Part shown: in pieces, positions 1 to 43,647 of the stretch
Layout: every line of letters starts with the position of its first letter
Numbering within the stretch: position 1 is the stretch's first letter
NCBI GenBank assembly: GCA_905182585.1
Contig: CAJJCC010000033.1
Location: 1 to 43,647 of the forward strand
Direction: 5' to 3'
DNA length: 43,647 nt
From: an uncultured Flavobacteriales bacterium
GTDB lineage: Bacteria; Bacteroidota; Bacteroidia; Flavobacteriales_C; GCA-002722245
Notes under the pieces: model-generated
Databases searched by the model: none
The model's input: only the letters and a program-made list of their open reading frames with translations
What the model was told of the DNA's origin: nothing
Position numbers and translations under genes: made by a program

Positions 1-510
1 GAGCACAGGATCCACAAACAAAATAATTAACGTTAGTGAAGCTGGAACTTATATTGCCACTGTTACGGATTTAAATGGTTGTGAAAACCGAGATTCAATC
101 ACTTTGTCGTTTTATTCTCTTCCAAATTTTGATTTAGGTCCAGATACAACAATTTGTTCTGGAGATAACAAGCTATTAAATGCAGGAGAGGAATGGGAGA
201 GTTATTCTTGGAGCACAGGATCAACAACAAAAACAATTAATGTTAGCGAACCTGGAACTTATACTGTTATTGTTACCGATTCTGACGGTTGTCAAGGCTC
301 TGAAAATGTTAACATCTCAGTTTCAGTACAAGATTTCGATTTAGGCAATGATACAACTGTTTTTAATTTAGATTCTTTTTCATTGGATGCAGGAGAGGGT
401 TGGATTAGTTATGTTTGGGCTAATGAAGAAACAACTCAGGTAATTACTGTTGAATCAGGTGGCGTTTATTATGTTACTGTAACGAATTCATTTGGATGTG
501 AGTTGAGTGA
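1..510 (+). repeat. 210-bp tandem coding repeat (Ig-like units)
   Basis: The DNA starting at base 1 (gagcacagga...) recurs at 211 with the same opening decamer and close similarity for about 87 bases. A more diverged third unit lies near 421. The period of 210 bases equals 70 residues. This indicates duplication of the Ig-like unit, the first two copies being the more recent; more copies may lie upstream of the window. Confidence 0.75.
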
Positions 511-3500
511 TAGTTTAACTGTTACGTTGAGTTCCGAAGGAAATTGTTTTGCCGCTTTTGGTTATGAATCTGATAGTACTCATGTTTCTTTCACCAATAA
601 TTCGCAAGGTCTTTACACAGGCGTTCATTATGATTTTGGGGATGGAACTTCATCTAATCTTGATAACCCTGTTAAATCGTATAATCAATCAGGAACATAT
701 TCAGTATGTATAAATATTTTTGATAGTCTTACAGGGTGTGTTTCCGACTCTTGTTATTCAATAACAGTTTTGAAAGATACAAGCGAAGCTTTTTGTCAAG
801 CAGACTTTGAATTTACTTCAATAGGAGCTAAAAAGTTTGCTTTTTACAATACATCTATAGGTGATGGCACTGATGTGAAATGGGAATTTAACGGAGGAGA
901 AAATATAGTTAGATCGGATAGTACTGAATTCGAATTTCCGAACTCCGGATATTTTGAAGTTTGTTTAAGTGTTTACGATTCTTTTTCAAATTGTTTTAAT
1001 TCGATTTGTAAAACAATTGAAGTTGTTGATACAAATAGTGTGAATTGTCGTGCGGATTTTGATTTTTTCATTCAAAATACAGGAGAGGTTTTCTTTAATT
1101 CAAAAGCATTAGGTTCTTACAGTTCTGTTTATTTCTCTCTGGGAGACGGGATTTCAAAAGATACCTCAACATTTGGTTACAGTTATCAAAACTCTGGTCA
1201 TTATGAAGTATGCATGTCTGTTTATGATGCGCCTTCTGGTTGCCAAGATCAATACTGTGAACTAGTTGTCGTTAATTTGGATACATCTTCTCTGTTTTGT
1301 GAGGCAAAGATGGATGGTTTTGTAGATTCTGAAAATATTGCACATGCGATAAACCAATCTATCGGAGATTATACACATGCACATTGGGGTTTTGGAGACG
1401 GTAGCCAATCGTTTGAAAACAGTCCAACACATGAATTTCTTGCGTCCGGTTACTACAACATCTGTTTAAACATACACGATTCAGTATCAGGCTGTCAATC
1501 TTCCATTTGTGAAGAAGTAAACATAGAATTAGATTCATTGGCTGTTAACTGTTTAGCGGATTTTGAATTTATTGTAATAGATGAAGAGGTGACCTTTAAG
1601 AACATTTCTTTAGGAGGTAATTCCCACATGCATTGGTCATTTGGCGATGGATCGTACGATGATGGATCACCCGTTTCGTATAATTACAGGGAAACAGGCG
1701 TTTATGAAGTATGCTTATCCACTTGGGATAGTATTTCCGGTTGTCAGGCAACAGTTTGTAAACAAGTTTCCATTGTAAAAGACACGAATACTGTGTTTTG
1801 CTCGGCTAGCTTCGATTACATTCCGTTATCCAATGGAGAGATACAATTTAAGGATGCATCGATAGGGAACTATACGAATGTTCATTGGGATTTAGGAAAT
1901 GGTATATTCTCGGATAGTACTTCTCCAAAAGGGATTTATCCAAACAATGGTGTGTACCCTGTAACGGTAATGATTTGGGATAGCATTTCAAATTGTCAAT
2001 CGTCTTACAAAAAAGAAATAGCGATTGCTATTCATGAAGATTTAGTTGAATGTCATGCGAAATTCGAATTCTTCCCAATAAATGATTCCCTTGTTAAGTT
2101 TAAGAGTGTTTCACAAGGAGCTCATACAAATATCAATTGGGATTTTGGCGATGGAACTTTTTCCGAAGGGCAAAGTGAAGTTGAGCATATTTTCCCTCAT
2201 GGTGGTTTCTTTACTGTTTGTGTTGGTATTTACGACAATCAAACAGGTTGTCATGACTTAGTGTGCGATAATGTAGTCTTGTTAAAAGATACAGCAGTTG
2301 TTGATTGTCATGCTAATTTTGAATTTTTCCCAACCAATGGTTCAGAAGTAGTATTCAATAACGTTTCAGAAGGAACGTTTACGAAGTCTTTCTGGAAGTT
2401 TAGTACAGGGGTGTCAAGTTATGATGAACACCCAACGGTTAACTTTAAAGCTGGAGGGTTATATGGCGCTTGTTTAACCGTGTTTGACTCCGTTTTAGGA
2501 TGCCAGGATAAGTATTGTGCAGAAGTACCAATTATTGATGATACTACAAGTTATTGTGATGCACATTATGAATACTATATGGATTCCAGAACGGTTAATT
2601 TTTACCCAGAAATAAAGGGTGATATTACAGGCTGGATTTGGGATTATGATGATGGATTCAACTCAAATGATTCCTTTCCATCGCATACTTATGAAGAGGA
2701 TGGGGTTTATCAAGTTTGTTTAACAGTATACGATTCTTTAACCGGCTGTTTTAATACCTACTGCGATGCGATTTCAGTACTTGGAGATGTTACTCAATTG
2801 GATGACTATGTAAATGCAGACTTCACTTACTTCTTAGATCCAATTGATGGTAAGGTGTACTTTAAAGATGAGTCCGTAGGAAATCCAAGTAGTTGGTATT
2901 GGGATTTCGGAGATGGAGATTCGGCAGGTGTATATCAAAACCCATCATATGAGTATACTGAGGATGGATTTTATGAAGTGTGTTTAACGGTTAAAAATTC
3001 AAATAGTGGACAAGAGTCTAAGTGTGAAGTAATCTCAGTAGGAGATGTTTCAGATGCTTGTTATGCTAAGTTTGATTTTTACGCAAATGCTGTAACAGCT
3101 ACAGCTCACTTTGATAATAACACACTAGGGAGGATTACGGGTTACGATTGGGATTTTGGGGACTCAATTACATCTTTCCAATATCAGCCCGTCCATTCTT
3201 ATGCGGACACAGGGTTCTATCCAGTATGTTTAACAGTAAGGAATGATTCAGGTTGTATAAGAACATTCTGTAATGAAATAAGAGTAGGTAATGCTTTAGA
3301 AAATAAATGTCTTATTGGATGTGTATGGCCTGGAGATGCTAACTTGGATTTAGAGTCAAATCATTATGACATTTTACCAATGGGATTACATTACGGTGAA
3401 ACAGGTCCAAATAGAGAAGAGTCATCAAATGATTGGAGAGGTCATGAATCACAAGATTGGTCATCTAATCTTTGGGGTGATGTGAACAATAAACATGGTG

Positions 3501-4294
3501 ATGCAAATGGTGATGGGATAATTAATTTTTCAGATATTGAAATTATCGAAACTAATTTCGCTTATTCTCATCCTTGGCAGCCAAGAGCTCAAGCTGCTAA
3601 TCAATTATCTATCGATTGGGATGTGGATGACATTGATGTTGGTGAAACAGCTGTTTTAACGGTATCTGTTCCGGATTCAATTAATGTAACAATGTATGGT
3701 TTAGGATTTGAAATTGATTTAGATCCAGCAGTATTTGATTACGGAACAATTAGATATGATTTCGAAGGTTCTTGGCTAGGTACTGAGGGTGATGACTTAA
3801 TTACATTCGGGTTAGAAAACGAAGACCTAGGTCAAATCTATATTGCTGAATCTAGAAACGATCACAATGAGTTAAATGGAAATGGTGAACTAGTTAAGAT
3901 TTATGTAACCGCAAAAGCGAATTCTTCAAATACTGGAGCAATTTTAACAACTGAAGGTGGAATTACCGCGGAGGGAGATACGGTAAGTTTTGCAGGTGAA
4001 GTTGAAGAAGCAAGTGTAAACAGTATTGAAGAAAGAGGTGACTATTTAGTTAAGGATTTAAAAGTTTTTCCAAATCCAACTACTAATCAAATCTTATTTA
4101 ATTTACCAATAGGAACAACTACAGAATACATAATTGAGTTGTATGATAACGTTGGAGCATTGGTTTACTCAACTTCACAAATGAATGGAGGTTTAGTAAC
4201 ACAGAACCTTAAAGATTACCACTCTGGAGTTTATACAATTCAGGTTTCAAGTGATAAAGTAAAGTATATGCAAAAAGTAATTGTAACGAAATAG
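2..4294 (+). CDS. Giant T9SS-secreted surface protein with Ig-like and PKD repeats, dockerin-like and cohesin-like modules (5' end outside window)
   Basis: The frame is open from base 2, so the gene begins upstream; 1430 residues are visible. In order they show about two and a half Ig-like units of 70 residues (about 2-540) with the pattern 'Y.WSTG.TT..I.V...GTY.V.VTD..GC'. Eleven PKD repeats follow (about 545-3295), several with WDFGDG cores. A dockerin-like module lies at about 3320-3580, with calcium-loop motifs GDANLDLESNHYD and GDANGDGIINFSD. A cohesin-like beta domain follows (about 3600-4020), then a type A T9SS sorting tail from 'VFPNPTTNQ' (about 4065) to 'KVIVTK'. Most PKD repeats carry four cysteines. 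PKD and Ig modules usually form extended adhesive rods, and the tail predicts export by T9SS and cell-surface attachment. The ligand is unknown. The family type is clear; the adhesin role is inferred. Confidence 0.9.
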   Translation, partial: STGSTNKIINVSEAGTYIATVTDLNGCENRDSITLSFYSLPNFDLGPDTTICSGDNKLLNAGEEWESYSWSTGSTTKTINVSEPGTYTVIVTDSDGCQGSENVNISVSVQDFDLGNDTTVFNLDSFSLDAGEGWISYVWANEETTQVITVESGGVYYVTVTNSFGCELSDSLTVTLSSEGNCFAAFGYESDSTHVSFTNNSQGLYTGVHYDFGDGTSSNLDNPVKSYNQSGTYSVCINIFDSLTGCVSDSCYSITVLKDTSEAFCQADFEFTSIGAKKFAFYNTSIGDGTDVKWEFNGGENIVRSDSTEFEFPNSGYFEVCLSVYDSFSNCFNSICKTIEVVDTNSVNCRADFDFFIQNTGEVFFNSKALGSYSSVYFSLGDGISKDTSTFGYSYQNSGHYEVCMSVYDAPSGCQDQYCELVVVNLDTSSLFCEAKMDGFVDSENIAHAINQSIGDYTHAHWGFGDGSQSFENSPTHEFLASGYYNICLNIHDSVSGCQSSICEEVNIELDSLAVNCLADFEFIVIDEEVTFKNISLGGNSHMHWSFGDGSYDDGSPVSYNYRETGVYEVCLSTWDSISGCQATVCKQVSIVKDTNTVFCSASFDYIPLSNGEIQFKDASIGNYTNVHWDLGNGIFSDSTSPKGIYPNNGVYPVTVMIWDSISNCQSSYKKEIAIAIHEDLVECHAKFEFFPINDSLVKFKSVSQGAHTNINWDFGDGTFSEGQSEVEHIFPHGGFFTVCVGIYDNQTGCHDLVCDNVVLLKDTAVVDCHANFEFFPTNGSEVVFNNVSEGTFTKSFWKFSTGVSSYDEHPTVNFKAGGLYGACLTVFDSVLGCQDKYCAEVPIIDDTTSYCDAHYEYYMDSRTVNFYPEIKGDITGWIWDYDDGFNSNDSFPSHTYEEDGVYQVCLTVYDSLTGCFNTYCDAISVLGDVTQLDDYVNADFTYFLDPIDGKVYFKDESVGNPSSWYWDFGDGDSAGVYQNPSYEYTEDGFYEVCLTVKNSNSGQESKCEVISVGDVSDACYAKFDFYANAVTATAHFDNNTLGRITGYDWDFGDSITSFQYQPVHSYADTGFYPVCLTVRNDSGCIRTFCNEIRVGNALENKCLIGCVWPGDANLDLESNHYDILPMGLHYGETGPNREESSNDWRGHESQDWSSNLWGDVNNKHGDANGDGIINFSDIEIIETNFAYSHPWQPRAQAANQLSIDWDVDDIDVGETAVLTVSVPDSINVTMYGLGFEIDLDPAVFDYGTIRYDFEGSWLGTEGDDLITFGLENEDLGQIYIAESRNDHNELNGNGELVKIYVTAKANSSNTGAILTTEGGITAEGDTVSFAGEVEEASVNSIEERGDYLVKDLKVFPNPTTNQILFNLPIGTTTEYIIELYDNVGALVYSTSQMNGGLVTQNLKDYHSGVYTIQVSSDKVKYMQKVIVTK
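545..3295 (+). repeat. Eleven tandem PKD-domain coding repeats
   Basis: The units are about 82-87 residues long. Each typically begins C.A.F.F, continues through a W.FGDG-like core, then Y.VCL.V.DS.(S/T)GC and ends .C..I.V. Nine of eleven units keep all four cysteines at equivalent positions. Unit 6 (from about 1800) and unit 10 (from about 2815) each lack a different pair. Divergence between units is high, so the array is old compared with the Ig-like repeats upstream. Confidence 0.85.
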
Positions 4295-4311
4295 CATTAA
4301 TCAAAACGTTG

Positions 4312-4348
4312 AAAAGCCTCTTGTCATTTGACAAGAGGCTTTTTTTTT
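4312..4348 (+). terminator. Rho-independent terminator of the giant surface protein gene
   Basis: A perfect inverted repeat (AAAAGCCTCTTGTCA at 4312-4326, complement at 4329-4343) closes on a tiny TT-centred loop and runs into a T tract. It lies 18 bases after the stop codon. Confidence 0.9.
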
Positions 4349-4685
4349 ACTCGTAATTTATTAATGCGAGAAATGGTGTTTAAGAGACTTCTGATCGAGT
4401 ATAAAGTATTTTTAATAAAGTGTGTTTTGGTAAATTAAAAGTGCTCGTAAGTTTATAATATGAAAAAATTTAGGTCAAACATATTGTTCGAAAATGGAAT
4501 TTTTACGATTTAACATATAAAATATAGGAGGTTTAATAACCTCTCGTTTATGAAACTAATTCCTCGTTTTTCAACTCCGGATAATGGCGGATGTATTCTA
4601 TTTTAGAATGTACCGTTTATCAATAATCCTTTCAATTATTTACTTTTAATTAAAGGTTTATCAAGTAAACTTTAGTTCAAGCTGT
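4349..4685. other. Intergenic region, no gene seen
   Basis: About 340 bases lie between two terminators, and no transcript need cross them. I see no ORF of meaningful length. There is a short hairpin (GAGGTT-TAAT-AACCTC near 4527-4542) and an 18-codon reading frame from ATG 4550, neither convincing. It may be decayed sequence. Confidence 0.5.
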
Positions 4686-4720
4686 AAAAAAATGGTCAAC
4701 AGAAGTGTTGGCCATTTTTT
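4686..4720 (-). terminator. Terminator of the MBL hydrolase-hemL unit
   Basis: The stem has 14 pairs including one G-T wobble (AAAAAATGGTCAAC, arms up to 4700 and 4707-4720) around the loop AGAAGT. It is flanked by A and T tracts on both sides and lies just past the hemL stop codon. It could act on either strand, but only hemL transcription points into it closely. Confidence 0.85.
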
Positions 4721-4727
4721 TACGGAA

Positions 4728-6035
4728 TTACTTTAAACCAATGTCATTATTTACTTCGTCTAAAACTTCTATCAAGATTGAAGCAGCCTTTTTTAAAATC
4801 TCTGGAGTGTGTGCGGCGCTAATAAAGCCAACTTCATAACCTGAAGGACCTAAGTAAACTCCTTTGTTTAACAGTCTACCGAAAATAGCTTTAAAGTATT
4901 TTCCAACTTCCGCATCAATTTGATCTGGATTTTGAATTTTACCTTCTTCTCCGTAAGTGATCCAAAAAATAGACCCAACTGTTGGGATTTTAAGCTTGTA
5001 ACCGTTACTTGAAATGTGATCTTTTAAAATCTGTACAAAATCTAACGTTCTTTTTTCTTGATCTTTATAAAACCCGTCTTGAATTAAAATATCTAAAGTA
5101 GCTTTTCCAGCGCTCATAGCAACTGGATTTCCACTTAGTGTACCTGCTTGGTAAACATCTCCATCTGGAGCGATACAACTCATTATCTCAGCTGATGCTC
5201 CGTAGCATCCAACTGGCATCCCACCACCAATTATTTTACCATAAGTTACGATGTCGGGCTGAATGTTATATAATCCTGCAGCACCTTCAAACCCAACTCT
5301 AAATCCAGAAATTACTTCATCAAAAATAAGTAGAGCGCCATTAGCTTTTGCTGTGTCTTTTAAGAATTGAAGGTATTCTTTATCCTGTAGTAATAAACCA
5401 TTATTTGCTGGAATAGGTTCAATAATAATACATGCAACCTGATCCTTGTAATCTTCAAAAGCTTTTAGAACAGCTTCTTTGTTATTAATGGTTACTACAA
5501 GTGTTTCGTTTACAAATGATTCAGGAACACCTGCAGACGAAGAAGATCCGAAAGTAACTAAACCACTTCCTGCTTTTACTAATAGGTGATCAGCATGACC
5601 ATGATAGCATCCTTCAAATTTTATTATTTTATCCCTTCCTGTATAGCCTCTTGCTAATCGAATAGCACTCATTACAGCTTCAGTTCCAGAACTAACAAAC
5701 CTTATCTTTTCAACAAAACGGTTATTATTAATTAGTAATTCGGCCAATTCATTTTCTTGAATTGTTGGCGCTCCAAAAGATAAGCCATGCTCTGCTGCTG
5801 CAACAACAGCATCTTTTATTTTTTTATTATTGTGTCCAAGTATAAGTGGGCCCCAAGAAGCACAGAAATCTATATATTCATTTCCATCAGCATCAGTAAC
5901 AAAAGCTCCATTTCCTTTTGTTATAAAAACAGGAGTTCCGTCAACACTTTTAAAAGCTCTTACTGGAGAGTTAACACCACCAGGGAAATACTTAGAAGAT
6001 GTTTTATATAATTCGGATGATTTTGATTTGTTCAT
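4728..6035 (-). CDS. hemL: Glutamate-1-semialdehyde 2,1-aminomutase
   Basis: This PLP enzyme converts glutamate-1-semialdehyde to 5-aminolevulinate in the C5 route to heme. The 435 residues match the usual length of about 430. Visible hallmarks are the N-terminal 'FPGGVNSPVRAF', 'SSGTEAVMSAIRLAR' at about 115-129, 'FDEVISGFR' with the cofactor-binding Asp239, and 'YGKIIGGGMPVG' with the Schiff-base Lys267. The gene starts 17 bases after the MBL-fold hydrolase gene and is probably co-transcribed with it. A strong hairpin follows. The call is very secure. Confidence 0.97.
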   Translation of the reverse strand: MNKSKSSELYKTSSKYFPGGVNSPVRAFKSVDGTPVFITKGNGAFVTDADGNEYIDFCASWGPLILGHNNKKIKDAVVAAAEHGLSFGAPTIQENELAELLINNNRFVEKIRFVSSGTEAVMSAIRLARGYTGRDKIIKFEGCYHGHADHLLVKAGSGLVTFGSSSSAGVPESFVNETLVVTINNKEAVLKAFEDYKDQVACIIIEPIPANNGLLLQDKEYLQFLKDTAKANGALLIFDEVISGFRVGFEGAAGLYNIQPDIVTYGKIIGGGMPVGCYGASAEIMSCIAPDGDVYQAGTLSGNPVAMSAGKATLDILIQDGFYKDQEKRTLDFVQILKDHISSNGYKLKIPTVGSIFWITYGEEGKIQNPDQIDAEVGKYFKAIFGRLLNKGVYLGPSGYEVGFISAAHTPEILKKAASILIEVLDEVNNDIGLK

Positions 6036-6052
6036 GATGTTTAATTTTTAAA

Positions 6053-6718
6053 TTAAGAATTAGTTGGAGCTTCTTTTGGGTATTGTAAAATAGGGTTAGT
6101 GTTTTTTTCTGCACCTATAGTTGTTTCTCCCATATGTCCAGCGTATATTAAATATTCATCGGGTAATGAGAACAGTTTTTCTTGAATACTTTTTGATAAT
6201 GTATATACATTTCCTCCAGGTAAATCGTATCGTCCAAAACTTCCTTTAAAAAGAACATCTCCGTTAATTATGAATTTATCTTCATGAGATATAAATGCGA
6301 TATGGCCTGGTGAATGGCCTGGTACAAAAATAACATCCAAAATAGAATTTCCAAATTTGACTTGATCACCTTCATTTAAAAACACTTCTATTTCGGGAGA
6401 TAAATCCCCTTTTATTCCATATTGTAATCCCCATGTAGGACTTTGCTCCAATACAGGGACTTCCAATTTATTAGCTTCTAGCTTTAAATTAAATTCTTTG
6501 GAAATAATATAATTTCCTTGAATGTGATCGATGTGGCAATGTGTATTAAGAAGTTTAACGGGCTTGAAACCGTTTTCTTTTATAAAATTAACAAGGTGAG
6601 ATTTTTCTTCAGGACCATAACATCCTGGATCAATTACAACACATTCCTTCGTTTCATCGTAAAGAAGGTAAGTGTTTTCTTGAAAAGGATTAAATGTGAA
6701 TTTTTCAATAGTAATCAT
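6053..6718 (-). CDS. MBL-fold metallo-hydrolase (glyoxalase II-like)
   Basis: At 221 residues this is a compact metallo-beta-lactamase-fold enzyme. The zinc motif THCHIDH gives His60, His62, Asp64 and His65; further ligand candidates are His135 in 'PGHSPGHIAF', Asp154 in 'INGDVLF' and His195 in 'YAGHMGETT'. This is the pattern of glyoxalase II-type and YcbL-type thiolester hydrolases. It lacks the long C-terminal substrate domain of classical glyoxalase II, so the substrate is uncertain. It is the first gene of a two-gene unit with hemL and diverges from the barrel-protein gene at 6794. Confidence 0.88.
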   Translation of the reverse strand: MITIEKFTFNPFQENTYLLYDETKECVVIDPGCYGPEEKSHLVNFIKENGFKPVKLLNTHCHIDHIQGNYIISKEFNLKLEANKLEVPVLEQSPTWGLQYGIKGDLSPEIEVFLNEGDQVKFGNSILDVIFVPGHSPGHIAFISHEDKFIINGDVLFKGSFGRYDLPGGNVYTLSKSIQEKLFSLPDEYLIYAGHMGETTIGAEKNTNPILQYPKEAPTNS

Positions 6719-6747
6719 ACTCTAAAGTTAATTCTTAATTACACGAA

Positions 6748-6776
6748 TTGGTAACAATATTTGTAAAACATATTTG
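6748..6776 (+). promoter_or_regulatory. Candidate Bacteroidota promoter for the barrel-protein gene
   Basis: TTG (6748-6750), an 18-base spacer, then CATATTTG (6769-6776), one mismatch from TAnnTTTG. A start about 7 bases downstream would leave a leader of roughly 10 bases before the ATG at 6794. The assignment rests on consensus matching only. Confidence 0.4.
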
Positions 6777-6793
6777 TTACTTTAGATTTTGTT

Positions 6794-9700
6794 ATGCAGA
6801 GGTCAAAAGGGTATATAATTATCATACTTATTCTTTTAGGGAATTTATCGAAGGGTCAGTTTTATAATGGATCTCAGGTTGATTTTGGAAAAAACCGCGT
6901 GCAGTTTAATGATTACTTATGGAGTCATTATAAATATGAGCAATTCAATATTTATTTTTATGAGGAAGGAAAGAATATAGCAGACTATCTGGCTCGATCA
7001 GCTCATTTGCAACTTTCTTCACTAGAAGCTCAATTCGAGCATAGATTAAAACGAAAAATTCAGTTTGTAATTTATAATACACAGAATCAATCTAGAGAAA
7101 GTAACATCGGAAACTATCCAGATGAAAATTTAAACCCTGGGGGCTTCGCTCGGATATTAGGAAATAAGGTGTTTGTTTATTTTGATGGAAATCATAAGAA
7201 TTTTGATAAACAAATAAGAAGTGGGGTTGCCAAAGTTTTAGTAGATGAGATTGTTTACGGAGATGAGTTATCTGATGAGATAAAAAATGGAGTAATTATA
7301 AATTTTCCGTCCTGGTTTAAAGATGGATTAATATCCTACTTAAGTGAAAAGTGGAGTATAGAGACTGAAAATAAAGTAAAGTCTTATATGAAGTTGAATA
7401 AGTTTAAGAACTTCAGTTGGCTTGCTGGTGAAGAGGCTATTTATGCGGGACACTCAATTTGGTATTACATTGCAGATGTTTACGGGAAGCAAGCAGTTTC
7501 CGATGTTTTGTATATGTCAAAAGTGAGTAGAAACACCTCGGATGGCTTGCTTTTTATACTTGGAAAAAGTACTGATAATTTAGTGACGGATTGGGAAAAC
7601 TATTTTAAATCAAGATTTATATCAGATAATAAAGGAAAAGAGATCATTCAAAACGATAAGAGTGCTCTTGTTCGAGTAAAAAAATCAAAACGATATGATA
7701 GACTTTGTCTTAACTCAAAAGAAAGCCACCTTGCTTTCACAACCAATAAATTAAGTCAGCAAAAAGTTATTGTTTCTGAATTTGGAAATAAAAAAAACCA
7801 AAAGGTAATATTAACACTTGGTCAAAAATTAGATGTCGTTCCCGATTATTCTTTTCCTGTATTATGTTGGCATCCGATTGGAGATGTTTTAAGTGTTTTT
7901 TACGAGTATAGAGGCGATTTGTATTGGATGACTTACAACATAGTAACCAAAGAGAAAATCAAAACGAAACTCTTTCAATTCGAAAAAATATTGGATGCAA
8001 ACTATTCAGGTAATGGACGGAAAATTGCTTTGTCTGCTGTTGTTAAGGGTAAAACAGATATTTATGTTTTGGATGTAAGCAGTCGTTCGCAAGAGCAAAT
8101 AACTAATGATTATTACGATGATCGATATCCTATATTTATTAATAACTCAAAAGATATTGTGTTTTCGAGTAATCGAGAGGATAATTCAATGGAAGTAGGT
8201 GGGGATAGGAATGTAGTTTATGCACATCCTAGTGATTTATTTATGTATTCCTATAGCAACAAGAAAAACTTTTATTACTCACCGCAGATTCTTCGTAGGG
8301 TAACCAAAACACCTTTGGCTAATGAGAAAATGCCAGTGGAGTTAAGTGAAAATAAAATCAGGTATTTAAGTGATGCGAATGGTATTTACAATGAATGGGA
8401 AGCTATTTTGGACAGTGGAGTAGCATTTGTTGATACGGTAATTCATTATCGTTATTTCTCAAGATTAAAGGCGACTTCTAATGTAAATTCAAATATATTA
8501 TGGCATTCATCGAATGGAAAAAAAATTGCTCGAATATTTAAGGATGGAGATCGAAATCAACTTAATGTTAACTCCTTTGGGGAGTTAGAATACAACTTAG
8601 TTCCAACTCAGTTTAAGAAAACTTTGGGTGCCGAAAAAGTTGAAGTTGATAAAGGAAGTGAAAGTTTAAAAGTGATTACTATTGATAGTATCCGTAATAG
8701 AATTAAGAAAAATCCAGACTTTGTTTACACGGATTTTTATTTATTTCAAGATGAAATGGAAGGGCGTTTAAAAGATTCGGTAATTCAGGTAGATAAGCCA
8801 AATCGAAGTTCATCTTTTCAATTACTATCTAAGTTTGGATTTCCAACATCAGACTCCATAGCTCGGAAGGTGAAAATGAGAAATTATGAGCTTTCATTTA
8901 AAACAGCAGAGGTTTCCTTAGATTTGGATAATCGTTTTTTAAACCCTCAATATCAAAGGTACTCAGGAGGAACAGCTTATCCAATGCCAGGTATGAATGG
9001 TTTTATGAAGTATTCTGTGATTGATTTACTGGAAGATCATTTAATTACTGGAGGAATCCGAATGGCTGATTTATTGAGCAATGAGTTGTTTTTGAGCTAT
9101 AGTGATCGGGAAAAGCGATTGGATAAGCAGTATTTGTTATACCGAGGGACGAATACAGACGTAAGCGAATCGACCAATTATATTAAAAATATAACGTACG
9201 AAGGTATTTATAGGCTTACTTACCCTTTATCTATTGTTGACAGGTTTTCTACAACATTTTCTTTACGATATGATCAATTTATTCCATTAAGTGCAAGTAA
9301 AGAGTTATTGTTAACTCCAATAGTAAACGAGTTTTGGCCAAGTATACGAGCTGACTATATATTTGACAACACAAGATACCTTGGTAAGAATATATTCACG
9401 GGTTTGAGGTTTAAACTATTCTCTGAGGTTTATCAAGAAGCTCCTCAATGGAATAATCAAATGTTAACATATGGAGCTGATTTTAGATATTACCTTAAGT
9501 TACATCGATCTTTAATCTTGGCGAACCGGTTTTCAGGGGGATCGTCTTTAGGGAGTCAAAGGTTAATATATTATATGGGAGGTGTGGACTCTTGGGCGAC
9601 TCCTCAGTTTAACCAAGAATTAGATCCAGGTGAACTTCCAAATCAATCAGACTATGCTTTTCAAACTTTAGCAACTAATATGAGAGGTTTTACTCAAAAT

Positions 9701-10084
9701 ATAAGAAACGGTACTTCTTTTATGTTGTTAAGTTCTGAGATTAGATGGCCAATTGCTTCTTATTTATTTTCAAGACCATTTTCATCTGACTTCATAAATC
9801 ATTTTCAGTTGAATTTTTTCGGGGACCTTGGAACAGCTTGGTCAGGAAGTAATCCATTTTCGGAGCAAAATTCGCTGAATACAAATGAATTGATAATTGG
9901 AGGAGAAGCACGGACTGGAGAGATTACGTTAAGGCTCAATAAAGAGCCTATCATTGGAGGTTATGGAGTTGGGGTTAGAAGCTCATTACTGGGATACTTT
10001 ATTCGTATTGATTGGGCGTGGGGAATTGAAGATGGTATAAATCAAGGTAGACAGTTTTATTTGTCCTTGGTCACTGATTTTTAA
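6794..10084 (+). CDS. Large outer-membrane protein: degenerate peptidase-MA-like domain, TolB-like propeller and BamA-like C-terminal barrel
   Basis: The 1096-residue product starts with a signal peptide (about 1-21, ending KGQ). Residues of about 40-280 resemble the peptidase MA-like layout ('INFPSWFKDGLISYLSE', 'AGHSIWYYIADVYG'), but the place of HExxH reads LVDEIVYG (149-156), so catalysis is unlikely. Residues of about 290-530 hold TolB/PD40-like propeller blades such as 'DRYPIFINNSKDIVFSSNRED'. From about 700 the sequence alternates in barrel fashion and ends 'GRQFYLSLVTDF' with a terminal Phe, as in Omp85/BamA-type barrels. An outer-membrane location is likely; whether it assembles or exports something is unknown. 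The next gene starts 34 bases downstream. Confidence 0.72.
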   Translation: MQRSKGYIIIILILLGNLSKGQFYNGSQVDFGKNRVQFNDYLWSHYKYEQFNIYFYEEGKNIADYLARSAHLQLSSLEAQFEHRLKRKIQFVIYNTQNQSRESNIGNYPDENLNPGGFARILGNKVFVYFDGNHKNFDKQIRSGVAKVLVDEIVYGDELSDEIKNGVIINFPSWFKDGLISYLSEKWSIETENKVKSYMKLNKFKNFSWLAGEEAIYAGHSIWYYIADVYGKQAVSDVLYMSKVSRNTSDGLLFILGKSTDNLVTDWENYFKSRFISDNKGKEIIQNDKSALVRVKKSKRYDRLCLNSKESHLAFTTNKLSQQKVIVSEFGNKKNQKVILTLGQKLDVVPDYSFPVLCWHPIGDVLSVFYEYRGDLYWMTYNIVTKEKIKTKLFQFEKILDANYSGNGRKIALSAVVKGKTDIYVLDVSSRSQEQITNDYYDDRYPIFINNSKDIVFSSNREDNSMEVGGDRNVVYAHPSDLFMYSYSNKKNFYYSPQILRRVTKTPLANEKMPVELSENKIRYLSDANGIYNEWEAILDSGVAFVDTVIHYRYFSRLKATSNVNSNILWHSSNGKKIARIFKDGDRNQLNVNSFGELEYNLVPTQFKKTLGAEKVEVDKGSESLKVITIDSIRNRIKKNPDFVYTDFYLFQDEMEGRLKDSVIQVDKPNRSSSFQLLSKFGFPTSDSIARKVKMRNYELSFKTAEVSLDLDNRFLNPQYQRYSGGTAYPMPGMNGFMKYSVIDLLEDHLITGGIRMADLLSNELFLSYSDREKRLDKQYLLYRGTNTDVSESTNYIKNITYEGIYRLTYPLSIVDRFSTTFSLRYDQFIPLSASKELLLTPIVNEFWPSIRADYIFDNTRYLGKNIFTGLRFKLFSEVYQEAPQWNNQMLTYGADFRYYLKLHRSLILANRFSGGSSLGSQRLIYYMGGVDSWATPQFNQELDPGELPNQSDYAFQTLATNMRGFTQNIRNGTSFMLLSSEIRWPIASYLFSRPFSSDFINHFQLNFFGDLGTAWSGSNPFSEQNSLNTNELIIGGEARTGEITLRLNKEPIIGGYGVGVRSSLLGYFIRIDWAWGIEDGINQGRQFYLSLVTDF

Positions 10085-10118
10085 TTAATTAAATTGTGCC
10101 ATACTTCAATTAATTTTT

Positions 10119-11354
10119 ATGAATAAGTTTGGACTTTATTTACTTTTCTTTCTTTTTATTACGGCGACTTTTGGACAAGGTCCTTTTAATATAGAGTTTA
10201 ATAATCTAACAATTAGGAAAGACTTAAAAGTCGAGTTGAATCAGCCTTCAGGCCAATTACAAATCCGATCGTATGGTGATATATGGTTTAGTCTTGCTTC
10301 TGATTTAGTTGAGATTGGCGAAATTCCAACTGGATCTTTATTTCCAGTTTCTATTTTCCCAGACTCAACAATAATTTGGGGTTTCGATCAACTTTCTGAT
10401 CAACCTATATTTGCCGGTATTCATGGTTTAGCCGATGTGATTAACCCTTCCAGAACACCAAGTGGTTGGTTAGATGAATGGGGGAATACAGTAGTAGATT
10501 CGATTCTAATCCCCTATCTGTATCTGCGAAATTCTAACACTTCTGTTGTTGATACGATTTTAATAGACTTTTTAAAAAATGAACCTTTATCTTCTTATTT
10601 CGATATTAACGGAAATGGAGAGTACGATGATGGAGAGTTTGCTCATATGTCGATTAAGCATACCGGAACAACAGACGCTATTGTGAGTGATCAGATTTTT
10701 AGAACTGATACAGTACTGTTAACGGTTAATGATTCTACTTATGATGTAAATATTAAAGAGTTAATTATTGATGTAAATGATTCGGTAGATGGAGGCGATA
10801 GATATGGTGTTTATATTCGGTTTAATCCAGGTTATGAATGGAAACCCAATGATGATACACTGTCGAATTATAACGATTTTATGATGTTAGCAAGAGAACA
10901 AGTTACGGGAGAATCACCTAAAATGATTTGGTCTGAAGATGCAGGGTTTTGTTCATATATAAATGATATTTCAACAAGATATAATTTTGGTTCATTTGCT
11001 TCAAATTTGATTCCTGGGGTAATTCAATATCCAAGCTACCCTATCGAACACATTCAAGTGGCTTATAAATTAACAACAACAGTTTTGTCAGTTAATGAAA
11101 TAGATGGGTTTATAGAAGGCGTTGCAATCTTTCCTAACCCTGCTAAGAAATCAACTCAGTTAAATTTCAAACTAATAAAGACTAATCAAGTTGACTTGAA
11201 AATTTACAATTCGTTAGGTACCTTAGTATTACAAAACGATTTAGGATTGTTAAATACCGGATCTCATATTCACGAGGTAAATGTTTCTCAATTATCAGAT
11301 GGATTTTATATCCTTAGAATTAATAATGTTAGTCAGAAACTAGTGGTCAAATAG
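10119..11354 (+). CDS. Secreted protein with T9SS type A sorting tail, function unknown
   Basis: The 411 residues begin with a signal peptide (about 1-19, 'LLFFLFITATFGQ'). A calcium-loop-like stretch 'DINGNGEYDDGE' occurs at about 163-174. The C-terminus is a typical T9SS type A sorting domain ('VAIFPNPAKKSTQLNF' to 'SQKLVVK', about residues 333-411). I do not recognise the middle, which has the short beta-rich look of an exported domain. It lies 34 bases after the barrel-protein gene on the same strand, so the two may be co-expressed. T9SS export and surface attachment are inferred from the tail. Confidence 0.8.
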   Translation: MNKFGLYLLFFLFITATFGQGPFNIEFNNLTIRKDLKVELNQPSGQLQIRSYGDIWFSLASDLVEIGEIPTGSLFPVSIFPDSTIIWGFDQLSDQPIFAGIHGLADVINPSRTPSGWLDEWGNTVVDSILIPYLYLRNSNTSVVDTILIDFLKNEPLSSYFDINGNGEYDDGEFAHMSIKHTGTTDAIVSDQIFRTDTVLLTVNDSTYDVNIKELIIDVNDSVDGGDRYGVYIRFNPGYEWKPNDDTLSNYNDFMMLAREQVTGESPKMIWSEDAGFCSYINDISTRYNFGSFASNLIPGVIQYPSYPIEHIQVAYKLTTTVLSVNEIDGFIEGVAIFPNPAKKSTQLNFKLIKTNQVDLKIYNSLGTLVLQNDLGLLNTGSHIHEVNVSQLSDGFYILRINNVSQKLVVK

Positions 11355-11473
11355 TAAAATTAATATTTTATCTTGATTATTGTCATTCTATCCTTTTTTA
11401 ACCTTCGTTAGATTTGCTTAAATGTAAAATCTATTTTTAAGATGAATAAAATATAGGAATTGGAGATAGCATT

Positions 11474-11599
11474 TTAAGAATCGTTATTGGTCTTGTAGTG
11501 ATTATTTGTAGCTAAAACTTTAACAGGATTTATTAATTTAGCATTTGTCTCTGGATGAACAATCTTTTCACGAACAGCTTTTGTTAATATTTGTTCTAT
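11474..11599 (-). other. Short coding-like frame without a start codon, possible gene remnant
   Basis: The minus strand is open for 41 codons between stops at 11600-11602 and 11474-11476. It translates as IEQILTKAVREKIVHPETNA, continuing with KLINPVKVLATNN-like text. The composition looks protein-like, but there is no ATG, GTG or TTG near its beginning. It lies about 40 bases past the mutS stop on the same strand. It may be a decayed gene or chance. The rest of 11355-11641 shows nothing I can assign. Confidence 0.2.
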
Positions 11600-11641
11600 T
11601 TATAGGTTAATTGGAGTTGAAACTTATAATTACTAGTGTTA

Positions 11642-14284
11642 TTATCCTCCAACGTATTTTTTAATTTCATTTAGCTTCATCAACGCCTCTACTGGTGTAA
11701 GCGTATTGATATCTAAATTTTTTATTTCATCTCTGATTTGCTCCAAAACAGGGTCGTCTAACTGAAAAAAGCTTAATTGAACACCTTTGTCGGATGTTTT
11801 AGCGCGCGCTTTTCCATCTGTTTTGATTTCTTTGTTTTTCTGTTGCGACTCATTTTCTCCTCTGCTATTGTTTTCAAGAACGGCCAATACTTCATTCGCT
11901 CTATTAACAACGCTATTTGGCATTCCAGCAAGTTTCGCAACATGAATTCCAAAAGAGTGTTCACTACCTCCTTCTACAAGTTTCCGCATGAATAAGATTT
12001 TGTTAGCGACCTCTTTCACGGAAACATTAAAGTTTTTAATTCTAGGGAATTGCTCCGTCATTTTATTTAACTCATGGTAATGAGTCGCAAATAGTGTTTT
12101 TGCCTTAAATAAAGGGTGCTCATGCAGGTGCTCGCTAATTGCCCAAGCAATTGAAACACCATCATAAGTACTGGTTCCTCTACCAATCTCATCTAGTAAG
12201 ATTAAACTTCTTTCAGAAAGATTATTTAATATATTGGAGGTTTCATTCATCTCTACCATAAAAGTAGATTCTCCTGTAGAAATATTATCAGAGGCTCCAA
12301 CTCTTGTGAAAACACGATCAACATAACCCAATACTGCTTTTTTAGCTGGAACGAAACTACCCATTTGAGCCATTAACGTTATTAATGCTGTCTGTCGTAA
12401 AAGAGCTGATTTACCAGACATATTGGGTCCAGTAACCATTATTATTTGCTGGGTAGAACTATCTAGATATAAATCATTCGCAACATACTCTTGTCCGATG
12501 GGTAAATTTCTTTCAATAACCGGATGTCTTCCTTCTTTAATATCAATGATAAGCGAATCGTTAATTATCGGTCTAGAATAGTTAAAATCATTAGCTATTT
12601 GAGCAAATGAAAGTAAGCAATCTAACTCGGCAATTTTCTTAGCATTATGTTGTAGTTGAGGTAAGAATTCACAAATAAATTCTATAATAGCTTTAAATGC
12701 TTTAGCTTCAAGTATACTGATACTATCTTCTGCGGATAAAATTTTAGTTTCTAATTCCTTTAATTCTTGGGTGATATATCTCTCCGCATTTACTAAAGTT
12801 TGTTTTCTTATCCACTCCTCAGGAACTTTGTCCTTATGTGCATTTCGAACCTCTAAATAATATCCGAAAACATTGTTAAAAGCAATTTTTAAAGAAGGAA
12901 TCGCTGTTCTTTCACTTTCAGTTTTTTGGAGATTTAGAAGAATGCTTTTTCCGTTATTAGAAATTTCTCTAAACTCATCAAGTTTAGCATCAACTCCATC
13001 AGCAATTAAACGTCCTTTCCCAATTACAGCTGGGGCATCTGGATATATCTCATCTTCAATTTTTTGAATAACTTGATCCAAAGAGAAAATGTCTTTTGTA
13101 AGAACATTTACGACTTTGTCGGTTTTTGCTATTTCAACAATTTTATTGGCTGCAATAATTGAATCTTTTAATACAATTAGTTCTTTTGGAGAGACTTTCC
13201 CAACTGCAATTTTTGAAATTATTCGCTCGATATCACCAAATTCAGAAAGTAATTCCTGAATAGGACACATTGTTTTTTCGTTGTTAAGAAAGCCTTCTAC
13301 AATATTATGTCTGTTTTCAATCCCTTTAATGTCTTTTAAAGGTAGTATTAACCACTTTCTTAACATTCTCCCACCCATTGGAGTGATCGTTTGATCAATC
13401 ACATTTAACAGCGTTATTGCATCAGGATGATCAGACGACACTAATTCTAAACTCTTTATCGTGAAGTTATCAAGCCATACGTAATCGTCTTGTTCAATTC
13501 GAGCTATTCCACGTATGTGAGAAGTTTTGTTGTTTAATGTTTCCCCAAGGTAATGAAGAATCACTCCTGCTGCTGTAGTGGCTAAGTTTAACTTTTCAAT
13601 ACCAAAACCTTTTAGCGATTTAAGATCAAATTGACCTTGTATTTTATCTTTTGCAAAGTCGAGGTTAAATACCCATTCATCTAAACCATAAGTATAGAAT
13701 TTGGATCCAAAACTTTCCGAAAATAAATCGTATTTCGATTTATCAAAAAGAACTTCAGTAGGTGAGAAGTTGTCAATGATCTTTTTAACATATTCTATTG
13801 TTCCTTCTGCTACTAAAAACTCTCCTGTTGAAATGTCTAAAAGTGCTATACCTGCTCTTTTATTTCCAAAATGGATAGAACCTAAAAAATTATTCTCTTT
13901 TCGTTCTAATACTTGGTCATGCATCGCAATTCCTGGAGTTACCAAATCAGTAACACCTCTTTTTACAATACCTTTAGTTGCTTTTGGATCTTCAAGCTGA
14001 TCGCATACAGCTACTCTGACACCAGCTCTAACTAATTTAGGTAGATACGTGTCTAATGAATGATGTGGAAAGCCTGCTAATGCATCATCTGCAGATCCAT
14101 TTGCACGCTTAGTAAGAACAATGCCTAGTATCTTTGAGGCTTTACGGGCATCGTCATTAAAGGTCTCGTAAAAATCCCCAACGCGAAACAATAACATAGC
14201 ATCAGGATACTTTGCTTTGATTTCGTTGAATTGACGCATCAATGGCGTATCTTTAGACTTTGTTTTATTTGATTTTATAGCCAC
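11642..14284 (-). CDS. mutS: DNA mismatch repair protein MutS
   Basis: MutS recognises mismatches and small loops and recruits MutL in an ATP-dependent way. The 880 residues have the full MutS1 layout. The mismatch-wedge motif is Phe38-Tyr39-Glu40 in 'RVGDFYETF', and the lever/clamp region follows. The Walker A motif is GPNMSGKS (about 617-625) and Walker B lies in '[16 protein letters not shown]', followed by 'FATHYHELN'. The start is a GTG at 14284: an in-frame TAA lies just upstream, the next Met is residue 16, and homologues carry a short leader before 'PLM'. It diverges from the SPOUT methyltransferase gene. Confidence 0.97.
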
Positions 14285-14404
14285 AAAAAAGAGTTTGTTT
14301 TAAAGGTAATAAATGCCATGATTAAGCTAGTTAATTAAGTCGAATAGATATGCACAGCTGTTGAAAACACGTTGCAGAGTAAGTGGATACGTAAAAACCT
14401 TATG

Positions 14405-14938
14405 ATGAGAAAGTTAAAACTAGATGAGTTAAATAGAGTTTCTGTTTCTGAGTTTAAAGTACAAGAAAAGATTCCCTTAATTGTTGTGCTAGAGAATATC
14501 AGAAGCTTAAATAATGTAGGAACTATTTTTAGAACCTCTGACGCTTTTAAAGTGGAAGCTATTTACCTAATTGGTATAACTGCAAAACCACCGCATAGAG
14601 AAATACAAAAAACAGCTTTAGGTGCAACTGAATCTGTTGCTTGGGAGTATTTTGATACTTCTCAAGAAATGATAGACAAATTGAAAGCAAATGATTTCTT
14701 TATCGGCTCAATAGAACAAACAGAAGGTTCTACTGATATCCATAAAATAGCAAGTTTACCGATTAAAAAACTGGCTATTATTATGGGGAATGAAGTTTCT
14801 GGAGTAGAACAAACAACAATTGATCAGAGTGATGCTTGTATTGAAATTCCGCAATTTGGCACTAAACATTCTTTAAATGTAGGCGTTTGTGCCGGTATTG
14901 TAATTTGGGAATCATTTAAACTATTAAACCAACGCTAA
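14405..14938 (+). CDS. SPOUT-family (TrmH/SpoU) RNA 2'-O-methyltransferase
   Basis: The 177 residues form a minimal SpoU-type enzyme with no N-terminal RNA-binding extension. The three knot motifs are visible: 'ENIRSLNNVGTIFRTSDAF', 'IIMGNEVSGVEQ' and 'IEIPQFGTKHSLNVGVCAGI'. The frame can be extended to a TTG at 14372, but ATG 14405 ('MRKLKLDEL') is the natural start for this family; ATG 14402 is the alternative. The enzyme should use S-adenosylmethionine to methylate a ribose in tRNA or rRNA; the exact target cannot be read from sequence. It stands alone and diverges from mutS. Confidence 0.88.
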   Translation: MRKLKLDELNRVSVSEFKVQEKIPLIVVLENIRSLNNVGTIFRTSDAFKVEAIYLIGITAKPPHREIQKTALGATESVAWEYFDTSQEMIDKLKANDFFIGSIEQTEGSTDIHKIASLPIKKLAIIMGNEVSGVEQTTIDQSDACIEIPQFGTKHSLNVGVCAGIVIWESFKLLNQR

Positions 14939-15320
14939 AAAGGGTTTGAAAAAAGATACCCATTAACTGGGAATTCCTTTAGTGTTGTATTCTGTTATCA
15001 TTAAAAGCTAATGTGGGCTTATTAAAATCGTACGCTTTTTTAATTTATTTTGGTTGCGCCAATTTTTTTGGATTTTTACACAAAGCTTTCAAAAAGTAAA
15101 GATCCATTTCATAAACTTATGGGAATTTTATAGAACAATGTCTTTAAGATAAATAGCCTTTCCATGTAGAATATTTAGAGGTGAAAATGTTTAAACTATT
15201 AAGACTCTTCCTTTTTTGTTTCAAAAAAGTTAAATACAGGCTGTTGTTCAAATCCGTTTTTCCTTAGCAATCGTTACTTTCTACTAATTTAATTGAGTTT
15301 TTCATAGGAAAGTACTGAGC
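14939..15320. other. Intergenic region, no gene seen
   Basis: About 380 bases follow the methyltransferase gene. There is one perfect 8-bp hairpin (CTTTTTTG-TTT-CAAAAAAG at 15211-15229) without a clear downstream T tract, and a weak CCCA/TGGG hairpin near 14962-14974. No reading frame or RNA gene is recognisable. Confidence 0.45.
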
Positions 15321-15353
15321 AAAAAAAAGCCCTTCGAATTTCGAAGGGCTTTA
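15321..15353 (-). terminator. Terminator of the OmpA-family gene
   Basis: The near-perfect palindrome GCCCTTCGAA-T-TTCGAAGGGC is flanked by A and T runs. Read on the minus strand it is followed by eight T residues. It lies about 20 bases past the OmpA-family stop codon. Confidence 0.9.
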
Positions 15354-15370
15354 ATATTATAGCATTAATC

Positions 15371-16834
15371 CTATTTTGTGAATAAGAAGTCAACTCTTCT
15401 GTTAGCTTTAGCAGCTTTAGCTAAAGCTATTCCGTTTGAAGAACCTTCAGACGATGCCGTTAAGTTAGAAGCATCAATACCATAGATCTTAACTAAATGA
15501 TCGATTACAGCCTGCGCTCTTTTAGTTCCTAGTTTCTTATTGAAATCTTCAGAACCTGTTGCATCAGTGTGACCAACTACAGTTAATTTAACTCCTTTGT
15601 TCTTCTTCAAGAATTTAGCAACTTCTGTTAAAGCAGTGTAGTTTTCGTATCCTAGCTTTGTAGATGACATTGCGAAATATACAGAGGGTAAACCTGCGTC
15701 AGCTGAAGCATTATCACTTGTTGATAATCCAGCCAAAGCAGAAATAGCTTTTCCTGTAACATCAACTTGAGCACCTGATTCAGTATTTGGTTCAGAATCC
15801 TTACAGTTAGGAACATTATCTCCATCCGTATCTAAAGCAACACCATTTTCATCAACTTCAGTACAGATAGATAATCTTTCTTGGTCAACATAATCAGCAA
15901 CACCATCACCATCTGTATCCATTGCCATACCGTCTCCTGTAGTTTTAGCACCTTCAGGAGTTTTATTGTCTTTATCGTAGTTATCCATTACACCGTCATT
16001 GTCAGTGTCAATGAAACCTTCTAAGATTGAATCAACTACAGCAAGCTTGTCGTTAAATTGATCTTCTGGTCTTAACCATTGTTTGTCAGATAATTTATAA
16101 TTTAAACCCAAAGCAGTATAAGTGTAAAATTCTCCAGAAGAAGTACCACTTACTTTAGCATCTAATTTATCCGTTTGAACAAGACCAATTCTTTGGTCAA
16201 ATAAAACCTCAATTTGATTTGTGATTTTGTACGCAACTTGAATTCCTATTGGAATAGAAATTTCTTGAGTCCGATTATTTTTAGTTTCATAGTCATTCTC
16301 AAAACCAACATTTGCACCAATATCAGATTTTACACCTTCAGATATCTTAGTCCCTTCGTCAAGTAAATAAAGTCTAGATCTAAACATGAACAAACCTGCT
16401 CCAGCATAACCACTAACTGCAAGTTTTCCAGATCCTTTTTTGGCTCCTGTGAAAAATAGGTTTGTGAAATTTACTTTTAAATTTAAACTTGGCTCAAAAC
16501 CACCACCAGTAAACCACTCATTATTAGCTCTGTTTGTACCATTAATTCCTATACCAGCTAATCTTCCTTCAACAGAAAAAGCTGAGTTAATAGTGTAACC
16601 AATAAAACCTTCGCCGCCAAAACCAATTTCATTTCTGTATTTCCTCACGGGGTACAGGTCATATTGCTTCACATCCGTAATAGTTGTAGTAGCACCAATA
16701 GATCCTCCTAAGTATACGTTCTCCATCCAGACAGGAAGCTGAGATTTCTCAGCAGAATCGTCTTGAGCGTTAGCAACACCAGCTGATAAAGCTAATGCCA
16801 TTCCGCATCCAAAAATTGATTTTGTAATTTTCAT
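15371..16834 (-). CDS. OmpA-family outer-membrane protein with thrombospondin type-3-like calcium repeats
   Basis: The 487 residues begin with a signal peptide (about 1-23, ending ANA-Q). An N-terminal domain follows that looks like an 8-strand beta barrel (about 40-255). The linker (about 273-350) carries Asp-rich repeats such as 'DTDNDGVMDNYDKD', 'DTDGDGVADYVDQE' and 'DTDGDNVPNCKDSEPN', typical of TSP3-type calcium sites. The C-terminal OmpA domain has 'VVGHTDATGSEDFNKKLGTKRA' split over about 418-440 and 'NRRVDFLF' (478-485), whose Asp and Arg contact peptidoglycan diaminopimelate in the family. It should anchor the outer membrane to the wall. It is monocistronic by its own terminator. Confidence 0.93.
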   Translation of the reverse strand: MKITKSIFGCGMALALSAGVANAQDDSAEKSQLPVWMENVYLGGSIGATTTITDVKQYDLYPVRKYRNEIGFGGEGFIGYTINSAFSVEGRLAGIGINGTNRANNEWFTGGGFEPSLNLKVNFTNLFFTGAKKGSGKLAVSGYAGAGLFMFRSRLYLLDEGTKISEGVKSDIGANVGFENDYETKNNRTQEISIPIGIQVAYKITNQIEVLFDQRIGLVQTDKLDAKVSGTSSGEFYTYTALGLNYKLSDKQWLRPEDQFNDKLAVVDSILEGFIDTDNDGVMDNYDKDNKTPEGAKTTGDGMAMDTDGDGVADYVDQERLSICTEVDENGVALDTDGDNVPNCKDSEPNTESGAQVDVTGKAISALAGLSTSDNASADAGLPSVYFAMSSTKLGYENYTALTEVAKFLKKNKGVKLTVVGHTDATGSEDFNKKLGTKRAQAVIDHLVKIYGIDASNLTASSEGSSNGIALAKAAKANRRVDFLFTK

Positions 16835-16955
16835 AATAGTTATAAAATATAAATTGCCTTATTTCTAATTTAATACAATGATAAATAGATTTTACCTATT
16901 CTTCGACATCTTAAACATTTATTTTCTTGATTAAGAACAAGAATACGATGTTTTG

Positions 16956-17447
16956 TTACAAATGTTCTGCTTTTTTGAGGGTTTTTAGTTTAAATACTGT
17001 TTTTAACTGATGTTCATATTCAATTTTAAAAATCGAATCGGGGTTTAAAACTTCAAGTAAAGGTTGTAAAACAAATAATCGTTCTTTATTTAGTAAGTGA
17101 GGGATTCTTAATAAAGGTTTATTTATCGTTACATCACCATATAGTAAAATATCTATATCAATTAATCTTGATTCGTAGCCCACTTTAGTTTTTACTTTTC
17201 TTCCTATTAATGTTTCAATCTTTTGAATTTCAATTAAAAGTTGATCAGGAGTAAAGGATGTTTTTATTTCAATTACCATATTGTAAAATGAATCCTTTGC
17301 TTTGAAACCCCAAGGTTCTGATTGATATATCAATGATTTATTTGTAATGATTCCCACGTTTTGAGAAAGCACATCAATAGTTTTGTAAAGGTTTTCTAGC
17401 TTATTTCCAAGGTTTGTCCCTAAACCTAAGTATACTTGATTTTTCAT
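16956..17447 (-). CDS. folK: 2-amino-4-hydroxy-6-hydroxymethyldihydropteridine pyrophosphokinase
   Basis: HPPK transfers pyrophosphate from ATP to 6-hydroxymethyl-7,8-dihydropterin in folate synthesis. The 163 residues match the family length. Visible motifs are 'YLGLGTNLGNK' at the N-terminus, 'YQSEPWGFKAKDSFYN' (about 42-57), the signature 'YESRLIDIDILLYG' with the metal-binding Asp-x-Asp pair, and 'IPHLLNKERLFVLQPLLEV'. It diverges from sppA with a gap of only about 70 bases. The OmpA-family gene lies downstream on the same strand after 121 bases, so co-transcription is possible but not needed. Confidence 0.95.
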   Translation of the reverse strand: MKNQVYLGLGTNLGNKLENLYKTIDVLSQNVGIITNKSLIYQSEPWGFKAKDSFYNMVIEIKTSFTPDQLLIEIQKIETLIGRKVKTKVGYESRLIDIDILLYGDVTINKPLLRIPHLLNKERLFVLQPLLEVLNPDSIFKIEYEHQLKTVFKLKTLKKAEHL

Positions 17448-17496
17448 TGTTTAAACCGTTCGTGTAATTTTACTATGTATTAATTACAATTAAGCT

Positions 17497-17504
17497 TATT
17501 TTTG
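17497..17504 (+). promoter_or_regulatory. Candidate -7 element for sppA
   Basis: TATTTTTG matches TAnnTTTG exactly, and a start about 7 bases later would sit just before ATG 17520. No convincing TTG lies at the expected distance upstream, so support is partial. If real, it rules out the upstream TTG at 17502 as start codon. Confidence 0.3.
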
Positions 17505-17519
17505 TTTAAAATTCTTAAC

Positions 17520-19223
17520 ATGCATTTTTTAAGAAACCTCTTTGCTAATCTTATAAGTTTAGTAGTTTTTAGTATAATCACTGTTTTAATTATTTTTATT
17601 TCTCTTGTTTCAGGAGGTGATGATTTTGAGGTTAGTGATAATTCTATATTGCACATCAAAGTCAATGGTCATTTAAAAGATCAATCAAAAGGTACCGAAA
17701 TATTTAAGGAATCAAATTGCCAATCAGATAACCAAGCCATCGAAAAAGCGATTCAACTTGCTATTAAGGATACGCTAATAAAAGCTATTTATTTAGAGGT
17801 TGGATCTGTTGATGGAAGCTTGGCAAATATTGAAAGCTTACGAAGATCTTTACTAGAATTTAAAAAATCTGGACGAAAGATCATTTCCTATTCTACCGCA
17901 ATGTCTCAAATCGGATATCATTTATCATCCGTTGCAGATTCTATTTATCTTGGAAATATGACTGGGTTCGAGTGGAAAGGTCTTGGCGCGCAATTGCTTT
18001 ATTTTAAATCAATGCTTGGCAAAATAGGGGTAAAGGCGGAACCGATCAGAGTAGGTAAATTTAAAAGTGCCATAGAACCATTTATTATGGATTCAATCAG
18101 TAATGAAAATGAGTATCAGGTAAAAGAGCTTCTTACTGATGTTTGGATGAATATTTGTTCGGACATAGAAGAAAGCCGTGGCATCTCTAAAGAAGCCCTG
18201 GAGTTTGTAGCTAATGAATTAGGTGTTTTAACTCCAAAAGAAGCTTTAAGGTATGGATTTGTTGATGCAATTAAATACGAAGATGAAGTTAAAAATGTTT
18301 TTAAAAAACTGCTTTCTGGTAAAGAGGAATACATCTCAGTAAAACAATTAATTAATGCAAATCCACCTGCTTCATTTACGGACGATAAACTTGTTGTTGT
18401 TAACGCTGAAGGTAGCATTATAGATATGTCTTCAGAATCTGATATCAGTGGATTTCAATATGGAAAAATATTTGACGACATTTTAAAGGATAAATCAGTT
18501 AAGGCGATGGTTCTTCGAATTAACTCTCCGGGAGGTAGCGCTAAAGCATCGGAAGAATTATGGAGAAAGATTAAATTAATCCAAGAAAAAGTCCCTGTTA
18601 TCATTAGTATGGGCAATGTAGCCGCTTCAGGAGGCTATTATATGGCCACTGCTGGTGATATAATATTTGCTGAAAACAACACGATAACTGGTTCGATTGG
18701 TGTGTTTGGATTAATGTTCAACGTTTCAGAGTTAACCAAAAAGATAGGGGTTAATGTTGAAAAAGTGAAAACGCATAAAATGAGTGATTTCCCATCTTTT
18801 GATCGCTCTTTAACAACAAAAGAAAAAGCTAGAGTTCAATTGGGAATAAACAAAGTATATGATGTTTTTCTTGATAGAGTAGCTAAAGGTAGAGACTTAA
18901 GTAAAAAAGAAGTTGATAAATTAGCTTCAGGAAGAGTTTGGACTGGTAGGCAAGCAAAAGAAAATGGGTTAGTTGATTCTATTGGAGGGCTTAATATGGC
19001 GATTGAAACGGCAAAAAAAGCGGCAAATATTAAAACATACAAACTAGTTGAATTACCAAAGGTTCTATCTCCTATTGAGCAAGTTGTTAAACATTTTTCC
19101 AATCATGAGGTTAGATTGCCAGAGCCATTTGCGAACTATAATTACATGATTCAAAATCCTGATTTTTTCAAAACATTTCAGACGCCGCAAGTACGATTGC
19201 CATTTGTAATTTCAATTAAGTAG
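17520..19223 (+). CDS. sppA: Signal peptide peptidase SppA, long (67K) type
   Basis: SppA is a membrane-bound Ser/Lys protease that degrades cleaved signal peptides. The 567 residues include one N-terminal transmembrane segment (about 8-31) and two tandem ClpP-like halves, as in the E. coli long form. The catalytic Lys lies in the first half ('RVGKFKSAIEPF', Lys182) and the nucleophile Ser in the second ('GNVAASGGYYMA', Ser370). The frame extends to TTG 17502, but ATG 17520 ('MHFLRNLF') is preferred. It begins a same-strand run with the GH3-like gene 46 bases downstream. Confidence 0.95.
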   Translation: MHFLRNLFANLISLVVFSIITVLIIFISLVSGGDDFEVSDNSILHIKVNGHLKDQSKGTEIFKESNCQSDNQAIEKAIQLAIKDTLIKAIYLEVGSVDGSLANIESLRRSLLEFKKSGRKIISYSTAMSQIGYHLSSVADSIYLGNMTGFEWKGLGAQLLYFKSMLGKIGVKAEPIRVGKFKSAIEPFIMDSISNENEYQVKELLTDVWMNICSDIEESRGISKEALEFVANELGVLTPKEALRYGFVDAIKYEDEVKNVFKKLLSGKEEYISVKQLINANPPASFTDDKLVVVNAEGSIIDMSSESDISGFQYGKIFDDILKDKSVKAMVLRINSPGGSAKASEELWRKIKLIQEKVPVIISMGNVAASGGYYMATAGDIIFAENNTITGSIGVFGLMFNVSELTKKIGVNVEKVKTHKMSDFPSFDRSLTTKEKARVQLGINKVYDVFLDRVAKGRDLSKKEVDKLASGRVWTGRQAKENGLVDSIGGLNMAIETAKKAANIKTYKLVELPKVLSPIEQVVKHFSNHEVRLPEPFANYNYMIQNPDFFKTFQTPQVRLPFVISIK

Positions 19224-19269
19224 TAATTGGCTAGTAAAATTAGATTATTTTTAATTTGATTATTTCTTT

Positions 19270-20778
19270 ATGGCATTTTTAAACTCGTTAATAACTTGGA
19301 GAATGAAGAAGCGATTCCATCAAATGGAATTGTTTTTAAAGTTTCCTCATGAAGTTCAAGGAGATTGTTTAAGCAACCTTTTAAAAACAGCTTCTAATAC
19401 AGAATGGGGTAGTCGATATGATTTTGCGTCAATAAATAGCTACGAAGAATTTAAAAATAGAATACCATTACAAACTTATGAAAGTATAAAGCCTGATATT
19501 TTTCGAGCAAAAAAGGGTGAGAAAAATATCATGTGGCCCTCAGATATCAAATGGTTTGCTCAATCCTCCGGAACAACCGAAGATAAAAGTAAGTTCATAC
19601 CTGTAAGTGAGGAGTCTTTGTTTGATTGTCATTATAAGGCAGGGAAGGACATGTTGTCGTTATATTGTAATTGGCATGAAGATACTCAGGTCTTTACAGG
19701 CAAGACCGTTTTAATGGGCGGGAGTAGTCAGATGGATCCAAATATAAATGGCTCCATTGTAGGAGACCTTTCTGCCATACTTATTTCGAACTTACCCTTC
19801 TGGGTTACCCGTCAACAAGCCCCTAGCAATGACGTAGCATTGATGGGGAACTGGGAGGTGAAAATCGAACGAATGGCCGAAGAGATTATTAAAGAAAAAA
19901 TAACATCTATAACTGGAGTTCCTTCCTGGACACAAATTTTATTTGAACGAGTTTTACAAAAGACCGGTGCCAATGATTTAAATGAAGTTTGGCCTAAATT
20001 GGAAATGTATATTCATGGGGCTGTAAATTTTGATCCTTTTAAGGAACGATTTAAACAATTGGCGCCTAAGTTAAATTATCTTGAAATTTTTAATGCAAGT
20101 GAAGGGTTTTTTGGGATTCAATACGAAAAGGGTGTTTCTGATTTTCTATTAATGTTAGATTACGGAATATTTTATGAGTTTATTACTAAAGATCAATGGG
20201 AACTAGAAGACCCAAAAGTATTAAGCTTGGAAAGTGTGCAAACTGATGAGGAGTATGCAATGGTTATTTCCACTAATGCCGGGTTATGGCGTTACCAATT
20301 AGGAGATACTGTAATGTTTACCTCAATTGATCCTTATCGATTAAGAATAACCGGTAGAACAAAGCATTTTATGAATGCTTTTGGAGAGGAGGTCGTAATT
20401 GATAATGCAATAAAAGCAATTAAAATAGCGTGTGATAACACAAATGCAGTAATAAACGAATGGACAGCTGCCCCAAATTATTTAAGAGAGAATCAAAACG
20501 GTTTCCATGAGTGGTTAATTGAATTTGATAGAGAGCCTAACGATTTGAATTTTTTTAGGGCGTTTTTAGATGATGCTTTGAAAAGTTTAAATTCAGATTA
20601 TGAGGCCAAACGATTTAATAATATGATTCTTGGAATGCCTATTGTTAGAAGTGTACCTAAAGGAACTTTCTATAAATGGTTAAAGAGTAAAAATAAATTA
20701 GGAGGTCAGCATAAAGTTCCGCGATTAAACAACGATCGAAAATACGTTGAAGGAGTATTATATTTTTCTAAATCATGA
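19270..20778 (+). CDS. GH3 auxin-responsive-promoter family protein (ANL-type acyl-adenylating enzyme)
   Basis: The 502 residues show the GH3 family throughout. The ATP-binding loop is 'SSGTTEDKSKF' (99-109). 'YLEIFNASEGFFGIQ' lies mid-protein, and 'LRITGRTKHFMNAFGEEVVIDNA' marks the hinge into the C-terminal domain. Plant GH3 enzymes adenylate a carboxylic acid and join it to an amino acid; the bacterial substrates are not established, so this is a family call. Its TGA stop overlaps the ATG of the next gene (ATGA), indicating translational coupling with a predicted exported protein. The cluster sppA, GH3, exported protein, deoxynucleoside kinase probably shares a transcript. Confidence 0.9.
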   Translation: MAFLNSLITWRMKKRFHQMELFLKFPHEVQGDCLSNLLKTASNTEWGSRYDFASINSYEEFKNRIPLQTYESIKPDIFRAKKGEKNIMWPSDIKWFAQSSGTTEDKSKFIPVSEESLFDCHYKAGKDMLSLYCNWHEDTQVFTGKTVLMGGSSQMDPNINGSIVGDLSAILISNLPFWVTRQQAPSNDVALMGNWEVKIERMAEEIIKEKITSITGVPSWTQILFERVLQKTGANDLNEVWPKLEMYIHGAVNFDPFKERFKQLAPKLNYLEIFNASEGFFGIQYEKGVSDFLLMLDYGIFYEFITKDQWELEDPKVLSLESVQTDEEYAMVISTNAGLWRYQLGDTVMFTSIDPYRLRITGRTKHFMNAFGEEVVIDNAIKAIKIACDNTNAVINEWTAAPNYLRENQNGFHEWLIEFDREPNDLNFFRAFLDDALKSLNSDYEAKRFNNMILGMPIVRSVPKGTFYKWLKSKNKLGGQHKVPRLNNDRKYVEGVLYFSKS

Positions 20779-21563
20779 AATTAATTTTACTTACATTTTT
20801 CACAAGTATTTTTGCATTTCAGGCAACTGTTATTCAAGAAGAAAAAGTTGTACATACAAACTTCTCATCCTTTGAACTGGACGAAGAGGGTAATCTCTAC
20901 GCTATTAATAATCAAAACCATTTATTAAAGTTAAACAGTGACTTGGACACTTTATTCACTTTTAATAGTAAAGTAATTGAGGTGGATTTAGTGGCGCCTC
21001 AAAACATGCTTAAAATTCTGGTTTTCAGCAAAAGTCTAAACTCTATTCAATTTCTTGATAAAACACTGTCTGAAGCTTCATCAACAATAAACTTAGATGA
21101 TTTAGGTATTGAGTTATCTAAAGCAGTGGGAGTAAGTAGAGATAATAATTTTTGGATATTTGACGCTGTGAATCAGGAATTAAAAAAGTTTGATAAGAAT
21201 TTGAGTATGATTTCGTCTTCCGGAAATTTGATAAACTTAACAAACCAGAACTGGGATATAACTAGTTTAAAGGAAAGTGGAAACAAAGTGTTCTTGTGCG
21301 ACCCTAAAAAAGGTATATTAGAGTTTGATTTTTTTGGAAGTTATTTAAGAACTATAAAAATTAAGCCTAAAGGAGAGTTTCAAATTAAAGGAGACAATAT
21401 TCTTTTTATTCGAAACGATTCAATGATCGTTAAAGATTTAATCCTTCAGGATGAGAAAAAACAAGCATTAGGCGTGAAAAATATTGTTGATTTTGCCTAT
21501 TACAAGCAAAAGATGTTCTTGCTTACTAAAGAAAAGTTTTATATTTATCATCTTAGCTTTTAA
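20775..21563 (+). CDS. Exported beta-propeller-like protein of unknown function
   Basis: The 262 residues start with a signal peptide ('LILLTFFTSIFAFQA', about 1-17). The mature part has repeated short beta blades with motifs such as 'FELDEEGNLYAINNQNHLLKL', 'VSRDNNFWIFDAVNQELKKF' and 'KKGILEFDFFGSYLRTI', which look like NHL or six-bladed propeller repeats. It has no lipobox and no T9SS tail, so a periplasmic location is most likely. Its ATG overlaps the GH3-like stop by 4 bases, so the two are made together. I cannot assign a function. Confidence 0.75.
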   Translation: MKLILLTFFTSIFAFQATVIQEEKVVHTNFSSFELDEEGNLYAINNQNHLLKLNSDLDTLFTFNSKVIEVDLVAPQNMLKILVFSKSLNSIQFLDKTLSEASSTINLDDLGIELSKAVGVSRDNNFWIFDAVNQELKKFDKNLSMISSSGNLINLTNQNWDITSLKESGNKVFLCDPKKGILEFDFFGSYLRTIKIKPKGEFQIKGDNILFIRNDSMIVKDLILQDEKKQALGVKNIVDFAYYKQKMFLLTKEKFYIYHLSF

Positions 21564-21609
21564 AGTCAACTACTTTTTGATTATTATTGGACTTATAAAT
21601 TAGAAGATT

Positions 21610-22224
21610 ATGCAAATTTCAGTTGCTGGAAACATCGGGGCAGGTAAAACAACGTTAACATCACTCTTATCGAAACATTATGGATGGGAGGCTCATTTTG
21701 AGGATACCCAAGATAATCCGTACCTAAACGATTTTTACGAAGACATGCAAAGATGGTCTTTTAATCTTCAGATTTATTTTCTTCAAAACAGATATAATAA
21801 TGTAATGCGTTATCGTGAAAGTGGGAAGAATGTAATCATGGATAGAACTATTTATGAGGACGCTTATATTTTCGCCCCTAACTTACATTCAATGAATTTA
21901 ATGTCGAAAAGAGATTTTGATAATTATATTCAACTTTTCGATTTGACAAATAGCCTTGTAAAGGCTCCTGATTTGTTGATTTACTTGCGTTCTAGCGTTC
22001 CTAATTTAGTAGATAATATCCAAAAAAGAGGAAGAGAATACGAAACTTCAATTCGTTTGGATTACTTGAATAGATTAAATGAAAGATATGAAGCTTGGAT
22101 TAGTGAGTACAATGAGGGAAAGCTTTTAATCATCGATGTGGATAATAATCATTTTCCCACTGATAAAGAAGATTTAGGAGAAGTTATTTCTAAAATCGAT
22201 GCTCAAATAAACGGGTTATTTTAA
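21610..22224 (+). CDS. Deoxynucleoside kinase (dGK/dAK-type)
   Basis: The 204 residues match the deoxynucleoside kinase family that phosphorylates deoxynucleosides for salvage. The P-loop is GNIGAGKT (7-14). The 'MDRTIYEDAYIFA' segment (about 76-90) corresponds to the DRS/DRT motif that positions the substrate. 'KRGREYETSI' is the arginine-rich lid. Short bacterial members of this size prefer deoxyadenosine or deoxyguanosine, but specificity cannot be fixed from this sequence. It is last in the sppA-GH3 run, with a terminator about 60 bases after the stop. Confidence 0.9.
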   Translation: MQISVAGNIGAGKTTLTSLLSKHYGWEAHFEDTQDNPYLNDFYEDMQRWSFNLQIYFLQNRYNNVMRYRESGKNVIMDRTIYEDAYIFAPNLHSMNLMSKRDFDNYIQLFDLTNSLVKAPDLLIYLRSSVPNLVDNIQKRGREYETSIRLDYLNRLNERYEAWISEYNEGKLLIIDVDNNHFPTDKEDLGEVISKIDAQINGLF

Positions 22225-22285
22225 GATAAATTAAGTTTGCTAAACACATTGCTTTTAGATGTTAAAAGCGTTTATATACAAGAAC

Positions 22286-22318
22286 AAAAAGCTTCTATTG
22301 GAAAACAGGAGCTTTTTT
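22286..22318 (+). terminator. Terminator after the deoxynucleoside kinase gene
   Basis: AAAAAGCTTCT (22286-22296) pairs with AGGAGCTTTTT (22307-22317) including one G-T pair. The loop is ten bases, and the final T run ends the stem. Confidence 0.75.
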
Positions 22319-22471
22319 ACGTTGTTAAATATTGATAAGTATAATAACTACATTTCACAGTACTTGCTTTAAACTAAACGTTTAAAACTTGTTTTAGCAA
22401 AAAGAATTATAACGATATTGTCTTAGGGCTGAGTGCAATAAATCGGGCCAATCTGTAGTTGATCTTAAAAA

Positions 22472-22807
22472 CTATAACTCCTTTTTAAGATTTAGTAAAA
22501 AGCTTTTTACTTTCTCTAAAGAATCTACGATATCAACTTCTTTCTTAGTGGTACCTTTCCCTTTCTTCAGTTTTTCTTTAGCACCTTGTAGTGTGAAACC
22601 TCTTTCCTTTACTAAATGATAAATCATTTTTAAATTCTCAATATCGTCTTTTGTAAACTGACGATTTCCTTTTTTGTTTTTTTTAGGTTTAAGAATAGGA
22701 AACTCTTTTTCCCAAAATCGAATTAAGGAAGTATTAACGTTAAGAATTTCAGCAGCTTCTCCAATGGAGTAGTAAAGTTTTAAAGAATCGTTATTTTCGA
22801 AAGCCAC
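22472..22807 (-). CDS. MerR-family transcriptional regulator
   Basis: The 111 residues have an N-terminal winged-helix DNA-binding domain: 'YYSIGEAAEILNVNTSLIRFWEKEF' spans the helix-turn-helix and first wing, then 'NRQFTKDDIENLKMIYHLVKERGFTLQGAKEKL'. The short C-terminal tail has no cysteine or ligand pocket, so there is no sign of metal sensing. The start is a GTG at 22807: no in-frame ATG lies nearby, and the context MAFENN fits the usual leader of this family. It follows the M23 peptidase gene by 81 bases on the same strand. Its targets are unknown. Confidence 0.88.
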   Translation of the reverse strand: MAFENNDSLKLYYSIGEAAEILNVNTSLIRFWEKEFPILKPKKNKKGNRQFTKDDIENLKMIYHLVKERGFTLQGAKEKLKKGKGTTKKEVDIVDSLEKVKSFLLNLKKEL

Positions 22808-22888
22808 AGCGCGTAAATTAAGATTACAACGAATATAATAAAGAAATTAAGTTAATTCAATAAGGAACACTTCTTTTGATGAAGAATC

Positions 22889-23860
22889 TTAATCAAGAGA
22901 AGTGTTGATTTGAGTTGAGATTTTAAGCATCTCTTGGTATTGGTCGTAATTTAAATCATTAAAAAAGAAGTTAGCAGGGTCTATTTTTCTTCCATTTCGA
23001 ATTACTTCATAATGTAAATGTGGACCAGTTGAAGTTCCTGTATTTCCTACAGCACCAATAATATCACCTCTTTTTACTTTTTGTCCTTTCTTAACTTTGA
23101 AGGTACTCATATGAGCATAGAGGGTTTTGTAACCGAAACCATGATCGATAACAACGTGTTTCCCGTATCCCGTGTAGGACTTTGTCACTTTTTCAACAAC
23201 GCCATCTCCAGTAGAGAATATTTCGGTACCTGTTTTAGCAGTGAAGTCAATTCCTGAGTGTAGTTTAGGTACATTATATACAGGGTGCATTCTCATACCA
23301 AAACCAGAAGCTGTTCTAATTAAATTATGGTTGTGAATAGGCTGAATACCCGGTACATGAGAAAGTTTTTCTGATCTTGTATTTGCAAGGTTAATAATAC
23401 GATCAAACCCTTGTTTGTGAATTTTCACTTGAGTTTCTAACGCTTTTATAAGACTAGCTGAGGTTAACATTAATTCGCTATTGTTGTAACCTCTCAGCTT
23501 TTTAAATTCATCAACTCCACCAGTTCCTCCTAATCGTAAACTCTTCGATACTGGTGAAACACCAAAAATACCAGCATAAACAGAGTCATCTCTTAACTTC
23601 AGAATTTGTAATTGAGAAGCCATTGCTTTCACTTTTTGATTCATTAAAACGTATTCAGATTCAAGAGTCTGAATTTGTTGCATCTTTTCATGGTGGCTAT
23701 AGCGAGATACTAAAGGGTATGAGCCAATAATAACAACTAAGGCTAAAACAATAGAAACGCCCAAGTGTAACCCTACTTTTTTTAGTCGGGCTCTCAACGA
23801 AACTTCTACCTTTTCGTATTCGAGTGTTTTATCGTTAAACTTAAAATTAGTCTTGCTCAT
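22889..23860 (-). CDS. Membrane-anchored M23 (LytM) peptidase
   Basis: The 323 residues have a cytoplasmic N-terminus, one transmembrane helix (about 31-51) and a periplasmic coiled coil (about 55-90). The C-terminal LytM domain (about 184-298) has zinc ligands His201 and Asp205 in 'HSGIDF' and His283 in 'GPHLHYE', with His250 ('LYAHMS') and His281 completing the active site. All catalytic residues are present, so it should cleave peptidoglycan peptide cross-links rather than act only as a regulator. It is driven by a near-ideal promoter (23904-23933), diverges from alaS and is followed by the MerR gene. Confidence 0.93.
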   Translation of the reverse strand: MSKTNFKFNDKTLEYEKVEVSLRARLKKVGLHLGVSIVLALVVIIGSYPLVSRYSHHEKMQQIQTLESEYVLMNQKVKAMASQLQILKLRDDSVYAGIFGVSPVSKSLRLGGTGGVDEFKKLRGYNNSELMLTSASLIKALETQVKIHKQGFDRIINLANTRSEKLSHVPGIQPIHNHNLIRTASGFGMRMHPVYNVPKLHSGIDFTAKTGTEIFSTGDGVVEKVTKSYTGYGKHVVIDHGFGYKTLYAHMSTFKVKKGQKVKRGDIIGAVGNTGTSTGPHLHYEVIRNGRKIDPANFFFNDLNYDQYQEMLKISTQINTSLD

Positions 23861-23903
23861 AATTTATTACCTTTGCCTCTCAAAAATGGCTAGGAGTACT
23901 AAA

Positions 23904-23933
23904 CAAAGATAACCAAATGTTCGGGTAATCAAA
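23904..23933 (-). promoter_or_regulatory. Bacteroidota-type promoter of the M23 peptidase gene
   Basis: Read on the minus strand: TTTG (23933-23930), 18-base spacer, TATCTTTG (23911-23904). Both elements match the Bacteroidota sigma consensus TTTG and TAnnTTTG exactly. The expected start near 23897 leaves a leader of about 37 bases before the ATG at 23860. Confidence 0.75.
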
Positions 23934-23978
23934 TTGTGTGCTGTTTGGGCTAGTGTTAATGATTATTAAAATAAGATT

Positions 23979-26588
23979 ATGAAAGCCAAGGAAATACGTA
24001 AAAGCTTTTTAGAGTTCTTTAAAAATAAAGAACATGAATTCATGGCATCTTCATCAATGGTGGTTAAAGATGATCCAACATTAATGTTTATTAATGCGGG
24101 AATGAATCAGTTTAAAGATATGTTTCTTGGTAATGCCGAAGTTAAATACCCTAGAGTATGTAATAGTCAGAAATGTTTAAGAGTTTCTGGAAAACATAAC
24201 GACTTAGAAGAAGTAGGAGTTGATACTTATCATCACACCATGTTTGAAATGTTAGGAAACTGGAGTTTCGGAGATTACTTCAAGAAAGAAGCAATCTCAT
24301 GGGCTTGGGAGTTTTTAACAGAGGTTTGTAAAGTTGAAAAGGATTGGCTTTATGTCACCGTTTTTGAAGGAGCCGATAATGATGGATTAAAATTAGATAA
24401 AGAAGCTTTTGATTTCTGGAAAGAAATTGTTGCGGAGGATAGAATTTTAATGGGTAATAAAAAAGATAACTTTTGGGAAATGGGAGCATCAGGACCCTGT
24501 GGGCCGTGTTCTGAAATTCATATTGATATTCGTTCTGCTGAAGAAAAAGCTAAAGTACCTGGTGCTGATTTAGTAAATATGGACCATCCTCAAGTTATTG
24601 AGGTTTGGAATTTGGTATTTATGGAATTTAACAGGTTAGCTAATGGAGAGTTAGAAAAACTACCAGCTCAACATGTTGATACAGGAATGGGGTTTGAGCG
24701 ATTAGCAATGGTACTTCAAGGAGTCCAATCTAATTACGATTCAGATGTTTTCATTCCTTTGATTGATAAGGTTGTTGAATTAAGTGGAGTTAAATACACA
24801 AGTCAAGAGAAAAGTGAAACTGATATTGCGATCAGAGTTATTTCTGACCATGTAAGAGCAGTCGCTTTTGCTATTTCTGATGGACAGATGCCTTCAAACA
24901 CAGGAGCCGGTTATGTTATCAGAAGGATTTTAAGAAGAGCTGTTCGTTATGGTTATTCCAAATTAAATATTTCGGAGCCTTTTATTTATAAGCTAGTTGA
25001 CGTTTTAGGTGAGCAAATGGGGGAGTTTTTCCCTGAGTTATCAAAACAACAAGAATTAGCAAAAAAAGTAATTAAAGAAGAGGAACAAAACTTTTTAAGA
25101 ACCTTAGAAAAAGGTATCGAGAAATTTAATGTCTATTCAAAAACTGTTACCGAAACAATCGAAGGTAAATTTGCCTTTGAGTTATTGGATACTTTTGGTT
25201 TCCCAATTGACTTAACAGAATTGTTGGCGAAAGAACAAAACCTAGTTGTTGATCAAAAAGGCTTTAAGGCTGCATTAGAAGAGCAAAAAGCAAGATCAAG
25301 GAAAGCTACAGTGATTGAAGTTGAAGACTGGGTTGTTGTTAATAAAGGAGAAGGCATTTTTGTTGGATACGACAATTTAGAAACAGAATCAAAAATATTA
25401 AGATACAGAGGGATTAGAGCCAAAGGAAAGGATCTGTATCAGGTTGAACTGGATCAAACCCCATTTTATCCTGAAGGTGGTGGACAAATTGGAGATGTTG
25501 GAGTTCTGTTTTTAGGAGAAGATAAATTTCCAATTCAAGACACTAAAAAGGAAAATGGAGTTATTCTTCATTTTATGAATCAATTACCATCTGATCCATC
25601 AGCCACTTATAAAGCAGTTGTAAGTAAGGCAAGAAGATCGGCTACAAATGCAAACCATTCAGCAACCCATTTACTGCACCATGCTTTAAGAGTTGTGCTT
25701 GGAGAGCATATTGAACAAAAAGGATCTTTAGTAAACGATAAGAATTTAAGATTTGATTTCTCACACTTTCAAAAAGTATCTGATGAAGAGCTTAGAGAAG
25801 TTGAGGTTTTAGTGAATGATGCTATTCGTTCAAATTATGATTTAAATGAAAATAGAGCTGCAAGTTTAGATGAAGTAAAATCTCAAGGCGCTTTGGCTTT
25901 ATTCGGTGAAAAGTACGGTGATAAGGTTAGAGTGATTCAATTTGGAGATTCTATAGAACTATGTGGAGGTACTCACGTTGCCTCAACTTCTCAAATAGGA
26001 AAATTTATTTTCACAAATGAAACAGCCGTTGCTGCTGGAGTAAGAAGGATTGAGGCGATAACATCAACTAAGGCTGAGGAGTTTTTAAATAAAGAATTAA
26101 CATTGCTAAATGACGTTAGGGCGTTATTGAAAAACCCTAAGGATGTTAAAAAGCATTTGGAAAGTATGCTTTCTCAAAATACAAAGCTTCAAAAAGAGGT
26201 AGAGGGATTAGTGAGAGATAAAGCAAAAGGCTTAAAATCTGAATTGAATTCTGCTGTAACTGAAGTTAATGGAGTGAACTTTTTAGCCTCTACAGTTGAT
26301 CTTGATTCTACTGATGCAATTAAAGATTTAGCTTTTCAAATGCGATCTGAAATAGATAACCTATTTATGGTTTTAGGAGCTGAAATAAACGGTAAGCCTA
26401 ATTTAACGGTTGTAGTAAGTGAAAACTTAGTAAAAGATAAGGGATTGAATGCGGGACAGATTATTCGTGATTTAGCAAAAGAAATACAAGGCGGTGGAGG
26501 TGGGCAACCTTTTTACGCTACAGCTGGAGGTAAGAATATAGCAGGGATATCCGTGGCTTTGGAAAAAGCAAAATCATTTATAGTTTAA
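23979..26588 (+). CDS. alaS: Alanine-tRNA ligase
   Basis: AlaRS charges tRNA-Ala and hydrolyses mischarged Ser- and Gly-tRNA. The 869 residues are full length. The class II catalytic domain has 'TYHHTMFEMLGNWSFGDYF' (about 83-101) and 'MDHPQVIEVWNLVFMEFNR'. The editing domain has the zinc-binding 'NHSATHLLHH' (about 557-566) and 'CGGTHV' (about 662-667). A C-terminal Gly-rich segment ('GGGGGQPFYATAGGK') marks the C-Ala/DHHA1 domain. It diverges from the M23 peptidase gene with 118 bases between, an arrangement common in Bacteroidota. A weak hairpin follows the stop. Confidence 0.98.
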   Translation: MKAKEIRKSFLEFFKNKEHEFMASSSMVVKDDPTLMFINAGMNQFKDMFLGNAEVKYPRVCNSQKCLRVSGKHNDLEEVGVDTYHHTMFEMLGNWSFGDYFKKEAISWAWEFLTEVCKVEKDWLYVTVFEGADNDGLKLDKEAFDFWKEIVAEDRILMGNKKDNFWEMGASGPCGPCSEIHIDIRSAEEKAKVPGADLVNMDHPQVIEVWNLVFMEFNRLANGELEKLPAQHVDTGMGFERLAMVLQGVQSNYDSDVFIPLIDKVVELSGVKYTSQEKSETDIAIRVISDHVRAVAFAISDGQMPSNTGAGYVIRRILRRAVRYGYSKLNISEPFIYKLVDVLGEQMGEFFPELSKQQELAKKVIKEEEQNFLRTLEKGIEKFNVYSKTVTETIEGKFAFELLDTFGFPIDLTELLAKEQNLVVDQKGFKAALEEQKARSRKATVIEVEDWVVVNKGEGIFVGYDNLETESKILRYRGIRAKGKDLYQVELDQTPFYPEGGGQIGDVGVLFLGEDKFPIQDTKKENGVILHFMNQLPSDPSATYKAVVSKARRSATNANHSATHLLHHALRVVLGEHIEQKGSLVNDKNLRFDFSHFQKVSDEELREVEVLVNDAIRSNYDLNENRAASLDEVKSQGALALFGEKYGDKVRVIQFGDSIELCGGTHVASTSQIGKFIFTNETAVAAGVRRIEAITSTKAEEFLNKELTLLNDVRALLKNPKDVKKHLESMLSQNTKLQKEVEGLVRDKAKGLKSELNSAVTEVNGVNFLASTVDLDSTDAIKDLAFQMRSEIDNLFMVLGAEINGKPNLTVVVSENLVKDKGLNAGQIIRDLAKEIQGGGGGQPFYATAGGKNIAGISVALEKAKSFIV

Positions 26589-26593
26589 GTTGT

Positions 26594-26619
26594 CAGAGAT
26601 TTAATTTTAAGTGTCTCTG
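26594..26619 (+). terminator. Weak candidate terminator of alaS
   Basis: CAGAGA (26594-26599) pairs with TCTCTG (26614-26619) around a 14-base loop, followed by TTTGTCCTTTTT. The stem is short, so this is tentative. Confidence 0.3.
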
Positions 26620-27164
26620 TTTGTCCTTTTTGACTTGTTCCTGGTAGGTAATATAAAATGAATAAGAATTGAGCTTAAATTTTAAACTGAATTTTGACTC
26701 GAATTAAGAAGGCTTAAATTGAATTAGTGAATAAACAATATAATTATTGGTATGCATACCCAGTAAAATCGAGGCTTTAGTGAAATTAGAGTTTTATATA
26801 GGGTTGAGGTTTGCTTTTTATACTTTGTTAGGATAAGTAGTAGATTTAGGGTAATCGGAGCAGATTTATTTTTAAAAGAAAATATTAAAGATATTCAATT
26901 AGAGATTTATTGTGATTTGCTATCGTTGTGATATCGGTTACAATTATAATGTATAAATGAGTATAGTAAAGGGATTATTGCATCATTTTCGATTGCAGTT
27001 TACACATTGAGAAAATGAATACCTCGCTGTAAACGAAAAGAAAAACCAGGTTTGTTAATATTGTGTTAAGTAGTTTAACTATTGATATTAAGGGATTTAG
27101 TTTCTGAATAGAAAGTAAATTTAAAAAAAATGAATTTACTATTGTGAGAATAATTAGATTTGAT
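26620..27164. other. Long intergenic region before the tRNA pair, no gene seen
   Basis: This stretch of about 545 bases is the largest gap in the window. No frame reaches 60 codons. I see no tRNA, 6S, SRP or RNase P signature. A 7-bp inverted repeat (GTTTACA at 26998-27004, TGTAAAC at 27028-27034, 23 apart) is present but could be chance. An unrecognised small RNA cannot be excluded. Confidence 0.45.
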
Positions 27165-27172
27165 TATATTTG
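27142..27172 (+). promoter_or_regulatory. Bacteroidota-type promoter of the tRNA-Gly/tRNA-Leu unit
   Basis: TTG (27142-27144), a 20-base spacer and TATATTTG (27165-27172) match the Bacteroidota consensus. The predicted start near 27179 gives a 5' leader of about 33 bases before tRNA-Gly. Confidence 0.75.
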
Positions 27173-27211
27173 CACTCCCAATTGAAAAAATTGGATTCTT
27201 TGAATTTATAA

Positions 27212-27283
27212 GCGAAAGTAGCTCAGTGATAGAGCGTCACCTTGCCAAGGTGAGGGTCGCGGGTTTGAATCCCGTCTTTCGCT
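27212..27283 (+). tRNA. tRNA-Gly (anticodon GCC)
   Basis: The 72-base cloverleaf has acceptor arm GCGAAAG (27212-27218) paired with CTTTCGC (27276-27282) and a D arm with GCTC/GAGC. The anticodon stem TCACC/GGTGA encloses TTGCCAA (GCC at 27244-27246), and the T loop reads GGGTTTGAATCCC. CCA is not encoded. It is the first of two tRNAs in one unit. Confidence 0.97.
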
Positions 27284-27296
27284 CTGAGCATATTAA

Positions 27297-27381
27297 GCCT
27301 GGATGGTGGAATTGGTAGACACGCAGGACTTAAAATCCTGTGACTATTGCGGTCGTGCGGGTTCAAGTCCCGCTCCGGGTA
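27297..27381 (+). tRNA. tRNA-Leu (anticodon TAA)
   Basis: An 85-base class II tRNA with a long variable arm (TGACTATTGCGGTCG). The acceptor GCCTGGA pairs with TCCGGGT, allowing two G-T pairs. The anticodon stem CAGGA/TCCTG encloses CTTAAAA (TAA at 27331-27333), and the discriminator is A27381, as expected for leucine. CCA is not encoded. It begins 13 bases after tRNA-Gly. Confidence 0.97.
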
Positions 27382-27383
27382 CT

Positions 27384-27417
27384 AAAAAAAGCGAATCGAA
27401 AGATTCGCTTTTTTTTT
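27384..27417 (+). terminator. Terminator of the tRNA unit
   Basis: GCGAATC (27391-27397) pairs with GATTCGC (27402-27408) closing a GAAA tetraloop. A run of seven A precedes the stem and nine T residues follow. Confidence 0.93.
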
Positions 27418-27442
27418 GATTATATTTTTAACTTTCCTCAAT

Positions 27443-27468
27443 AAAAAAAGCCAGTTAAATTCAACTGG
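27443..27468 (-). terminator. Terminator downstream of the SDR gene
   Basis: On the minus strand CCAGTT-GAATTT-AACTGG is followed by C and seven T residues. It lies about 110 bases past the SDR stop and would close the yicC-gmk-nadD-SDR transcript. Confidence 0.65.
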
Positions 27469-27576
27469 AACATCTTTTTACTTCATTTAAAATTTTTTTA
27501 AGAGCACTTGTTTTGTTGGTTACTTTATTTAATGCTTGAATTCAAGTGATTTTCTTTAATAGATATGGTCTTATCC

Positions 27577-28290
27577 TTATGATAGATTTCGTATGTCAAT
27601 AAACTCACCGGAATTATAATCGTTTAGATTTTTAATGGCGTTTGATAGTAATTTAGCGGCCATTTCAGGTTGAGGCATACTAGCTGTGTTTCTTGCTGAT
27701 TTCAACTTTTTTTGCGCTGGGAAATCGTTAATATTTAACTTGTTTCCACATAAATAATCCTGCATTGCTGTATCTACTAGTCCAGGAGCTAAGCTATAAA
27801 ATAGCGTCTTCTCGTTTTCTGAAGCGTAAAGTTTAATGAGCATATTTAATGCCGCTTTAGAAATAGAATATCCGCCCCAACCTTTATTTCCATTTATCGA
27901 GGCACCTGAGGAAATTGCTACAACCTTTACAAGACTAGGGATGTTTTTAATTAAAGTATCTATAACAGGCTTGTTTGCCCATACATTGATATTCATCACG
28001 TCTTGGAGGTTGTTAATTTTCTGCGTTTTCATATCAGTAATAGGGCCAAGTATGCCTGCATTTAAAACAACTAAATCCATTGTTTTAATCCCCGAAATTA
28101 AGTGAGATATTATTTCGGAGGATGTATTAAAATTTGTCAAATCACATTGAGCAAAGCTAAAATTAGCTTTTTTAATAAGATCCTTAGGTGTTCTTCTACT
28201 TAACCCAAAAACAGTATGTCCTAATTCTAGATAATGCTTAGCAAGACCCCACCCAATTCCCGAGCTAACCCCTGTAATTAGAATATTCAT
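27577..28290 (-). CDS. Short-chain dehydrogenase/reductase
   Basis: The 237 residues form a classical SDR. The cofactor motif is TGVSSGIG (6-13), 'LNAGILG' holds the NAG motif (77-79), and the catalytic set is Ser127/128, Tyr141 and Lys145 ('GGYSISKAA'). 'SLAPGLVDTAM' follows, as usual. Arg32-Arg33 after the second strand suggests a preference for NADPH, an inference. The substrate is unknown. It starts 2 bases after the nadD stop codon and is the last gene of a tight run. Confidence 0.9.
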   Translation of the reverse strand: MNILITGVSSGIGWGLAKHYLELGHTVFGLSRRTPKDLIKKANFSFAQCDLTNFNTSSEIISHLISGIKTMDLVVLNAGILGPITDMKTQKINNLQDVMNINVWANKPVIDTLIKNIPSLVKVVAISSGASINGNKGWGGYSISKAALNMLIKLYASENEKTLFYSLAPGLVDTAMQDYLCGNKLNINDFPAQKKLKSARNTASMPQPEMAAKLLSNAIKNLNDYNSGEFIDIRNLS

Positions 28291-28292
28291 AC

Positions 28293-28880
28293 TTATTTTT
28301 TGTAAAAGTTCATTTCTTCAATATACTGAGCTGCGCCTTTTGGTAAAAACCAAGAAACATCTTTCTTTTCCCTAATAGCTTTACGTATAAAGCTTGCACT
28401 AATTTCTATTTGAGGTGCATCAACTAACTTAATGTTCGGGTGATTATGATATTCACCTTGTTTCGCATTTGGTCGAGGATAAACATAAATAGTATGATTT
28501 TTAATTAAGAAATCTACGTTTTTCCATTTGTGCAAATAAGTAAGATTATCTGCTCCCATAATTAATGAAAACTCAATTAAAGGGAATTTTTCCGCTAAAT
28601 GCGCTAATGTATCTGTCGTGTAAGAGGGTTTGGGTAGTTTAAATTCTATTTTAGAAGCTTTAAATCGGTCATCTCCTTCAATAGCTCTATCTACCATTGC
28701 AAATCGATGTATTTCTGACAACAGCGAATTTGGTTTTTTAAACGGATTTTGTGGAGAAACGACAAACCATAATTCGTCTATTTCAGTGTATTCAACCATG
28801 TAGTTAGCCAACATTAAGTGACCCGAATGTATGGGGTTGAATGACCCAAAGTATAATCCTACATTTTTAGTTTTCCCCAC
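28293..28880 (-). CDS. nadD: Nicotinate-nucleotide adenylyltransferase
   Basis: NadD joins ATP and nicotinate mononucleotide to give deamido-NAD. The 195 residues are normal length. The nucleotidyltransferase motif 'GSFNPIHSGHL' (12-22), 'MGADNLTYLHKWKN' and the C-terminal 'ISASFIRKAI' (the ISSTxIR motif) are all present. The start is a GTG at 28880; an in-frame TAG lies two codons upstream and the motif follows closely, so there is no better choice. It lies 33 bases after gmk and 2 bases before the SDR gene. Confidence 0.94.
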   Translation of the reverse strand: MGKTKNVGLYFGSFNPIHSGHLMLANYMVEYTEIDELWFVVSPQNPFKKPNSLLSEIHRFAMVDRAIEGDDRFKASKIEFKLPKPSYTTDTLAHLAEKFPLIEFSLIMGADNLTYLHKWKNVDFLIKNHTIYVYPRPNAKQGEYHNHPNIKLVDAPQIEISASFIRKAIREKKDVSWFLPKGAAQYIEEMNFYKK

Positions 28881-28913
28881 GAACTATATTAGATTAATCA
28901 AAATTTAGTAAGT

Positions 28914-29483
28914 TTATTTACTTTTTAAAAAGTCTCTAACCATGTTTTCCGCCTTTTTAAAAGCTTCAGGAAGAGAGTCGTTTAATATTAGTTTATCGAA
29001 ATCCACCGATTTTTCAATTTCGGCTGGAGCTTTCGACATTCTTCTGTCTACAGATTCAGGTGTTTCAGTATCTCTACCTTCTAAACGTGTTCTTAGCTTA
29101 TCCAATGATGGAGGCATTACAAAAATGGCCAATGCTTTTTCACCAAATGCGTGTTTGAGGTTTAAACCACCGTCAACATCAACATCAAAAATCACATCAT
29201 TCCCTTTTTTCCAAATTCTTTCTACTTCACTTCTTAGCGTTCCATAAAAATTATCGGTGTAAACTTCCTCCCATTCCACAAATTGCTTATCGTTGATTTT
29301 ATTTTTAAAATCTTCAACGGACAAATAATAGTAATCTTTTGCATCAACTTCGCCATCTCTTTTTTCACGAGTAGTTGCAGATGTTGAGAATTCTAATCCA
29401 AACTTTTTACTTAGTAAATGATGAACAATCGTTGTCTTTCCTGCCCCAGAAGGCGCCGAGAATATGATTAATTTTCCACTCAT
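28914..29483 (-). CDS. gmk: Guanylate kinase
   Basis: Gmk phosphorylates GMP to GDP. The 189 residues carry the P-loop 'SAPSGAGKTT' (9-18), the GMP-binding 'STSATTREKRDGEVDAKDYYYL' region split over about 33-54, 'GTLRSEVERIWKKGNDVIFDVDVDG' features across about 81-105, and the lid 'RLEGRDTETPESVDRRM'. The ATG lies 1 base after the yicC stop codon, so yicC and gmk are tightly coupled, a pairing also common in other bacteria. Confidence 0.97.
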   Translation of the reverse strand: MSGKLIIFSAPSGAGKTTIVHHLLSKKFGLEFSTSATTREKRDGEVDAKDYYYLSVEDFKNKINDKQFVEWEEVYTDNFYGTLRSEVERIWKKGNDVIFDVDVDGGLNLKHAFGEKALAIFVMPPSLDKLRTRLEGRDTETPESVDRRMSKAPAEIEKSVDFDKLILNDSLPEAFKKAENMVRDFLKSK

Positions 29484-29484
29484 A

Positions 29485-30351
29485 TTATAGTACGTTTAAA
29501 ACTTGCTCTTTAATCTTTTCTAAACTGTCTTTCATTAAAACAACTGTTTTCTGAATTTGAGCATCGTTAGCTTTGCTACCTACAGTGTTAATTTCTCTTC
29601 CCATTTCCTGAGAGATAAATCCTAACTTTTTTCCTTTTTCACCTTCTATTGAAAGTGTTTCTTTAAAGTATTTACAATGCTGAGAAAGTCTAACCTTTTC
29701 TTCATTGATATCTAGTTTTTCTAGGTAGTATATGAGTTCTTGCTCAAATCTATTTTTATCAATAAGATCTTCTTTGATTTCAGAAATTGCTGCAGCTAAT
29801 TTAGCTTTTAAAGTATCGATTCGTTCCTCATCAAACTTTTTAACGTTTTCTAAACCTTGTTCAATTGCATCAACTCTTTCTAGCATATCAACTTCAAGAC
29901 TTTTCCCTTCGTCATTTCTAAAGCCAACAATGTTTTTTAAAGCCTCTTTAATTCCAGCTTCTAAAGATTCCCATTCTGTTTTATTAATATCTTCTTTGCC
30001 CGAATTCATGACATCAGGCATCTTCATTATTGTAGCAAGAATTTCTGGAGTAATATCTTCTACGTTTAACAGTGGTTTAAGCTGCTCAAAGTAAGATTGA
30101 ACTAATTCAGTATTTACTTTATAGTTAGCGTTTTCGCCAGTTAATTCAACATTGATATTACATTCAACTTTTCCACGAAAAAGGCTTTTTTGTAAAAGCT
30201 TTCTAATTGCCATCTCTTTACTCTTAAAAATACCAGGCATTCTAACAGAGAAATCCTGTTGTTTCGAGTTTAGCGATTTGATTTCTATAGAGATGTTTTT
30301 TCCGGGAATACTTATTTGAGCTTTTCCAAAACCAGTCATTGATTGTACCAT
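29485..30351 (-). CDS. yicC: YicC family endoribonuclease-like protein
   Basis: The 288 residues begin 'MVQSMTGFGKAQISIPGK', a hallmark of the YicC/YloC family, and continue 'IEIKSLNSKQQDFSVRMP'. The C-terminal DUF1732 region carries 'RLSQHCKYFKETL' and 'GFISQEMGREINTVGSKANDA' (about 241-263). E. coli YicC has been described as an endoribonuclease acting on small RNA; the same activity here is inferred from family. It sits directly upstream of gmk (1-base gap) and 43 bases after the EamA transporter gene. Confidence 0.93.
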   Translation of the reverse strand: MVQSMTGFGKAQISIPGKNISIEIKSLNSKQQDFSVRMPGIFKSKEMAIRKLLQKSLFRGKVECNINVELTGENANYKVNTELVQSYFEQLKPLLNVEDITPEILATIMKMPDVMNSGKEDINKTEWESLEAGIKEALKNIVGFRNDEGKSLEVDMLERVDAIEQGLENVKKFDEERIDTLKAKLAAAISEIKEDLIDKNRFEQELIYYLEKLDINEEKVRLSQHCKYFKETLSIEGEKGKKLGFISQEMGREINTVGSKANDAQIQKTVVLMKDSLEKIKEQVLNVL

Positions 30352-30394
30352 AGGACAAAAATAGGGATTTTAAAGGAGTTGAATATTGGAGTAG

Positions 30395-31273
30395 CTAAGC
30401 TTTTTTAAAGCTAACGTAATAAACACCTGTAAATATTAGTGTAGATGCTAAAATACTGTAGAAATCAATTATTTGATCGTCGATAAAGTAACTCAGTATC
30501 GCGCTCATAAATGGCTGCAGAAATATATAGGAGGTAGCAACATTTGGTGATACTTTGCTAATGGCAAACATATTTAATAAAAACGTTAAAAATGTAATAG
30601 CGACAACAACATAAAGGATGCTAATCCAAATTTCAAAAGGAAAGTCCCAAGAAGATTCTATTAAATCGGGAAGTCCAATTGGAAATAAAATTAATGCACC
30701 AGGAAGAAAAACCCATTTAAGGACGGTGAAGGGTTTGTACTTCATTATAAGTGGCTTGCAGTAAACGATATAAAATCCAAAATTAGCAGCATTACTAAAA
30801 ATGAGTAAGTTTCCTAAAAGTGGGTTTGGGGCTTCTTTCGAAATCTTATTGTGGAGTATTACTGTTACAGCTCCTATCCCGCCGAGAACCATTCCTATGA
30901 TTTTATTTTTTGTAATTCGTTCTTTTAAGTATAATGCTGAAATCACTAACACAATAATAGGGGTAGTGGTCATTATTATAGCAGCGTAATTTGGAGCGGT
31001 ATAGGTTATTCCATTAAAAAAGGACAGTTGATTGAAAACAACTCCAAATAATGCTGCAAAAACAAATTTTTTGTAATCTTTTTTGTCAACTTTGTCCTTG
31101 GGTAAAAAAGCATCAATTGTTAGGAAAAGAAGAAAGGCTCCTGAAGCGCGTATGAATACAAAACCATTCGCTCCTAAATAATCAGGAGCAACAGATTTAA
31201 TTACAAAATAACTTATTGCATACAACAGGTTTAATGTGATTAGTGCAATATGTGCGGAAGTATTTCCTTTCAA
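30395..31273 (-). CDS. EamA/DMT-family membrane transporter
   Basis: The 292 residues form about ten hydrophobic helices in two EamA halves, with 'FVFIRASGAFLLFL' early and 'PNVATSYIFLQPFMSAILSYFIDDQI' near the end. Family members move metabolites or amino acids across the inner membrane; the substrate cannot be read. The start is probably TTG at 31273 ('MKGNTSAH'): it lies 9 bases after the stop of the ArsC-like gene, in the same frame, and no ATG occurs before the first helix. An alternative later start would remove helix 1. Confidence 0.88.
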   Translation of the reverse strand: MKGNTSAHIALITLNLLYAISYFVIKSVAPDYLGANGFVFIRASGAFLLFLTIDAFLPKDKVDKKDYKKFVFAALFGVVFNQLSFFNGITYTAPNYAAIIMTTTPIIVLVISALYLKERITKNKIIGMVLGGIGAVTVILHNKISKEAPNPLLGNLLIFSNAANFGFYIVYCKPLIMKYKPFTVLKWVFLPGALILFPIGLPDLIESSWDFPFEIWISILYVVVAITFLTFLLNMFAISKVSPNVATSYIFLQPFMSAILSYFIDDQIIDFYSILASTLIFTGVYYVSFKKA

Positions 31274-31282
31274 ACTATTAGG

Positions 31283-31630
31283 TTAAAAAAGTTTAGCTTT
31301 TAAAGCCTCAACGTTTTTTTTTGAATTCCCGATAAATATTTCTCCATCAATAATAGCCACTGGTCTCTTTAAAAAGGTGTATTCTTCTATGATGTGACTT
31401 TTGTAATCATTTTCAGAGAGTGTTTTTTTATTTAATTCTAAAGATCTGTATTTCATCGCTTTTCGAGAAAAAAGAGCTTCGTAAGATCCTGCTAAGTTTT
31501 TTAATTCTTCTACTTCAGTTTCAGACATTGGTTTTTTTTTGATGTCCTGTAATTCTACATTTTCTAAGTTTAATTCTTTAAGAATTCTAATATTGGTAGA
31601 GCAACTTCCTAGATGATATATCTTTTTCAT
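31283..31630 (-). CDS. ArsC/Spx-like thioredoxin-fold protein
   Basis: The 115 residues fit the ArsC family fold ('MKKIYHLGSCSTNIRILKEL', with 'FLKRPVAIIDGEIFIG' at about 86-101). A single active-site Cys10 is followed by Ser-Thr-Asn, so there is no CxxC redox switch as in Spx. It differs clearly from the canonical ArsC at 33672-34010, whose motif is NPRCRKSRE. Arsenate reduction is possible but not assured. It is the first gene of the minus-strand run leading into the EamA transporter and diverges from the T9SS cargo gene at 31714. Confidence 0.78.
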   Translation of the reverse strand: MKKIYHLGSCSTNIRILKELNLENVELQDIKKKPMSETEVEELKNLAGSYEALFSRKAMKYRSLELNKKTLSENDYKSHIIEEYTFLKRPVAIIDGEIFIGNSKKNVEALKAKLF

Positions 31631-31695
31631 TTACTGAATTATTAATTGATTATCCAATTTGGACAAGGAATAATATTTATTTCAGATAAAGGTAG

Positions 31696-31703
31696 TATTT
31701 TTG
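31696..31703 (+). promoter_or_regulatory. Candidate -7 element for the T9SS cargo gene at 31714
   Basis: TATTTTTG matches TAnnTTTG exactly. A start about 7 bases later would place the transcript end at or just before ATG 31714 and exclude the GTG at 31708. No TTG is found at the expected spacing upstream. Confidence 0.25.
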
Positions 31704-31713
31704 GAGCGTGACA

Positions 31714-33129
31714 ATGATATCTAAATTATCCCGTTTTGGGAAAATACGCGTTTTATTCATTTCGCTATTGCTGGTAGCGTTTAATGTAAAGGCTGATCAC
31801 TACTATGGTGGTTATATTTCCTATACTCATATAAGTGGTTTTAAGTATGAAGTTACTGTGGTAACTTATGCTGATAACTCTAAAGTTAATTCTGATCGTG
31901 ATTCGGTTAATGTGATTTGGGGGGACGGTATAGAAGAGTATGTCCAAAGAACGAATAATAATGGAAATGGCGAAACTGTTTTCCCAGGTATCAAAAAAAA
32001 TATTTACAAGGGTGAACATATATTTACAAAAGAAGGTAACTATCAATTAGTCTTTGTTGATAATTTTAGACCTTATGATATTCTTAATATCGAAGCAGGA
32101 AAATCAGGAAGTACTTTATTGTACTTTGATGCCATAATACCAGTGGCTGATACCGTATCATTTTGTCAAAATAATGCTCCAAGTTTTTTATCTGAACCGT
32201 ATATGTTTGGAAAGCCAGGTGAAGATTACTTCCTGAGTCTTACCCATTTTGATATTGATGGGGATAGTTTGAGTTTTAAATTAATTAGTCCAAAAGCTAC
32301 AAATGCATATTCTGTGCCTGGTTATTATACTCCAGATCGAGTTTCTATAGATGAAAAAACTGGTTTGTTTTCTTGGATAGATCCTCCTTTTGGAAACTAT
32401 GTGTTTGCATATGAGATTGAAGAGTACAGAAATGGACAATTAATAGGAGTTTCGGTTGCCGATTTCCCAGTTTTTATTAAAAGAGAAAATAAAACTAAAG
32501 GAGCTTTCTCTGATGTGAATGGAACTACTGACGGCTCCTTCCATTTTAATTCTGCGGAAGAAATAGAGCTCAATATTAGCTATGAGAATTTTGAAGCCGA
32601 CGCTACTTTTATAAAAGTCGTGACCGGGCTTGTATATAATATTAACTTCATTATTACGAATAATGCGTCCTCTACGGCCAATGTTGCTTATTCTTTATTA
32701 AAAATAGATTACTTAGGGAATGACTTTGCTGAAGGGGCACAAATAATTACGTTTAAGGCTGGTTCTATTTATGGTTCTGATACTATTTTTGATTACAAAA
32801 GTATTTCGATTACCACGGCTTCAAATCAAGTATGGCGTTGTTCGGTACCTCCAAATGTTAAAGATGTAGTAGAAATCATCCCTTTGATTCCTGTTTTTGA
32901 GGTAATATCAAATTTATTTGATGAATCGGTTTGGATGAATGTTGGTGAGAATTTTGAAGACTTTACAATTGAGGTTTTGGATTTAAGAGGGAGACGGGTT
33001 TTTAAAGATTCAAATTTAGAGTCTGCAACCTTTAAACTAGACCTTTCGCATTTTAAAGCTTCAATGTATTTATTTAGGATTATACGAGACGATAAGGTGA
33101 TAACAACTTTAAAAGCAGTAAAAAAATAA
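31714..33129 (+). CDS. Secreted protein with T9SS sorting tail (gliding-motility/adhesin-like)
   Basis: The 471 residues start with a signal peptide (about 1-27, ending VKA-DH). The mature N-terminus 'DHYYGGYISYTHISGFKYEV' resembles the 'GGxIxYxHxxGxxYEV' opening of large Bacteroidota surface proteins. A PKD-like stretch ('VIWGDGIEEY') and a cadherin-like stretch ('LTHFDIDGDSLSFKLISP', 'IDEKTGLFSWIDPPFGNY') follow. The C-terminal about 70 residues look like a type A sorting domain ('FTIEVLDLRGRRVF' to 'TLKAVKK'), although the usual FPNP start is not evident. ATG 31714 is preferred over GTG 31708. The stop overlaps the next start (TAATG). Confidence 0.8.
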   Translation: MISKLSRFGKIRVLFISLLLVAFNVKADHYYGGYISYTHISGFKYEVTVVTYADNSKVNSDRDSVNVIWGDGIEEYVQRTNNNGNGETVFPGIKKNIYKGEHIFTKEGNYQLVFVDNFRPYDILNIEAGKSGSTLLYFDAIIPVADTVSFCQNNAPSFLSEPYMFGKPGEDYFLSLTHFDIDGDSLSFKLISPKATNAYSVPGYYTPDRVSIDEKTGLFSWIDPPFGNYVFAYEIEEYRNGQLIGVSVADFPVFIKRENKTKGAFSDVNGTTDGSFHFNSAEEIELNISYENFEADATFIKVVTGLVYNINFIITNNASSTANVAYSLLKIDYLGNDFAEGAQIITFKAGSIYGSDTIFDYKSISITTASNQVWRCSVPPNVKDVVEIIPLIPVFEVISNLFDESVWMNVGENFEDFTIEVLDLRGRRVFKDSNLESATFKLDLSHFKASMYLFRIIRDDKVITTLKAVKK

Positions 33130-33641
33130 TGGGACTAATAAAAGAAGTTAGAGGATTTAAACCTCAAATTGGGGAAGACGCTTATATTGCTGAAAACGCA
33201 ACAATTATTGGAGAGGTGATTTGTGGAACTCAATGTAGTTTTTGGTTTAATGCAGTTGTTAGAGGAGATGTTAACTACATTAAAATGGGGAATAAGGTAA
33301 ATGTGCAGGATGGTGCTGTAATTCATGGAACCTTTGAGAAATGCCCAACAAATATTGGAGATAACGTATCAATAGGTCATCAAGCAATGATACACGGTTG
33401 TACAATTAAGAGTAATGTTTTGGTTGGAATGGGCGCAATTATCATGGATGACTGTGTTATTGGTGAGAATTCAATAATTGCAGCAGGTGCCGTGTTAACT
33501 TCAAGAACAATTGTGGAACCTGGTTCTGTTTACGCTGGAGTTCCTGCGAAAAAAGTAAAGGATGTTGATGAAGCTCTAGTTGAAGGAGAGATTAACCGAA
33601 TTGCAAATAATTATATTAAATATGCAAGTTGGTATAAATAA
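33129..33641 (+). CDS. Gamma-carbonic anhydrase-like hexapeptide-repeat protein
   Basis: The 170 residues form a left-handed beta helix of the YrdA/PaaY/CaiE group. The three zinc histidines of gamma-carbonic anhydrases are in place: His66 ('VIHGT'), His84 ('SIGHQA') and His89 ('MIHGC'). Typical ends are 'FWFNAVVRGDVNYIKMGNKVNVQD' (split over about 38-61) and 'SRTIVEPGSVYAGVPAKKVK'. Many relatives have no detectable anhydrase activity, so the enzymatic role is open. The ATG shares one base with the stop of the T9SS cargo gene, which is odd because this protein is cytoplasmic; the coupling may be incidental. Confidence 0.92.
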   Translation: MGLIKEVRGFKPQIGEDAYIAENATIIGEVICGTQCSFWFNAVVRGDVNYIKMGNKVNVQDGAVIHGTFEKCPTNIGDNVSIGHQAMIHGCTIKSNVLVGMGAIIMDDCVIGENSIIAAGAVLTSRTIVEPGSVYAGVPAKKVKDVDEALVEGEINRIANNYIKYASWYK

Positions 33642-33669
33642 AAAAGAGCTTCAAACGAAGCTCTTTTTT
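33640..33669. terminator. Bidirectional terminator between the carbonic anhydrase-like gene and arsC
   Basis: GAGCTTC (33646-33652) and GAAGCTC (33657-33663) enclose AAAC. They are flanked by runs of A and T that overlap the stop of the upstream gene. The hairpin works in both directions and serves two convergent genes separated by only 30 bases. Confidence 0.93.
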
Positions 33670-33671
33670 AT

Positions 33672-34010
33672 TTATAATAATATGTTTACGTTTTCAGGCG
33701 GTCTTCCTAAAACAGCTTTATCGTCTTTCACAACGATTGGTCTTTCAATTAATTTAGGATTTGCAATCATTACTTTAATCCACTCTTCTCCGGATAACTC
33801 CTTCCCTTTAAATTGATCCTTAAAAATTTTCTCTGTTTTTCTTAATAGTTTTTCTGCTGGGATATTTAGTTTTTTTAATAAATCAGTAAGTTCTTTTTCA
33901 GAAGGAACTTCCTCTAAGTATTTTATAATTTCTACTTCGGTTCCCGAATCTTGAATTATTTGTAGCGTTTCTCTACTTTTTCTACAACGAGGGTTATGAT
34001 AGATTTTCAT
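33672..34010 (-). CDS. arsC: Arsenate reductase (glutaredoxin-dependent type)
   Basis: The 112 residues match ArsC. The catalytic Cys9 lies in 'IYHNPRCRKSRETL' and 'IERPIVVKDDKAVLGRPPENV' holds the C-terminal Arg residues. The fold should reduce arsenate to arsenite using glutathione and glutaredoxin in the classical case; Bacteroidota relatives often lack glutathione, so the true reductant is uncertain. There is no arsR, arsB or acr3 nearby, so this is not an arsenic-resistance operon. It follows prfB by 20 bases and may be read through from it. Confidence 0.88.
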   Translation of the reverse strand: MKIYHNPRCRKSRETLQIIQDSGTEVEIIKYLEEVPSEKELTDLLKKLNIPAEKLLRKTEKIFKDQFKGKELSGEEWIKVMIANPKLIERPIVVKDDKAVLGRPPENVNILL

Positions 34011-34030
34011 TTTTTTAGTTTTTTTAATGT

Positions 34031-35125
34031 TTACCTTCCTGATTTTCCAAACTCCATTAAATAGGATTTGATAAAAGGCATTAATTCTCCATCCATAACG
34101 TGATTGATATTTGACGTCTCATGACCAGTTCTTACATCTTTAATTAATTTGTAAGGATGGAAAATGTAGTTTCTAATTTGAGATCCCCATTCAATATTCA
34201 TTTTGGAGCCTTCAATTAAATCAATTTCTTTTTGGCGTCGTCTCATTTCTAATTCATAAAGCTGAGACTTTAATAATTGCATAGCCTTTTCCTTATTTCC
34301 CAATTGAGAACGAGACTCTGTGTTTCTTATAATGATTCCAGAAGGCTTGTGCGTTAACCTAACTCCTGTTTCAACCTTGTTAACATTTTGCCCTCCAGCG
34401 CCCCCAGATCTAAAGGTGTCCCAAACAATATCCGAAGGAGGTATTTTTATGTCGATAGTGTTATCAATTACAGGGTATGCATAAACAGAAGCGAATGATG
34501 TGTGTCGTTTATTTGCTGAATCAAAAGGTGATAAACGAACTAGTCGATGAACTCCATTTTCTCCTTTTAAATAACCATATGCAAATTCACCTTCAAACTC
34601 CAAAGTACAAGATTTAATCCCTGCGGTTTCACCATCAGTATATTCAACTTCTTTAACCTTGAAACCGTTTTTTTCTCCCCACATAATATACATTCTCATA
34701 ATCATGGACGCCCAATCTTGAGATTCTGTACCTCCGGCTCCTGAGTTAATTTCAACGATACAATTAAGTAAGTCTTCTTTTTCTCCAAGCATGTTTTTCA
34801 GCTCTAAGGCTTCCAATAATTCTATTGCGTATGCTTCAGCTTCCGCAACTTCCTCTTCAGCAACTTCTTCAAGTTCAAAAAAATCACGTAAAACATTAAC
34901 ATCTTCTAAAGCAGACTTAACGCCTTCGTATTCTTCAATCCATGCCTTTTTATTTTTTATAAGCTTTAGGGTTACTTCAGCATCTTTAGGCTTATTCCAA
35001 AATTCAGGAGCTTGAGTTTTTTCCTCTTCATTCTGAATTTCTATAGCTTTTTTGTCCAATTCTAGGTATCCTCTTAATGCTTCCAAGCGTTTTACCAGGT
35101 CTTTGAGTTGTTCAGCTGTTACCAT
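34031..35125 (-). CDS. prfB: Peptide chain release factor 2, no programmed frameshift
   Basis: RF2 reads UAA and UGA stop codons. The 364 residues are full length in one frame. The stop-codon recognition motif Ser199-Pro200-Phe201 ('[16 protein letters not shown]') and the peptidyl-tRNA hydrolysis motif Gly244-Gly245-Gln246 ('[15 protein letters not shown]') are intact. At the position of the usual +1 frameshift (CUU UGA C after LRGYL) the gene reads CTA GAA TTG GAC, continuing as Glu-Leu-Asp without any in-frame UGA. RF2 autoregulation by frameshifting is therefore absent. arsC follows after 20 bases. Confidence 0.97.
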
Positions 35126-35193
35126 TAGTTTATTTTTGTAAGAGAATATTCCAAAATTGGAAGAACTAAATTAATTAATCCTTTTCAGTTGCC

Positions 35194-36159
35194 ATGGCAA
35201 AATTGGTAAAAACTAACCCAGCAGACCTATTAAACTTACAAAGTGGGGACTATGCACATTTTGTTCAAGATGGAATAGCGATCAACGATGTTATAACATT
35301 TGAACCGCGCCATCACGTTAATAATACCCATAAAACGCGAAATATAAGAGGTGTTCGAATATTCTTGAATATATTACTTTCTATAATCGTTTTCTCGCTA
35401 GCTCTAATTACGGGGTTTTATCCTATCAGCTTGCTGCTTTTTATGGCTATATTCGATCTTAGAAGTATTAAGCGTATTAATTTGCCTTTAAATCTTTCAG
35501 ATTTTATCCCTTATGACAATATTGAAGAGGTTAAAATGATAAGAGGGAAATTAGGGTTTAATTATGCTCATATTATTGTAAAAGCCGAAAAAGGAAACCG
35601 TTCAATTCGGAAATTAAAATTATACGATAGTCAATCTGGTTGGGATAGAGCTGTTGTTCTTTTTAGACGAATTGGTAAATTGAATTTGAAAGAAGAAGTA
35701 GCTAAAGACTTTTCTGGCTTGAAAAAAATAACAGTTGGGAATGGAATAGAATACGCTGTAGAAGGTGATGAACTTTTTTTAATTGAAAACGGGAAGTATA
35801 AAGAGGAAAGAGAGGATCCCTATAAATACTTTCGTTTCGTAGCTATTATTGGTGTTCTTGCTAGTTTAGGGGCTGCTGGATCAAAGGTTAGAATGATTAT
35901 TGAAAATCACGAATATCAATTCGTTGATTATTTAGTAGTTGTTTTCTTTATCTTTTTAGCGAATATTCCGTTTCAGTTTGTTAGAAAAACAAGACCTACT
36001 GTGATTCATAAATCTGAAGTAATTGGATTTAAAATCAAAAGAAAGAAGTTTAAGATTACGTTAAAAGGATGGAAGGTTTTTTCATTAGTCGTGAAACATG
36101 ACTTAAAGTTTTTCACTCCCGAGGATATTAAATTATTAAAAGAATTTGTAGAAAGATGA
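35194..36159 (+). CDS. Integral membrane protein with two similar halves, function unknown
   Basis: The 321 residues contain two hydrophobic hairpins, at about 53-88 ('FLNILLSIIVFSLALITGFY...LLLFMAIF') and about 215-262 ('FVAIIGVLASLGA...LVVVFFIFLANIPF'). Each half opens with a similar soluble stretch ('SGDYAHFVQDGIAIN' and 'NGIEYAVEGDELFLIENGKY') and closes with a basic beta-rich stretch ('IEEVKMIRGKLGFNYAHIIV' and 'VIGFKIKRKKFKITLKGW'), resembling PH-like YcxB-type domains. I infer an internal duplication. No catalytic motif is visible. The stop overlaps the DUF4286 start by 4 bases (ATGA), and rsmA follows. Confidence 0.7.
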   Translation: MAKLVKTNPADLLNLQSGDYAHFVQDGIAINDVITFEPRHHVNNTHKTRNIRGVRIFLNILLSIIVFSLALITGFYPISLLLFMAIFDLRSIKRINLPLNLSDFIPYDNIEEVKMIRGKLGFNYAHIIVKAEKGNRSIRKLKLYDSQSGWDRAVVLFRRIGKLNLKEEVAKDFSGLKKITVGNGIEYAVEGDELFLIENGKYKEEREDPYKYFRFVAIIGVLASLGAAGSKVRMIIENHEYQFVDYLVVVFFIFLANIPFQFVRKTRPTVIHKSEVIGFKIKRKKFKITLKGWKVFSLVVKHDLKFFTPEDIKLLKEFVER

Positions 36160-36464
36160 TTACATTAAGTATTACTACAGCTGTAGATGAAAGCATTGAA
36201 AATGATTGGTTGGACTATATGAAAACCGACCACATTTCATTATTGATGAAAACAGAGCTTTTTAAAGATTTTAGGTTAGTTAGAATAATTCCAGGTCAAG
36301 GAGTTGATCTTTCTTATAATTTACAATTAAGATTAGAAGGACATAAAGAATTAAACGAGTTTAGAAGTCAACACGAAGCAACTTTTGTTAATTTGGAAGG
36401 GAAACGATTTGGCGGCAAATATGCTGTTTTTCATAGTGTTTTAGAGCATGAGTTAGAGGGTTAA
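36156..36464 (+). CDS. DUF4286 family protein
   Basis: The 102 residues match the small DUF4286 family of Bacteroidota: 'VDESIENDWLDYMKTDHI' near the N-terminus and 'RFGGKYAVFHSVLE' at the end. It looks like a ferredoxin-like alpha/beta barrel dimer similar to EthD or ABM folds, which is inferred from the pattern only. The function is unknown. It is translationally coupled to the upstream membrane protein (ATGA overlap) and lies 9 bases before rsmA, with which the family is often linked. Confidence 0.85.
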   Translation: MITLSITTAVDESIENDWLDYMKTDHISLLMKTELFKDFRLVRIIPGQGVDLSYNLQLRLEGHKELNEFRSQHEATFVNLEGKRFGGKYAVFHSVLEHELEG

Positions 36465-36473
36465 AAAAATATT

Positions 36474-37241
36474 ATGAGAGTAGTAAGAGCAAAAAAACAT
36501 CTTGGTCAACATTTCCTTACAGATGAAGGAATAGCCCAGAAAATTGGTGAAACTTTAATCCATCGTGATAAATATGATGGAATTGTTGAAGTTGGACCTG
36601 GGATGGGTATGATGACAAAGTATGTTAAAGCTGCTTATCCAGATCATGAATTAAAGTTAATTGAGTTAGATAGAGAGAGTGTTGCTTATTTAGGTGAGCA
36701 TTATAGTGACATTCCTGTAATTAATGAAGATTTCCTTAGTATGAATATTAAGGGATTGTTTGATGGACAGTTTGCTGTTATAGGTAATTATCCTTACAAT
36801 ATATCCTCTCAAATTATTTTTAAGGTTCTTGAGAACAAAGAGTTTATTCCGGAAATGACCGGAATGTTTCAGAAAGAAGTTGCTGAGCGAATTTGTGAAG
36901 GACCAGGAAATAAAACTTACGGTGTAATAAGTGTTCTTATTCAAGCTTACTATGATGCTGAGTATTTATTTACGGTTGATGAGCATGTGTTTAATCCACC
37001 TCCAAAAGTAAAGAGTGGAGTTCTTCGATTAACACGCAGGGATAATCCTATAACTTGTGATCATGGAGCTTTTCGTCAAGTTGTAAAAATGTCTTTTAAT
37101 CAAAGACGAAAGATGTTAAGGAAAAGTTTAAAAAGTTTATTTACGCCAGAGCAGTTGACGCAAGAAATTTTCACTAAAAGACCAGAGCAATTATCTGTTG
37201 ATCAATTTGTAGGTTTAGTCGAAATGAGGGAAGATTTATAA
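36474..37241 (+). CDS. rsmA: 16S rRNA dimethyladenosine transferase
   Basis: RsmA (KsgA) dimethylates two adjacent adenosines near the 3' end of 16S rRNA. The 255 residues include 'KKHLGQHFLTDEGIAQKI' at the N-terminus, the AdoMet motif 'VEVGPGMGMMTKYV' (about 38-51), the target-base motif 'GNYPYNISSQI' (Asn-Tyr-Pro-Tyr, about 103-113) and the C-terminal 'FNQRRKMLRKSL'. It is third in a run with the membrane protein and DUF4286. An 8-bp hairpin overlaps its stop codon. Confidence 0.97.
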   Translation: MRVVRAKKHLGQHFLTDEGIAQKIGETLIHRDKYDGIVEVGPGMGMMTKYVKAAYPDHELKLIELDRESVAYLGEHYSDIPVINEDFLSMNIKGLFDGQFAVIGNYPYNISSQIIFKVLENKEFIPEMTGMFQKEVAERICEGPGNKTYGVISVLIQAYYDAEYLFTVDEHVFNPPPKVKSGVLRLTRRDNPITCDHGAFRQVVKMSFNQRRKMLRKSLKSLFTPEQLTQEIFTKRPEQLSVDQFVGLVEMREDL

Positions 37242-37260
37242 TTGCAGAAAACGCAATTAT
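37238..37260 (+). terminator. Hairpin at the end of rsmA, weak terminator candidate
   Basis: ATAATTGC (37238-37245) and GCAATTAT (37253-37260) enclose AGAAAAC and overlap the rsmA TAA. Only AAAATTTT follows, without a proper T tract, so termination efficiency is doubtful. Confidence 0.35.
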
Positions 37261-37330
37261 AAAATTTTAACTTGTTCAAATTAATTTCTAAACATCGTTT
37301 AATAATCATTTCTTTGGATAAAGATTTGAG

Positions 37331-37918
37331 ATGAAACGAACTATTACTATTTGTTTATTAATGATATCAATTCTTTCTTTTTCTAGGAAAGACGTTTACG
37401 TTTTGGTTTGGGGAAGTTCGCAAACTAAAACTGGAGCTGGGCATTGTTCTATTGCTTTTAAGGATTCAGGTGGGTTTCATTATTTTTCACATTATCCTAA
37501 TTCAATTGTAGGAACAATTGATACGTTACTTTTGGATTTCAAGAGCTTACAATCATTTGACAAGGAAATTCTAGGGATTCAAATAAATAATCCAAATTTA
37601 ATATTGAAATTCGAAGTGTCCAATAAGGAGTTTATTGACATGAAGCTTTTTGCAAAAAGAAGTGTGAAACGTTCATGGACTTTATTCCTTTTTAATTGCG
37701 CTGACTTTGTAAAAGGGATATTCAGAAATTCTGATTATGATACAGGTTTAGCTTTTGGGATTAGTACTCCGGTTGAATTGGTGAAAGATATAAAAGACCA
37801 TAATGTTAGTCAATTTTTAAAAGGTAACATTATTACCATTAAAGGATTCGTTTACCCATTTCTTTTAAATGAACCAAGAGCAGTTCCGTTTACTTTGAGG
37901 AAGTGGATAGGTTTTTAA
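37331..37918 (+). CDS. Putative secreted cysteine-hydrolase with permuted papain (NlpC/P60, LRAT-like) fold
   Basis: The 195 residues begin with a signal peptide (about 1-18, 'ICLLMISILSFS'). The mature part has 'DVYVLVWGSSQTKTGAGHCSI' with His38, then much later 'LFLFNCADFVKGIF' with Asn122-Cys123. A GH.S motif preceding an NC..FV motif is the order in circularly permuted papain-fold proteins such as YiiX/YaeF and LRAT relatives, where His comes before Cys. Substrate candidates include peptidoglycan peptides or lipids; nothing here decides. The family call is by motif only. It stands alone between rsmA and a barrel-like protein gene. Confidence 0.55.
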   Translation: MKRTITICLLMISILSFSRKDVYVLVWGSSQTKTGAGHCSIAFKDSGGFHYFSHYPNSIVGTIDTLLLDFKSLQSFDKEILGIQINNPNLILKFEVSNKEFIDMKLFAKRSVKRSWTLFLFNCADFVKGIFRNSDYDTGLAFGISTPVELVKDIKDHNVSQFLKGNIITIKGFVYPFLLNEPRAVPFTLRKWIGF

Positions 37919-38036
37919 AGCCAAATAGGTGTTATTGGAGAGCTAATCGGTGATTTTCGATTGGTGTAAAACGACTTTTTTTTAGTTACGAATTAGGTTT
38001 TATTCACTAAATTAGGTTCATACTAAATGATTATAG

Positions 38037-39047
38037 ATGAATATTTTTACCGTAATTTTTATAGGTTTTTCTTTTGTCGGATTTACGCAAAAATCGGAAT
38101 ATGATTATAATATCAAGGAAAATAATTTAGAGAAGCATCCTATAGATTTTTCAATAAAATTGAATCCTATTTTTGCTGACGTTAGTAATGATAACTCTGT
38201 GTTAGGATTTAATACTGAATTTCATTTCCGTATGAATACTATAATGTCATTTTATGGAGGCTATAATGGAAGTTATTTTAATATAAAACCAGAAGTGGTA
38301 AAAGCGAACTCTACTGATAAAGCATATAATGGTGTTGCTGATGATTATGTTCCTTATAAATACTTCAATGGTGTTGTAACCTTGTTTTTATGGACAGAGA
38401 TTTATGAGGGTAAATCAAAAGTTAGTTTGCCTAGTGAAATTCGAAATGGGAATAAACAACGTTACTTCTTAGAGCTTGATAAAATTGATAAATTACGTCA
38501 AGTAGGCCTCAGGCTAGGAGGAGGAGCTTATCAAGGTCAGGTTATAGAGAAAGATTTAGAGTTTGATGGTAATAACGATACGGAATTTATAAATTACTTG
38601 TTAAATACCGCAGGTGATAATTATTCAAACATAAAGTATTCCTTGTTTTCTGGAGGTTTATCATATGAGAAAATTAATCACTTATCTGTGAATGTAAAGG
38701 ATAGTATAGGGATTCGAAATAAAAAGAATCATTGGAGGATTTATGGTGATATGTTGTATGCTCAAAATATGGTCATAGGGGATATACTATTTACTTGGCA
38801 CGACGGATCAGAGAAACAGTCAGCAGTGTACGACCTACAGAAGTTTACTGGCCCAGAGAAGGATAATTATTTCGACGCGAAACTTTTTGGATATAGAGTA
38901 GGTTTTGATTTTAACAGCACGAGTAAAGTAGGTTATTGTTATGGCATTGAATTAGGAAGTAGGCCTGGTACTGGCTCTTTTCTAGCTAGAACCTATTTGA
39001 ATGTTAAAGTTGGTATGTCGCTTAACTTTAATGTGGTTAAGTACTGA
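38037..39047 (+). CDS. Exported protein, probably outer-membrane beta barrel, unknown function
   Basis: The 336 residues start with a signal peptide (about 1-18, ending FVGFTQ). The rest alternates hydrophobic and polar residues in short strands ('LGFNTEFHFRMNTIMSFYGGY', 'VGLRLGGGAYQGQVIE', 'WRIYGDMLYAQNMVIG', 'TYLNVKVGMSLNFNVVKY'), consistent with a barrel. The final strand ends in Tyr rather than Phe. I do not recognise the family. It is bounded by 118 bases upstream and a bidirectional terminator downstream, so it is probably transcribed alone. Confidence 0.7.
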   Translation: MNIFTVIFIGFSFVGFTQKSEYDYNIKENNLEKHPIDFSIKLNPIFADVSNDNSVLGFNTEFHFRMNTIMSFYGGYNGSYFNIKPEVVKANSTDKAYNGVADDYVPYKYFNGVVTLFLWTEIYEGKSKVSLPSEIRNGNKQRYFLELDKIDKLRQVGLRLGGGAYQGQVIEKDLEFDGNNDTEFINYLLNTAGDNYSNIKYSLFSGGLSYEKINHLSVNVKDSIGIRNKKNHWRIYGDMLYAQNMVIGDILFTWHDGSEKQSAVYDLQKFTGPEKDNYFDAKLFGYRVGFDFNSTSKVGYCYGIELGSRPGTGSFLARTYLNVKVGMSLNFNVVKY

Positions 39048-39061
39048 GGAAGTAAAGTTCC

Positions 39062-39100
39062 AAAAAAAAATTCTCATTCGATAAGAATGAGAATTTTTTT
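39062..39100. terminator. Bidirectional terminator between the barrel-like gene and the response regulator
   Basis: AAAAATTCTCATTC (39066-39079) pairs with GAATGAGAATTTTT (39085-39098) around GATAA, with A and T tracts on both flanks. It separates convergent genes only 69 bases apart. Confidence 0.93.
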
Positions 39101-39116
39101 GGATAGTCATTATTGT

Positions 39117-40292
39117 TTAGGATTGGCTTAATGGTTGAGCGAAGGATATCACATCAGTTGCTGTAATTTCATTACCGCAAAGTATAATTAATCGTTCCAT
39201 AACGTTTCTAAATTCACGAATATTTCCAGTCCAATTTATTTTTTGAAGTTCAATTAAAGCCCGTTTATTTACTGTTTTAATAGCAACGCTGTGTTCTGCA
39301 CAAATTTGTTTTGTGAAGAAATCGGTAAGTAAAGGGATATCTTCTTTACGATCATTTAAAGACGGGTTTTGGATTACAATGACACTCAATCTATGGTATA
39401 AATCTTCTCTAAAATTTCCATTTGAAATTTCAGATTTTAAATCTTTATTAGTTGCGGCAATTACTCTTACATCAACTTTGATTTCTTTTTCCCCACCAAC
39501 TCTTGTGATCTTGTTTTCTTGAAGAGCTCTTAATACCTTAGCTTGAGCTGATAAACTCATATCTCCAATTTCATCTAAAAATAAAGTTCCACCACTTGCG
39601 TTTTCGAAATTACCTTTACGTTGTTTATGAGCAGAAGTAAAAGCTCCTTTTTCATGCCCGAATAATTCGGATTCGATTAACTCAGAAGGGATTGCAGCGC
39701 AATTAACTTCGATTAAACTTCCTTTTGAACGTTGGCTTTTTTCATGAATTTGACGAGCAACTAATTCTTTTCCAGATCCATTACCACCTGTAATTAAAAC
39801 TCTAGCATCTGTAGCAGCAACCTTATCTATGACATCAATAACGTTTTTAATAGCTGTAGATTCTCCAATTATATTGGCAGATTTAACTTTGTTTAGCTTT
39901 TTCTTTAAAACCTTAGTTTCTTCCACTAAGTTATTCTTATCTATTGCATTTCGGACAGTAACTAAAAGTCTATTTAAATCGGGTGGTTTTGGGATGTAAT
40001 CAAATGCTCCTTTTTTTAGAGCATCAACAGCAGTATCAATAGTGCCATGACCTGAAATCATCACGACAGCTGGATCGTATTTTAAATCTTGTAATTTTTC
40101 TAGTACTTCAAGACCATCCATTTTTGGCATTTTGATATCACAAAGAATAACATCGTATTCATTTTCTTGAGCCATTTTAAGTCCTTGTTCTCCGTCCTCA
40201 GCTTGATCGACTTTATATTTTTCAAACTCTAAAATCTCACTTAAAGTTCTTCTTATTGGTCTTTCGTCATCAATTACTAAAATATTTCCCAT
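39117..40292 (-). CDS. Sigma-54-type response regulator (NtrC family) lacking the C-terminal HTH domain
   Basis: The 391 residues have a receiver domain with Asp8, Asp9, phospho-acceptor Asp52, Ser80 and Lys102. An AAA+ domain follows: Walker A GGNGSGKE (169-176), sigma-54 contact loop GAFTSA (216-221, where GAFTGA is canonical) and Walker B 'GTLFLDEIGD' (235-244). It ends at 'GNIREFRNVMERLIILCGNEITATDVISFAQPLSQS', split over about 355-391, right after the AAA+ lid, with no FIS-type helix-turn-helix. It may act on sigma-54 holoenzyme without specific enhancer binding, as described for FlgR-type regulators; that is inference. No histidine kinase gene is adjacent. It follows the Ppx/GppA gene by 12 bases. 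Confidence 0.9.
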   Translation of the reverse strand: MGNILVIDDERPIRRTLSEILEFEKYKVDQAEDGEQGLKMAQENEYDVILCDIKMPKMDGLEVLEKLQDLKYDPAVVMISGHGTIDTAVDALKKGAFDYIPKPPDLNRLLVTVRNAIDKNNLVEETKVLKKKLNKVKSANIIGESTAIKNVIDVIDKVAATDARVLITGGNGSGKELVARQIHEKSQRSKGSLIEVNCAAIPSELIESELFGHEKGAFTSAHKQRKGNFENASGGTLFLDEIGDMSLSAQAKVLRALQENKITRVGGEKEIKVDVRVIAATNKDLKSEISNGNFREDLYHRLSVIVIQNPSLNDRKEDIPLLTDFFTKQICAEHSVAIKTVNKRALIELQKINWTGNIREFRNVMERLIILCGNEITATDVISFAQPLSQS

Positions 40293-40304
40293 ATCCTTAA
40301 TGTT

Positions 40305-41231
40305 TTAATTGTTCTTGAAAAAATCACTTGCAACACCTTCCTTAAGGGCATATCGAGCAAGTTTGAAGTGTTGAATATCTAACTTCCTCAAAAGAAAATT
40401 TACAAGTACTGTGCCAACTACAATCATTGGTGCTCTTTCCTTAATTAATCCTCTTATATAAAGCCGTTGTTTTAATGTTGAATTTAATATTGATTGATGA
40501 ATATTGTTGTACTCTTTTATGTCAAATATATAGTTCGAGGTTTTTATAAGATCATTAGACTTACCTAACTTATTTGCTATTATTTTTGCAAATGAGGTGA
40601 AAGATCCTGATGAGCCAACGAGTGTAATAATATTAAATTCCTTAAGTATATTAAATAATGGTAATAAAATATTGGCTATATGATGCTCAATTTCTGCGAT
40701 TTCGGATGTCGTAATTTTATCTGACTTTTGGTACTTTTCAAATAACCTTGCGGCACCAATTTCAAAACTTTTTTTCCAAAATATTTTTTGATTGTTACAT
40801 ATTATAAATTCAGTACTACCACCTCCTATATCCATTAAGAGAATAGGCTGCGCTTCGAAATCAAGTGATTCTCGAGCTCCTTCATATATGAATTTGGCTT
40901 CGGTATCCCCATTTATAATCTGGATTTCAATACTTGTCTCATCAAAAACTTTTTGAACAAAAGATAATTTATTACTTGCATTTCTTACTGCGGAAGTCGC
41001 AATCGCATGAATTGAATCAACTTTATATTCTAAACATAAAGCTTTGAATTCTTTTAAAGTCGTAATAGCTCTTAATATTGCATCTTCCTGGATGATGTTT
41101 TTATTAATACCTCCTTTGCCTAAAAAGACAAACTCTTTTGTGACTTTATCTAAAACTAGCCTATTCCTCGGTTTAGACGCAATTAACAAATTAAAAGTAT
41201 TTGTACCGATATCAATTACAGCTACTTTCAT
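40305..41231 (-). CDS. Ppx/GppA-family phosphatase
   Basis: The 308 residues form a short two-domain member of the actin-like Ppx/GppA family. 'VIDIGTNTFNLLIA' (about 5-18) and 'LLMDIGGGSTEFII' (about 131-144) are the two phosphate-binding loops; 'ATSAVRNASN' lies between. The family hydrolyses polyphosphate or pppGpp; short members without the C-terminal HD domain cannot be assigned to one activity. The frame extends to TTG 41234, but ATG 41231 ('MKVAVIDIG') is the natural start and shares one base with the permease stop (TGATG). It is third in the ABC-Ppx-regulator run. Confidence 0.92.
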   Translation of the reverse strand: MKVAVIDIGTNTFNLLIASKPRNRLVLDKVTKEFVFLGKGGINKNIIQEDAILRAITTLKEFKALCLEYKVDSIHAIATSAVRNASNKLSFVQKVFDETSIEIQIINGDTEAKFIYEGARESLDFEAQPILLMDIGGGSTEFIICNNQKIFWKKSFEIGAARLFEKYQKSDKITTSEIAEIEHHIANILLPLFNILKEFNIITLVGSSGSFTSFAKIIANKLGKSNDLIKTSNYIFDIKEYNNIHQSILNSTLKQRLYIRGLIKERAPMIVVGTVLVNFLLRKLDIQHFKLARYALKEGVASDFFKNN

Positions 41232-42571
41232 CAATTACTTTGTTTAAACCATTTCCAAATATTCCGATAACTTAATTTTTGTCCATACATTAATATAGCG
41301 GTTTTATAAACTTTAGCAGCAAACTTTGTGCTTAACCATACGGTTGTAAAAAGTAAAAGTATTGCAGTTAAAACTTGCCACCAATCCGTAGCCCAATTTA
41401 TAAAAGGCAATCTAGCAGCCATTACAATAGGTGAGGTTAGTGGGAACATTGAAGTGTAATAAACCAAATCTGAAGATGGATTATCCATTATTGTTGTAGC
41501 TATGACCATGCTAAGAATAATAGGGACTGTAATAGGTAGAATGAATTGTTGAGTTTCTGTATCTGGATTAGCGGCAGAACCAACTGCGGCAAAAAATGCT
41601 GCATATAATAAGAATCCTCCTATAAAGAGAAAAGGCATAATTATTAAAAATGTCGGCAGGTAACTTTTAACTCCTTCAATAGCATAAAGCGTATCCATTT
41701 CCTCTATTGAGAGTTGGGGAAGATTTGCATTTACTAAGTTGCCATCACTATCCATTATTTTTATCTGATCGTTAACAAGATTTGCGGTGTCAATATCAAC
41801 AAAGGATTGAATTGCACCGAAAAAGATGATCGAAGTGATTATAATTATTACAAATTGTGTTATTCCTACTAGTCCTATTCCTAGAATTTTACCCCACATT
41901 AGTTTGACGGGTTGAATGGAAGACAGCATAACTTCTATTATTCTGTTTGTTTTTTCCTCCATGACTCCCTTCATTACTTGAACTCCATATATAAGCACTA
42001 GTAAGTACATTAAAAATCCTCCAGCGAGGGATAGATAGGATTTTACTTCAGGGTTAAGTCCTTGTCCTTCATATTGTATGTTGCAAGAGTCACCTAGCCT
42101 CTTGTCTACTTTTTCAAGGTTTAGTTTTGTAACTCTGTATACTTGAATCTTTCTGAATATATCAAAGCAATCATTTTTGATAGTCTTTAAAACTCCAGGA
42201 CCTGGATGTCCATTATTATATAGTTGTCCGGGGCTATTGGATATCACACCGAAATTTTTATTTAAGTGTAATACCATTGTGTCGGAAGCATTTTCAAAGC
42301 GATCCGCTACCCTTTCAATGGTAGCACTTAAAGGCATATTCACGTATTTTATAAATTTCGAGCTTTTATCTCTTTCTAGTAAATCTCCTAGAGTGATCGT
42401 ATTATCAACTACTAAAACAGTTTTTTGTTTGAAGGTTGATTGCTGAATAAGAATTGGAGCGATAACTAATAATGCAATTATTATTGGGGTAATGATGGAT
42501 AGTACAATAAACGATTTTTTTTTAACCCTTGTCTTGAACTCTCTTTTTATGATTAGATTAAGTTTATTCAT
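41231..42571 (-). CDS. ABC-2 type transporter permease (NatB-like)
   Basis: The 446 residues have a first transmembrane helix after a basic N-terminus ('REFKTRVKKKSF', helix about 22-43). A large extracytoplasmic domain of about 140 residues follows, then about five further helices from about residue 180. 'MKGVMEEKTNRIIEVMLSS' and 'AAVGSAANPDTETQQFILPI' are typical of ABC-2 exporters of the NatB/YhaP type. Its partner ATPase gene ends immediately before its ATG, with no base between. Relatives export sodium, small molecules or peptides; the cargo is not readable here. The stop TGA overlaps the Ppx/GppA start. Confidence 0.9.
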   Translation of the reverse strand: MNKLNLIIKREFKTRVKKKSFIVLSIITPIIIALLVIAPILIQQSTFKQKTVLVVDNTITLGDLLERDKSSKFIKYVNMPLSATIERVADRFENASDTMVLHLNKNFGVISNSPGQLYNNGHPGPGVLKTIKNDCFDIFRKIQVYRVTKLNLEKVDKRLGDSCNIQYEGQGLNPEVKSYLSLAGGFLMYLLVLIYGVQVMKGVMEEKTNRIIEVMLSSIQPVKLMWGKILGIGLVGITQFVIIIITSIIFFGAIQSFVDIDTANLVNDQIKIMDSDGNLVNANLPQLSIEEMDTLYAIEGVKSYLPTFLIIMPFLFIGGFLLYAAFFAAVGSAANPDTETQQFILPITVPIILSMVIATTIMDNPSSDLVYYTSMFPLTSPIVMAARLPFINWATDWWQVLTAILLLFTTVWLSTKFAAKVYKTAILMYGQKLSYRNIWKWFKQSN

Positions 42572-43513
42572 TTAATTGTTGGTGTCGTTTAAATTATCTT
42601 CTCCTATTGTCCTGATAAAGATATCGTGAATTGAAGCCGAAGTTTCCTTGACTGATTTCACTTTGCAACCAACTATAAGGGCGCCTAATAAATCGTTTAT
42701 CGATTGATTGTCAATTGGAGCAACAGTTACTTTAAATTCACCTTTTTGGATCTCTTCTTTTTTTATTAATTGAAAACCAGTCCATAAGGCGGTAGTAAAG
42801 GATAACATGTTTCCTGTGAAGTGGATTTCAAATTCGTTTTTACTGAACTGTTTTTTGATGTCTTCAACTTTTCCTTGAAGAATAACTTCTGATTTGTTGA
42901 TTAAGGTGATATAGTCACAAATTTCCTCTACACTTTGCATATTGTGCGTGGAAAATATAATTGTTGTTCCTTTTTCTTTTAGTTCAAGAATTTCTTTTTT
43001 GATGAGTTCTGTGTTAATTGGATCAAATCCCGAAAATGGTTCGTCTAAAATTAATAATTCAGGCTCATGTACTACTGTCACAATAAACTGTATTTTTTGG
43101 GCCATACCTTTTGAAAGGTCTTCGACTTTATAATTCCACCAGTCAAGGATATCAAACTTAGTAAACCAATATTTTAGTTTTGATTTGGCGTTATTTTTAT
43201 TCATCCCTTTTAACTGGGCTAAATACATAGCTTGTTCCCCAACCTTCATTTTCTTGTAAAGACCTCTTTCTTCAGGTAGGTATCCAATTTTGGAGATATG
43301 ATTTTCTTCTAAAGGTTTATTGTGAAATAAAACCGTTCCGCTATCGGGTTTGGATATTTGATTTATTAATCGAATGAATGTTGTTTTACCGGCTCCATTT
43401 GGACCAAGCAAGCCATAAATACACCCTTCAGGGATATTGATAGTAACTTTATTTAATGCGGTATGGTTACTGAATTTTTTGACTACTTTTTCTGCCTTTA
43501 CAATGTATCTCAT
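42572..43513 (-). CDS. ABC transporter ATP-binding protein (NatA-like)
   Basis: The 313 residues include Walker A GPNGAGKTT (37-45), the Q-loop region replaced by 'GYLPEERGLYKKM' (77-89) as in NatA-type ATPases, the signature LSKGMAQ (133-139), Walker B 'LLILDEP' (153-159) and the switch His in 'FSTHNMQSVEEICD'. A C-terminal extension of about 90 residues follows the nucleotide-binding domain, usual for this subgroup. It is the first gene of the run ATPase, permease, Ppx/GppA, response regulator. Its upstream region (43514-43647) shows no consensus promoter that I can defend. Confidence 0.94.
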   Translation of the reverse strand: MRYIVKAEKVVKKFSNHTALNKVTINIPEGCIYGLLGPNGAGKTTFIRLINQISKPDSGTVLFHNKPLEENHISKIGYLPEERGLYKKMKVGEQAMYLAQLKGMNKNNAKSKLKYWFTKFDILDWWNYKVEDLSKGMAQKIQFIVTVVHEPELLILDEPFSGFDPINTELIKKEILELKEKGTTIIFSTHNMQSVEEICDYITLINKSEVILQGKVEDIKKQFSKNEFEIHFTGNMLSFTTALWTGFQLIKKEEIQKGEFKVTVAPIDNQSINDLLGALIVGCKVKSVKETSASIHDIFIRTIGEDNLNDTNN

Positions 43514-43627
43514 AAATATAATTACAGTTATAACTAAAATAACGAAATTGATTGTAAGAATTGTTTGAATAAAGAAAAAGGTTATTAAGTAACGGGAAAA
43601 ATGACTATGTTTTAAAACCTATTAAAT

Positions 43628-43647
43628 AAAAAGCCTCAAATTAATGA
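43628..43647 (+). terminator. Probable left half of a terminator cut by the window end
   Basis: AAAAAGCCTCA (43628-43638), AATTAA, then TGA at the last bases. This would become a hairpin if the sequence continues GGCTTTTT. It probably belongs to a neighbouring gene outside the window. Confidence 0.35.

Follow-up and report, generated by a model that had tools for sequence, protein, structure and literature searches.

The eleven PKD units of a repeat protein encoded at the contig edge of an uncultured Flavobacteriales bacterium are very probably T9SS-secreted, extracellular domains, each of which normally holds two independent intradomain disulfides, C1-C3 and C2-C4. This connectivity, proposed earlier by the sequence-only reading, is strongly supported by the paired loss of cysteines (~750-1,166 units, replicated), by coevolution (mutual information ranks 1 and 3) and by the strand extents of AlphaFold models (11 units). 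Disulfide formation itself is predicted from sequence, and the bridges would be expected to withstand unfolding or proteolysis in the extracellular space.

A PKD array with four cysteine columns

The window, meaning the whole stretch of DNA that was analysed, comprises 43,647 nt of contig CAJJCC010000033.1 (assembly GCA_905182585.1; GTDB GCA-002722245). Its repeat-protein ORF encodes, in this order, an Ig-like N-terminal part, eleven PKD units, a dockerin-like segment and a T9SS type A sorting tail. The PKD array spans 545-3304 with units of 82-86 aa (n = 11) and matched Pfam PF18911 PKD_4 (E 8e-89, 292 bits, curated cut-off 27) as well as PF00801 PKD (E 4e-51, 171 bits, curated cut-off 23.5). 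The sorting tail passed both of its cut-offs, with 37 bits for Por_Secre_tail (cut-off 27) and 44.7 bits for TIGR04183 (cut-off 23). An NCBIfam match to TIGR00864, 'polycystin cation channel', lay far under its cut-off and was rejected, as it merely reflects the PKD repeats.

Four cysteine columns were defined per unit: C1 is the first residue, C2 lies at about 55-57, C3 at 65-67 and C4 at 70-72. An alternative N-terminal cysteine about 5-14 residues after C1 (e.g. GCSPLTV; GCxPLTVxF) was termed C1'. The features are as follows.

2..4294, + strand: repeat-protein ORF, 1430 aa translated from 2-4291, 5' end truncated at the contig edge
545..793, + strand: PKD unit 1, four cysteines (1, 55, 65, 70)
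794..1045, + strand: PKD unit 2, four cysteines
1046..1297, + strand: PKD unit 3, four cysteines
1298..1549, + strand: PKD unit 4, four cysteines
1550..1798, + strand: PKD unit 5, four cysteines; the G004 ortholog lacks C2 and C4
1799..2050, + strand: PKD unit 6, only C1 (1799-1801) and C3 (1994-1996)
2051..2305, + strand: PKD unit 7, four cysteines
2306..2554, + strand: PKD unit 8, four cysteines
2555..2812, + strand: PKD unit 9, four cysteines; modelled alone
2813..3058, + strand: PKD unit 10, only C2 (2981-2983) and C4 (3023-3025); C1 and C3 lost
3059..3304, + strand: PKD unit 11, four cysteines
4064..4285 (aa 1355-1428), + strand: Por_Secre_tail / T9SS type A sorting domain, profile match

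Translation of 2-4291(+) confirmed exactly what had been read from the sequence, namely that nine of the eleven units have all four cysteines and that the remaining two have complementary losses, with just C1/C3 left in unit 6 and just C2/C4 left in unit 10. In unit 6 the C2 site (1964-1966) encodes Thr (YPVTV) and the C4 site (2009-2011) Lys (SSYKKE). The complementary losses in units 6 and 10 exceed chance: they are kept in congeners, and the same two patterns occur in homologues.

Upstream of the array (2-544) lie Ig-like units with weak Ig_7 / Ig_2 matches. One of them has cysteines at aa 52 and 97, like C1'/C3, and the next has a single cysteine at aa 166, its N-terminal cysteine position reading TVF. 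Downstream, positions 3305-3700 (KCLIGCVWPGDANLD...GDANGDGIINFSDIEII) gave a Dockerin_1 match below threshold, and the segment between this dockerin-like part and the T9SS tail had no Pfam match. The neighbouring genes (window 4728-33129) look ordinary from their NCBIfam matches, including hemL, MutS, SppA and alaS together with matches for an OmpA-like lipoprotein and an OlsH-like protein.

Paired loss of cysteines in homologous units

Correlated loss among homologous units had been suggested as a check of the proposed connectivity. A first set was taken from 65 loci picked by the window profile and 20 picked by PF18911, and homologous units were realigned to the profile with every cysteine masked, so that unit detection was independent of cysteine. 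Among 417 complete units, 348 had both C2 and C4, 69 had neither and none was discordant; discordance was likewise zero across all 578 units of this set that cover the hairpin. A replicate set was obtained by scanning named genomes of Flavobacteriales, Bacteroidales, Chitinophagales, Chlorobiota and some archaea for non-cysteine peptide patterns, with removal of units already counted. Its 588 hairpins comprised 188 with both cysteines, 397 with neither and three discordant cases. Two of the latter (L239 and L242) are alignment shifts with C4 a few residues downstream, and the third, the archaeal L276 from Methanospirillum, is a genuine lone C4. Across all 1,166 hairpins, C2 and C4 were thus both present in 561, both absent in 602 and discordant in three.

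Tabulation of the four columns showed that the pairs are lost as C1+C3 or as C2+C4. A pattern in which C1 disappears together with C2, or together with C4, no less frequently than with C3 had been named beforehand as speaking against the connectivity. It was not found: among 750 complete units, 221 of the 222 with two cysteines retained either C1+C3 (C1'+C3 included) or C2+C4, the sole other one being the alignment shift in L242. In line with this, phi was 0.009 for C1-C2 and also for C1-C4 (417 complete units).

Pairing of C1 with C3 is looser. Phi was 0.565 for C1-C3 in the 417 complete units of the first set and 0.841 for C1/C1'-C3 in 333 units of the replicate set. When C1 or C1' was counted over 750 units, 631 units had both partners, 79 had neither and 40 were discordant (phi 0.767). 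Co-occurrence of C1/C1' and C3 is a strong tendency and no strict rule, with about 5% of units discordant. C1' was paired with C3 in 65 of the 750 units, where C2-C4 was almost always missing, and presumably forms the same bridge from another strand position. The exceptions are explained in part by C1' and by displaced C1: in L139, L145 and L132, C1 is shifted upstream or an insertion follows it. In the remainder, which includes L136, L138, L148 and L149, C3 is present with no visible partner cysteine.

The terminal units of L148 and L149, which are related and belong to the sister genus, keep C2, C3 and C4 and miss C1. A further pattern was seen in L096 (G032:C82; ORF on the - strand, frame 2), where C1 is followed by a second cysteine about 9 residues later and C3 is missing, which looks as though C1 bonded C1'.

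Coevolution, hairpin register and alternative explanations

Mutual information with APC was calculated for 2,560 column pairs from 748 distinct units (Neff 542), with C1' counted as C1. The top-ranked pair was C2-C4 (z 44), and C1-C3 came third (z 12); both ranks were unchanged when C1' units were omitted. The alternative pairings C1-C2, C1-C4 and C2-C3 stayed at background level, ranking 1314th, 1494th and 321st, respectively. The non-cysteine pairs 52:75, 58:69 and 60:67 each sum to 127, exactly like C2:C4 (56+71), and so define the F-G hairpin register in which C2:C4 falls. Pairs 4:72, 4:70 and 6:75 place strand A beside strand G, so that residue 1 comes close to the beginning of G, the site of C3.

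The model of unit 9, for which the 11 window units served as alignment, reached a pLDDT of 90.8. Its strands F and G extend over residues 50-60 and 65-75, so that residues 55 (C2) and 70 (C4) are opposite each other. Foldseek aligned this model to the solved Vibrio PKD1 domain 6aem with a TM of 0.80, and the best solved fold matches were the Vibrio PKD1 domains 6aem and 4l9d (TM about 0.8). In an AlphaFold model of the 920-aa array, the extents of strands F and G bring the C2 and C4 positions face to face in each of the eleven units, including unit 6, which lacks both cysteines. Judging from the core alternation of Tyr52, Val54, Leu56 and Val58, the C2-C4 pair is expected to face outwards. The idea of a rigid rod gained no support, as the array model (pLDDT 71.9, pTM 0.25, linkers below 50) is uninformative on rod geometry.

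We propose that C2, on the exposed face of strand F, bonds C4 on strand G straight across the F-G hairpin, and that C1, residue 1 at the entrance to the domain, is bonded to C3 at the F-G turn or start of strand G. The C1-C3 bridge would anchor the linker exit on the final strand. Loss of either bridge would leave the fold intact, and a lone cysteine would be disfavoured, which could explain why both cysteines of a bridge are lost together.

It is very unlikely that the four cysteines are free or bind metal, with the covarying pairs as two metal half-sites. Covariation alone does not distinguish a disulfide from a metal site, and neither DsbB nor VKOR, both of which were looked for, was found in any of the ten family genomes (G000-G009). 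DsbA, however, is encoded in the window's genome and in 7 of these 10. In addition, separable two-cysteine pairs that lack conserved His or Asp partners make poor metal sites, the four cysteines, and no other columns, were invariant across 17 diverse units, and C2 and C4 are directly opposite in the hairpin, a geometry suited to a disulfide. Periplasmic disulfides in Bacteroidota are documented for SprF-GldK (PMC12635249). DsbB and VKOR were not found in any of the 10 genomes although extracellular proteins such as the PKD-array protein are cysteine-rich. DsbA without detected DsbB or VKOR in the closest genomes raises the question of the oxidant.

Bonds between domains or molecules, such as C1 of one unit with C3 of the preceding one, which would weld the array or cross-link filaments, are similarly improbable. 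C1 does adjoin the inter-unit linker, and C1 covaries with C3 of the previous unit (phi 0.50). The value within a unit is higher, however (phi 0.83 for C1-C3), and where neighbours differ in C3, C1 tracked its own unit in 40 cases and the previous unit in 9. Moreover, window unit 10 lacks its own C3 as well as C1 although unit 9 retains C3, and C2 is opposite C4 inside one hairpin.

We also followed the losses among relatives. The array is present in four genomes of the window's genus, and in every array-bearing congener the orthologs of unit 6 lack C2+C4 and those of unit 10 lack C1+C3 (84 units). Additional C2+C4 losses occur in other units of the congeners. Compared with the window over 32 residues, the unit 5 ortholog of G004 shows three differences only, at C2, at C4 and one Thr/Ile exchange; the cysteine codons are each one nucleotide apart (TGC vs TTC for C2, TGT vs AGT for C4). 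In a second, tandem G004 copy, the last unit (a copy of unit 11) has Arg at C2 and Tyr at C4, again one nucleotide per cysteine codon away from a cysteine-bearing relative. C3, which is situated between C2 and C4, is retained in both cases. The first unit of the second copy is an exception, having C1 without C3. This tandem paralog (L206 5199-7700, G004:C123) has one unit fewer, with units 7 and 8 fused around CHANFEFF.

Parsimony on the unit tree counted 31 changes in C2/C4, 16 in C1 and 16 in C3, with only three independent pairs on well-supported branches. As the tree is poorly supported, independent losses can be counted only roughly; the pairing itself is unaffected. Clustering at 40% identity gave 24 clusters with C1+C3-only units and 7 with C2+C4-only units, and four-cysteine units are mixed with C1+C3-only units in 39 of 171 genes and with C2+C4-only units in 14 of 171. 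That paired loss reflects mere shared ancestry or block copying among repeats, with no bond, is hardly credible: the repeats are related, many losses are inherited (unit 6 and unit 10 orthologs) and support for the unit tree is weak, but the recent G004 losses are independent, arose through separate differences at both codons and spared the intervening C3, the two-cysteine patterns recur in many dissimilar units, and C3 covaries weakly with both C2 and C4 despite lying between them.

Possible mechanical role and comparison with known PKD domains

The two intradomain bridges might act differently under load. C1 would mark the entry of the chain and C3 the start of the last strand, so that a C1-C3 bond would let a pulling force bypass about residues 2-64, and C2-C4 would merely staple the hairpin. 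Within the window array, C1-C3 is missing from unit 10 alone, and a matching unit without it is present in all four congeners. It is tempting to speculate, though rather doubtful, that the bridges have different mechanical jobs, with C1-C3 limiting extension to about a dozen residues and the clamp-less penultimate unit 10 serving as an extensible element, or fuse, conserved within a surface string that otherwise cannot stretch. The missing C1-C3 of unit 10 may simply be one inherited loss.

PKD repeats are frequent in secreted surface proteins of Bacteroidota, and the solved relatives in the alignments are without any of these cysteines. The phylum-wide covariation, nearly exception-free for C2-C4, provides a bond assignment as well as a sequence rule by which the subtype can be recognised. 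Folding, oxidation and the mechanical role of such surface strings thereby become directly testable.

The two predicted disulfides define a PKD subtype for which a prior description was not found, which is no proof of absence. No PDB precedent for the four cysteines appeared among the top alignments from two profiles, which rank above weaker matches such as 9wt0, and disulfide-bearing PKD repeats of Bacteroidota were not described in the accessible part of the open literature. The window units share family and fold with the Pfam PKD domains PF18911/PF00801. Those PKD structures that were aligned by HMMER (ColH, an archaeal S-layer protein and PKD1 of PrtV) have no cysteine at the four columns. 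The PKD domains of the collagenases ColG/ColH have the same fold and are among the best solved sequence matches; in contrast to the window units, the aligned ColH stretch has no cysteine, and calcium is bound in at least one solved case (4aqo). The neighbouring Ig-like units at the N end of the same ORF, which weakly match the CHU_C-associated Ig-like domain Ig_7 (PF19081), likewise have an N-terminal cysteine and a GC near their end. Unlike the PKD units, these Ig-like units are without the WDFGDG motif and without C2/C4, and one in the window has a lone cysteine. In the C1'+C3 PKD units of Bacteroidota, whose N-terminal cysteine sits ~5-14 residues later, the N-terminal region would likewise be joined to the F-G turn.
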